Assembly (NCBI GenBank): GCA_030141605.1
Contig: JAQGDQ010000038.1
Span: forward strand, 310,001 to 374,000
DNA from: Tubiluchus corallicola
Lineage: Eukaryota; Priapulida; Priapulimorpha; Priapulimorphida; Tubiluchidae
Reading direction: 5' to 3'
Length of the DNA stretch: 64,000 bases
The translations under genes and the position numbers were made by a program. Positions 1-64,000 of this stretch are shown one piece after another; positions within the stretch are counted from its first letter, which is position 1, and every line of letters starts with the position of its first letter. The notes beneath the pieces were generated by a model that saw only the letters and a program-made list of their open reading frames with translations, did not search any database and had not been told where the DNA came from.

Positions 1-557
1 CCACGTTTGGCCCTGCCTGGGGTGCTGTAGCATACCAGGTGTTTTTGCTTCTGTACCTGCACGCTAACAATACCAGTGAACAGTGACAAGGTTGTCGGTG
101 TGACAGCGTTAAAAATTGTCCATTCCCACCAATCGGTTGTGAGTATCAGTATTCGTGACTTTTTGGGTTTGTTCTTTGCTCGGCTGCGAAATAGAACTTT
201 TGAGATAAACGCGATTTTTGCGAATAATCAAAGTAAGTGAAAAAGACCGAATGACCTTCCGTGTTTTCTTGCAGCATGTTTATAATAAAGCTGAAGAGTT
301 TTTAAAAACTCGAAGTACTGAGAAGATTCTGAAAGTTGAAGCTGAAGCTAAGCTAAAGTGCACTACTACGTTTGATGAAATAGAATGCTGTGTCACATTG
401 ACGAATATATTGGTAAACTGTAAGACAGTTTCAGAAGTTTTCGTCATATGAATAGCGACGTTAAAGTTCTATATTGGTAATAATTGACTGAGAAAAACCA
501 AACGTGAGAAGAAAAATGTGTGACAGTGAAGACTTCAGATATGTTCCTCTATAATTA

Positions 558-629
558 ATGACGATTCCAAAAAACATGATGCTAGAGTCAACGGAGATGA
601 AGCCTAGAGCCAGAATAAAATACAAACAA
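558..629 (+). CDS. Candidate alternative first coding exon of Rbfox (exon 1a)
   Basis: ATG at 558 opens 24 codons (MTIPKNMMLESTEMK...YKQ) running to a strong donor, CAA|GTAAGTAAC, at 630. The exon ends in phase 0, the phase needed by the common Rbfox exon at 13190 (CAC ATG GTG). Upstream sequence to base 1 would be 5' UTR and promoter. The peptide is short, basic and has no family match I know. Assignment to Rbfox rests on orientation, phase and the known use of multiple first exons in this family. A non-coding leader is equally possible. Confidence 0.35.
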
Positions 630-1966
630 GTAAGTAACAGCTCGGGCTTCTTAAATCCTTGGTTCCATTATTGGCCAGAGGATCGAGTATGAAATGATGG
701 CGTGTTGTAACGATAGAGTAACGAGCTAATCATTATAAATTTATAATTATTATATAACCAGGTTATTTTGACTGAGCTGACAATGAATAAAACAACGGAT
801 TCCTTTATTTCCAGAACAAATTTAATGACCTGCAACTTGTTTTAGATGTGTTATCGTGTTTCTGGGATTTCTGCAATTTCTACTGGGTCTGATTATGAAA
901 TAGTCACATATTTAGAGCTTATTTTTTGACTAATTGCTTAAACTACAAAAATGTGGCATATGCAATTTTGTTAATGCAGTATTGTTAATATTTTGTCCAT
1001 TTGCGTATCTGTCGGTTTTTCTGACCAGAGGTCAGGGTCAGTTTGGCCAAAACCCAATTTGAAAATCAATAAATGTATCTGATGCTAAGTAGCTCCATTA
1101 TAGCTTATAATATATGGAATAAAAATTTGTTAGAAAACGAATTGAAGAGTGTGGATTGTGAGCTGCAATATTTTCCTGGTTTCTTGTAGTACATATATAT
1201 ATATACGTGTACATAACGGTTTTTGCTGGACACTACATGACGATGTTACCACGTGTGTTTTAACATCATAAACAATATTAAACATGTAAGCGTGTCGTAA
1301 AATTTGTATTACAGAAACATTCATAATTACTAATTTAAAATGTTACCGCCAAATTTTACTGGAAGTCGCTTTTTAATTAACATACATGTATAATGTCTGT
1401 ACAACTGGGCATAATTTTTTTTGTGTCCTACACCGTCTGATTTATCATTTTTCAAGCAAAACTAGGTACAGTTTTCTTGTACGCATATTATATATGGGCT
1501 TTTTACTTGTCTCTGTTTTCATTTGATATGTTTTTGTTTATATTTTATTAAAGTACCTTCATTAAAGTTTTATCAATGTAAAATTTGTTTTTGCGTAATG
1601 TTCCCTTCTAAACGTTAAGGCGCCCTAATAATTTCAATATACAATTTGGAAATTGTAGTTTATACTTAGTGTGAATGTCTTGATCGGTCAGAATTGTTTT
1701 CTATTTTTACCACTATAGGCTTTTGTTCTGTGAGCGAAGTGTGTACAGTACAGTAAAAAATGTTTAATTCTTTGGGTACGCATTCCTTTCCCATATTTGG
1801 GCAATGGAATTTTGGGTTTTTACAAAACGTCTGTGATAAACTGCCGTGATACTGTCATGTTGTGCTTGTGGACGTTTTATTGTTATTGTTATTTATGCAT
1901 TTATTTATGTATGTAAATTATTTCTTGAATTTTATAGACATAATTGTTGTTACGTTGTTTACGAGT

Positions 1967-2065
1967 ATGTTTGATTATGACTATGATTTTGACATTCGAG
2001 AATTTTGTGCAGAAGCCGCTAATACAGACGACGATGACTGGGAAGCTTTAAATAGGGAGATCTGG
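1967..2065 (+). CDS. Candidate alternative first coding exon of Rbfox (exon 1b, acidic)
   Basis: ATG at 1967 gives 33 codons of strikingly acidic peptide (FDYDYDFDIREF, then NTDDDDWEALNREIW), ending at donor TGG|GTATGT in phase 0, compatible with the 13190 exon. The open frame continues upstream to 1862 as a hydrophobic stretch that looks like AT-rich chance. A possible acceptor, TTTTATAG, sits at 1937. The composition (GAC/GAT, TGG, GAA) looks coding, unlike the flanks. The link to Rbfox is inferred. Confidence 0.4.
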
Positions 2066-3194
2066 GTATGTGGTATTAGTACGTTGAATCCCTTAATTTA
2101 TGGTGTTTTGTAGAAACCTTTCACTTGATTTACATTTTAGGAGCGTCGTTTTTAGTAAACAGAGCCACCTATTGTTCCTGAATTTCCGCACCTGAATGAT
2201 TCAGGCCTTCAGGTTTATTTCAAACAATGTATGACGAATATAAATGAATAAAACAACGATTTTTCTTTCGCTTAAGTTTTTCTAAAATAATAGTAATGGA
2301 ACTTGTGTGGTTATACTTTTTAATTGTAGAACTCCTTAGTTCCTACGTTAAACTGCTAAATGACTTATGAGTTGTATAGGCAAACATGTAATCTGCGTGG
2401 CCTATAGGTGAACAGAATTCTCTATCTTGGCAACTCTTCTCAAATTTGAAATATTTGTAATTGCTTGCAGCAATCCATGCTTGTATTATACACTTTCTTA
2501 AAGGAAAAAATAAGTCACTTGTATGTTAGGTTTATTTTGTTGCTACAATTAAATTTCCTAAAATATAACAAAGAAAGTTGCAAAAAACTGCCTATAGAAC
2601 ATAAATGTTAATTTATACTACAGTTGTACAGAAATTATCTGGCGTAGTGGCTTCGTGAGTGCATCGCGGTCTTTCGTAAACGCGCGCCCATTAAAATAAT
2701 TCAAGCACCTTACTAGTACTCGCGCAGAAATGTCACAAAATTGGCTGTTTAATTTTTTTTGTAAAATCTTATACCTTTGAAACAGATTGACATTTGACAG
2801 TGCCCTGCTTTTCTTCGGTCGACGAATGGCGTCAGTGGCGACAAAATGGCGTTAGAAATAGCAGCGCCCATTAGTTAAACTGATTTTACTAATCACACGA
2901 GGAACTTATTGCACTTTTACTACTAAATCTTTCTCATATTTTTCACGTATATTGAAGTAAGCCTAATTTCCCGGAAAGCTTGGCTTTTCCTTTAACAACA
3001 GGACAAAAAGACTATTTCAAATATGCAATTTACAGACATTTTCATTCTTCCAATCTTTGCTGACGTGTCTGGATGCCTCCCTCATTAAGCTCCTGGAGTA
3101 TTCAGGTGGAAGCTTAAAGCTAGAAAATTTTGATTCATTTTTTAAGGCTACTGAAAATAACTAAATGGGTTTTCTCTTATCTTTTCCTATATAT

Positions 3195-3432
3195 TAGCTT
3201 AATGGGCTTAATGGTAGCGTGCACGCTTCCCACCCTGGAGGTCGCGGGTTCAACTCCCAACCTAGCCATACAAAAGACTTAATAAATGATAGCGTTGGTT
3301 CTTCGACCAAGCATACGAATTTGTCAGAGTAACATTCGGGTAATAATAATAGAGACCACCTTGGAAATAAGTATTGAGTTACTTTAGATGTTATTCCTAG
3401 ACTATATCATAAACGAAATTATTATTATTATG
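3195..3432 (+). mobile_element. tRNA-derived SINE
   Basis: A-box-like CTTAATGGTAGCGTG (3207-3221) and B-box GGGTTCAACTCCC (3246-3258) in tRNA spacing, nearest to tRNA-Gly. A non-tRNA body follows, with a simple ATTATTATTATT tail near 3419-3431. It lies in the 5' intronic region of Rbfox, between candidate exons 1b and 1c. Confidence 0.6.
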
Positions 3433-4460
3433 TAAAAAGTTTAGCTTTTAGTGACAAACTCAAAAATAGAGATGTAGATAAGGAGATTCTGCTTTTGTTA
3501 GTTCGGCTCATTTCCTGCTCATTCGTTGACTGATTGCATTTTCTAGAGATGAAAAATTAGACATTAAAAAAATTTGTTTCGCCATTCCAAAGCAATTTCA
3601 GTTCCTAATTGTTGAAATTAGGGCATTTTAAAATTTAGTTGTCAGGTTACGTAATTAATTGCGCATAATTGATGTAAATGGTGGCAGGGAACTCATGCAG
3701 AAAACTTTGCCTATTATCATCTCAAACGCAGCTTAACAAAAGACTGGGAGAACCTGGAGGCGGCAAACAATAATACGCTAAGAGCGTCGTAATTGTTGTT
3801 TGTTTAATTTTCGCTTAACAGATTTTTATTGTCCCCGTGATGTGTGAAATTGGAGTTTAAATCACCGTTCAGCCGATTAAATCACAAGCATCAAAACTTT
3901 CCTTGTGGTCGAAGGCATATCTAATCTCTGGAGGCGGAGTTCGATCAAGTATTGCAATTCGGAGTTGGCGAATTGAACGGTGGTAGAAATTTGTTGCTGT
4001 TGTGATAAGTTGGAGAAATTTAAACGAACTAGCGTATTATAATCCACTTTAAAAAATCATTGGTGCTAGCGAATAATACGAATGCTTGGTAGCGCTGCGA
4101 CGCTAGGCCTCTATTTTAATTACTGTGAAGTGGGCATGTACGAGTAAATAAGGTTATTTGGATGACTGGCTCTTACTCACAAGTATACCTTGAAGTGTGA
4201 TGCGAGACAGTTTGAGGCTTGTGAGAGAAATGGAGCGTTCGCAAAGAAGTGCTCGTTTTCGTTTAGCGGCGTGGAAGCGGGCACTCCAACAATAATTTTC
4301 TTCGTATATACGTTTGCTGGAGATGACATGTTTGCTGAAACTCTTCGAGGGCTGCTGTAACTGAAGTGATAGCTGCCAGATGTTGGAAGCTTGGTGTAAT
4401 TTACAGCCGGTCTGGTTAAAGTAAAACGCTGCATTTATTCGTAAATTATTTTGAACAATT

Positions 4461-4625
4461 ATGGTAGTAATTGCGACAAACGGGAACCCACTAACTCCGG
4501 CGGGCTCAGAGAATGACTGGAACATTCCCGTGAGATCAGAGATGGGATGGACAGTGCCAATGGGCACAGACATTGGGTGGCAGATGATACCTTCCGAGTG
4601 GACTTGGAATCAGGATTATTACATG
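4461..4625 (+). CDS. Rbfox: Candidate alternative first coding exon of Rbfox (exon 1c, Trp-rich repeat)
   Basis: ATG at 4461 opens 55 codons ending ...WNQDYYM at donor ATG|GTGAGG (4626), phase 0, which fits the common exon at 13190. Residues 17-46 are three tandem ten-residue repeats: [20 protein letters not shown] and [10 protein letters not shown], followed by WTW. Codon use and composition are clearly coding; the overlapping minus-strand frames at 4154-4573 are shadows. No known domain is recognised. If spliced to the body it gives Rbfox a distinct N-terminus. Confidence 0.55.
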
Positions 4626-7600
4626 GTGAGGCAATTTCGTCTTAAGACAGTCTCCTTTTTTCTCGCTGAGCATCATACGTAATAAAGTAAACAACCTAAT
4701 TGCTTAATATTTCTGATCGATTTAAGTTACGTTTACGAACAAACCATGTTTTTTAAACTGGATGTTATTACTTTTCCGAAAATCTCAAATTTATTTTAGC
4801 CAGAAACCGTACAGTTTTAGAGAATTGCTTTTCGGGTAAAAGTATTCAGGAAGCGTTTATTATTCCTACCATGAGCAATCGACTGCTTATTCTTAGCTTA
4901 GTCTTTCGTGGATTCGTAGATAAGAATCCACGAGACATTGCTTTGTAATAAATGACTTTGGTTTTGAAAAGTTGAGTTATATATATTACGACAATTTCAT
5001 ATCTCAGAATTACCATGATTGTATTTTATTAAAACTGTTCCAGCTGATCATATACAGATTTAGCACTGTAATTATCCAGTTACGTGTTTGTGTGCTTGTG
5101 CAGGGGCTTATTGTTTTCTATAATACTCAGTGTTACACATATATAATAAAACTGTTGATAGTTGTGACCTGTACGATTATTTCGGAGTAACAGTGTCACT
5201 TGTATAACCACTACACTGCACGTCACGTCACAGTTAAGTACGTGTGATTTGTAAAAATTTAAAAACCCGAAGCGCGGGTTGCGCTGTTATGGTATTCCTT
5301 TGAAATCTGTAATATTATGCTGTTTTAAAGCTAATTAATTTGGCAAGTATGTATTGTTGTAGTAGTAGTAGTAGGGGAAAGTAGATACAGGATCACTTTT
5401 CAAGCACTGTCTATTTGCAGAAGAAACTGCGTTGATAAGTTTCTATTTCGCGGGAAAAAATTATCTCCTCGTTTTCGATTTATTTAAAGGCATCTTTTTT
5501 ATTGTGCGTTTATTCACTTTTTTATTGGTTACTTGCTTTTCGCATTGGGATGGGTGTCCATGGGTCTGTAACACGTAGCTGCCATATACGGTTTAACGAA
5601 GCACGTGAAAAATATTGAAAAGATGCCTGTTATGGGTAATTCTTTTTAGTGCACTTTTAGAGAACGTGTGATTTGGTGTTTAAATATGTCAGTCACGTGT
5701 CAGTTTGTCAAGTGAAACTAATTAAAATTTAAGTTGTCAAAACAGGGTTTTTCCATGACTATAAAGTATGAACAAAAACCTGTAACTAACTAAACTTTTT
5801 TCGGAGAGTGATATTAAAACAAAGCAAACTGGGTTAGTGAGTTAACAAATCGGGTCGTCGGACAACCTCTTCCTGCAGTCCCCCGTCATCAAAACAAACC
5901 GGACCGGTAAGTTGACCAACCGAGTCATCAGGACAACTTTTTTCTGATGACCACTGTAATGAAAGCAAACCGAGCCAGTGAGTCGATTTAGCGGGGCCAT
6001 CAGAACAACCTCTTCCTGCAGTGCACTGTCATCAAAGAAAACCGGTCCAGTGAGCTGACCAATTTGGTCGTCAGAATAACGTCTTCCTGCAAGTCTGCCA
6101 TCATTCTCTCTGCTAAGCTGTTCATCACAGTTGGCTGCTACCAGCCTTGTCTGGAATGAATTCATGAAATAACTGTGTGGACTAAACTCTATGTAAAACT
6201 TCTTAATTGACTGGCTAGCAGCACTTAGCGTCTTTGTTCAAGGCTCACTCGTAAGTTTCAGTATATAGCACATTTGATACTTATTGGTAACCTAAAACAA
6301 GACCTTGTCACCTTGATAGCCTTGTAAGGATTAGTTTTGTTAAGCTGCATGGTAAGTCTAGTAATTCCTTTTATCGTTACTAAGTTATAAATAGTTTTTA
6401 GTCGACAGGGCATTACTGAAAAATGAAAATCACTCATCGGTGTTACCTGGTGTACAGCCTTCAGTGTCCACTATCTATTATTCCGGTTACTATGTTTAGG
6501 CTTCTTTGCTGAGCTAGTGTATTAGGCCAGTGGTTTAGTTTATATAGAAAGGTAGATATCTGTCCGTTCTTTCCGTCTTTTATGCATGCTGTGGCATGCG
6601 CCCAAATGTGGTATATCATAACAACCAACATGGTCCCGGGAAGGCCAAAATGGCTCTTCGGACATTCTTTATAATTATTATAGCCGTCATAAGTGTGCCC
6701 TCGGAACCAGTATGGTCGTAGAAGAATGTAAGGCTTTAAATTGATACAACTTCAACCTCAATTTTCGGCCAGAATGCCCGCCAAAAATAACGCTTGCAGT
6801 TCGGGTGGACACGCTATTCCGCTATAAATCTAATAACGTAGTTTCTCTTTCTCACTTTATTTTTGCAACTTTGCTCTGTACAAGCTATTGGTCAGTTTTT
6901 TCCTGGGACAGAAATACTATGCCGCGCAGAGAAGTGAAGCGCTTGCTAAGTATTAAGGCTACCTACAATTAAACGCCTCTCCCTCTACTCGTACAGCTGT
7001 AGCCCTCATTGGTGATTAGAGTTTGTATAAGAAAGAGATGTGTTGTCATGGGTCATAAACTTAAGCTCAAATAAGTGTCATATGTGAGAAGAATTGTCAT
7101 AAATTATCTCAGATAATTGCTGTGGTGGTGTTTGCATTTAGTTTTATTTTAGTGGTCGATGACCTCTTGCCTTTTTTCTATGTTGAACAGTGATGTCGAA
7201 GAAGTAAGAAAAAGACATCTTAGCGTGTGGAGTTAATAATCCAAGGTAGCCCCAGAACACCGACGTAGGTAGAATAAACAGAAGATTAGTAGCTTTGGTG
7301 CAACTTTTTCGATGCGGGTCTGACATAGCTGGCCTTCATCGTTAGGACGTTGGCCTTCGAAATGGACAATTGCTATGGGTGGCGCCTTTGATGACTTCTT
7401 TTACAGGTGTCTTTTCAGACAAGTAAGATTTCCTATTGTCATTATGTTTTGGCCGTATTAAAGACCTGGCAATTTTGTGATAATTATCATAATTGCAGCG
7501 ACTATTGGTATAGAAACGGGCAATGTCCTGCAACGGGGTTTTCTTAGCTTTTTGTGCTTATTTTGTGCAAATAGAAGTAGAAGCACGTGGCGCATGAAGT

Positions 7601-10600
7601 AGTGAAAGCATGCTAGAACTACTTACTTGCCGCGCTGACATTAGATCACACTGATTTTTACGATGATTTTTTGTTATGCACTCAAGGTTGAACTAAAAAG
7701 GCTAAAAAGCACTTTGCATTATGAGAGTTGAATTTCGTGAGTTTTGCGGGGTCGAATTTCGGTAAGCTTCAAATCGTCCAGAAACTGTCAATTTGTTATT
7801 ATTTTGGTGCTGGGAAATGATTGAAAATTGATCAGAATAGTGCAGCTTCACTCTGTGATCAGCTTGCGCATTGTATAGCCTATTCTGCATGCAGAACGTA
7901 ATTCGACTTTAGTTTAACTATTTGTTCAACCTTCAGTTCCTTTCATAAAAGTTCACTCAGTGCAGAATTGGTATAATCATGTTTATATAGGTCTCAATAA
8001 ATCATTTCCATTTTATACGCCGCTTCATTGTCATTGTCGTTTAAGTATTACGTGGTACCTAATTCTATTGTGTTTTGATTACTGATATTTCAGAATATTT
8101 CTAAGGATTGATAACTTTAATCTTTGAAATTACAAAGCGTCTTGTGTAGCACATACAATACTGAGAGACCGTGTATTAATGGAAATTCTGGGCTAATCAT
8201 GCTATTAAAATTGTACGAACGTTCGCCGTTCGATGGTTCGTTAATCTTTAAATTGGTACTGGTCGAATAATAAGAATGTGTAATTTCATGATTTTTGTAA
8301 AATCTTATATAGTAGACTTAAATGTTGCCCGTATTATTACGTTTTATCGTTAATTTCAAGCATGCAATTGATGCAGTTTTTCATGTAAAAGATGCGCTGA
8401 ATCACCATATTATAAGAGAAGGAAGAGTTAGCAATTTGTAACCTAACAAAAAGTAACTACATTAAAATAACTCGAATGTAAAGTGACATTTAAATTTTTT
8501 TGTGTAAAATTCAATAAGTTAAGCAAGCTTACCCAGGCCTCGACCCGACGTCATTCCTTTCTTTCGGCCAAGTTTCACTGTTTGGCTACAGAAATTTTGC
8601 AATTGGTGATCACCTTGAGTCTTCTCATTAAGTGAGCATATGTGCATTTGTAAGATTTGAGATGTCTGGTAAGTTGAATATTACTTTTTGGATTTTAATA
8701 GGCTCACGAATTATCATCAACATAAAGTGTAATATTTAACGTGATATACTTCATATTTCCTTTTTTCGTATGCGCCCCTATGTCTTTAGTTAAACTCACC
8801 CTGAAAATGTTTAATTTCATCTCATTAATGTGATAACGAAATTTTTAATCCATATTATAACGATATACACCTTGTTACGATAGGCAGAATGGTAGTTATT
8901 TGGGCACCTCTTCCCTTTTCCTCCTAATATAGACCTATAATACCTCCCTCCCATAGCAATGCTGAGTTCCGTTTATGCTGATGCTGTGCGTAGCAGCAGC
9001 CTCCTTATTGATTTCTCGCCTCCCCATTGGCTCTGATCCTCACTGATTCAGAAGCTGCGGATGGCTTTAGCATCGCTGTACAGAATCACAGCCATTTTGG
9101 GAAGCTCTCTTCTTGTCTTTGTCTAAAACTTGTCGTCTCTCTGATGCTGAATTAAACCTTTTCTGAATTTTCTTGACATCACTTCATCAAATGAGAGCAT
9201 AGGCTTGACGAACTAGCTAGCAAGATGTTGACCATGCCAATGGTAAGCGAAGATTTGAATAATTTATTTACTTTTTTGTCAAATCTTGTGATTCATTTTG
9301 TGTTAACATTAATTTTGTTCATGTCTGCCTATTTAGACATTTTATTGAGTCTACATTACAGTTCACTACATTTATTGATTTAACGTTGCTGATTTGACAT
9401 GTGTTGAACAAGATTGCTGCCAACTAATTTGTAGCTATATTATGATATATTGTCTTTTTGTCTATTACCATTTTTGTAACGTTTGGGTGAGGCAGACATA
9501 GTTGCGCATTGTTTAAAGTCTGTTACACAGAACAAATGATTCTTGACTATGGTCTGGTTTCTTTTATGTACTGTCGTGGGCGACTGGAGTATACAAAAGC
9601 TTGAATTTGTCTTCTTGTTTTCTTAAAATTTGTATGCAACTACTGCTTAACTGGGGTCTTTAGGTCTGAAGTAAGTGGCAACGGGTATTGAACTGGGATG
9701 TCGCGAATCACTAGTCAATAACCTATTTTTAGGCACAAGAATGACAGAAGCTATTGCTTTTACAATTTTGTTAGTTTCTTGAAAGGGGAGAAAATTACAT
9801 TGCCTTTTTATTTAATTATAAACTTCTGGTTAGCATCTGTGCTTGGCACGTCCAGGCAACAATAATGTACGTTTAATTTTGTTAATATACTTCAGCTGAA
9901 GCTGTATAATTAAAGTTGATAGTGTGTCAGGATTGTCTTACAAGCTTGTACTTAGGGGTATGTCAAAGGTGTCTTGACCCTCCAGGTCACTGCTCGGATA
10001 TTTAGCGCCGCTCACGGTGTTTTCCGTGGAAAATATTAACGTAGAAATTTCTTAGTACCAAATTGTCTCTTTCATGGTATTTTGTAATCTGCGTGCGTCA
10101 TTTACTGTTAACCCACTGAGCTACATAAGTAAGTTCAGATATAGCAGCGGGATTTGAATTCTATGGGCCATCAATATTTGATGGTAATGGATGTCTAATG
10201 TTCAGCGTGTGAATGCCAAACGCACATTTGCAGGACTGCATCAGCTAGGTTCATCTCTTGGGACGTGCAGATGGTCTATTTTGCTTGCTAAAATATCGCT
10301 ATTGGGCTTGGTGGCTACTTTCATCCTACTTTAATGCTAATATACTAGAGTTGAATAGCAGGCAATGGCTCACAACGTAACAGTTAACGTTCTCTTGTAT
10401 TTTTATGTGCATTTCATACTCGGGGGGGATGTCAAATAATGTCTAGTTTAGCTCCATGCTGCGTGTTCTGAATATCATATAACATCTTCAAGCTAAGCAG
10501 CTAGAAGTCTTGGTCTTATGACAGCATTTGGGTGTTTCAATTCAAACTGTATTCTCAGGTTACGGTACTTGGTTGATGAACCTGGAAATCTGGTGAAACT

Positions 10601-13600
10601 AGAACTGCATCCACAGTCAGACGCATTATTTATATTAAACCTGTCGCCTCCTAGCTGCCTCTACGATAGATTAGTGACTTACCCACACCCTTGGCCGAAA
10701 TCACGTCTCGCGAAACCGTAACTTTATTAACTTGATGTAACTGCGAATTTTAAAAGTTCTCGAGAAAGAATGTGCTTTTGATTTGCCTAAGTTTTTTCCT
10801 AAGTAGCAATCAACTTTGTGCATTTCGGATAAGCCACAAGTAACTTATTTATTTCACACAACACATTTACAATAAATTTTGTGTACAACAATACAGTGAA
10901 AAGGCCTACAATAAACATAGCAGTTTACTGTTTCGGAATAGGAAAAGCCTCACACTCACGTCTGCCCATATACTGTATAAGTGCAAATGCGGTGTTATAT
11001 GAGTGTAAATGGATGTATCATAAATAGATATTAGGCTGTATCTTGATACATTTGAGTTTTTGAAATGATTATTCATCGGCCGTCATGATTTTCTATGTTG
11101 TAATTCTCTTGGCCTGCTGCTGTACTAGTTTTTGAATGTAAAAAACAAACTGTTTGCAAGTCAAGTACATGAAAGTTGGCATCTCCTGTGCCTCACACAT
11201 GCAGATGTTTTAATTTGCGGTTTTCCAATTCTCACGTGACACGTATTTATCTGTTAATAACCAGCAGTAAACTTGATTGATGAAACTTGTAATGTTTGTA
11301 TCTCAGTCAACGTGCGACATGATCATGTAATCTTGTAGCCATTGCCAGCGTCCGTGATTTCAATTCCATCTTGGCTAATTGCGTGATAGAAGGATGAGTC
11401 GCGCACTCGTTCTTCAACGAGTCAATCATTGGATCTGTTATTGGCTTCATTTGCTGTAAAATTTATCCTTAGGTCATCAGTATGAAATTGTAACGTAATG
11501 AAACTAAATCATTGTAGTGCCATCAATATATTAAACACTACCATGCTTTTGCATTTGTGAGTACTAATAATTTTTTTTTCACTCACGTTCCAAATTTTGG
11601 AGAAGTTTTATTCATTTTTCCTGTAAGCAGGACGCATAGGGCGGTACTAATTTGGGTTCCAGGCCAAATGGGAGTCAGAAGCGTCAACAATGCACGTTCA
11701 GGTAATTGTTGTTCACGGTTCGAGTTTTCCCTTAATTCAGGTTTACTGGTAACAGAGGGCTTGGCATAATGTTGTTATATCATGGAAAATTTGAAGATCG
11801 ACAGTAAAACACTGAGTCGCTGACCAGTTTTGCATTTATGAACTGGTCCCTGAGTGGGAACAAATTATTTTTACTGAGATGAATTTATTGTTTCATAGCT
11901 CTTGGCATATTACATGTTCATTGTTCAAGGCTCATACCTTTATTTTTGTGATAACCATAAAACTTTTTACATTGAAACTAAAATACGCGAGGATATCGTG
12001 CTTGTATTTGACAAGTACGTCACTTTTTAAATTAAAAATAGATCACGCATCAAAATTACTAGTGGGGTTTTCAACGAAAAAATTGAATTTTTTAATAACC
12101 TGTGCAGTCGTGCCAGAACAACCAGCCTTAATAAAATGGCCTGATCCCTAGCATCTTAATCAACAAATTAGTTTTATTATTTTTCTAACCATTTTGTGGT
12201 ACCTTTTGCAGTGAGAGTCGGTGTTTATTTCCAATGTGATGATGATGTTCTCTTTTCAGCATAGCTTTTTGCAGTTTCTTACCTTGTTAGCTTTTACTGT
12301 TCCTGAATAGAGGGTGATCAGTATAACATTCGTTATCCTTTAATAAACTTTATACCCAGCGAGGCCCTGCGGATGTGTGAGGTGCAATTAAACCTGTCTT
12401 CTTCATGCTTTTCTAGTCTCAAAGATAATTGGGAAGCCAAGAGGTGTTGATTCATTCCTGGCCTCTTTGAATAACAAAGGTTATAAAACATAAGTGTTCA
12501 CCACTCTATCTGAGAAAATTCTGAAAAAGGAAAAAGAGACAAGGGAGAAAGAAACGTTGGCCTCTCATTTATTAACTAACTAGTCTTGAACTTGTAATTT
12601 ATATGAACCATATTTTCCTTTATCTAAATGAATATATTGCTTTGTAAGTCAAACTGACTGTAAACATTGATTTATATATGAACAAGAAACTATTGAACAA
12701 ACTTAACTAAAATAAGACATGCGCTAAATTAAACATAGACTTTTTCATATTATTATTATGTTTGGAGCACATTATGCTGTCTGTGGGATTTGTTGATTTT
12801 TGGCAGTTAGTAGTTGTTCTTTGCAAAGGTTTTAAAACTACATTGGTATAATATGGTATCAAACGAAATTGGCACTAGAGACGAGGTCTCGATGAGAGGT
12901 TTGTTCTTCGTAATTAAATAATGTAATCTGAACTAGCAGTTGGTATTAATGTGTTGCATATAAAGTGTAGCTAAGTAGATAATGTCATAGAACATATTTG
13001 TGACAGAATTGGCATTACTGAATTTGCTCTGTATGGTAAAAATGAACTAATTGTTGTAATGTATGTAATGTCTTACTATTACTATTTCTTTTTAAGGTCT
13101 TACACGTCACAACACAGAATACAGTCGTGACATGATAGGATTAGTAATTACAACCTTCTGTGTGTAATTACATTCTTTTATATTTTCAGCACATGGTGCA
13201 AACGCAGATGAATCCTGTGTACTCTCAGCACACACAAAATGGCGATGACACAGCAGCTGCTGCTATGGTGACAACACCCTATGTTCAAACTCCACAGGGC
13301 ATCGTACTGGCCACTCCCCATGCCCCTACTGCCAAAGACAGCATGCTGATAAAGCACGAACCTTCAGCAGCAAATTCTTCAACAGTTGAAACTCAAACAG
13401 TAGGTGGTTTCTGTTTTTTGCCAGCTCTGCATATAATCCTGTGTTCTTTTGAATGAGGACATCGGTTTTAGAAATCCTATGTTTTCTGCTTCTTCCATAT
13501 TACATATACTTACTCGTACATATTAGCATTATTGACAGCCTTGTGGAAGAAACAGCTTGTATACTGTAATTATACCGTCGCGCTTGCACTATTCCTGATT

Positions 13601-16600
13601 TGGTTTAGTATTGATTTAGTGTTGACAGTATCATTCTCAGTCACCCTGATTGCTGACATTATTATCTTGTTAGCTGTGTTCTGAACTTCTGATTTTGCAA
13701 GCAATGACATTAGTTTGAATGTTTGGAATGGTATTAGCAGGAGCTTGATCATATAGTGATCAATGAATGATTTCCTTAATTTCCCGATAAAATAAAAAAC
13801 TAGCGATAATATTGATTTAAAAATGCTATTTTACATTAGCATGTAGACACGATTAATATGGTCAGTTTTCGTATGCGGCTTTTGTTTGAGTTTTTTGCTT
13901 AAAAGCAGTAACTAATTTGCATTTTAACCATAATTTTTGTTTTAAATGAACGTAGGAAAAGTCAACATTTTCACATAGGGTTCGTATATATATTAATGTA
14001 TGCAGTAGAAATGTATCATTGTTGTAGTGTTTGTGTGATTTTTACGTACTTTTGTTTCTCCTACAAGCCATTTTATTATGCATGCTAATCTACTTGTGCT
14101 GTTTACAGCATGTTCCTCCTTGCTTACAGCAAACTGACGGCGAACACTCAGCAAAAACGTCATCATCGTCGTCGTCATCAACAACAACTCAACAGCCAAA
14201 ATCATCGTCAACAGAAGTGCCAAAGAGACTCCATGTATCGAACATACCATTTAGATTTCGAGATCCAGATCTTAGGGCAATGTTTGGCGTAAGTAATTTA
14301 ATATTGTATTATAGGGTTGGCCGATGTGCTATTCACCTTCATACTTCGGAAGATATCATGTATATTTTATTTTTATATCACAGTAATTAGCATGTTTCTA
14401 GAACTTACATTATTGCTATTATTCAGTAATACTGCATATGCCATGTATTTTCAAGAAAGAAGTATTCTATGCAAACCTCTGCAGTTGAAAATTTGTCTTA
14501 TTTCTATAACATTTTAATTTCTTTGTTGTGTGTGTAATATTCAGATTTTGATTTAGTTGAATTTTAAATTTTTGTTTCGTCTTTATCTGGCTAATTTTGT
14601 TTTTCAGCAATTTGGCCCAATTTTAGATGTTGAAATTATTTTTAATGAAAGAGGTTCTAAGGTAAGTGAAATAAGTTTTATTCATCCCAGCTTCTTTTTT
14701 CCATTAAGTGGTATTAAGATTTACAGTTTTTACCTAATTGAAAATGTTTTATTATTGATACATGATGCTAAAGTCTTTGCCTTTTAAGTTCCTTAGAACT
14801 GCCCTTGGTTTCCGCATTTCATAAAGCTCACAAAAATTCTTCAAGTCAAAAAAACAAAAACCACAAACCAAAACCAGCTGAATTTTCTGAAGACCGCCTT
14901 TGTCTCAGGTTCCAAAAACCCTTCTTGTTTTTCAAATCTCCTTCAAGTGTAGCTGGTTTCGACTTACTTTCTCGCATGCGAGTATTCGAGTAGCTGAATC
15001 CGTCATCTTCAAGAACTTCTATATTGAGAATTCAATAAAACCCGGACGTTGCATTTCTGCCATTTGCGTGTCCTCATCCGTGAAACTAGTCGTGCTTGCA
15101 GAGATGTAGTCTCCATTGAGAAACTTGATTGATTAGTCAGTATAGATTGAGCAAGCTAAAATGCACGCAGTCCTTTCTATGACACCGGGCTGACTAAACA
15201 AATCTCTAATTGGGTGTCCATCATATTTGCTATATTATTTTCCCAGGCTTCAATGTTTTTTTAGGAAATAATTACAGGCAAGGGTGCAACAGAATTGCCC
15301 AAGATTTGCATTCCTATTTACTTTGCAGTGAAACAAAAAGGTGGTAGTATAACCATTCTTTACAATTTTTTGTGATATTGTCCTACCTGAATTAGAATCC
15401 CGTTTGACATCGTGCACTTAGTAATCACTATCGATAAACATGCTAAACTCGGTCAAATTAGTTGTATTGCATTTTTGGTAAAATATTACATTTAACATAG
15501 TTTCTTCAAAATCACATCTAGACATGGAACATACATTTTTCTTGCTAAATTTTATAGCTAACATACAGACATTTGTTTAATCTTCCAAATACCTTTGTGA
15601 AAATATTTACATTTGGTGGTGTTCAGAAGAACTATAACATCAAAAAAGGAGTAGCAGTAATTAATATTTCACTTTTTCACGTCTTTCTGATTGCCCTCAT
15701 ATTTGAGTAAAATTTGTTCAACAATGAGTGTAGATGTCTAAATGGGAATTTTACTGGTCTATGTGAATTATCAATATTGTTGTAACCTATAAAATCACTT
15801 GCAGCAAAAGTGATTTCAGCAGTTTTCAAAACAATTGTTTATTAAAACTAAGCACGAAACATCACTTTTCAAGTGTCTTTATTATTTTGAAAGGAAATCA
15901 AAATTGTCTTGTACCATGCTTTCCTACTGAGGTTACAAAGCTCACAATTATATAATTAGAGCAGCTTCCTCAGCTGTGATGAATAAATGAGTAACCATTA
16001 AGAGATTTTGTAGTCACTACTTAAATGAATTGTTCGATGTTCAATAGTATCAATTATTTTGAAACTGGTTCCCTGTAATTACTGTCTTTTTGATCTAAGC
16101 ACTATATTGTTTGCATCTGCTGTTACACGTTACATTGTCCTTTCCTATTGGTAACATTACACTCTTGTGTGTTTCTTTTATAAAAAGCGAATGACGATTT
16201 CCGTAACTTTGTTCTTTTAAAAATACAGTCGCTTATTTAGGTCATTGACATTATGATATAAAACAGTTTTTGCCATGGACAGTTTATGGACTTGTTTTAG
16301 TACTAAGAGTAACAAAGCAAACACATCTTGTGTGTTCGGAGCTGGTTCTTGGTATATAAATAACTGGATGGAAATTCCAACTCTGCAATGTGCGACCAGT
16401 TTTCGTGATCCTTTGAAGTTTCGCAAGCAATAATGAACCTACTGTTTTTCCAGACGGTAACCAGTTGTGCGAGATGCTAATCTAACGCAAACAAACCTTG
16501 TATAGCAGCAAAGCGAGTTGGTTTGGATTAAATTTGCAAACCAACCTAACCTGTCAAAATTGGGTGTGCTTGCCACAAATTCGTAACAGTAAAAAATGGT

Positions 16601-19600
16601 TTTACTGTTTGAAAAAGGGAAATAAATTTATGAATTGGATCTCTGTATACCTTTTTGTCATGAATTAGTGCATTAATTGTTTTTATGTCCATTATGTGAG
16701 CACAAGTTCATAATTTTAAAGAAAATTTATTCTTACATTTCAGTTTTTTAATGGCATTTTTAAATTCTCCAACCCCGAGCATTTTCCTCTATTGATATTC
16801 AGATAATATTTTTATAACATTTCTGCAGATTGTAAGGGATATAATCTTGAGATCTTACGGGGTTCAGTCGGCACTCACTCGAACTTAACAGGTTAAGTTT
16901 TATATTGGCGATATATTGACAATGTTGATGACAGTGTTGTTGCTAGAAACTAATTTCCTAGTTCTGGGTGCCGTAGTTATATGTGTATACATACTGGCCG
17001 TGCCAGCATGTGAAACTTCACGTGTACAGCATGGTGTGGCAGCACTGGGCATGTGTTCCTGAGCCTCCTTCAGTGGGAGACCGTCCTGTGGTGGTGGAAT
17101 GTTTAGCTATAATTTAATGAACGATTAACTGCTTGTAATATCCTAACACCTCTCTACTTGTAGGCAGCGGGTATTTATGTACTAATTAGGTCTGCTAGCA
17201 CTTTAAAGAACCAACCATAGAAAATTCTTCAGCCAAAACGATTGAATTTAGTTCTCAGTAATCGTCTATTAGCACTACCTTTGTTAATGTGTTTTATCCA
17301 CTAGATAGTTTTCAGCTAGCAGTACTTTGCACATTGCATTGCTAACTGACATGGCTAAAGTTTGTGTGCTAGTGGCCATGTAGTTTAAATCATTAAGATT
17401 AACTTATTTGTAAGTTCAAATTTAATAAGAAGTAGCTAAGCCTTATTTTGACAGTAATTTGTTGAGGAGTGCTTTGATGGATAATGTTTACATACGAGAT
17501 GCATCGCTGAATCTTCCAGTTAAAATCAAGTCAGTATCTTCCATCTAATTATAATTACGTATTTTAGCTAAATTGTGAATGGGTAATGGAGAGGATTATA
17601 ACAGATTATTTGTTTTTGGGCTTTATTTGAGGTTATCTGTCAGCCTTGATCTAAGTTATGTAAGTTTCAAATGATAGCAACTTGCATTAGTAGCAGTTTC
17701 AGGAAGAGAACTGCAATGAATTATGTAGGACAGTGTTTTTGTGATTTGTTATTCTGTTGAATGTCTCTGTTACCTCCATGCTGTATTGTAAAAGATTAGC
17801 AATAAAAAAATCGTTGTTTAGGTGCATTGGAATTGTTAAAAAAGCAAATAATGTGTAATGGCAAATTTGTTTATATAATAGATATTTATAATTTTTGCAG
17901 TATGACAGACATTGCTAAGTCCATTGTTAGTGCTTTTTACTAATGGCTCCATAGTAAGATTAGATAATTGCAAACAGTAGTTTAAATGTTACTTAAGTAT
18001 TGGTTTGCCAAGACAGTAAATTCGCCCAGAATGACATTGTCCAGATTGTTTAATTGAGCGTGGCCATATTTTCACTCTAGTCTTAGCATACAACTGAGTA
18101 CTAGATGTTTCACAATAGTTAGAATAAGTGCTGAAGACTGCTCAATTTGGGAAGGATTCTAATAATACCAGGGAACAATGGGCGGACATATTAACGTGCA
18201 TGGCAGTGAAATCTGAACACGTTTCTGCCTGGTGTCAAGATGGCCACCGTCGCTCTTCCCTGTTGCATTGCATTGACGACTTGATGCCACTGCACGATCA
18301 TTAAAGCATGTTCTCTTGTTTATTTGTGCATGCAGGGTTTTGGATTTGTAACGTTCCAAAATAGTGCGGATGCGGATGCAGCACGTGAGAAACTGCACAC
18401 TACTATGGTAGAGGGAAGAAAGATTGAGGTGCATGTCTATCTAATGAAGTGGCAGACTTTGGGGAGGTCCTATAAATGGAAGTCGCATCTAGGGTTATTC
18501 TGAATGTGCAATAGGAAACAGAAGAATGGCCTTCGTTACGACTTCTTTTTGTGCCTCTCAAAGCTGTTTTGTCTTATCTATATTATATTATATATCAGTG
18601 TGGCACACTGCAACTAATGCCAATCATGTTTGTTATGACGGCAGTTCCCCTTGCCATCTGTTTATTGCAGTTGATTTTCGGTTTTAGCTGTCGAATTTGC
18701 CATATTTTAGTGGCTTGCTAATAGTGTTTCAGTTCTTGCTTCTCGCTGTACTGTTATACTGAGCATTTGCCTGAATTTACTTGTTATATTAGTGATTGTC
18801 TGGAGCAGGTTTTTATGGAAGTTCTTATTCTACTGGCACGTTGTAACACTGCTAACCTAAACCATGCAAGACATACAGATAGCACTTGGAACTGCAGTTG
18901 GTGCTAAGAAATGTCCATCCTCTGAAATGGTGTTTGTCGTGTGGTGGCTTCTGAGTTATTTATGTAGCTGTTTATAATTAACCAACTTGTCCTTCCTGAG
19001 CTGTGGTGTGCTTAGTAGAAGTAGGCATAATGTCCTTAATACATGTTTGTTTCTGTTTTAGTTGCTAAAAAGTGGAGATAATGTTGGTTGGGGCTCTGTT
19101 TGTGGTTTTCGCACAATATTGCTAAAGATGTTCTTTCTGTCAGGGTTAAAAAGTTTTGCATTCTATTCTTAGCAGTTCTTTAAAAATTACTGAGCTTTAC
19201 TAATTTATCATATTTATCATTTTTTATTTTTGTTAATTAATTAAAAGAAATTCAAGCTCTTCATCCATTATATTTACACAAAACTAAATCAATAATAACA
19301 ATATATTGAAATTATAATCGCTATTTGCTAATGTGTTTATCCAGTAGGAGCACCAGTGGTCCATATTTTGTTTTTTGCTGCAGTGCTAGATCTGGGCTGT
19401 CACCAGTTTCTGTACAACTTAAGTCTTAAAGCCTACTGAGTGTCAAGCAAAATATTCAACAAACACATTGAATTAGCAAGTTTACACCCACTAATTATGC
19501 TGGTGAATTTTTTTGCTTAATTACAATGTAAGTGCTTGGCCATTGGTCAATGCTGTGCAATTGTGAAATGACAACTGTTATCTCATTCAATTCTTGTTGT

Positions 19601-22600
19601 TCCTGTAAATAGAATAAGGATTATTTGTACTTGTTGAATGTGAGTCTTAAAATTAGTGGCCCTCTGTTTTTTTTGTAACATGTTTTCATATCTAATCTAC
19701 TACTTTGATTCACTAAAATAGATAAGCTGTTAGATAAACTAGTCAAACTTTAATTTAAAGCTTCTATTTGCTGTGATTCTGTCACATTTTTTTGACATTT
19801 TTCTTTGATACTTCCTTTCTTCAGGCTACATGAACTAATGTAATATCCACGTGAATAAAGCCTTTTGAAATGGATAATCAGAACCCACCGGGTAGCAAAT
19901 TTATCTCTTGCTGCTTAGCTGTTGCCATGGAAACTTATGAATATAAATGTCTTCATCAATGACTGAGTAGGGCTTTCTGAATGCGAGGAAGTTATACGCT
20001 AGCTACTGCATCCTCATGATGCAACTTTTAACAGAAATTTGATGTAGTGCTTCTTGTTAAAATTTTATGAAACACTTTCATTGAAGCTTTAAAAAGCTTT
20101 AACCTTTACATAAGGTTTTTAGTAATTAAAAGTAAAATAAAAATGTATCAAGAATTAGCAGCGGCTACTCTCTTGCAAAATTTTTAAATGTGTAGTGTTT
20201 TGTAAGAAGGTGTGTAAGTAGGCCTATTTGAGTACTGTTGTAAAACACGCTCTCTGAAAACAAATAAAAAAGAACACGCCCTTTTTAAGTATGTATTTCT
20301 AAAAAAAATTGATTTGTCATTTTTGCATATTTGTTCATGATATATTCTATTTGCAAGCTTTGTATAGCCCTATGAGAGTACTACTAACTGTTTGTCTACT
20401 GTTTAGCATAGCAGTTTTCACAATTAAATTCACAAAAACTGTTTTTTTTTGAAATTTTAAGTTTTAAAGAGGTTGGTTATGTTCATAGTGTGAGAGGTGT
20501 GAGAGAGAGGGTTGTTTATTTACACGTCATTTTAATATCTTAGCAGAAGTTTTTATAATGCTATTATATCTGTACTTTCTTTAGCTTTTTAGAAATTTTT
20601 ACTAATGTTACAGTTCTTTTTTGCAAAGTTTGAATGGATGCTGGTTATCCAGAAAATTTTTGTCCTGTATTGCACTGAGTGAGGTGCTGTGTTCCTGCTT
20701 GTCAGTGATTGGTTGACTTGATCAAACCTTGACTTGCTATCGATCGATATGATTTTTTCCTACTTTGTGATTAGCTGGCTGCTTGCATTTATGGAATGTA
20801 TTGCACCAAGGATTGACATTTCTTACACTTGTTTGTACCTCTAGTTAGTTTTTAGATGGTGAAGGTACTTACCGTTTGTACCGCTAGGGTCACTTCTGCA
20901 GTGTTGGTATTGAGGCATGCTTAACATACTGGCTTGGCCTTTCAACCTTAGCTTTTCAATTCACGACATCTGACAGACGGGTGTGTGTGTTCCAGTCTGT
21001 GTTGTTGGACATGGCTATATACCAACACTGAGCAAAAGTGTCATCTGGTGATAGATTGTGATATTATTCTGACAAGGATGTGCGCTTATTTCATTATGCT
21101 ATGAAACGTGATCATGGGTCAGGATCACTTTACCGAGGTAAGGTACTTAGCGCTCAGCCATTTTGGAAGAATTGATCCAGATTTTCAGACCATGACTATG
21201 AATTTTTCAATTACAGTATCTTAAGTGTATATATAACTACATAAAACATAAGTAGGCTTATTTTAATTTTAAATTAAGTATTTGTTGGATTGCATTTTTA
21301 TCTGGGTCTATTCTGCTTTGCTATCAGTGGTACCTGGCCTTTATTATCAACAAACAAAAAAACCTTTTTAGGATGTACACATGATACTGATAAAAACCTT
21401 CCACTGCTCTTATTAGTTTAAACTATGCAAAACCATGATAAATTAGAAATAAACATTATCATGAAAGACTTCAATATTTTTGTATAAAAAAAGCATTTGA
21501 AAGACTCACAGTGGAACAAACAAAAATGTAAGATGAATGAAACATAATGTGGCGTTTGCAATCTCAGTTTTACGGGCGATTCGTGAAAGTTCAAGTACCA
21601 CTGGTGTAATAAACCAGGACATCATTTTTGCGTGAATTTTCTTGGCAAATGAGTTTTCAATGAAACTTGAAACAAAATTATGTTTCTCGTGTTATTGCTT
21701 TCATGTCTCCAGTGTCTGTAGCCATTGCTGTGTTAGCGTATAATTTGGCTAGCTCTTGTGATTTTAATAATGTTATGAAATTGCAATAAGGTCTTGTCAA
21801 TCAACAAAATGGCTTTTAATTTTTGAACATCTCTTGACTTTTTTGCCTGACTTTTATACAAAAATGATGTCTTTGTGTACAAATAAATTAATTAGTCTCC
21901 ACTGTAGTTCATTTTAAAAGTTATTGGCAAGTACATTATTGAACTTTACAGTAAACTAATTAAATTTCATGTTATCAAATCTTTAAAATATTGTTTCATT
22001 TTAAAAGATCATTTGCAACTTGGGTGTCCAACGAAATATTTTTGTTATTAAATACATAACATAACCTATTGTTAAATGTAAATATCATTTTTGGCCAGGC
22101 TTAGTCTAATGAACATTGGTGTCATTTTTAGGTAAACAATGCCACGGCTCGAAGTCAAACGAAAAAGACGCCGCAGGCTTTAGCTAATGGTATTCAGTTA
22201 TTATACATATGAGATCACTTAGTGCAAAAGGAGAAATCGATCAGCACTTATAAATTTCTAAAAATGCATTTATTGTGATCTAATTGAAAAAAAATAAACC
22301 TTTTCTAAAACTAGTACTTAAAGACATATTATAGGAAAAGCATATTATAAGAGTATTATAATAATTTAGAATTGGGATACAGCTATTTTGTAGTTATTTT
22401 GAAATAGAGATTGCTGTTTGGATTGGTTGATGGTATTTTATGATATATTATTCTAATTGTTACTTGAAACCCTCTTTTCTATTTGAGCTGCTATTGCTGT
22501 CATCATTGTGAATACATGCAAGTCAAGCATTATCGTAAAACTAAATGAAAACTGTTATATTTTAGCTGTAGTATTGAAGGGTGCTGCTATCACGAGAAAT

Positions 22601-25600
22601 CGAGTTGCGGCAGCAGCTGCTGCTGCAGCGGCAGCAAGAGGAGCGTATACGGCAGCCGCACTTCGAGGTCCAACTCCTATAGGAGCTGCGGCTCCGACAC
22701 CGGCTCTTCCTGGATATGTGCCGTGAGTGTCAAATTAAAAATAGAAGTTACCTGTGCCTGCTGTATTAAAAAAATTGAGATGTTATTTTATACATTAATA
22801 TGACCTGACGAGTGTACAAATATCCTCCTGGTCTGTAGGTTTGTTCATTCAGTTACATTTTCCACTGTCTCTTGTGTACTCACAAAAGCTGAAAATATGT
22901 TGTTACATAATAAGTTGATGTAGGTATATAAGCCATGATGTCATCTGTTCACAATGAGTGTTACTACTTACGTCTGCCTTAAAAGAAAGCATGTTCCAAA
23001 GAGAGTTGTAATAAGGAGCTTATCTAAATTTTACTAGTTTACCGCCAAATAGAACTGTGCCCCCAAGTGTGCAAGTTACAATAATCCACTTTGAACTTTC
23101 AATCAACTTCTGGTCAAGTGCATTAATTGTGAAGCTAAAATTGTTATGTAAAAATATTTTCTAAGTAAGTGAGTGAGTGAGTAAGTAAAAGTAAGTTTTC
23201 TTATCAGCTGTTTGTGTTAAAATAATTTTAGTATGTCAGTCTTTTGTTTTATGTATGTAATACAGATAATTGATGTATAATCATCTTTGTTAATCGGAAA
23301 TAAGAAATTGATCAGCAAGAATAAAAAATGAAATGTTTGTTCTGTCCCAATACCTATGAGTGTCCATATATGTGTAGTACATAATGTTGCCTGCCTGCAA
23401 ATTGTGTTATAAAACTGTCATCTGCAAAGGCAGGCCTGTGGATTTACATTCATGAATTCCAAGCATTTCTCTGCATAATGAAAGGTGAACTAAATTAGTT
23501 TGCCAGCTGTGAAGTACATAATCACAGTTTATGATTTTGTGGTTCACGGGGGAAGGTTTAGTGGCTAGCCACCGTAAGGCACGTCTTTGGAATGTGTAAG
23601 TTATTATAGTGCAGTTTTTGGTATTTATAGTGTGACAGTCTCACAGATTAATTGCATAATTTACATATCTGTTGCTTACTTTACATAGCAAAGCAAATGC
23701 TATTCTGTAATTAGTGATTTGTTTCTTGCATTGCAGGGCAGCATTATATCAGGATCCATTTCTAGCCTATGCTGAACGTTATCAGGTATTTTCTTTACTA
23801 ACAAATTTTAATTTATGTTTCACCTCCATTCACCAAAAAGTATTTCTCTTTGCCAGCTAAAATTATAATAAATGAAAAATCTTGATCCTGAAATTTGTAA
23901 AGGATTGCATGTGCCATGCAGACTACACATTTTATTTATTTATTTTTTGCTAATTCTATGTTTCTTACTGCCACTAACTAGAATAATGTAACGGAGTAGT
24001 TGTTTTAGGTGCGTCAATCTTTGTTGATACAATGATAGCTTTTATTACTCTAACCTGATTTGGGTTTGTTTTGAGCTGCATGATTTTGCTTTTGGTGCTT
24101 TATTGTTAATTGTTTTGATGAAAATTAAATGAGATGGTCTTGATGGTTTCGAAAGTTTTTTAGGTAGACCTCTTTTTTGTACCATCAACAGGCTGAATGA
24201 GCTATACTGTGACTTCACATTTTATGTCATTATACATGTGCTGGTAATAATCTATTTTAAATAACAAAATTTTAGTGATATATACAGAATATTTTACGTA
24301 ATTAGAAAAAGCCTGTGTGACACGTTCCCTAAACATTTGGTCCTTTTTTATACATTTGCTGTCATTCAACACGAGTTATTGGCACTTGTGCACTTTCAAG
24401 TTTTACATGGCTCGTAAAACGTGCTTATGCATAGTGTTAATCGATAATTGTTTTTCTTATCACCTGTGCAAATTAGTAATTGTTAATACAATTAATCTGA
24501 GATCACTATTTTTGTAATAATATTGATGAAATATGTAAGTTGCCCTCAATTCTGTGGCTGCTGTTGGTGACACTTAACATGTTATCAACGTTCCACAAGA
24601 CTGTCTCATTTAAACAGTCCAGTTCCGTTTCAGTTGAATTTGTTATTGTTAACTTAATTCTATTTTAGGCTGCTGCCGCTGCATCAAAGTTTCCTATTGT
24701 CTCACTAGGCGGCGATACCGCTTTAATGGGCAAAGGCTTAATGAATTTACCTGGGGTACTAAACTCTTGTGTTCTGTAGATATTGTGTAGAGAACTAATT
24801 ATTACAAAAGTATTGTGCTGGCTTTGATGTATTACATCGAAAATTTGATAGAAACTTTTCAGACTTGAAATTCTAATTTGGCTTATGAGTAGATTAAAAA
24901 TTGTAGTGTGTATTAATTAGTTCTCTTTGTGTGTGTGTGGATATTTCAAAAGGCCAGTGGGTAGCTTATCATGGATTGAACAGTAAAATAGTTCGTGATA
25001 GCTATGACACTGCTTTAAATTAACATTTCTATCATTTTACTTGTGCAAGGATGTAGAAGGTTATCTCTGTCTTTTCCTTAACAACTACAACTAGCAATTC
25101 TTCTATTTCTATAATTTGACTGCATGATTTTTTTAATGAAAAATTTGTATTTTTGGCATTTTTGTGTTTCTGCAAATGTCGAGTTTATCAGAGTTTAAAC
25201 TTTGCTTTAGTACGTATAGACAAAATAATATTAGTTAATTATTTAGCTTGATTGAATCTTGCCATTAGCACTTGTCTTGAGATAATGTTTGCATGATCGA
25301 TTATAGTTTCTGTGTTCGTGCCTCAAACAGATTCTGTCCGTTCTGTGGACAATTGATGTTTGTCAGGCTTTGTTTCAACTTAAATGCTTTTTAACACATT
25401 ATGTTTTCTTGTTTTTGTTATCAAATTGGAATGCATGTCACTTTTACAGAAATTTATACTCTAAAGTAGGAAACTTATTTTATTTTAAATGATCCTAAAT
25501 CAGCTATTATAAGAACCATGCATTGTTCTCATTTTTTTCTATAATTATTTTCCAGTAAACTTCGGCAAGCATTATTTTAGAAACTCTTACACCAACATGT

Positions 25601-26738
25601 TCTGCCAGTTCAATTTTTGGTCTTGGTTTCAGTCCTTTCCAGTGTTAAAATATAGCTATAATCTCTGTAGTATATGTTAGCTAATGCTTAATTTAATACT
25701 CTATAATTGTTTGTATTATAGCCAGCTTATGCACAATATGCAGCAGCTGCTGCTGCAGCTAGGCCGTACGCAACTGTTGCAGCGCAACCTCCTGTATCTG
25801 GAGCTTATGCTGTCGGGTAAGTAAATCTGACACTACATTTAACTTTTCTCTGTCTGTAATACAGAGACGATTCTTAACAAGAGTTGGAATGATAAATATA
25901 AACTCTCACAGTAGAGAAGCACAAGTCATAATATTTCAGTTTACCACCTTGGACCATCTGTTTTTTTATTTATTTGTCTATATATATATGTGTATCCCAT
26001 TTTCTGATAATTTTTAAATATTTCAAATTGATAATCTGTTGTGAGAATGTCGTCTGTACAGATTATGACTTTGTCATCCAGTAGCCTATTGGGAAAGTGG
26101 TGAACTGACGGGTGAGAGAATAGCTGAGCAGTTAAGGTGTGCAACTGAAGTTTTCGTGTGCCATACTGTCCCCTGCTGTTTACTAAAGGAGGGTAAATGT
26201 AAATCCAAGGGCAAGGACACTGTTCACATTTTCAAGGTGATTGTCCTTGACAGTGAGATGATAATTGGTTTTGACCCTGCCACATGTGTAGAGTACCCTC
26301 TTGTTGGGTGCTGGAGCAGGCTTACAGAGTACGGAATTGTGTAAAAAATTATGAAGGTGATGAATTGCTCACTGGTGATAACATCATTGGGGTTGTATTT
26401 TCTGTTTTTGCTGATGTTATATAATAGTTAGTTTTCATTCTGTCATCTCCCCTCTTTACATTTAGGTATGCTGCTGATCCCTATTTACAAGCAGCAGGAG
26501 GGATAGGACCGATGCCGACATACGGGGTAAGAGTTAACTTTTTATTTTAATGTTTCAGTTTTTTCTGCTTTATAGAAAATAACACACTGCTGTGTAGATT
26601 GGCCTTTTAAGTAAATGCTTTCATTTGTTGTTATTTGCTTTGAACATGGCAGGTTGGGTTTGCAATGCATTTACCTTTAATTATTTTTTGTAGGCTGCTG
26701 TGTACAGAGGCGCTTACGGCAGGTTTGCTCCGTATTAG
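4461..26738 (+). CDS. Rbfox: Rbfox (Fox-1 family) RNA-binding splicing regulator, gene-level CDS span
   Basis: Nuclear splicing factor whose single RRM binds UGCAUG in pre-mRNA and switches exon inclusion. Common coding exons: 13190-13399, 14130-14288, 14608-14661, 18336-18428, 22132-22189, 22566-22722, 23737-23785, 24669-24755, 25722-25816, 26466-26526, 26694-26738 (TAG 26736-26738). All junctions are GT-AG and keep phase. With the 4461 first exon the protein is about 410 residues, within the usual Fox-1 range. The RRM reads [44 protein letters not shown] and [14 protein letters not shown], near-identical to vertebrate RBFOX with the same exon cuts. N-terminal to it lie Gln/Thr-rich and Ser-rich segments. 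C-terminal to it lie Ala-rich low-complexity exons ending [11 protein letters not shown], matching the RBFOX C-terminus. The span starts at the 4461 candidate first exon; three other first exons are listed separately. Confidence 0.95.
5826..6110. repeat. Minisatellite, about 4 copies of a ~71-bp unit
   Basis: Diverged units start near 5826, 5897, 5968 and 6040, sharing AACCGG-CCAGTGAGTTGACC, CATCAGAACAACCTCTTCC, TGCAGT and TGTCATCAAA. The array is GC-richer than its surroundings. It produces a spurious 107-codon minus-strand frame. It lies in a large Rbfox 5' intron. Confidence 0.7.
9225..9242 (+). CDS. Candidate alternative first coding exon of Rbfox (exon 1d, MLTMPM)
   Basis: ATG at 9225 followed by five codons (MLTMPM) and a strong donor, ATG|GTAAGCGAAG, at 9243; phase 0 with the 13190 exon, giving MLTMPM-HMVQTQ. 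The 300 bases upstream are less AT-rich than their surroundings and contain an inverted CCAAT box (ATTGG, 9026-9030), as expected of a promoter and 5' UTR. It is the closest candidate to the common body, and vertebrate RBFOX genes also use very short first coding exons. Confidence 0.5.
13190..13399 (+). CDS. Rbfox: Rbfox common exon, Gln/Thr-rich N-terminal region
   Basis: Seventy codons in phase 0 at both ends: acceptor TATTTTCAG|CAC and donor ACA|GTAGGT. It encodes a hydrophilic, probably disordered segment starting [14 protein letters not shown] and ending SSTVETQT. In vertebrate RBFOX the matching region (MAQPY...TQTDG) precedes the RRM, and the junction here rebuilds the same ETQT-QTDG motif. 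Confidence 0.85.
14130..14288 (+). CDS. Rbfox: Rbfox exon carrying Ser-rich linker and start of RRM
   Basis: Fifty-three codons, phase 0 at both ends, donor GGC|GTAAGT. It begins QTDGEHSAK, has a seven-Ser run and TTTQQP, then [19 protein letters not shown] and AMFG, which is RRM beta1/alpha1 with the RNP2 motif (LHVSNI). A second in-frame acceptor 21 nt upstream (exon start 14109) would add HVPPCLQ. Confidence 0.93.
14608..14661 (+). CDS. Rbfox: Rbfox RRM exon (54 nt)
   Basis: Eighteen codons, [18 protein letters not shown], phase 0, acceptor TTTTTCAG and donor AAG|GTAAGT. This is the RRM beta2/beta3 region; it has the same length and boundaries as the 54-nt vertebrate RBFOX exon and differs from the vertebrate peptide I recall at one residue (P for K). 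Confidence 0.95.
14662..18335 (+). other. Rbfox intron before the RNP1 exon
   Basis: About 3.7 kb with no gene. Rbfox-type sites cluster near its 3' end: TGCATG at 18197, GCATG at 18306 and TGCATG at 18327. Confidence 0.6.
18336..18428 (+). CDS. Rbfox: Rbfox RRM exon with RNP1 (93 nt), probable autoregulated cassette exon
   Basis: Thirty-one codons, phase 0 at both ends. It encodes [19 protein letters not shown] through VEGRKIE, including RNP1 (GFGFVTF). Skipping it keeps frame but removes the RNA-binding core. The acceptor is TGCATGCAG|GGT and the donor GAG|GTGCATGTC, so a UGCAUG overlaps each splice site (18327-18332 and 18430-18435). In mammals the homologous 93-nt exon is repressed by Rbfox through GCAUG in the upstream intron, giving a dominant-negative protein. 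Confidence 0.96.
18429..22131 (+). other. Rbfox intron after the RNP1 exon
   Basis: About 3.7 kb of AT-rich sequence. It begins with the UGCAUG-containing donor. GTTGCCATGGAAAC, close to an RFX X-box, is at 19921-19934. I see no exon or repeat family. Confidence 0.6.
22132..22722 (+). CDS. Rbfox: Rbfox exons after the RRM: VNNATAR exon and Ala-rich exon
   Basis: Two exons. 22132-22189 encodes [19 protein letters not shown] plus one base, equivalent to the vertebrate VNNATARVMTNKK exon that holds nuclear-localisation residues. 22566-22722 runs in phase as [14 protein letters not shown], ten Ala, [16 protein letters not shown] and [10 protein letters not shown], matching the RGAHLRG...AAAPPPPIPAYG region of RBFOX. 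The second exon has two in-frame acceptors six bases apart (exon starts 22566 or 22572). Donor CC|GTGAGT. Confidence 0.88.
23163..23196 (+). repeat. Short (GTRA)n microsatellite
   Basis: A run of GTAAGTGAGTGAGTGAGTAAGT-type tetramers in the Rbfox intron after the Ala-rich exon. The unit resembles a 5' splice site (GTAAGT/GTGAGT), so it could act as a decoy donor cluster. Confidence 0.6.
23737..26738 (+). CDS. Rbfox: Rbfox C-terminal Tyr/Ala-rich exons
   Basis: Five exons: 23737-23785 ([16 protein letters not shown]), 24669-24755 ([20 protein letters not shown] then GKGLMNLPG), 25722-25816 (PAYAQY, seven Ala, [19 protein letters not shown]), 26466-26526 ([12 protein letters not shown] then IGPMPTYG) and 26694-26738 ([14 protein letters not shown], stop TAG). 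Exons 24669-24755 and 25722-25816 have no close vertebrate match and look like plausible cassette exons (the first is phase 0 at both ends). This C-terminal domain drives splicing activation and assembly in the family. Confidence 0.9.
26111..26345 (+). mobile_element. Possible degenerate tRNA-derived SINE in the last Rbfox introns
   Basis: AGAATAGCTGAGCAGTTAAG resembles an A-box, followed by a tRNA-like but degraded B-box region (GTGTGCCATACTGTCCCC). About 230 bases differ in texture from the flanking AT-rich intron. It overlaps a chance 62-codon frame. Confidence 0.35.
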
Positions 26739-28975
26739 TGTCAATGACCATCCTCGACTGGGACTTATCCTACTGTGTATCGTGTTCCCATTCACTGTGA
26801 AATACTTTCACTTTTTCTGCTGTTGAGAGGTTACATGCTTAGTTGATATGCTTGACAATGAGTATTGTTTATAAAATGGTTACGCTTCACTTCAAGATCC
26901 ATTTTCATGGATCAACAATGTTTAAGTAATGGGGGCTGGGTTTGCTAAACAGCCTAGTTAATTAGTATTTAGACTGTCCTAGCAGGTACTTGTTCAATAA
27001 CTTAACCTAAGCTGTTATATTTACAAACAAACAGTAAAAGATTGTTGTTTGCCGCATAGATTAATTAGCACGCAATAGTCAGGTGCTGTATGTAGTTTTA
27101 TGTCCTCCCTTTTAAAATGGCTGGTAATTTAATACCTGCGACCTAATCACTTTATAGATGTAATGTATGCATGTCTGACTCAAAGTAGCTTCGTTTCTCT
27201 TAACACACAGCCAGCACAGTGAATGTTACAAACTTGTGAATGAAAACATGATCATTCATCATGTAGAATAGTCTCTAGATTGAGATGTTAACTTAATCTC
27301 ATCTCCAAAGTATCTGAGCAGTATTAGCCTTGTATGAAACACTGATTATTTCAGCAAAGTGGGAGAATGTGTATTAATATCAGATGGATGATATTTTAGC
27401 ATAATATTAAGCTGGCAGCGTTAAACACATGCCAATAATAATTATTATTACATTTATTGTACATAAGCGTATTGTGTGTTTCTGGTAAACAGCATAATAC
27501 AGTTTTGTTTTTCTTGCACAGTCAAAATAACATTGATGTAGTTGTATGCTGTTTTGAACATCACAGTGCACTTGTCATATTTCTTTTGCTTAACAATATA
27601 GCTTTTAAAACTTCACATGAATTGCTTGAGTTCAGCATGTTGGCGCAAAATGTTTTTCTGCAGAAGCTATAGAACTTTATTTGATATTGATAAAGTAGTT
27701 TTTAAATTTTGCCGCAGAATTAACTTGTACAGTTCATTCAATTTTACTTATACCTTTGATTAACCGTTTGTTGTTGAAAAATTGTGTACATTTAGTGCTA
27801 TGTATCTTGCCACTCGTATTATATATCAGAATCTCTGAAGCAATACTAAGTCTTTTTTCCTTTATGTCTTGTGTGTATATACCGTTATTGGATTTGTGAT
27901 GATAAAAATTTAATTTGCTTTGTTTGCACAGTTGCGTGGCTGCATACATTAGGTAGACAGTTTGACAACGCATTCTGTAATATAGTAAGACAACATAAGT
28001 TCTCTGGTTACACACAGTTATTAGATTATTTGTGTATCTTCATTCTACGCAAATACTAGTTTAATTAATGCATGTTTAGTCATTTTTAAGCTCAGTATTT
28101 TTTCTGTTTTATTTATGATAGGAATTGTAACAGCTTGTTATGTAAGGGAAATATATTCTATCCTAGGTTTTCTAATGTTTATCATTATACACTTAAGATC
28201 TTTCGTTATCTTTACCCATTGCTGGTACTACATTCAAGTTCCTAATTTGCGTTACGTTCCATTTAAAATGCTTATACATAGTGCTCATTTTTGCTGTATG
28301 TTACCAATGTTACCATGATTTGCATATATGTGGTGACTGCAAATAAAAAAATCTCACGTATCTTCTATGATCACGACAAATTTTGGGGCTGATGCTACAA
28401 TGTCAAACTCGTTATGCTGCTATATTGACATTTTGTTCTTGATCAAGACAAATGTCAAGTAATTGTAAGAATACTCAAGTTTTTATGTCGTAAATATTGT
28501 ACTGAAATGTTTAGATACAAGTAGCTAGTGTCAGATTTATAGTTTTTCATGACTCATAACCCTTCAAATTTAAGTGCTTACAATACATTACATTGTTACG
28601 TGTATTGTTAGTAAGCTATAGATTTTATTTGCAAGAGAATTCACTTTAAGTCTAGTGATAAAATGTAGATAGAATAAATTTGACTTGATTGGCCTAGTTC
28701 ATTTGTTATACATGTGCCCATAAACAAAGTTTGTTCCGTATAAAATTTATTTATCCATCTGCATGATTTCGGAAGTAAAAAATTGGTTATTAGACAAAGT
28801 TAAGTTGAACCTTTATTAAGTTAGAAAAACCTACACATCAGTCTATGATGGTTTGAACATTATTAGATATTATTTATTTAAATATTCTTTGCTTGGATGA
28901 TGTGTTACTTCTGTCTCCCATCAACTAGTCAACAACATCTGTATATTGAAATAAAGTTTTGAATCTCATCTTTTT
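26739..28975 (+). other. Rbfox: Rbfox 3' UTR with several poly(A) signals
   Basis: About 2.2 kb of AT-rich sequence without coding signal follows the stop. AATAAA occurs at 28342-28347, 28673-28678 and 28950-28955; the last is followed by a T-rich stretch and is the likely distal end. TGCATG occurs at 27168, 28069 and 28760. The short open frames here (27457, 27871, 28115) look like chance. Confidence 0.5.
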
Positions 28976-30138
28976 GTATGGTTTCATTTCAAAGCAAAAT
29001 TTGGCTGTATTTTCTACAACATATTAACATGTGTAACTCAATACATGTACTGCTGCTTCACCTGAGCTACTCAATCAATGAATTTCAGGCATTACAATTA
29101 AGGTTACTTTGTTAAAGAAAGCTTACTGAAAAATTATAAGCCAGTAAGAACTTGAACAATTGACCTTGTGATTAGAACTCTTATAAAAGCCCACATAGAA
29201 GAACAGATCAGTATCCTCATCTTTGTAGCCAAATACAATAGACAGAGGTCAATAGTTGGCACAGTGTTTTGTAATAGCACTCTGCAATATTTGTGTTGCC
29301 ATCTGCTATTACTTAAGACAAACTAGTGTATCTTTAGTGTACTGTGTGCATGATAGTTGGATTTTGGTGAGGTTGGTCTATAAACAAAGATGGCGTACTC
29401 ACTATATTTAGTAGCAAACCAGAAGTTATATGAGGCTGATACTGATTGAAACCATAATAAATTACGGTACAAAGAGGTACAGTGTACATAGCGAAACAAA
29501 TACTAAGCGAATTTACATTGTAACTGTTTATTTAAATGTTAAAAGCGCATACAATTGCATGTAAACAGCTTGCCTAGCGTGGCTGTTTCATAAAAAATGA
29601 ATAAGTGGTCTTGTTTGTTCAGTTTGGCACATGCAGCAAGCTCAAATATACCACCTTTATAGTGTCCAGAGCAATCAAGCTTTAGGTTGATTATTATTAT
29701 GATGTTTCTCACTCATCTTTTTTCTCGTACTGTAACGATAAAACATTAATTTTCGTTCATCTTGTGTCTTTTTGTCATCTGCTGAGGAATCATGATCACG
29801 ATCATACACAAGAAACTGATAGTAATTAGTATGGTTATAAAACACTAATTTTGCTTTTAAACATGCGTATTTCATTAACAAACTTGCACTTTTAGTCGTA
29901 TGAGACGTAAATGAGATGATAGAAAATGTGAATTAAGCAGACCAGTCCTAAGCAGATTTCAATGTGTAATCGATCTGACATATTGTAAAGCTATTGAGTG
30001 CATGCAATTCAAAAGATACCAAAGCCTGCATTCTTTCTTACAAAATATTAGAGCAAAATTTAAGCACGATCAGTAACAATATCAAACATCTCAGCATTTC
30101 GTATCATAAGTAACTATTGTTACATTGTTTGTTTGTGC
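28976..30138. other. Convergent intergenic region between Rbfox and DNAI2
   Basis: No gene seen. On the minus strand it should include the DNAI2 3' UTR; a minus-strand AATAAA is at 29527-29532, about 610 bases past the DNAI2 stop. The small minus-strand frame at 29675-29881 has no recognisable product. Confidence 0.4.
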
Positions 30139-32103
30139 TCATACCTCTTGATTTGCATCTTGTGTGCTTTCTTCGTCAATTATACCAAATCCAACAAGCT
30201 CCTCTTCTTCTGAAGCGTCGTCTTCTTCCTTTTCATCTTCCTTTTCACTTTCCTGCTCTTTCTGTTCTTGGTATTTCGATGTCGACGAATAAAAATCTTT
30301 TTCAGCTCGACTTACTAGATTTTCATAACCAGAATCTAAAGCATACTTAGCCATTAATCCAGCAGAACAATTTGAGGATACTATAATTTCTGAAAAGTGT
30401 TTCTGCATCATCTAGTCAAAAACTTAACAACAAAAAATCTATATATACAAAAATGCCATGTATATTGCAAAATGCAACAATTCACTCACTTGATAGTAGC
30501 TATACGTGCAATGAATGCAAAAACAAAGTCAGTTTAATGATGCCATTTCTGTAGCAATGCCTACTTAGGAGATTTAAAAGATAAACTCTACTTTAGCCAT
30601 CATAAAAATTTCAGTTGTACAATTGTTGTTTGTATAAAGTGAACGTAGGTAAAAATTGCAGAGAAAAAAATTGCACGGTAAAAATGATACAGGAAAAATG
30701 GCACAATGTTATTTTGATGCAAAATTTTTTATAAAAAACTAGAATATGCTTAGGAGAAATGGCAAAAAATCCTAAAGACATTCGACTAATTTTTTGACAG
30801 AAGACAAAACAAAGATAAACAAGCAAATATGCAAAAATATACCTGTATAAGTATTACATAGACTATGAAACGCTCACAAAATATTTTGTTCTTTAAATAG
30901 AATTATAGTTCAATAACGCACGAACATTCCACATAGTGTTTGTCTATAATTCTTTAACAATTTGGTGACGGTAATAGATTGACAAATATACGTATTTGCA
31001 TGCTAAGTCAGCTTATAAGGCTACACACATGTATAAGCAAAGGCTGTAGACTGTGTTACACAGTTTCCAAGTGAATATTTCTCAAAATGGAAATTGGAAT
31101 TAATTTGTACTTTACTTGTTTATCCAGATGAAGATAATAAAAAACAATTACCCTATCGTGTAGCCAAGTTCTCTTTCCAAAGAGTTCTAACACTCCCTCT
31201 GAGACTTCCATGAAGTGCTTCACGAATGTTTTTTGTACTTGATGTTTGGTAAATTTTTGATAAAAAAAAATAACGGGCAAATAAATGCTCATTTTGGCAG
31301 CTTTCACTCTCTTGATCCTCCTGTCCAGGAGTACACATCTTTCTTGTCTCCTGCCCACATTCTCCACAAGATTTCATGGAAATCTGTTAAGTAGTTTTTG
31401 TATAATAGTCTTACTACTGTATAGTAGCAATAACAACTTCTTTGGCAGAGAAAAAATTAAAAAAATTAATTATCCCCTACAGAAACCCTAACCCTAAACA
31501 CATATTTTAAAAATGTGCCATTTTTTTCTATTTACACAATTGTTCCCTTTTTTCCTTTACCATCTTTTCTGGTGCCATTTTTACCGTGCTATTATTAGTT
31601 ATGCCATTTTTGCCGTCCACTGTATAAAGTGTCTGTTTCAGGATTTTTTCTTCATACCTTTGCTAATACTACCACGTCCTGTAAGATATCCTGTAGCACT
31701 TTTTCCTTTCCCTTTCAGTTTCAGCTCTCTCTGTCTAGATTCTAAAACTTTTTCTCTTCTTGTTTCTCTCTCAAAAATCTACAACGATTAGAAGAGTTAC
31801 ATAAGACATAAAATGGCAAGTCAGTATTTCAGTCTATGTCTGCCTGACTTTTGTTATGTCATTATGACAAGTAATAACAGTTGAGAACGGTATTATAACC
31901 TAGCAACTACCATAGCAGTACCACAGTGGTTATACATGATAATAATCAACACTCACAGCAGTGACTACAGGTTTCTCGTTTCTTTGCAGGGTATACAAGC
32001 CTGCAGACAATTCAAGAAGTGTAGTTGTTCCAGTCTCTGAGCCAACAGCAATAAATTGACCATTATCTTGAATGCGCAATGCTTGCAATGAATCATCTGA
32101 TAT
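30139..32103 (-). CDS. DNAI2: DNAI2 exons 10-12, last blade and acidic tail
   Basis: Exon 10 (31957-32103) encodes [20 protein letters not shown], then LYTLQRNEK. Exon 11 (31658-31778) encodes [19 protein letters not shown], a basic helix, then a Lys/Gly-rich stretch. Exon 12 (30139-30389) encodes [14 protein letters not shown], then a Lys/Glu tail with [14 protein letters not shown]. Human DNAI2 has the same order ([11 protein letters not shown], then LVSKAEEEFF, then an acidic end). The exon 11/12 join is the least certain: two donors (31658 or 31673) give the same phase. Confidence 0.85.
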
Positions 32104-35100
32104 CTACAATACGCAAGAATTCAAAAATGTTTTAACATACAGAAGGAGTAAACAAAAGCATTGAATAAAAAGCCTATGAATTAGCAAAAGCCTGTTTAAT
32201 ATTACCATTTTTCATAATGCTATCACCAAACTAGACATTTAATACAATCAGAATGCATTGTATTTTGCAAGAGACTGATATGTACAATTAGTCAGGGATC
32301 CAAAATTATTTTGTTTGAAATAGCGTGCCCATTCCTCAGTAAGTTTCCATCAATGTCTAACTTTTAGTTAGAAATATGACTGCACTTCATTATGTACATA
32401 AGCATAAGAACAGATACAAAGAAAGAATTGTCACAGTTACCTTTAAGCTGAGGGTAGGCGAATCCTGCTTAAAAATACAATCCCAGATGTCTAAACAGCC
32501 ATTAGATCTTGTTGTGTAAAACACAGCCGGCCTGGTTGGACACCAACAACCATCAGTTAGAGATGATTCATGATGCCTATAAAAATTGAAAGAAGACGAG
32601 ACTAAAAAATTGGTTAGATGACTTTCAGGCACTACACACATAGTATTTTTTACTCAAATATGGGTTTTAATTGTCAAAAAAAATGCAGACATTTTCTGAA
32701 TCTTACTTGTAATGTCTTAGCATAAAATTTGCCGTGTGCAGAAAATTAACTCGCTCTCATCATGTCATTTGAATCACCCAATCATCTTGAATTAATAAAA
32801 GTAACCAATACACAATTTATCAACAAATCATGCAAATTAACAATACGTGATTCACAAATTATGTATTACGAATGTTTGATATATAAAAAAATTGTAACAA
32901 AAATAAATAAAATTTGCTTAAAATGTGCTAGTTTTGAATAATAATTCAAAATTGTCGTACACAGAGCACATATTTTAATAACAATGTTTTACCTAGACCA
33001 CATTACAGAACTTTCTCGTATGTCCTCTGACCATATTCGTACAGTCCAATCAGCCACAGAAAGAAAATTTTTGACAAAAAATGGATTTCGTTGTAAGGCG
33101 TATATGGGACCTGCAAATGAAATCTGTTAATTACCATAAAATAAGTTTCCATGCTCACCTGACTGTAACTGGATGAACATTTGGTGTCAAAGCTGCTATT
33201 TACCTATGGAAATCAATTAGCAATTAGAAACATAAATATCCCTTTTGAAGTGCAGGCTAATGTGTCGCCATGGCAGCACACTGCTACTGCATCATAAAGG
33301 GTAGCCTAATAGAGGTACTCCGTAAAGAAAGATTTAAGCTAAATCCCATACAGCATAGTTTAAAATTACTTACCTATTAACATAGTTTAAAGTTTTGTTT
33401 TAGTTGAGGAGAAACAGTTAAACGTTTTATATTATAAAAGCAACCTGCTTCATGCCATCTTGGTTTTCAACTGGTGAAAATAAACAGCAGCTACTGCATT
33501 TTCAGACGTACCATACTATAATGGGTATTCCTCTTACTAATTACGTAAGATTTTGCGATAGCAGAATCTTCTAAAATCCTCTTGATCATCAGAAGTTGCA
33601 GTGGTGAACTTGGATGCGTACCAAAATATGGAGATACAACTATGGGTCTGATTAAGCGAATGCTGTAAGTGGAACTCCACCTGTGATTCTTCTTTGCATT
33701 CCAGCATTTTTAGATGCCTATTTTAATACCAAATCTGGGCTTTTCAGAGAGCGCTTTTTTAATTCTTTAAAAGATTACATTTTGAGACGCTCAACTCAGT
33801 TTGTCATTTATCAGTTTCCGATATTGCAAATTAGCCTCCTTGAGTCTTAAACTGACGAAAAATTTCCATTTCTTTAACAAAAAGCTTTATGTATGTCACA
33901 GAATAAAGTATCTTTGTTGTGTTTATTCCATGGCATAGGTATTATCACTGCAGCTAAGAGCAATGGCATCCCTATTCTACGTGCTACATTCACAGACAAT
34001 TTTTTCGTTTTGTCTAGCACCGTAGACCAGTGATTCTATTTGGAAAAAGTGAGGCGATATTTATGTTAAAGTAACAGTGGGTAAAAATTGAGAGAAATAT
34101 TTCAAAACTGGCAGAAAGGGCAGTTAGTCTCCTGATGAAATCAAGAATTTGGAATGTCTGTATTTGAAGCTTTGCGATAGAAAGTTTGCAAGTGATCAAT
34201 GCCTTGATACATTCTTCAAGGTACCCTACTCTTGGTCGCTAATGGTTTATGCTACCAGGCTGCTGTGTACAAAGTAGGCCTATACCAAAATTTAGTTCAA
34301 GTTACTCCATTGATATATTGCTTCAAACCCTAATGATGAAAAGGTGGTCTTACAAAGGCAGACTTGATTCTACTTTGAATAGCTTGTGTTGTGCAATATT
34401 ACAAGCTAAAAAATTTGTTCGGATATTAGATTACAATGTCAAAGCCCGACTAGACCGATATCTGCAAAAAGTACACGTATAGCACAGGTATAAAAGATAG
34501 ATTTTTCACTTACTGATAATATGCATAAATTTTGCCAAGCAATTCAGTGTTCTATGCCGATTGACATTAATGATCTCACGATTAGCGCACGCACTTCAAA
34601 ATCAAGATGGCACTACGCAGTCCGTTTCATGATAAGAAATTTGAAAGTTCAGTACAACATAATGAAGCTTTAAATTTAATGAAACAGTATTTCACTTTCA
34701 CTGTACGAACATTAATTTAAATCTTGCTTTATAAAATGCTTCCACTCCCCATCAATTGTTTTACATGTAACAGAAAAGCAATGAAAAAGAAAGGTTCATT
34801 AAATTTTCTGTAGAAAATCAGGGCTCTGAAAAGCCATCATGATATTAGTTCTCCTAAAGTTTGCTGTAGCAATTTATTAGCCACAACCAAATTTGCTAAA
34901 TGATTAAAAAACTTTAAACGAAAACAATACTCTTTTCTATTCATTGTGCTTCTTATATTCCTGACAAGGGCATATTTACCAAAAGACTAACTAGACTGTA
35001 GCCTAAGGTGCCAAAATTTGAGGGGCGCCAGATTTAGGGGCCCAACGTTAAAGAATTCTTAATCTCAATGCATACCCTTTCATATTCGTATAAAGTGTGT

Positions 35101-38100
35101 ATCTTACAAAACACTACAGGCAGTTATTTAATTTGCTTTTATATACGTGCCGTATAACAAACTATTACAATTATTAAATAAAAAATACTACACCGCAAGC
35201 AGTTACGCAATCTGCTTACATATAAAAGCTACGCAAATGAATGCTTGAGTGACAACCACATATACATTACTTTGTTTACTGTACTAAGTAAGAGTGCTTT
35301 AAAATGCATTGCTTTTCATAAACAATCTTAAGTTTATGACACAAATGACTGAAACTAAACTATCAGCCTATAGGGCATCCTAATGTACAAATACAACTGG
35401 AATAACACAGATATAGCAATTCAAGTGTAAGTACAGTAACAACAAAAACGTCGAAAAAAATCACCTTTATGACCAGAATATACAGCTACAATTTTATCCG
35501 CAGGACTTTTTCCCTTTCTGTTACATGAAATTATGGTTCCATGTTCTGTCCCAACCATGAATTTTGTAGGCTGAAAACATATTGTAAAAAATGTATTTAT
35601 AAAAAGCTCTCTAACACAAATCACGGCTCTACCATTTTCTGACAAATCTAAACTTACTCAACTAAAAAATGTGTTCTCCCAAACACCATTACAATATCAC
35701 CTTCTTGTACAAGCAATGTACTTACAACTGGTATTTGATTTGAAAGAGATAATAAAGATTTGACAGTATCACAATAAAACAAAAAGCTTACTATAGTCGA
35801 CTCATATTCCAAAGATGTAGCTCCATGAGCAGCTGCTATATTGCCTTTCTTTGTTGGGTCTAGAATCAGTGTTTCCGTTGGCTCCCCAAATTTTCGTATG
35901 TCCCACCATAACACCTGCAGGAAGTAAAGTCAAAATTCTGTTGAGCAATATTAATTAAATTTCTATGTACAAAGAACTGTTTAAGACAAAAATAAAATTA
36001 CCTGTCCATCAGTAGAAGCAGAAAAACACTCTGTTCCTGTCTTACTGTGCAACCAGATAGTTTTATACACTGGGTCATGATGACTGTTCTCAACCTTTGA
36101 AGTATCAACTGGATAAGAGCCTTTTCGTGTGTCCCAAAAAGCTTAAAAATACGACAATTCACTGTTTAATATAGATATAGTACATAAGACAAGCCGTCAC
36201 AGTTAAAATCATTGTCAGCATGAATTTGTCAAGTTAAGCAAAGTCTGAACAAGGAACAATTAGTTCAGGTAAGCAAGTCAAATTATTAGTTTGATACATA
36301 CCGACTTGTCCGTTGTACCATCCACCAGCAATTATATGTGAATCTTTCGGATTGTATTCTAGGCACACAACAGGTGACATTGGTTTTAGTGTAAGTTCAG
36401 GACGATTAGGATTTTCTATATCCCATACAAATGAATCTAAACTTGTTTGCGTAGCATGTCGCTGAAATCGTAAGGTACTGTAAGCAACGGCAAGTTTCCT
36501 TGCACCGTCTGGAACCCATGATAAACTTGTTGCTGGTCGTTTGATTTCAGATGGATCTCTAAAAAAATTAAGTTATTTATTGTTAAACGCTGCCCAAAAA
36601 TAAAAATATTGCACAACGGGCTGTAAATTTTTATTGCAGACATGCAACTCATACTACTGATGTGATATGATGAGATCATTCTTTGATGCAAATTTGAATT
36701 TTAAGACTAATCACCAAGAACTCTCTACATTTTCTATCTGAGCACATACAGGAATCAACAAGTTTTTCAATGTTCATGTACAGTTCGTTAATGAAATTTA
36801 ATGGAAAACAGTAGCTGAGGAAAGAACTGACCGAAATATATTAATTGTTTTTGCCGAAGGAGTTTCAACAGCAGTTTCTGCATCAAGTTGATCAAAAAAT
36901 TCCTGATAGATATCAACAGCATTGTTTTGTTTTATGGTATGCTCCATAACCTGATAATAAGAAATAGAAACTAACATATCCTAATTTGCAAAATCAATTT
37001 TTTTACTCGCATAAAAGCATGCATATAGTACAAGTCTTTGCTGACAGTTATCTTATCGTTATAAATAAACTCAAGGTCAAGGTGATTATAATATTGTACA
37101 AATAATCTTATCATAAGATTTTTTATCTATATTACCTGACTTATAGCAATGGTTAACAAAGGAAAACATAAAATGACAGTCAACTACAGTCTTACAATTT
37201 GCTGACTAAAGTAGACTTATATTCAATAACTAAATTTATTTGTGGCAAAATGACTATGATAAAAAGTGCTTCCAATTATTTATGATGTTATATCAGATAA
37301 ATGCTAATTAGGGATGTACCGAAAATTCAGATCACGGAATTTTTTCCCGGAGTGTCAGTATAAAAATCCGGTCCGGTAAACTTCGGTTGTAATCACAAAA
37401 GGTTCGGCAAACCTTTGACATTCTGATGTCACTTTTTACTAATTGTCATATTTGGTGAAAATTATGTTAAACAAACCGAATAAAATGCTTATAAAAAGTT
37501 ATCCGAAAAAAGCTAACAGTAAACAGCAAACATGGCACAATGGCTGACATTTTGCTTTCTGCTTCTGTACGATAACTAGAAGAATGTGCTTCACCGTCGG
37601 TACACATGCAACTACATAAGTTGCGCCAATATGCAAAATGATGGCAGTACTGTATTAGACACGACCAATGAGAACTCGAGCTACCAAACAATTATACTAT
37701 TGCAGTTTTGCTTAAAAACTGATTTAATTGATTGTACAAAACAGTTTGAACAGCTGGGGCTGCTTTTCAAATACTTAGTAGTAACGTTAGCCATTAAGTA
37801 CGAACACAAATTTAGTAATTTTACTCAGAACGATTTTACTCAGCTCAAAAATCACCACTAACTTAAAACGATAAAACATTATAGAGTTTATAATTCTTTG
37901 GATTACAAGAAAATTCGGTTTAGTGTGGGTAAAAAATTTCATTTCGCTTCAGTCCGGTAGTCCAATTTAACTCAATATTTTATTCAGGATTCAATTCGGC
38001 AGCATGACCGATCATTCAGTTCAGCTTCGGTTCGGTGGCACCCAAGCATAAAAAGTCGTCTTTGGTTCAGCTGACAAAAATGTGCATTTGGTATACCTGT

Positions 38101-38927
38101 AGTGCTAGCATAAGAGCACTATGGCTTCAATTGTGCCAACACTCCCCTCTGTCAAATTGGATACACCCTACTTGTGACGTAGGCATTACTACTTAACTGT
38201 CAGCCTCCGCTAATCTGGGCTTCCCTGTTGTAAGCCAGCTGTAACATTACCACATTTGGCTGATGAGTCTGTTGCTATGAAACTTCTTTACTGTTTTTAA
38301 TAAAATAGTTTATTATGCCTAAATCGGTGCAGTTTCCTGTTAGTGACTTTACACTAATATTCATGTTTAATTTTTACCCCTCCCAGGTTGAGGATCGAAT
38401 TAATGTAATTCTCATCTTTTTCCACTTTTTTGCGAAACCGAATTGTTTGTTCCACTTCAGCTGGATTTACATCTTTCGGCCATCCACCTTCAAAGTGGTT
38501 TACTCCATGCGCATCCGTTTCAAATCGTTCTGTGTTAACCTGCAATGAAAACATAGAATTCGTTCAAACCTCTTAATCCTAGTGAACATTTACAGTTCAA
38601 TTCTTCTAAAAATGCCAGACGAGTAGAAATTGTGTAGAAATAATCAAAATTTTTCAAATAATATTACACAATTATGGAAATGGATTTACCAAATTACCAA
38701 AAAGGTTTTTTCTGTGCATTAGTAGTTGCCATAATCAGTATTACCTCATGTTCAGAAGCATCATAGCCACACTGTATGGCCCTGTCTGTCAAGTTCTTCT
38801 CAATGTATTCTGATGCAAGTGCATGATCTGGGACAATGTCAACAAGTAGTTCTGCTGTCCTATCTGCAAAATGACACTGGCGACCAAATTCACTCCTCTT
38901 TTTTGAGTACACATAGACAATATCCAT
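30139..38927 (-). CDS. DNAI2: Dynein axonemal intermediate chain 2 (outer arm), gene-level CDS span
   Basis: WD-repeat intermediate chain that, with DNAI1, holds the heavy chains of the outer dynein arm in motile cilia; assembled in the cytoplasm, acts in the axoneme. Coding exons in transcript order: 38745-38927, 38378-38539, 36832-36950, 36302-36558, 36002-36141, 35792-35914, 35465-35570, 32993-33110, 32441-32576, 31957-32103, 31658-31778, 30139-30389. All junctions are GT-AG and keep phase, giving about 620 residues against about 605 in human. It begins [18 protein letters not shown] and ends in a Glu/Asp-rich tail before TGA (30139-30141). Similarity to vertebrate DNAI2 runs from end to end. 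The donor of exon 11 is uncertain (31658, or 31673 with the same phase). The first AUG is the family start. Confidence 0.95.
32441..36950 (-). CDS. DNAI2: DNAI2 exons 3-9, WD-repeat propeller
   Basis: Seven exons encode the beta-propeller. WD-type blades are visible as [50 protein letters not shown] and [16 protein letters not shown]. Between them are the DNAI2-specific blocks [20 protein letters not shown] and [19 protein letters not shown]. The 2.35-kb intron between 33111 and 35464 holds no recognisable gene; a minus-strand frame at 34014-34199 is not convincing. Confidence 0.94.
37309..38043. mobile_element. Probable non-autonomous hAT-like DNA transposon relic in DNAI2 intron 2
   Basis: The left end reads AGGGATGTACCGAAAATTC. 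The right end, read on the other strand, is GGGTGCCACCGAACCGAA, an imperfect terminal inverted repeat. GGGATG-type ends with CCGAA motifs are common in animal hAT elements. Internal CCGGTCCGG/TTCGG motifs occur near both ends. I found no transposase frame and no clean 8-bp target duplication, so it is an old, decayed copy. Confidence 0.45.
38378..38927 (-). CDS. DNAI2: DNAI2 exons 1-2, N-terminal region
   Basis: Exon 1 (38745-38927, 61 codons): [32 protein letters not shown] and ASEHE, donor GAG|GTAATA. Exon 2 (38378-38539, 54 codons): [26 protein letters not shown], then [16 protein letters not shown], donor [18 protein letters not shown] and the [16 protein letters not shown] block are signatures of the DNAI2 N-terminus, which contacts the other intermediate and light chains. 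Confidence 0.95.
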
Positions 38928-41016
38928 TGTAATTAGTCTTTTTTGCAGTTAGTGTTATAAGAGAAATTCATAATATCTGCAAAATCAACAAAAAATTAGC
39001 TGTCTGCAAGGAAAGTGGAGTGTCTGGCAGCAAGCAAAAGCAAGTATAAAAGTAAAACTGGTGTTATAACTATATACGTATATAAATATAAACGGCAAAT
39101 TTAGAAAACAGCTACAGTATTTTGATGGCCTAAATAAGGTAAAAATATGTCACTAAATGAGGAAATCTTTAGCAAAATATCATTGTCGATGATTTAATTG
39201 GCATTAAAATGAATCATTGCAAAATGGAGTGCCATGCGTTAAGTGAGAATTAACTACTCTGAATCTACCAGACAAAATAGGTAATAAGTACAAATCTCAA
39301 AAAGAATGATTATTGAAATCTGGCATCTTCAAAACTTGTATAGTATATAACACCAGAATCTACATATATACTTCATTTAACGTACTGCTGTGCTTATATC
39401 AAATCATTTGTGGTCTAGTATTGCAACAGGCACAACGCAAAGGGTTACTGGACAGTTGCAGACGATCAACACACCGTAACATAAACTATAGTACATGTAT
39501 ATTGTAGGGATTGTACACTTGATGTAAATGATGGGTGCATCATACTGCATTTTGTTGATATTGCTTTCAAGTTTCAACCAATGACCAATTTCTCACGCGT
39601 GTAAATTTTAGATAATTTGTTGGCCCTTCTAAGTTTTCTAAGATTTAGTATTACTTTCGGTTTTTATTAGTTAACTTTATGTAGTGTTCTTAAACAATTG
39701 CACATAGGACATAGGAATTTAGGCAATAATTCGTTTCTAAAATTCATTTAAAGCCTTTGCTATGCAGGCATGTTGTTGACAATTGGGTTCAGTGGTGGTT
39801 ATGAAGTCAAGAAAATTTAATGCGTGTTTTGTCATCATAGTGACAGGTGTCCAACTTACATCCAGTACAGGACGAACAAGTTGTTCGATCTACACATGTA
39901 ATAGGACATGCAATGGACAGCCAATAGTGCCATTTGCACACACACTTTCACATATCATTAATTTTAGCATTTATCGCGACGATAATAACAACGTTAATCT
40001 AAGACTTAGTTTTATTGAAATTACGTCCATCCTAAACCAAAGCACGAACTGACGTTAATAATATATCTTTAGCAATGGTATGAACTATGACGTAAATGTA
40101 ATGAACTGTGAACTATACTAATTTACTATTGCGATGAAGCTTCACAATTGGGACATGTATAATATTGAACACATTACACAAAAGAGTTGCTTAGCAACCC
40201 AGCCGATTAAATGTTTATTAGTTTTTGGTTTGTGAAAAAATTACTAACCTTGTGGCCAGGAACGAAATAAATTTTTGCGATTACTAAAATACACATTATT
40301 AATTATTTTGAATCTTGAATTTAAGGAACTTTGAGAATTATAGATAAATTAAGTCCTATTCCAATTCACAGATGGCGCTTCCTTTACTTCTGAAGTTTTG
40401 TTAAAGGTATATACTGAAAATTTTTATCATAAAAATCGCTTTAAATCGTTGTATTTTGTTCTTCCTGTACATTTTATTAACGTCGCCTGAACAACATAAG
40501 CTAATTCTAATTGTGTAAAAGCAGAACTTATGAGCGTATTTAAATCAGCTAGTCCGTTTTGTTGGATAACTGTAGGCTTTACTATATACGGTTAACTCCT
40601 CGCTGCTTAAGTCTGTAACTTTGCTGCTCAAATCTAATACACACTAGTCTTGCCTGTGATGACATGGCTTAGTTTTAGTAATTCCAAAATGAAATGTACA
40701 GCTCTGGGTTTTCCTGAAACCAGCTTATAGAACAGTGCAACTCTAGGGTTACATATCTCAAGCTAGTTATTCCTCTACAAAACTGAATTTTGTATATTGC
40801 ATTTTATATAAATTCATTGCAACATGAGAAATAATGTTGTTTCTGAAATTCCTGACAAGTTTTGGTGGAGATGTATGCTATAATAATAGCACAAGAGGAC
40901 GACTTTGTGAGAAGAGAAGCAATAAAATGTCAACTTTAGTATTGTCTAAGTGTGAGTGAATTATAAATTCAATTTCCATTGTTTAAATATATAATTTTTA
41001 TTGGTTTGCATTGCAG
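38928..41016. other. Divergent upstream region shared by DNAI2 and RPL38
   Basis: About 2.1 kb between the DNAI2 start (minus) and the RPL38 5' UTR exon (plus). It must hold both promoters and the untranslated first exons. An RFX X-box-like palindrome is at 40186-40198. Short frames at 39313 and 39783 look like chance. No repeat family is recognised. Confidence 0.5.
40186..40198. promoter_or_regulatory. X-box-like palindrome (RFX site) upstream of DNAI2
   Basis: GTTGCTTAGCAAC is a perfect palindrome of GTTGC/GCAAC half-sites with a 3-base spacer, close to the RFX X-box (GTTGCC-N-GGCAAC class). RFX factors activate ciliary genes, and this site is about 1.26 kb upstream of the DNAI2 AUG. Confidence 0.45.
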
Positions 41017-41059
41017 ATAGCTGGGTGTGGTAGACTCAGGACTGCAAGCCAGCAACATG
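41017..41059 (+). CDS. RPL38: RPL38 5' UTR exon ending in the start codon
   Basis: After acceptor TTGCATTGCAG, a 40-base leader ends AGCAACATG, and the donor GTAATA follows directly (41060). The AUG at 41057-41059 is the only coding triplet here. The acceptor implies a further untranslated exon, or a trans-spliced leader, upstream; I cannot locate it. The ATG and donor are duplicated 32 bases downstream. Confidence 0.85.
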
Positions 41060-41119
41060 GTAATATATTAGTTTCTCTGATCTTTTTCATGGTAATATAT
41101 TAGTTTCTCTGATCTTTTT
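41056..41119 (+). repeat. Tandem 32-bp duplication of RPL38 start codon and 5' splice site
   Basis: Two identical 32-base units (41056-41087 and 41088-41119), each beginning CATGGTAATATATTAG and ending TCTGATCTTTTT. Each carries ATG|GTAATA, so both the start codon and the intron donor are present twice. Confidence 0.95.
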
Positions 41120-42975
41120 CAACTGTTGTAAAACTTTAAATTACACAATATTTGGATCAAAAGTTATTGACGAAGTAGTTTATTTCTAAATGGTCAGCCT
41201 AATTAAAATATTGCAACAATCCACATTCTTTTGGCAATATGAGATATTCAGAGATATTACTATATACAATTAGGTTACATTACATTGACTACAATACGGA
41301 TAACAAAGTAGCATGTTAGGAGATTTATTTTGAGAAAGTAGCATGTTAAAGACTATGTTAAATTCTCATTAAGCTAAATAAGCCTTGTCAATATATTGGC
41401 GAATTTTTATTTTTCAGCCGAGGCAGATAATGGAAATTAAAGATTTCTTGTTAACAGCAAGACGAAAAGATGCAAAATGTAAGAATATTTTGTTGTTGGT
41501 AATCTTCATGTTCTGTAGTCTTAAGGACAATTATAATTTGCTTGTGTTTTATATGCAGATCAGCTGGTTTTTCGAATTATATTAAGCAAGCAGCAACATG
41601 TATTCTAGACACAATATTTGTATTGAACTAGAAGTTGCTCTTTTAGCATTGAGCCTACTTTTTAGAATAGTATGATTCGTTTACAAACTTAGTAACATAT
41701 AAATTGCAGTTAAGCCGGCCACAAAAAATTGTTTCTGTCTTACCTCACGATCTCAAAGGATGTCAGTTGGGAGGAAGAAAAAAGTTTTTAATTAAAAGCT
41801 TTATGAATGTTTAAAGCTGAATCGTGGCAATCGGTATTCAAAATTAGTTGAAATCAAAGTTTGTTTATTTCCCACTGGCTAGCAGTAATGTTTTAAATTT
41901 TTTCAATGCACATTTTTTTACCCTTTGTTTTTAGGTTTGCATTACCAAATTATCGTATCACCAATTTTTGTATAGTCTCTTTTTTGTATCATGCACGTGT
42001 GTGTTCTGATAGTTATGGTAAAAGTGGCAACACTACTCAGCTATTAATACACCACTTTGGCAAAAAATTTGATACTTTTAGCCTCCAATACAATGAGCAT
42101 CATACAAAATGGCAACCCTGACTGAAAGTTAGCCGTGGAAAACATGGCCGTGTTTTGCATTTTACGTTCTAAATTAAAAAATACGCTTTTATATGACTGT
42201 GTTAAGTAAGTATATGAATGTACAAAAAAATTATAAAATTTCCGGCCGGGTGAGCCATAAAAAACCGGAAACAGAAGTATTTTTATTGTCGACCTTAATT
42301 AATTGTAAGATGTTTTTTCTTGAAAACTAATTAAAATATTGCACTTTATTAGCTGTAAAGATTAAGAAGAACAGAGAGGATGTAAAGTTCAAACTTCGCT
42401 GCAGCAAATATCTTTACACGTTGGTTATCCAGGATCGGGAAAAAGCAGAAAAGTTAAAACAGTCTCTTCCACCAGGTTAGCCTGTTTTTAAGGAATGTTA
42501 TTCAAAATATGGACCAAACTGAAACTTGCTGTTTTTGAAGGCCCAAATGATATGTTTTTACAGTTGTACCAGAGTGACCTGTGCATACACATTAAGCATT
42601 TTCTATTTAATTATTACAAAACTGTAACTATCAAAATGATAATTTAGTAAATTTCTTTTCATTAATGAAATTTTGCAGATAGTACAATTATATAATGCAT
42701 ATTTCTATTGAGATATGCATGTAAAGTAATTTGTAGTTTTTTTTTTCAAAACATTACAACCACAGTGGTGTTCATGTATTTCTGAGACTACACTTTGTAG
42801 ATGTTCTGTATAATTTGTGTGATTTGGAACATGCAGTATAGATGTACTTGTAATTGGTGTAGTATAGAACCAGACAAAAGAACTCTAGTAGTAAAAGTTT
42901 TATTACGTGCAGTGTGACTTCAGTATGTGTGTTCTTTATTTTTTTTTAGGTTTACAAGTTAAAGAACTAAAGTAA
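41057..42975 (+). CDS. RPL38: Large-subunit ribosomal protein eL38
   Basis: Cytosolic 60S ribosomal protein. Coding exons 41057-41059 (ATG), 41418-41478, 42353-42475 and 42950-42975 (stop TAA 42973-42975), all GT-AG and in phase. They give exactly 70 residues, the length of human RPL38: [70 protein letters not shown]. Only a few conservative changes from the vertebrate protein are seen, so the gene is intact and not a retrocopy. A poly(A) signal AATAAA lies at 43010-43015, giving a short 3' UTR as is usual for ribosomal-protein genes. Confidence 0.97.
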
Positions 42976-43009
42976 TTTATTGGAATTTAGGTAAGTTTGA
43001 TATATCACA

Positions 43010-43015
43010 AATAAA
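43010..43015 (+). terminator. RPL38: Poly(A) signal of RPL38
   Basis: AATAAA 35 bases after the stop codon, within a small inverted repeat (ATCACAA...TTGTGAT). Confidence 0.6.
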
Positions 43016-46000
43016 TTGTGATGTAGTGTAGAATGATTCCTTTAAATGCAACTTCATATACAAAATCATTGTTTTTAAATTTTAAGGCCTTGCTTATAGT
43101 TAGAATTACAGTCAACTTCGCTTAATCTCTATGTACCAAAGAAACAGTGGCATAGCTAGGTCGATGGATGGCTCAGTCTGGTGGCATTTTCAGAGGGTGA
43201 CGCATTAATCAAGTATACTGAAAAAATAGATTGTGTCAGAATAGTAGAAATGTGTTACAAAACTTGTATGATGTGTGTGCAATAGGCAATATACGTTGTC
43301 TAATTTGTGCATTGATAATTGTTGCAGGCACAGTGATGTATAATTCGTCTGTCATAATTTGCACGTCTGTTGTTGTAGGCCTTATGATGTTTACATTTTC
43401 ATGTTTTAGAAATCGTTCAACTTTACCAATCAGCTGCTTGATGTCAAGGTGCAATTTTCCTAACAATAGTAATTGATCATACATTTAAATTTTGTTCAGC
43501 ATGTTTGTGTATTGTTACTAAGAGAAAGCAAAACACCTAACATAAATTGTAGCGCTTACTGTGAGAGAAAATTTACACAGTTTTTGTTTTATTTGTTTTC
43601 AAAATTTTTCTGCAGACTCATCTTGAGTTTACTGTGATGTACATTTATAATCACATTCTGACATTCGACATTTTAACTACTTCTAAACTAGTAGATACTA
43701 AGTTTTAAAAAAAGCTAGGCAATTTCTTATGTTAGGCTTTTGGAAGCCTAGTTAAAATGTGACTACATAGGTAGTAGTCCGTCATCTGTTTTTTAAAGTT
43801 TCTTTCTGAAAATCTTTACTAAAATTTTTACCTTTGAATGTGTGCATTTATATTTGTGACTTATTTGACTTTTGAGTTGTCTTGTTTGATTAACTATTAG
43901 TTCAATGAAGCACTTGACAGCCAGTTTGTGGTTACCAGCCCTGACGAGAGAATTTTATGCATACCAAATGCTGAAATGTTTTTTCCATTTTATAGGTGAC
44001 GCTGTATTTCTGCATCTTGTTCCCATGATATTTGAGAAAAAGCAGTACCTGGAATTTAGAGAGATGACAGGAGAGAGCCATTTTACACATTCTCTGTACA
44101 TAAAATTCTGTTTCATTAAAGACTGAAAGTAATTATAAAGTGAAATTGTTACTTTTGTTTTTTACATTTTACTTCTTTTGCAGGGCTTAAAAATAGTCTA
44201 TTTTTCACCTTGTAAGATGTAATGGGTGATTGGCATATCAGATGTACTCCTCATTTTAGAAAAACTTTTATGCCCAAGGCAATTTTTTGCCTATTTTAAT
44301 GAGATGTTTTAATAATACATATCTATGATTGATAATTTCTTTTAACTTGGTTTTTGATGTGTATGTCTGAAAATAGTACAGTGCTTTTTAATGTAAAAAG
44401 TACTAATTAGTATACATAAATGTGTATCTTATGTTTATTGCATACTGGTGTACAAAAGGTAGTTTCACCCAAACTCAGTCCCGGTTCTCCAAACTCCCTT
44501 TCAGGCGCTGAGCTGTATACCGCAGAAGTTGTAAAGATACTAAGAGAAGGTAGCACCAAATAGTCTAGAAAATTGACCTTTGACGTTGGGTGACCCATCA
44601 GTGATGATTTTGCTGCATTTCCCAATTGGCTCTCCTCACAATTATTTCAAAACTTTCCCAAAGCCAGCCAACAATATCTTTTTCGACAAGAAATTTATTA
44701 TCAAAATGACAGTTGCAGTAATAAAACATTTACTAGTGATGGCTAAAATAAATAATTCTGACAAGACACATACATTGTTATAAATGATAAATTTCCATTG
44801 TATAAATCTACAAAAATATCTATCCACAAATATTACTAAAACCTATTGTACTTATTCAGATCACAAAACTGCAGTATAAATTAAAACATCTAGCACTAAC
44901 GATATAACTAATAAGACATTGAATATTGATTTGGCTGCATCAGATCATAAAACTTGATATGATGCACATCATGTTTTTTTATAATTATAAAACTAAAAAT
45001 TGTCATTAATCAAAGGCAATAATTATAGTTGAAGCCCGGTAATTTTGTGGTATCAAGCGTATTTCGTACTACAGCATTCGTTTTTCTACTAAGTCATGTT
45101 TGACAAATAAATTCTGAGCTACCTTTAATTTCTGTGATCTTTCTTTATTATCTGCTCGTGACACATATGTGCACAAGATAGCTAGAATTGCTGATGTTAA
45201 CAAATTTTACAAGTTATGCAATAAACCACTGCTACACGAAGTTTTTCTGCACAATTCAGGTCTTCGAAGCACCAAAAACACAGCAATAAAGCTCAGTGTT
45301 CAGCTAATCAGTTACAACGCACAATATGCAGCTTCAGAACTTGCGGTGAAAATGTTAGAAAATCATATTACGAGTGCAAATTTATTTACATGAAACCATA
45401 TTTACAGAACTTTGCAAAACCATTGCTTTATGTGGTTCCTGTCTTGGTTAGATTTGCAATAATTTTGACCAAGTACATAAGTTTTGCTACAAAAATGCCA
45501 AAGGTCAATTTATTACAATCTTAATACTGGGAGCTTCGATAAAAGTTAGTGCTATCAAAGTTTTCAACAGCAGCACGAAACACGATTGCCTCTACAAACA
45601 AAAAAATTGGTTGCCATGTAAAAATGGACAAAACTATTATGCCTTAATTTTTGAGACAGACAATCATTTCACGTGAACAACAATAAAACCGTGAATAAGT
45701 TATCTTATGGTTAAGTTTATTTTTGCCTATTATGCACACACAATTTTTGCACGAAAATATGATCACGTAAAAGAAAAGTTAGGATGTAAGCCTGTAACAG
45801 CGTTTCTCCAAATACGACTTCTGATATTGGGTGACTGACATGATCAATTGTGCATCATATGTAGGGGGAAACAGGACATCATGGACAAAAGGAGAGTTAA
45901 CTCGTCTATTACAATAATAAATGGATTACCTGCACGCTAGGACAATTAACGCTTGCTAATGACAACAGGCCTCCTTTTATTAAAACTCCACACAACTTTC

Positions 46001-46438
46001 TATTCATAGCAGCAGAATCCAGATGTGTAAAAATTTAATTCATCCGGAATAAATTACTTCACAGTATATAATTGGCTTTTATTAAAACTACAAATTCCTA
46101 CTGACCAAGGAAGTCACCTGCTTCATTGCAATTGTAAATCATACAAAAAGTCAAGGTTACAGTTTACACTAGCCTACAAGGATACAGTAACAAATCAACA
46201 AAGCCTGAACTTTTAATTCACCGCTTATTTATACTTTTCACAGTAATTTGTAGCAAGTCAAAATAACATACAACGTGATTGTCACTTTTATATCCAAAAA
46301 TCAAATTAAAAGTTGGTAAAGTTAAATTTAAAAAAATCACTGAATTCTGAAAATTTGTTGTTACAAAACATTGGTGTGTGAATAAGGAGTAGCACCAAAA
46401 CGGCAAACCCTGTTTATGACTTATTATGTCTTAAATTG
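43016..46438. other. Intergenic region between RPL38 and the MPP7-like gene
   Basis: No convincing gene. A CAGTGGCATAGCTAGG stretch at 43145-43160 resembles the terminal repeat of widespread invertebrate DNA transposons, but no partner end was found. Overlapping frames on both strands at 43231-43484 and a minus frame at 44407-44625 are unassigned. The MPP7-like 3' UTR occupies the right part; minus-strand AATAAA lies at 46078-46083. Confidence 0.4.
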
Positions 46439-49400
46439 TTACCTTGTCCAGGTAACAGGTACCCAACAAGCTTGTGTTTCTATTTTAGTTGCTAGGTCCT
46501 GTAAGTCCCTTACAGCAGTGTCTAGATCATCATTGACTAGTTCAGTATCAAACACACTGTCATACGCAGTGTGAAGTTTCTCTGATGCTCTCAGCATTTC
46601 ATGTAAATCTTGTTCCTAGTAAGAAAAAAATTAACACATTAGAACAATTCAATGTTAAGCAAATCATACGTATTCATAAGATGAACGGTTGCATTCAAGA
46701 GCTTGCAGATGATGTGCAATTGCACATGCTTGAAAACCCTAACGACAACTCATACCTGGAGTTTGTTACTACTCTGCAGGGTTGTACACAATCATGAAAT
46801 TTTAAAATTGATATATTTTTCAGAAAAAGCTATTAAACTAAATATTAATTGCCTTGCCTTACCATATACAAAACTGTGCTATCATAGAAAAAATTCAGAA
46901 TATTTCATTCTGCTAATTGTATCAGTGCTACAAGTGCTCTGAGAAGTTTACACAGCTTGATATTATGACATTTTTGGTGTCATCAATGGAAATTTTAATT
47001 ATGGTTTTGGGAAGCCGAAGAATTTGGTTTGATGGTTGTCTGTGGGAACCCCATCCTGTCAGTTAGTAAATTCCTCATCAAGTGCCTCAGCCAGTTATAC
47101 AATTCAAGAAGTAATTTTTGTCTTGTTGGACAGAAAACATTACCCAAAGTATAAAATAAAGTGAATGGGTAAATAGTTATTGTAGTAAAAGGTGCAATGA
47201 AGATAATCCACAATGTGAACAAATTCTGTTGCAAAAGATGTGATCTTACTGTAAATGCTCTTTCTTGACCATGGTGAATGCTATCTCTCTTCAACCTCCG
47301 TGTGGCAAGCAATCTCTCTAGACTAGGTGGTTTCACAAAAACTATGTATGGTTTTATTTCTCTCGTTCGCAAAAGCTTTAACGCCTGAAATGATTCTTTA
47401 TTTATCTTACAGCCATAAGTGATTATAAGAATGTTAACTACACACAAAATGCTGGCTATTCATCTGACACAGCTCTACGGCCATCATTATTAGTTTTGCA
47501 AATCATTTTGTGTTTATCCGAATTATCCATTTCGTGTTTGAAATCGTTATCATTGAATTACTTACAGAAATCAAATTATACTTACAAAAATAGCATGAAA
47601 TAGCATACGAGTGTTTCAAATTGAACTAATGAGTAGATTTTCGATTATAGTAGTTTTGGAAAAGATGAAAAATTCACTTACAAAAGCAAGTTTAGAATTT
47701 TAGAGATTCAGATTTTAAAATTCTATCAACATCGGCTATAACTGCAAAACGTAGCATTTCTACTGTGCGACTGAATTTCATTATCTACAAGTTTATAAAA
47801 CAAGCTTTTCTTACTATACATATTGCATGACATTTACCTTAGGATGCGGGTTCATGATGCCAACCACTCCAGATTTGACCAAAGATTTCACAGAGTCGAT
47901 AGTTGTCCCATAAAGATTACCCCTGAAAAAGATACTAGTGTAGTATATGTACTGATGGGCTTTGCAAAGCGCTGTACAGAACGACATTGTTAAATGTACT
48001 GTTCAAAAAAACATTATAACTGAATAAAGGCTTACTGTCCTAATAAACTCAACCTCATACTAGTTAAGCTTAATTCATCCACACAGAAAACGGAGTTCTA
48101 GTTGCAAAAAAATGTGAAATTGAGGATAGAAGAATAACCACTAAAACAGCAACAATAACATGGCTGCATTTTGATTGTGCAACCATGTTTATTGTGGCCA
48201 TTTTAATGGCTATTTTTCTAATCAGATCAGAATTACCATTGCTGTAATTGGTAACAAAATATTCTGGAACTACAGAGTTAATACACACGAACTTGTACAA
48301 ATGCATAATATTTATGAATTACCCTCGTTTCGAGATTTCTTGCTAGTAATTCTATAAGGAAGTCACTTTCAACCTGATGTTGTTGTCATTTTTGTTCTTG
48401 TTGTAATTCATGTAATAAGTTTTATCAGTTTTTAATAATGTGACATCACAAGAGTTACTTGGCATTAAAAAAATGGATGCGTGGGAAAAGTAAACTGTGT
48501 TCTAAATGACATAATCAGGCAAGTGGGCGGTTGTACATTTTACAAGTATGTTTGAGCAAAACACACATGCGTGCAGTAAGCAAGTCACCTAGGACGATCA
48601 AAGAAATTGGTACAACGAAAATAAAGAGTAAAACAATGGCTATGCAGTTACATATACATGACACTAAAGGAGTCAATTAGGATTTTTAAATTTATGAGAA
48701 ACTGGAAAACCAGCTTAAACAAGGCTGTGTTGGGCAGGGGTGGTTACAATGTAATAATATTTAAACTTTTTATCTGTCCAGCCTAGCTACTTAAGCATTT
48801 CAGTTACTCATAAATTTCGAAACATAAATTTACAAAAAAGACATATAAGGCAAAATATGTGAACAACTTTGAATAGACATAAAAAATGTCACTAAGTTTT
48901 TGTGCAACCTAGTACTGTATAAGCACTGTACCAGCACCTTAACTTTTAAAAGACACAAAATACGTCAGAGAACTAACAAACGCCACGTGTGTTTATTTTC
49001 ATACAATCGGATATGGCCTCTGTTTATTTATTTACCAGCAGGGTGTAAGGTAATGGAAACGCTTGAACTCATCATTAAATATGAACTTGTGCAGCTGCTC
49101 TGTTTGAAAGCTTAGATTACAGCTTGCATTAGAGTCAAGCAGTCCAACAAAACATCAGTACTGAAAATTTCACGAAATTTGTGAAAATGATTATAAGTAA
49201 ATGAGTCATGGTGCGTGAATCAATAAAAAAAAAACTTTGCTTACTAACAGTGCTTACTAATAGTGTTATATTTTATGAATGACACTATTTATGTACAAAA
49301 TATCTATTCAGTTTCTAGAGGGTGAAAGTGCAATAACTTTTAACAATTTCTTGTGTGTTTTACAGAATTAATTCTCAGAGGACGTCATTTGCACTGCACT

Positions 49401-52400
49401 GTTTAGTTGTTTCTATGTCTAATTCCACTTTCTTGTTATTGTAAAAAACTAACCAATGATGACTAGTGACTAAAGAATAATAAGATGATAAGTAAATGAA
49501 ATGGAAAAAGTGTTATCGGCAGTTAGTTCTTGGCGAGTCGCTGTTAATGTGTTACTCATTTGGATGTTGTCACTGCAAGTGTTAGCTGAAAATATCCGTG
49601 TAAAGCGAAAGATGTTACCAGTTAACGACTGGGATATGATCTGGCCTGCAAGCGAACCGATACCATATATGATTGGAGAAACTGGTTTGTACTCACTGTT
49701 TCATATAAAATGTTTGCATTGTAGTTCTCTTGTTACAGAGTAGGATGATGTTTAGATAATCAACAAGAAATTGATTGCAACAACGTTTGCTTAATTTGTA
49801 TCATTACTTGCTAATCTACCATAATTCAAAAAAAAAATGTGTATTTAATTTTTAAGAATAATTATTTGAAATTTTATTGTCAAATCATTAAAATTCAAAC
49901 TTTACCATTCAAAGTTATTTTATTGGATTAACCAACTTACTATTGTACTAGTATATGTTACAAAATGAAATGTTATTGCAGTGCCAAAATACCTTGTCAA
50001 GGCAATACACGAAGGTATTGCATACTGGACTAACAACACTTGTATGCGATTTGAAGAAGTTACTTGCCTAAAAGGCATTGATGACTATATTGGCTTTACC
50101 ACTTTCAACTGGTCAAAAGCAATACCGGCTCCTGTACAGGCAGTTACTAGCCACTTGGGTATGCGTAATATGGGTGAGAATCAAATACAGCTGAGCATGC
50201 AGTCCGAGTACTTACACAATCTTGCGCTGGCATCGGCCATCGTTAGCCACGAACTTGGTCATGTGATGGGCATGCATCATGAGATGTCACGCGTGGATGT
50301 GGATGACAGTGTTTGTGTAAACATCGGCGATCGCAAAAGCTGGGAGCCCGCATTTGCAACGTACAAAACCAACATTTTGGGAGTTCCATATGACTTGGGA
50401 TCAACAATGCATTATGGAAATAATGAGCAGTACAAAAATCAGTTTCAAATACTGACACGAGATCCCCTCATGGAAACGTCCATAGGAAGAGTGTGGCAAG
50501 GAGTAAAACTGTCCTTTTATGATGTATTTATGCTAAATTTGGCCTTTTGTAACAAATCGTGTCTGGGTGGGTTACAGACAAATTCTTGCAAACACGGCGG
50601 CTTTAAAAACCCACAAAACTGCAGAACATGTATTTGTGCCGAAGGTTTCACTGGTGAACGTTGTGAAAGCATGCTAAGTTATGGGGCTGAAGATGATACC
50701 CATATTATACACATAGAGCCTGGCAAAAGTGGTAAACTAACTCAGGCATTTACATCCACAACTGATAAAATTAGATCCTCGTGGCTGATAACAACAACAC
50801 CTGGTGCAGTTATAGGTATACAGGTAATATTTATAAGCTTCAATGTGACAGAGGATAGTGAAAGGGTAGTAGAATACATATCAAGACACAGGATATGTCT
50901 AGATTGGTTAGAAGTGAAATATAAAGACATTGCTGGAGCAGGTCCGCAATTCTGCAGTTATCCAAATCCTGGAGGAAATGTAACTGTTGATTTTATGCCT
51001 CCTTTGTATCCACCATTAGATTATCCATGGATGTGGTCAAACAGCAAGGAAGTACTTCTGCTTTACAATCAAAATGAGAACAGAGAAGGTTCGTTTACCA
51101 TAAAGTATGAAGCCAGACACGAAAAAGATGTAATTCAGCCAAAAAAGCTGAAAATTGCAAAACTTGCTACTGATATAGTATGCAGCTTTGTAAAATTAAT
51201 GAAGTGACTGATATTTTGCAAATTTTTCATGTGTAAATAGTACGATGAAATGACAAAAAGCAGAATTCATTGTTGTTAGATTTATAGCAGAACTTAAATG
51301 CACAGGGAAGACTAATATATATATATATATATAAACAAGATTTCGTATGTAAACAGTATTTTTTGTAATAGTGAATAGTACTACGTAATAGCAAATAATA
51401 GTTTAACATACATTACGAAAATGTTAAGAACTTAAAAGCAAGTTAACTAACAAGAGAAGTCTAAACAAATTCGCATTTATGTATTTCGACAATCAGTCAC
51501 CAGCTGTGAGAAAATTGTCATGTTGTTTAGATGAGGTGGTATTTTGTTGTAAGTCTGTAGATTGTTAGCATATGTATTTGAAAGCGTGGGTGCATGTATG
51601 ATTAAAATAAAGCTAACTCATTCTGGTCAGACTGTCACAAACTGTATATCAATGGGAATTCAACAAGAATCCAAAGAACATAAATTTCCCCTTGCTCTGT
51701 CTGTTGCATATCTGGTAAGAATAAAATCTAATTTATACTAGAGATAGGTGCATGATGTATGTCATTAAGATTTTGACTCCCACATAACTAGCATTCTAAC
51801 AGCCGCAAAGGGAATATTTTAAGAAAAAGAAAACTATAGGTGTGCTTTACATATTAATCTCTGTTAATATGGACAGCACCACTGTTCACTTATTTAGCCT
51901 AGTCCACAAAGTCCATGTGGTTTTCCTGCTAGGTTTCAATTAATGTGCCTCCTAACTTTGGCGATAAAGCCTCGTCATATAGGCCAGTCAGAATAGCATT
52001 TCACAAAGGAAATCCTCTGCATATGGACAGCGGAGTGGTTAGAATGTGGTATCATTTAAAACAAAGCATTAGATTCAGGCCTGTAGAAACCATACTAGTC
52101 GTCAAATTGGCAAATCACAATGCTGTGCTGCTATAAATATAATTGCAAAGTAACTGAAATGGTAAATCGCTAGTCAGCTGCTTTAAGTTATTCATCACAG
52201 GCATGCAGCTTTTTAATATGCTGAACATGATGATTGCATCTACGCAAAAACTAACACACAAGACGGAAATAACAACATACATAAGTGCATACATATTTCT
52301 GAAATAAGTACTAAACGAAACTTGACAACAGATGCATAGACATTAGGCAAACTATCTAGCATAAGTGTACAATGCAATTCACTCTGAACTCACAAAATGG

Positions 52401-55400
52401 AACCCACCCTCTAAAATAATTTAGCGACTATTATAGTATCTTTGGTAAAAGCATGTATGAAAGTTTGATACGTAATGATAATAAAATACATGACTATTGA
52501 ATTCTACACAAAAATCACAGCTTTTCAGTTCAATAAAATATATTTCTGTAGTGTTTCTCCATTGTTCATTAGATCCATGGTCAAAAGAATCCTTAAAACT
52601 ATGCCAATCCTGACGAGTTAATATCTCAATATTATTTCATGCTCGTACCACTAATATAACTTACAGCTACATTTCTATTCAAATTTGTGCCTGCAAATCC
52701 CAACTAAATTTTTGCAGTGTAAGCCGACTACATGTTAGATGTAAATCACCACACACCAAGTGTCAGTGTTGGTTAGCAATACTGTACCGTAGTAATACTT
52801 CTAGTCACAAGAGATGCCGCATGATTGATTATTTTGATGAAGTAATCCAAAGATTGGTTTGCTAGTTGGCTTATTTCCAATAGTTCAAGTTTAATTTGAG
52901 ATATCAATTGTTTTTTCAAATTAGCTGGCAATTAACGATAGCACTAATTAAATTATGATTGTGAATGCCAATATGTTCACAAAACTATAGCGGTTCATTT
53001 CACAGCAATTATTACCCTTGTGGAATTGTGCTATAAGGATGAAATCTTGGGTCTCCTCTGTCATAATGAACTGGTAGTTCAGGTGGCAGAGCATGGGAGT
53101 CTTCATCCCACAAGGATAATAAATGTTGTGAAATAAACTGCAATGGTTTATAGACATTCTGGCATTCACAGTCATAATCTAATTAATAATTAACTTGAGC
53201 AAATTTGCAATTTTCCACATTTTCTTGTCTCGTCTCAAACAGTGTGAGAAATATAAATTTCTCATCTCATCTCGTCTTGAAATCCAAAAAGGGCTTCTTG
53301 CAGACCCCTACAGCAAGGCTAATTAAAAGTTACCTGTATTCACCAAATTCAAGAAGGCTCCCAGCCTGCACTGCTGCTTCCATCTGTGCTCTTGTTGTAA
53401 ATTGGTACTCCTTGCCATCAATCTCAAAAACTTTCCTTGGACGGGAAGTATCTAACAGAAAACATCAAGGTAAATACATATAGTTTTTTTTAATTATTAA
53501 ATTTGTGCAAAATTTGTTTAAGTGTTTAATGTTTACTATTGTCACATACGTGGTACTGTTGTTTTAAAATGATCTGGATTACTTTCCAGCAATCTCCGCT
53601 TTAACTCATTTCGCCCTACGCCAGGCGCCCCTGCAAGTAAAAAACAGAAACATTACGTATCACTGACATTACATTGTAATTTGCAGAAACTCTGCAGTTA
53701 TTATTTTTAAAACATACTAATGGAACAAAATTATTGCACCATACTAAATAATGGGCAGTGGTTAATGTGAATGTGATTATGCATCTTTTGTAGGTTTTGT
53801 TTTTAGGCACACAGAATTTATAAAAGGTCAATTGTTCCAATAGGAACAGTAAATGGCAAAAGTTAAATGATAGAAATATTGATACTTTTGCCTTTGCTTT
53901 TGAGCTGATTTCCCATTTATTGAATACACAGCATACTTTGTGCAGTGTGCCTTACCAGTAAAAGGCTGCATTTTTTGCCTCACCTACACCCATCTTACCC
54001 ACAGATTGTCAAAGTCTTTGAAATTAACATCACGATTCAATACCTCTTTCTGAACTTTCAAATGATTTTATGCAGTTAAACAGCTTTTCTTACAAACTTC
54101 CATCTGATAACTACCTTTTATTATAAGGAAATGAATACCTTTGCTTTTCGACGAGTTTCTCGTTTATTTATTAAGATTGTGCAATAGAAAAATCTTCTTG
54201 ATTCTCATACATTTATTTATTTATTCTCTGAAAACAATTATTTTACTTAATACCTCTTTATTAATAACCCTTGCAAGCTTGGGTCATTAAACTTCATAGG
54301 GTGGATAGCCCTGGGCAGGGGGACGGCAGCAAGCGTCTGTTAGATCGCATCTAATCATAGGGCCTTTAGTTTTTTCAAATTTCTTTTTTTCACAACTATT
54401 CAGGTATCGTGGTGATGATGTGAACCTGGAGTTTTAAAATCTGGGATTCCTTAAGGGGCTCATTATAAAAGCCAAAGGCAGAAGATGGGGTCAAAAAAAA
54501 TAATTCAATGAATATAAAAGCTAGAAGCATGATACTTACAGGTGAATATTAGAAAAAGGTACTCAGAGAAGAAAAGGTGACCCCTGGGTCACAGATCACA
54601 ACACACAATAACAGACACCAAAATGTAAAAAATAGGGCAAATAATTTTGCCAACCAGCTTTACTTACAGTATTTACCATGAGTTTATGTTTTTGCATATA
54701 TGGATAGCCAAGTAAGTGGACAAAGTATTTATCAGTCATGTGACATGGGCAAAAAGGCTAAAACAGGGTTTTGTCAATAACTGGTGAATTAAATAAGCTG
54801 GAGTATTGAAACTTGCAGCGTGGGTACCAGAGTATGGGTTCAGACAATGGAACACTAAATGATGACTATGTGAGAAAGGGTTAAGGACAGTAGATCTATC
54901 AGTTTTCCGTTAGGCTTTATCTCCTTCACCATATTTGAGTTAGAGCAACAGTTTTTACAGTTACTATGTAATACAGCAACACAAATTCAATAAAATCAAA
55001 ATAAAAAATTTCAAACAAAAGACTGATGTCTTTTCAAGGCACAATTCTGTAACTATTGTTGAAAAATCATCAGTTTCTTATCACGCCATTCTGTTAATAA
55101 CTCAGGAGGTAAAGAGTTGTAAAACAAAACTTTACCAGTTTGTCGGCCCAGACAGTGTATCAATTTTGTTGGGTACTAGATGACTTTGCATTGGGTGGTT
55201 CAACATCACAGGCAATTTTTCTCAAAAGTTTTGGAAGTTATCTCCTCCTAGTTCTAGGATTTTAACAGCAAGACGCAGGCAATAGAGGGTGTTGAGTTCT
55301 AGGGCACCAGATGAAACTAATTTGCTTTGGTTAAATGGGTGGGACTGTGGAAGCACTGTGAGTGGGGTCTGCAAAATATGACCTTTGGTGAAAAAGTGTT

Positions 55401-56541
55401 CTACTAGTGTAACATATTATTGAAAAGCATGCCATGAGACAAAATCAGTAATGACAGTTAAATGAATTTTCGAAATCAATGGGTGGGTAATCTTTTAGAG
55501 GTAATGTAAGAATTTCATGTCGCATAGTTATTCGAAGCTTGTGAGAAAAGTTGCTCAACTGCATTACATTATTTGAGGGCTCACAGAAAGAGGAATTGAA
55601 TCATGATATTCATTTCAAAAACTCGTGGTAAAGAGTGAAATGCAACCTTTTACTGGTAATGCACATTGCATGAAGTATTTTCTGTGTTATATTAGACGGA
55701 TGCTGGTAATGAAAGTTGTTTAACTGCATTAAATGACCTAAGATCAAAGGCCATTGGTCATTTGAAGGTCAAAAAAACAAAAACGTAATTATAGATATTA
55801 TTTATTAATGCAGTGTCACCTTAGCATGCAGTAAATGGCACAGAATTTAACTGCATAGTTTTTCTATGCCTAAACTGTTTTCCTTAGTGAATATTTGAAC
55901 ATTTTGTGATTTGCTATAATAAAATAGTGTCTCCAAGAAATGTATATCAATTGGCTGTTGACAACACTCCAGCAATGTGCAACTACGGCAAACAGTATTA
56001 CAAAGAGACGAATTCTGCTGAACTTTATGGCTTGTAACAAGCTTATAGTTAGCAAATAACAGATGTGGAGTTTAAAATAGCACTTAGAATTGAACATTGA
56101 AATACCTGGTTTCTGAGAAGCTCAAAACAATATAACTAGTTACACAGTCTCATTTAGCAAAGACAGTTATAACAAAATTTGTAGTACAACAGGTTACAAA
56201 ACAGAACTTGAATTAACATGCACTTTTACAATCAGTCATTTAATTTCGCAGATTCACAGACCTTATTGTCTCATAAAAGGTCAATTTTAGCATTGTGCTC
56301 GGACTGTATTAAATAATGCCACGTTTAATAAAATTTCACAAACGGCTCAAGATACATACCAATGAGTATAATGGGCCTGTGATGATCAAGTTCAGGCTCA
56401 AGAACGGCTACTTCTTCATAAGGAATAAAATCCTTGCGAATAACTTCATCACTGTTTCGATTCTCTTGGACATTTTTGGAAATGTCATTCCTCAACGGAG
56501 ATTTCGATTTGCTTCTACGATCTGTATTCAGAACCATACGA
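46439..56541 (-). CDS. MPP7: MPP7-like exons 9-14, hook region and guanylate-kinase-like domain
   Basis: Exon 56360-56541 carries a basic hook ([10 protein letters not shown]), [13 protein letters not shown] and PIILIG. 53550-53630 gives [20 protein letters not shown]. 53334-53451 gives [20 protein letters not shown] and FGEYR. 47838-47922 gives [20 protein letters not shown]. 47250-47384 gives [20 protein letters not shown]. 46439-46615 gives [13 protein letters not shown] and the closing WVPVTWTR, stop TAA. The P-loop is degenerate (GAPGVGRNE, no GK[ST]), as in catalytically dead MAGUK GUK domains. The 5.4-kb intron between 47923 and 53333 hosts the astacin gene. Confidence 0.92.
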
Positions 56542-59500
56542 CTAAAAAGTAAACATCCGATAATAGCATCGAACTGTTCTTTTTGAATAAATGTTAATAA
56601 ATGTAGTTGTTATAAAACGTTATATATATATTGAAAGATGGAACGGTATTGTGCATGTTTGGCACACCTAACTAACTGATGAATGATTATTAATCTCGTG
56701 TTGCGACAGTGAAATACAACTTTACTTCAGTGCAAAAGGTTACTAAGGATTGCAACGAAGGTCATTTGCATTGTGGACATTATTCGCTCGAACTGACCAT
56801 GAAAGAGAGCTCTCAAATTCTGCAAAAAGTTGAGTTTTTTACTACATCAACATAACTACCCAATGCTAAATAAGGCTAATTCTTGCCGGCAGAACTATAT
56901 GAACTCGTTAAAAAACTATATGAATAATCAAGAATGTTGCTAAAATAAATGTAATGTTCTTTTTAGTAACTAAATGAACATTCCATAACATTCTACACTT
57001 TGTGCACACAAGACCTACAAGCCTACTAAATTCTAGCTTTCTACCGCTTTAAAAACATTTTTGAATTAATGTAATGCACACCGTTCTTGTAAAAATTGAC
57101 TGGGTATAAGGCCTGCCCTATAAACGCCTTCATTTTCAAGATCCTCCACCTTCCGAGCTTGCCACCAGTTTGGATCAGTTTGTTCCACCACGTGCAGCAC
57201 ATCTCCTTTCCGAAACAAGAGTCCAGCTTCTTGGCACGGAATAAGATTATCTTCGGAAGGATTGTAATCAAAGAAGGCTTTTACATGAACCTGAAAAAGA
57301 CACACATCTGAGTCTCTGCTTTAGTAAAAAATGATTCACAATCAAGTAAGTACAGGAAGGAATAACTGTACCAGTTTTCTTTTGACATCCCACCAGCAGC
57401 AGTCACAACAACAGAGAGTGCCGTAGTTAAATAGGTACTGGTAAACAGGCTCTGGTAAACGGGCACATTTTATGTTAAGGCACTCATTTGGTTAGTAATG
57501 AGGTTGAAAAAGGAACCTTTTAGAGCAACCTCTCGCAAATACAATAATTTCACTGAAAGTCGATTTGGACAGCTATTAAACTGCTAGAAGAATTGATAAA
57601 ATGATGCTACTGCATCAATTTAGATATTTTTCTCAGTAGACTGATAGACTAAGTAGTCTATGTTCGAGCCATTTCAATGAGTTTTACTGTTACAAGCAAA
57701 TCATCATGCAGTCAATTCTCATCGGAACTCCAATTTGAAAAAAACGCAGTGCAGGTAAAGATAAAGACATAAGAGATTCTCTGTACATAAGAGCATAAGG
57801 TGTAGTATAAGCTCTTATATTGCAATAGGTGAATATTCAATGATAAAAGCAAATATATGAAATTTTTGATTAAAAAAATTGCAAATGATCCACCAGACCA
57901 CAATTTTTGCACACATTTTCTAAATACAGTCAAGCTCTTACAGTGTTATTTATGCTACCTCTAACAAACAGGAGAAAGTAATTCAACTTTGCTAAGCTAC
58001 ACTAATTAGATACAAGAGAAACACTTAAGTAAAGTTTGTTACTCTGCTTTCTGGAATTCTGTTTTCTTCAAAATCAGCCGGAATGAGTTTGAACGTAAGA
58101 GTTCCACTTCCGTTCAGCTAAAAAATAAACACATTCCTAAAGTATCAATAAAAATCACAGACTAAAAGCAATAGGTATCCAGCAATCTTAAAAGTATATC
58201 TATTTTAAGTCCGTATTGATCTTGCAGAATCAGAAAGGTTGGATTTAACAGGAAAACAAACATTCCTATCATTTGCATTGCCATCACACGACAAAAACAC
58301 TCTACCATGGGCTGTACCATTCACAAGATTCACATACATCTCATCTCAGTAAACTATTGTTACAACCAGCACTAGTCACTTTTCTATAATAGTTTAATAA
58401 CGACTTGATTACAGTATCAAACACACACATAATGGAAATTGGCATTACCAGTATCTTAACAACATCTGTCGGATTCAGTCCGTGCACCGGTTGACCATTA
58501 ACTTCCATGACTTGATCACCTACGTGTATCATCCCACATCTGTCAGCACAGCCACCATGCATGACTCGCGCAATAAAAATAGCTCCAGTTTTTTCATCTT
58601 TTTTTATTGTAGCTCCCTATTAGAAAAAACTGTGAAAATGATCACACTTGTAAGAAAACTTATTTGCTAATAATGCTGAAAAATTTCTCCAGGTGTTGAT
58701 AATTTAATTAACTGCATCAGAGCCTGATATTGTACAATTTTCAAAATGTATCGACACTGAAAAAACATACCAGAACAAAAAATGTAAATTGTTCAAATTG
58801 TACTGGGCCAGAGATTAATTACAAATCCTAATGACTTGTTTTGGTCTGAAGGCGAGACTAGATGCTGATTGTCAAAGTATATGAACTCGTGCCATTTATC
58901 TCGTTAAAAGAAAAAGAAAGTGGCTAAAACACTCACATGTCAAATCAGCATTTATTTTTAAAAGTTAGTTTGATAGCAACCTAGGTTCCAGTCCTACCAC
59001 AAACATCTACATTAAGTTAGCCCTGCTCCTACTGTTGGATTTTGACTTGCAGTATGTCTTGAACGATGAATAAATTTTACAGCGCATCACTATTCATTAC
59101 TGATAAGTTTCGATTATTAACATATTTGTCACTTAAGGCACCGAGGATCATTGCAAAGACAATTCTTCTCTGTATATGCTGCAGATTATTTCCAAAGGAC
59201 TCTTAAATATATTTAAAACTTGGACAATTTTAAAATAAGCTTACCAGTGGCTCATTAGTTTTAACAAGTTTAACAATCTTCATGGAAATGTCGTCTTCAT
59301 CAACTTCATATGGAATTCTGGGTAAAACAGGCACAAAGTTTTTGTTTGCCACATCATCATGTGCAGACAGCATTGCCTATAATAAAACAAGATGCATTTC
59401 AGATTTAAAAGAAAGTTAAACAACATTTTTTTGTGAAACGTTTAACTCTGGCATAGACTTAAAACAAAGACAAAAATTGGCAAAACTAAAATAAACAGTG

Positions 59501-62500
59501 GCATTACATAGTCGTTAACAACTAAGGGAAAAGGCAAAGTGATGTCGAACACTTAGTAACCGTAATTAAGCAGAGCGAAGCCTGGTAAGAAAATGGATGG
59601 TGACTACCAGGGCTACCCGAGAACTGCAAGATTGGAGTGGAATGGAGGAGATCACATGTGTAATAGATGCATATGTTAAAACCTCAAAATGACTCAAGGT
59701 GCTGGTTCTGTACTTTGTAGTTAAAATAACGTGCAAACTTTCATCAGTTTTGTAAAAATCCCCAGATTCAAAAAACCGTGACTCAATAATAAAATCTTCT
59801 GGGATTAACATAAATTCCTAGTAACTACAAACAAACTATTAGACAACTACTGAAATATTACTTGGCTCACTTACAAAAAGTACCTAAAAGACTGATAAAT
59901 TCTTACTTGAAAAAATGTGTCAGATAGTATTGTGTGTAGTTCTTGTACATCTGACTGGCTTAACCTGCCACTAATGTCTTCTAAAACCTAAAAAATGAAA
60001 AATACAGAATCATATCACTAGAAAAAAAATCAAATTTTATCAGAAGTTCACATCTCCTGGAGTCCATATTATCACTATTAATGACAGAAAAATTTGCATT
60101 AATTGGTTAATGTCCAGTTAATTCACTGGTCACTAACCAAGCAATTCATGTAGCATATTAAACTAGACAAGTTAAACTTGAAAAATCTGACAGTGGCTCT
60201 CAGGGGTTTCTTGGTTTACCAAAATAATTCTCATTCTGTAATAAATCATTCAAAATAATTTTCCATACTGATTTCCGACTGTAAACATTTAAACTTTAGT
60301 TTAAGCAATTCCAACTGACTAATATTTGAGCTGTGTATCAACAATAAAACAACTTTCATGGGAAAAGATATTCTACGTATGTTAATTATTAGTAATTATA
60401 ATTATGTACTGTATTTGGGCTTCCGTACCTGCACTTTATATAACAAATTACAGTAGATTTGTCCAATAATTTTTTAATCACAACAACAGCCTCTGGGTAA
60501 TAATGCATAATAAAATATGCTATAAGCACTTTAAAAAATACTAAGTACAAAATTGGTCCAATTAAATTCATTCTTTTTAGGTGAAACATCAAAAATGAAA
60601 ACACAAACACAAACTGAGCACAATTCATTGCATATGGAAGACAAAATCTAAGGCAAAAAAGCACTATACAGACAAATTACAACAGATCATTGCTTAATGC
60701 CACATTTAATGACAATTCATATTAACGATGATTTTTAGGCACCACTTTCATCACGTGTCGCTGATGATGAATTTTTATATTTATTAAAAAAACTTTTTTT
60801 GGTTTGATGAGAATTTTTGCAGTGGTACTGTAAATGTACCATATAATTAAGTTTGTATTTAAGGGCTGGCTGTCATGCGTGTCCAGTTTAAACTGATTGT
60901 GTATCATAAACTTGCTAGAGACCTAAATATTTCTAATTGTGAGGTATGACAAGTATTTAAATATACATTAAAATGTCTAAAGGTACAAATTGTTTAGATA
61001 GCAACCAAATGAAAACAAAATGATTGCACAAGGACAAATTGCAAGGGCAAGACTTGTTGTAGTGCCAGACGACTAGCTGGACTTCAATGTTAATCACTGC
61101 GTAGGGCAAAAAGTCTGAATTCAGCAAGCAGGTTGCTGGCTGACCTCCCTAGTGTAAAGTTAGAAGTCTGATTTGCAAGAGAATTAATAATTTTTCAAAG
61201 ACATGCTAGAGCAATACATCTCTACAATGACCTAAATTCATTTCATATGGGCAACATGACACCTAACACATAACACGTTTTGTTGATTGCGTTACCATTA
61301 AAGTGCGACATTTGCAGTGAGTGACATTCTTACCTACACTACTCACCTGTTTGCTAAGCTCCTGCGATGCATTCGTTTCTGGTACCTTTTCATTATTAGT
61401 TCCCTCTGTGGCAGACACTTCAGCGACCTTGTTGTGAACCTGAATAAATAATGAGTTACAGTAATGGTGTAATGAGTAATATTTTCCTTAGATAATTCAT
61501 ATTATGTATTGAAGTAACAGCGCAGTTTGGGTTATTAATATGTACATTACATGGTAATAAACCATTTTCCTTAAAATACGATTTAAAACTTTGGTTTTTA
61601 TTGAGAGAGCAACAAACCAATGACTTTTTGCGTAGCTGATGCATAGATTACAGCTGTAGATACCGTAGCATACAACAACACATACTTAATACACAGGTAC
61701 GTGGATACTATTCTGAATATTATTTAAGAAACTTTACGAAATACTCTGTCACTTCACTTCGGAGAGCATTGCAGAGCAACATCTCTCCTGTATATACATC
61801 ACAAGCTATAACTTCAGTTACGTGGTTAGCTATTCTCACAAAATCAGTTTACTAGAATGGCGGAAATCCATTTCAGCTAACTTTGCTTAAAGGCAGCTAA
61901 CCTATGTATCTGTAACATAATTTGTGTTGCATACACTGGAAAGGTATTGTTTTGGTTCAGTTAGCTTTGCTCAATGACGAGTGACTATTCAGCAGAAATA
62001 AATATAGTTCATGCTGTATGTATTAGAGAGATGCTATTCTGCAAGAATCGCTAATGTTTGTTGTTATTGCAGCATTGGGTGTTTTTGTTCATTATAAACC
62101 CAGAAAAATTTGTTGGGTCATAAAAGCAAACCCAAGTCATACAGTAATGCAATTAATGTAAAGTAAACATAAACATGTATAGTTTAAAAACCAGTAATTT
62201 TAACAGTTTCATTTTCAGTATTAACTTGTTTTAGTAGTAATTTAAAGGAAACTATACTCTACCTTAAACTATAGTTCAAAACAATCTACCCTGCAAAATG
62301 TTGAAAGGGAACATACTATTTTTTCAAGAATAACCAACGCGAAAGAATTATTACCAAAGAAAAATTAATTTCGCATTCGTGTAGTCAGTTCTTCTCTGTT
62401 ACAAGCATTTCACCATTCACTAGTTTCTTAGTTACTTAGTTAGATGGACACTAGCACATGCATCTCTGAAACACATTGCACAAAAAGGGTGCTGTACCTC

Positions 62501-63853
62501 TCAGTTCAATGGTGACAAAGCGCACACGTTTAACAGCTAATGCATGAGCACAGTGGTAAACTTGAAATTTGAATTTTAAATTTAAAATATGTCGAGTTTT
62601 TTATATCACACTAAATGTTGTACAGTAGCCACTGTACATCAGTTTTAGCTTTCTCAAACACGTACAACATGCTCATGGAATGTCTGTGATGTTGAACATT
62701 ATGTTCAGTTGTGATGTCATCACTAGTTCGGCTCGCCCACCATTAAGTTTTTAACCAATTATTTAATTATCAGGCATTGCTATAGTTAGTAAAATGTATA
62801 CTTTTTACAACACTTCAAAATGTGGCACAACATGAAAAATCATTCTGTTCTCCTTTAAGATCTGAGCTTAAAATTAGTATTCATAACTAGTACCTTACCA
62901 TAACGAGAGCGTGAAAGTCCGTACTTGTCAAGAGATTACGTAGAAACTTGTGATCCCCTTCTTCTGGTTTGATTTTAACTCGAATTTTATCAAATGATTC
63001 CAAGAGACATGATATGTCTATAAAATTGTAATCAGATTAAAAACGTCAAATTAGAAAACTGAAGATTAGGAAGTAGTAATTAACAATATAAAACCATTAA
63101 AATTTAATTTTATAGCACAAAATGATATGACCTTCTTTTTGAACTTAATATCAACTATGCATTAGCTTACTGAGTTCATACTATTAAACAACAAAAAACT
63201 TGAAAATGTACTATTATACTCACTGCTACTTAAATTAACGTTAATGACGGGTTGTCCATTAGGAAATTGAAACAAGGTTGTTAATACATTTACAACTTTT
63301 GAAACAGACGAAAAACAAGAAGTACACAAATCGCAAGTTTGGTTAAACTGTGAATAAATGATATCATCTTTTTAAATAAGCTCAATTTTTTCAATTACCG
63401 AGATTGCGAAACAGTGATGTTATGGTAGCTTTTTTACTGTGGGGGAGAAACAACTAAACTACAAGAAATTGTGTGCCATTTTGTAGTTTCATTAAAAGCT
63501 GAGCCATATTATTGAAATTTGACTTAGAAGCCTGCATTCCAAATTTGATGAAACATACATATACTTTTTTGCTGATCTCAATACCCATACACAACTCTTT
63601 ACAAATCTCTTCAATTTGAAGCCATGTTTGCAAAGAGTAAAATTGGAGAAGAAAAACAGAAAGGCAATTTCCTCAGATATATTATTGTAGATTACAAGTA
63701 GTGAAACAAACTGAAATGTTTATCCATTAGCAAGACTTACTATGATCTCCTATAGGTGGTGTCGCTTTGTCTACAGACAACATCGCAGGCAGCATTGACG
63801 CTATACAACAAAGGCAAACCTCACCTGTTTCATCTTTCTTCTCTACTGAACAT
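46439..63853 (-). CDS. MPP7: MPP7-like MAGUK scaffold (L27-L27-PDZ-SH3-GUK), gene-level CDS span
   Basis: Membrane-associated guanylate-kinase scaffold of cell junctions and polarity; in the family, L27 domains pair with DLG and LIN7 partners. Exons in transcript order: 63741-63853, 62899-63017, 61347-61439, 59907-59987, 59245-59376, 58449-58616, 58043-58117, 57082-57290, 56360-56541, 53550-53630, 53334-53451, 47838-47922, 47250-47384, 46439-46615. All joins are GT-AG and phase-consistent. From the Met at 63795 ([10 protein letters not shown]) the protein is about 569 residues, against 576 for human MPP7. The first exon is open back to an apparent acceptor at 63854, so the true start may be off-window. 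The [20 protein letters not shown] block, [14 protein letters not shown] and [15 protein letters not shown] place it nearest MPP7 (fly Metro) rather than PALS1 or MPP2/6. Confidence 0.93.
49501..51207 (+). CDS. Secreted astacin metalloprotease (astacin-EGF-CUB), nested in MPP7-like intron
   Basis: Zinc endopeptidase, likely secreted. Two exons, 49501-49684 and 49982-51207 (stop TGA), joined G|TG to make V, giving 469 residues. Residues 1-29 are a signal peptide ([15 protein letters not shown]). ENIRVKRK follows, with a furin-like RVKR at 33-36. The catalytic domain has [15 protein letters not shown] at about 151-165 (HExxHxxGxxH complete) and a Met-turn [10 protein letters not shown] near 198-207. 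Then come an EGF-like module (CKHGGF...[12 protein letters not shown]) and a CUB-like domain with CLDWLEVKY and GSFTIKYEA. This layout is that of nematode NAS-type and other invertebrate astacins. There is almost no prodomain, and the FxGD aspartate switch is absent. Poly(A) signal AATAAA at 51606-51611. Confidence 0.92.
51313..51333. repeat. (AT)n microsatellite in the astacin 3' UTR
   Basis: An uninterrupted alternating AT run of about 20 bases, 105 bases after the astacin stop. Confidence 0.8.
51652..52136 (+). CDS. Possible small two-exon gene, product unrecognised
   Basis: ATG at 51652 opens [21 protein letters not shown] to donor CTG|GTAAGA (51715). An acceptor TTTTCCTGCTAG precedes 51933, where the frame continues in phase 0 for 67 codons ([40 protein letters not shown]...) to a stop at 52134-52136: 88 residues. 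Residues 13-25 are hydrophobic. Codon use in the second exon looks coding. I do not recognise the family. It sits just past the astacin poly(A) signal in the same MPP7 intron; AATAAA follows at 52532. It could instead be a decayed repeat. Confidence 0.3.
53068..53118 (+). pseudogene. tRNA-Lys(CTT)-like 5' half, or SINE fragment
   Basis: TAGTTCAGGTGGCAGAGC (53075-53092) is a tRNA D-arm/A-box. An anticodon arm follows with a perfect 5-bp stem (TGGGA 53094-53098 / TCCCA 53106-53110) and a 7-base loop GTCTTCA whose central triplet is CTT. No T-arm or B-box follows, so it is a truncated tRNA or a tRNA-derived repeat remnant. Confidence 0.5.
53631..56359 (-). other. MPP7-like intron inside the GUK domain, likely old repeat material
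   Basis: About 2.7 kb. Parts near 54290-54600 and 55140-55400 are GC-richer, with short similar blocks (CCTTTGCTTTTxGA...TTTC near 53890 and 54137), suggesting decayed transposon sequence. I could not assign a family or an open frame. Confidence 0.35.
57082..57290 (-). CDS. MPP7: MPP7-like exon 8, SH3 domain
   Basis: Sixty-nine codons plus two bases: [19 protein letters not shown], then [36 protein letters not shown]-type (AFFDYNP), DPNWWQA and GLIPS motifs are the SH3 landmarks. The donor CG|GTGTGC joins T CGT ATG in the next exon to make RRM, matching QERRLAL in MPP7. Confidence 0.94.
58043..58616 (-). CDS. MPP7: MPP7-like exons 6-7, PDZ domain
   Basis: Exon 58449-58616 (56 codons) reads [40 protein letters not shown], then [11 protein letters not shown]. 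Exon 58043-58117 adds [20 protein letters not shown]. The carboxylate-binding loop is the MAGUK form ([11 protein letters not shown]). Junction phases are 0. The PDZ binds C-terminal tails of junction proteins in the family. Confidence 0.93.
59245..63853 (-). CDS. MPP7: MPP7-like exons 1-5, L27 pair and linker to PDZ
   Basis: Exon 63741-63853 ([18 protein letters not shown]), 62899-63017 ([16 protein letters not shown], then [16 protein letters not shown]), 61347-61439 ([18 protein letters not shown]...), 59907-59987 ([20 protein letters not shown] then LSDTFFQ) and 59245-59376 ([20 protein letters not shown], then [13 protein letters not shown]). The first helix group aligns with the MPP7 L27N, the second with L27C (LLSVHDTVAQKNYDPVLP in human). 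The 61347 exon is a Thr/Asn/Glu-rich insert between the two helix groups. Confidence 0.85.
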
Positions 63854-64000
63854 CTACAAAATAATTTTAGGTAAAATAAGTACACATAAATATAGATTAA
63901 TACCTCTGTACCTCTATTTGGAGTGTATTCTCTGTCCTAGCAAGCTAATATTGCAGCAAATTATAATGCACCTCCACAGTGCTGCACTAGATAGTGAAAT

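What the first reader, a model, noticed from the sequence alone, without database searches (positions are those of the whole stretch)
18197..18435. UGCAUG embedded in both splice sites of the Rbfox RNP1 exon
The 93-nt exon encoding GFGFVTF is bounded by TGCATGCAG at the acceptor (motif 18327-18332) and by a GTGCATGT donor (motif 18430-18435), with another TGCATG at 18197 and a GCATG at 18306. Mammalian Rbfox proteins repress the homologous exon through upstream GCAUG sites and make a dominant-negative protein. Here the factor's own site overlaps both splice sites, so binding could block U2AF and U1 directly. Skipping is in frame and deletes RNP1.
Basis: partly seen in the sequence, partly recalled or inferred. 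Interest (0 to 1): 0.85.

Follow-up and report, generated by a model that had tools for sequence, protein, structure and literature searches.

The report
Rbfox self-sites flanking its own exon
An invertebrate gene for the splicing protein Rbfox carries the protein's own binding sites on both splice sites of the exon that lets it bind RNA, and a sister gene in the same genome has kept the same layout; this looks like the known Rbfox self-regulation switch seen again, not a new mechanism.

Summary
Exon 18336-18428 (93 nt, phase 0/0, RNP1 half of an Rbfox RRM) has TGCATG at -9..-4 of its acceptor and +2..+7 of its donor. TGCATG is at chance density in the window, but this placement at both splice sites has a simulated chance of about 5e-5. 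A degenerate pattern of the exon's start matches two places in the genome: this exon and one in a second Rbfox gene on contig C1874. That exon has TGCATG at -27 and +4, plus TGCACG at exactly -9..-4, although adjoining introns are only 26/60 and 19/60 identical. Of 20 other mapped splice sites of the two genes, 0 have TGCATG or TGCACG. GCACG is a high-affinity Rbfox site (PMC9911399) that works like GCAUG in worms (PMC7787662). Most likely Rbfox represses its own RRM exon and skipping gives an in-frame, probably dominant-negative protein. That loop is known in mammals, and the exon in Drosophila (PMC3126832). New member of a known kind; skipping itself is untested here.

The parts
14130..14288 (+). 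Rbfox exon with the first part of the RRM (ends ..[23 protein letters not shown])
   Evidence: AG/GT borders, nucleotide match to paralog, RRM match to Rbfox1
14608..14661 (+). 54-nt Rbfox exon [18 protein letters not shown]; donor AAG|GTAAGT
18197..18202 (+). TGCATG 139 nt upstream of the exon; no TGCATG counterpart in paralog
18306..18310 (+). GCATG (AGCATG) at -30; paralog has TGCATG at -27
18327..18332 (+). TGCATG at -9..-4 of the acceptor (TGCATGCAG|G); paralog has TGCACG at the same offset
18336..18428 (+). 93-nt RRM exon encoding RNP1 (GFGFVTF), phase 0/0; candidate self-repressed cassette exon
   Evidence: RRM match to Rbfox1
18430..18435 (+). TGCATG at +2..+7 of the donor (GAG|GTGCATG); paralog has TGCATG at +4..+9
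22132..22189 (+). next Rbfox exon ([19 protein letters not shown]..), 58 nt as in the paralog, in frame after either upstream exon
22566..22722 (+). Rbfox exon, alanine-rich C-terminal part (boundaries from consensus splice sites only; not mapped in paralog)
23737..23785 (+). Rbfox exon ..[13 protein letters not shown]; counterpart in paralog
26694..26738 (+). last coding exon [14 protein letters not shown] and stop
   Evidence: counterpart in paralog

Best explanation
This is the RRM exon of an invertebrate Rbfox gene, and its splice sites carry a self-repression element. When active Rbfox protein is abundant it binds UGCAUG at the acceptor (-9, with help from GCAUG near -30) and at the donor, keeps the splicing machinery (SF1/U2AF/U2 and U1) off the exon, and the exon is skipped. 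Skipping is in frame and removes RNP1, giving a protein that cannot bind RNA properly and competes with the full protein, so activity is held in bounds. Shown: the sequence layout, the frame, and its retention in a second Rbfox gene. Inferred: binding, skipping, steric block, dominant-negative effect, and cross-regulation between the two genes.
For: The protein is Rbfox: the six best PDB matches are Rbfox1, RBM9, A2BP1 and ASD-1 entries, E 4e-47 to 1e-34. Exon length (31 residues, 93 nt) and in-frame skipping match the mammalian RRM exon in held passages. The placement has a joint simulated chance of about 5e-5 in the window gene and 4e-5 in the paralog. The paralogous exon keeps TGCATG at -27 and +4 and TGCACG at -9 while 60 nt of adjoining intron are 26/60 and 19/60 identical; all six blastn blocks shared by the loci contain coding exons and their edges, one running 33 bases into an intron. 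TGCATG lies at 4 of 4 splice sites of the two 93-nt exons and 0 of 20 others (Fisher 9.4e-5). GCACG is in RbFox's high-affinity class and a 5' U favours it (PMC9911399 passages); GCACG and GCAUG are interchangeable in C. elegans xol-1 in vivo (PMC7787662 passages).
Against: No RNA data: no skipped transcript seen. The two genes share descent, so their agreement is not two independent events and the Fisher value overstates the case. Rbfox binding downstream of an exon usually promotes inclusion (PMC5577181), so the donor site could help rather than repress. Passages of two Drosophila Rbfox1 papers (PMC5778076; PMC8742874) say nothing of this loop. No orthologues in other animals could be read; pattern scans of viral and prokaryotic collections gave 0 and 1 (bacterial) matches.
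Confidence: 0.78

Rival explanations
1. Chance: hexamers that happen to fall at the splice sites of a constitutive exon.
For: TGCATG is at chance density across the window; donor and acceptor letters partly overlap the motif.
Against: Joint simulated chance about 5e-5 for this gene alone; the sister gene keeps the layout despite diverged introns; 0 of 20 other splice sites have it.
Confidence: 0.05
2. The sites mainly promote inclusion: Rbfox at the donor stabilises U1, so the exon is self-activated, a positive loop.
For: Rbfox bound downstream of an exon generally favours inclusion (PMC5577181).
Against: Here the site covers the U1 pairing region itself and the acceptor also carries sites; the homologous exon of Rbfox2 is repressed by Rbfox3 (PMC3126832).
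Confidence: 0.08
3. RNA structure: the near-palindromic motifs on the two sides of the exon pair with each other and hide the splice sites, with or without Rbfox.
For: In the paralog's predicted minimum-energy fold the -9 TGCACG pairs base for base with the donor stretch holding TGCATG; in the window gene the centroid fold pairs the -30 motif with the donor motif.
Against: Neither fold is better than shuffles (z 0.55 and -0.72); the window's minimum-energy fold does not use this pairing; the paired partners differ between the genes.
Confidence: 0.06
4. The sites act through another protein (for example RBM24/SUP-12-type factors at GUGUG), with Rbfox secondary.
For: The paralog donor reads GUGUGCAUG, which contains GUGUG (the SUP-12 preference is recalled).
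Against: GUGUG is not at the window gene's donor; the only 6-mer shared by the near flanks of both exons on both sides is TGCATG.
Confidence: 0.03

Closest known systems
Mammalian Rbfox1/2/3 93-nt RRM exon autoregulation (Damianov and Black 2010, not held; PMC3126832, passages)
   Same: Same exon, same length, in-frame loss of the RNP1 half of the RRM; Rbfox3 represses Rbfox2 exon 6; dominant-negative product. From memory of the 2010 abstract: Fox elements overlap the splice sites there too.
   Different: Invertebrate gene; exact offsets of the sites in mammals could not be compared because neither that paper nor a mammalian genome is held; no splicing data here.
Drosophila Rbfox1/A2BP1 equivalent exon
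   Same: A held paper states that an equivalent alternatively spliced exon exists in the fly homologue (PMC3126832); flanking Fox sites there are recalled from the 2010 abstract.
   Different: Fly sequence not available here; the animal of the window not identified.
C. elegans FOX-1 repression of xol-1 intron VI (PMC7787662, passages)
   Same: Several GCAUG and GCACG sites together regulate splicing; the two motifs are interchangeable.
   Different: Target is another gene and the outcome is intron retention or an alternative acceptor, not skipping of an RRM exon.

Membership tests
Rbfox (Fox-1) family | Single RRM of Rbfox type with RNP1 GFGFVTF | tested here: met
   six best PDB hits are Rbfox1, RBM9, A2BP1, ASD-1; Pfam RRM_1
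Rbfox (Fox-1) family | C-terminal end of Rbfox type (..YRGxYxRFAPY stop; motif recalled) | tested here: met
   [14 protein letters not shown] stop in window, AVYRGAYNRFAPY stop in paralog
Rbfox (Fox-1) family | Binding to (U)GCAUG | not testable with these tools
   inferred from near-identical RRM
Self-repressed 93-nt Rbfox RRM exon | 93-nt exon whose skipping keeps the frame | tested here: met
Self-repressed 93-nt Rbfox RRM exon | Rbfox sites at or overlapping the exon's splice sites | tested here: met
   both Rbfox genes found in the genome
Self-repressed 93-nt Rbfox RRM exon | Skipped transcript exists and rises with Rbfox level | not testable with these tools
   no RNA data held
Self-repressed 93-nt Rbfox RRM exon | Skipped protein is dominant negative | not testable with these tools
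   stated for mammals in PMC3126832 and PMC11380049 passages
Self-repressed 93-nt Rbfox RRM exon | Conservation of the sites in other species | tested here: inconclusive
   no orthologous animal DNA in reach; paralog only

The most novel reading that the evidence does not exclude
The UGCAYG pair at both splice sites of the Rbfox RRM exon is one ancestral element, retained by purifying selection across animals and through gene duplication, so that in this animal each of two Rbfox proteins represses the RRM exons of both genes and a shared pool of dominant-negative products sets total Rbfox activity. The -9 site is held in place as UGCAUG in one gene and UGCACG in the other, which would mean selection on binding rather than on letters.
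Probability: 0.35. Interest if true: 0.5.

Novelty: new member of a known kind. Interest (0 to 1): 0.3.

Why it matters
It extends a known splicing feedback loop to another invertebrate and to a duplicated gene pair, and gives a compact, testable case of binding-site retention (UGCAUG against UGCACG at one fixed offset) inside splice sites. It does not add a new mechanism.

Tried and rejected
Structure across the exon as the main mechanism: motif-to-motif pairing appears in the paralog's minimum-energy fold and the window gene's centroid, but neither sequence folds better than shuffles. Weak donor as a mark of regulation: dropped after scoring all 11 mapped donors, since several others score as low or lower (matrix from memory). 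Looking for orthologues in viral and prokaryotic collections: 0 matches in viral contigs; the 1 match in genome contigs is a bacterial record that I did not examine. Naming the animal: 0 COX1 matches in the assembly; mollusc and arthropod hemocyanin and annelid linker families gave 0 matches, but nothing rang in the controls either, so these say nothing firm. Rfam at gathering threshold and tRNA search of the window: 0. Literature on this exon outside vertebrates and flies: the nine searches listed none that I recognised; for most listed papers I saw titles and abstract starts only, and most subscription papers are not in the library.

Rows dropped: the pseudo-donor rows of the last exons are left out of the 20; the paralog's alanine exon and both genes' exons upstream of the RRM were not mapped and are not counted; one search had the paralog's first exon end one base short, corrected. 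The donor window was -5..+35 (TGCATG) and -5..+20 (TGCAYG). One search counts of 32 of 62900 and 18 of 14400 frames with TGCATG on both flanks include the true places and overlapping frames, so I did not use them as probabilities; in the same of 200000 random quadruples shared some 6-mer at all four flanks and 0 shared TGCATG.

Full report
Observation. The window lies in a 343.5-Mb genome at contig C266:310001-374000. The exon is 18336-18428, 93 nt, [31 protein letters not shown], with AG and GT borders. It sits between a 54-nt exon ending at 14661 and an exon starting at 22132, and joining those two keeps the reading frame while removing RNP1.

Gene. The spliced RRM matches, in order, PDB entries of Rbfox1 (4zka, E 4e-47), RBM9, A2BP1 and worm ASD-1. 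The coding 3' end in the window reads [14 protein letters not shown] and stop. It is an Rbfox gene.

Chance. TGCATG occurs 54 times on both strands of the window against 52.9 expected, so there is no general enrichment. A first-order Markov simulation puts TGCATG in the last 40 intron bases in 1.4% of cases and in GAG plus the first 12 donor bases in 0.36%, jointly about 5e-5.

A second Rbfox gene. A protein search of the genome shows exons of the same type on contig C1874, minus strand, and a degenerate DNA pattern of the exon's start matches 2 places in the genome, these two exons (withheld or missing stretches could hide others). The second exon is also 93 nt, 69 of 93 bases identical, while 60 bases of intron on each side are 26 and 19 of 60 identical without gaps. 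It has TGCATG at -27..-22 and at +4..+9, the only two sense-strand TGCATG in the 5,001 bases first read; 7 more lie in the 10,000 bases downstream. At -9..-4, the offset where the window gene has TGCATG, it has TGCACG; the two acceptors share TTTGTGCA.G.AG. The 4 splice sites of the two 93-nt exons all have TGCATG within 40 nt, and 0 of 20 other mapped splice sites have TGCATG or TGCACG (Fisher 9.4e-5, an overstatement because the two genes share descent). One other acceptor (exon 14130) has a GCATG at -22.

Why TGCACG counts. In a survey of all 16,384 variants of a binding site, the small high-affinity class of RbFox consists of variants with GCAUG or GCACG, and a 5' U raises affinity for GCACG over a 5' G (PMC9911399, passages). 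In C. elegans, FOX-1 uses both; converting all five sites of xol-1 intron VI to either one leaves regulation working, while one site is not enough for full regulation (PMC7787662, passages). So the -9 position remains a plausible site even where a letter changed.

Mechanism. Most likely Rbfox binds these sites in its own pre-mRNA and the exon is skipped. Passages of PMC3126832 say that Rbfox3 represses Rbfox2 exon 6, that an equivalent alternative exon is present in mammalian Rbfox1 and Rbfox3 and in the Drosophila homologue, and that the products can act as dominant negatives; PMC6884704 (passage) says the same of Fox proteins in general; PMC11380049 passages say that the exon encodes 31 of 73 RRM residues and the strand with RNP1. 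The site positions fit a block of branch-site/U2AF recognition and of U1, but that step is inference. Donor weakness is not evidence: the two 93-nt donors score 0.77 and 2.84 on a remembered human-like matrix, but several other donors of these genes score as low or lower, for example -1.4 at 22189. Pairing between motifs as RNA structure is visible in the paralog's minimum-energy fold (-9 site with donor) and in the window gene's centroid (-30 site with donor), but not in the window's minimum-energy fold, and neither sequence folds better than its shuffles.

Against known work. Damianov and Black 2010 (RNA 16:405) is not held. From memory, its abstract says that Fox binding elements overlap the splice sites of this exon in Fox-1 and Fox-2 and that the Drosophila exon has flanking Fox sites. 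What is added here is another invertebrate and a duplicated gene pair with the layout retained. Passages of two Drosophila Rbfox1 papers did not mention the loop (PMC5778076; PMC8742874).

Limits. No RNA, binding or cross-species data were available; the skipped transcript, the block and the dominant-negative effect are all untested in this animal.

Noticed in passing
49969-51204: Astacin-type metalloprotease: Pfam Astacin matches this open frame at E 1.9e-22; a cysteine-rich stretch after it looks EGF-like by eye, but Pfam gave no second family. An adjacent frame at 49492-49740 gave no Pfam match.
   Followed up: partly
5862-6091: Tandem repeat of 71-base units, 3.2 copies, 69% matches.
   Followed up: no
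41056-41121: Tandem array of a 32-base unit, 2.1 copies, 100% matches.
   Followed up: no
L007 (G000:C1874:1498500-1503500, minus strand), donor of the paralogous RRM exon: The donor reads GUGUGCAUG, a GUGUG overlapping UGCAUG, like the paired Fox and SUP-12 sites recalled from worm egl-15.
   Followed up: no
14101-14130: Two possible acceptors 21 bases apart (after 14108 and after 14129) before the first RRM exon, with a GCATG beginning at 14108; only the second looks shared with the paralog.
   Followed up: no
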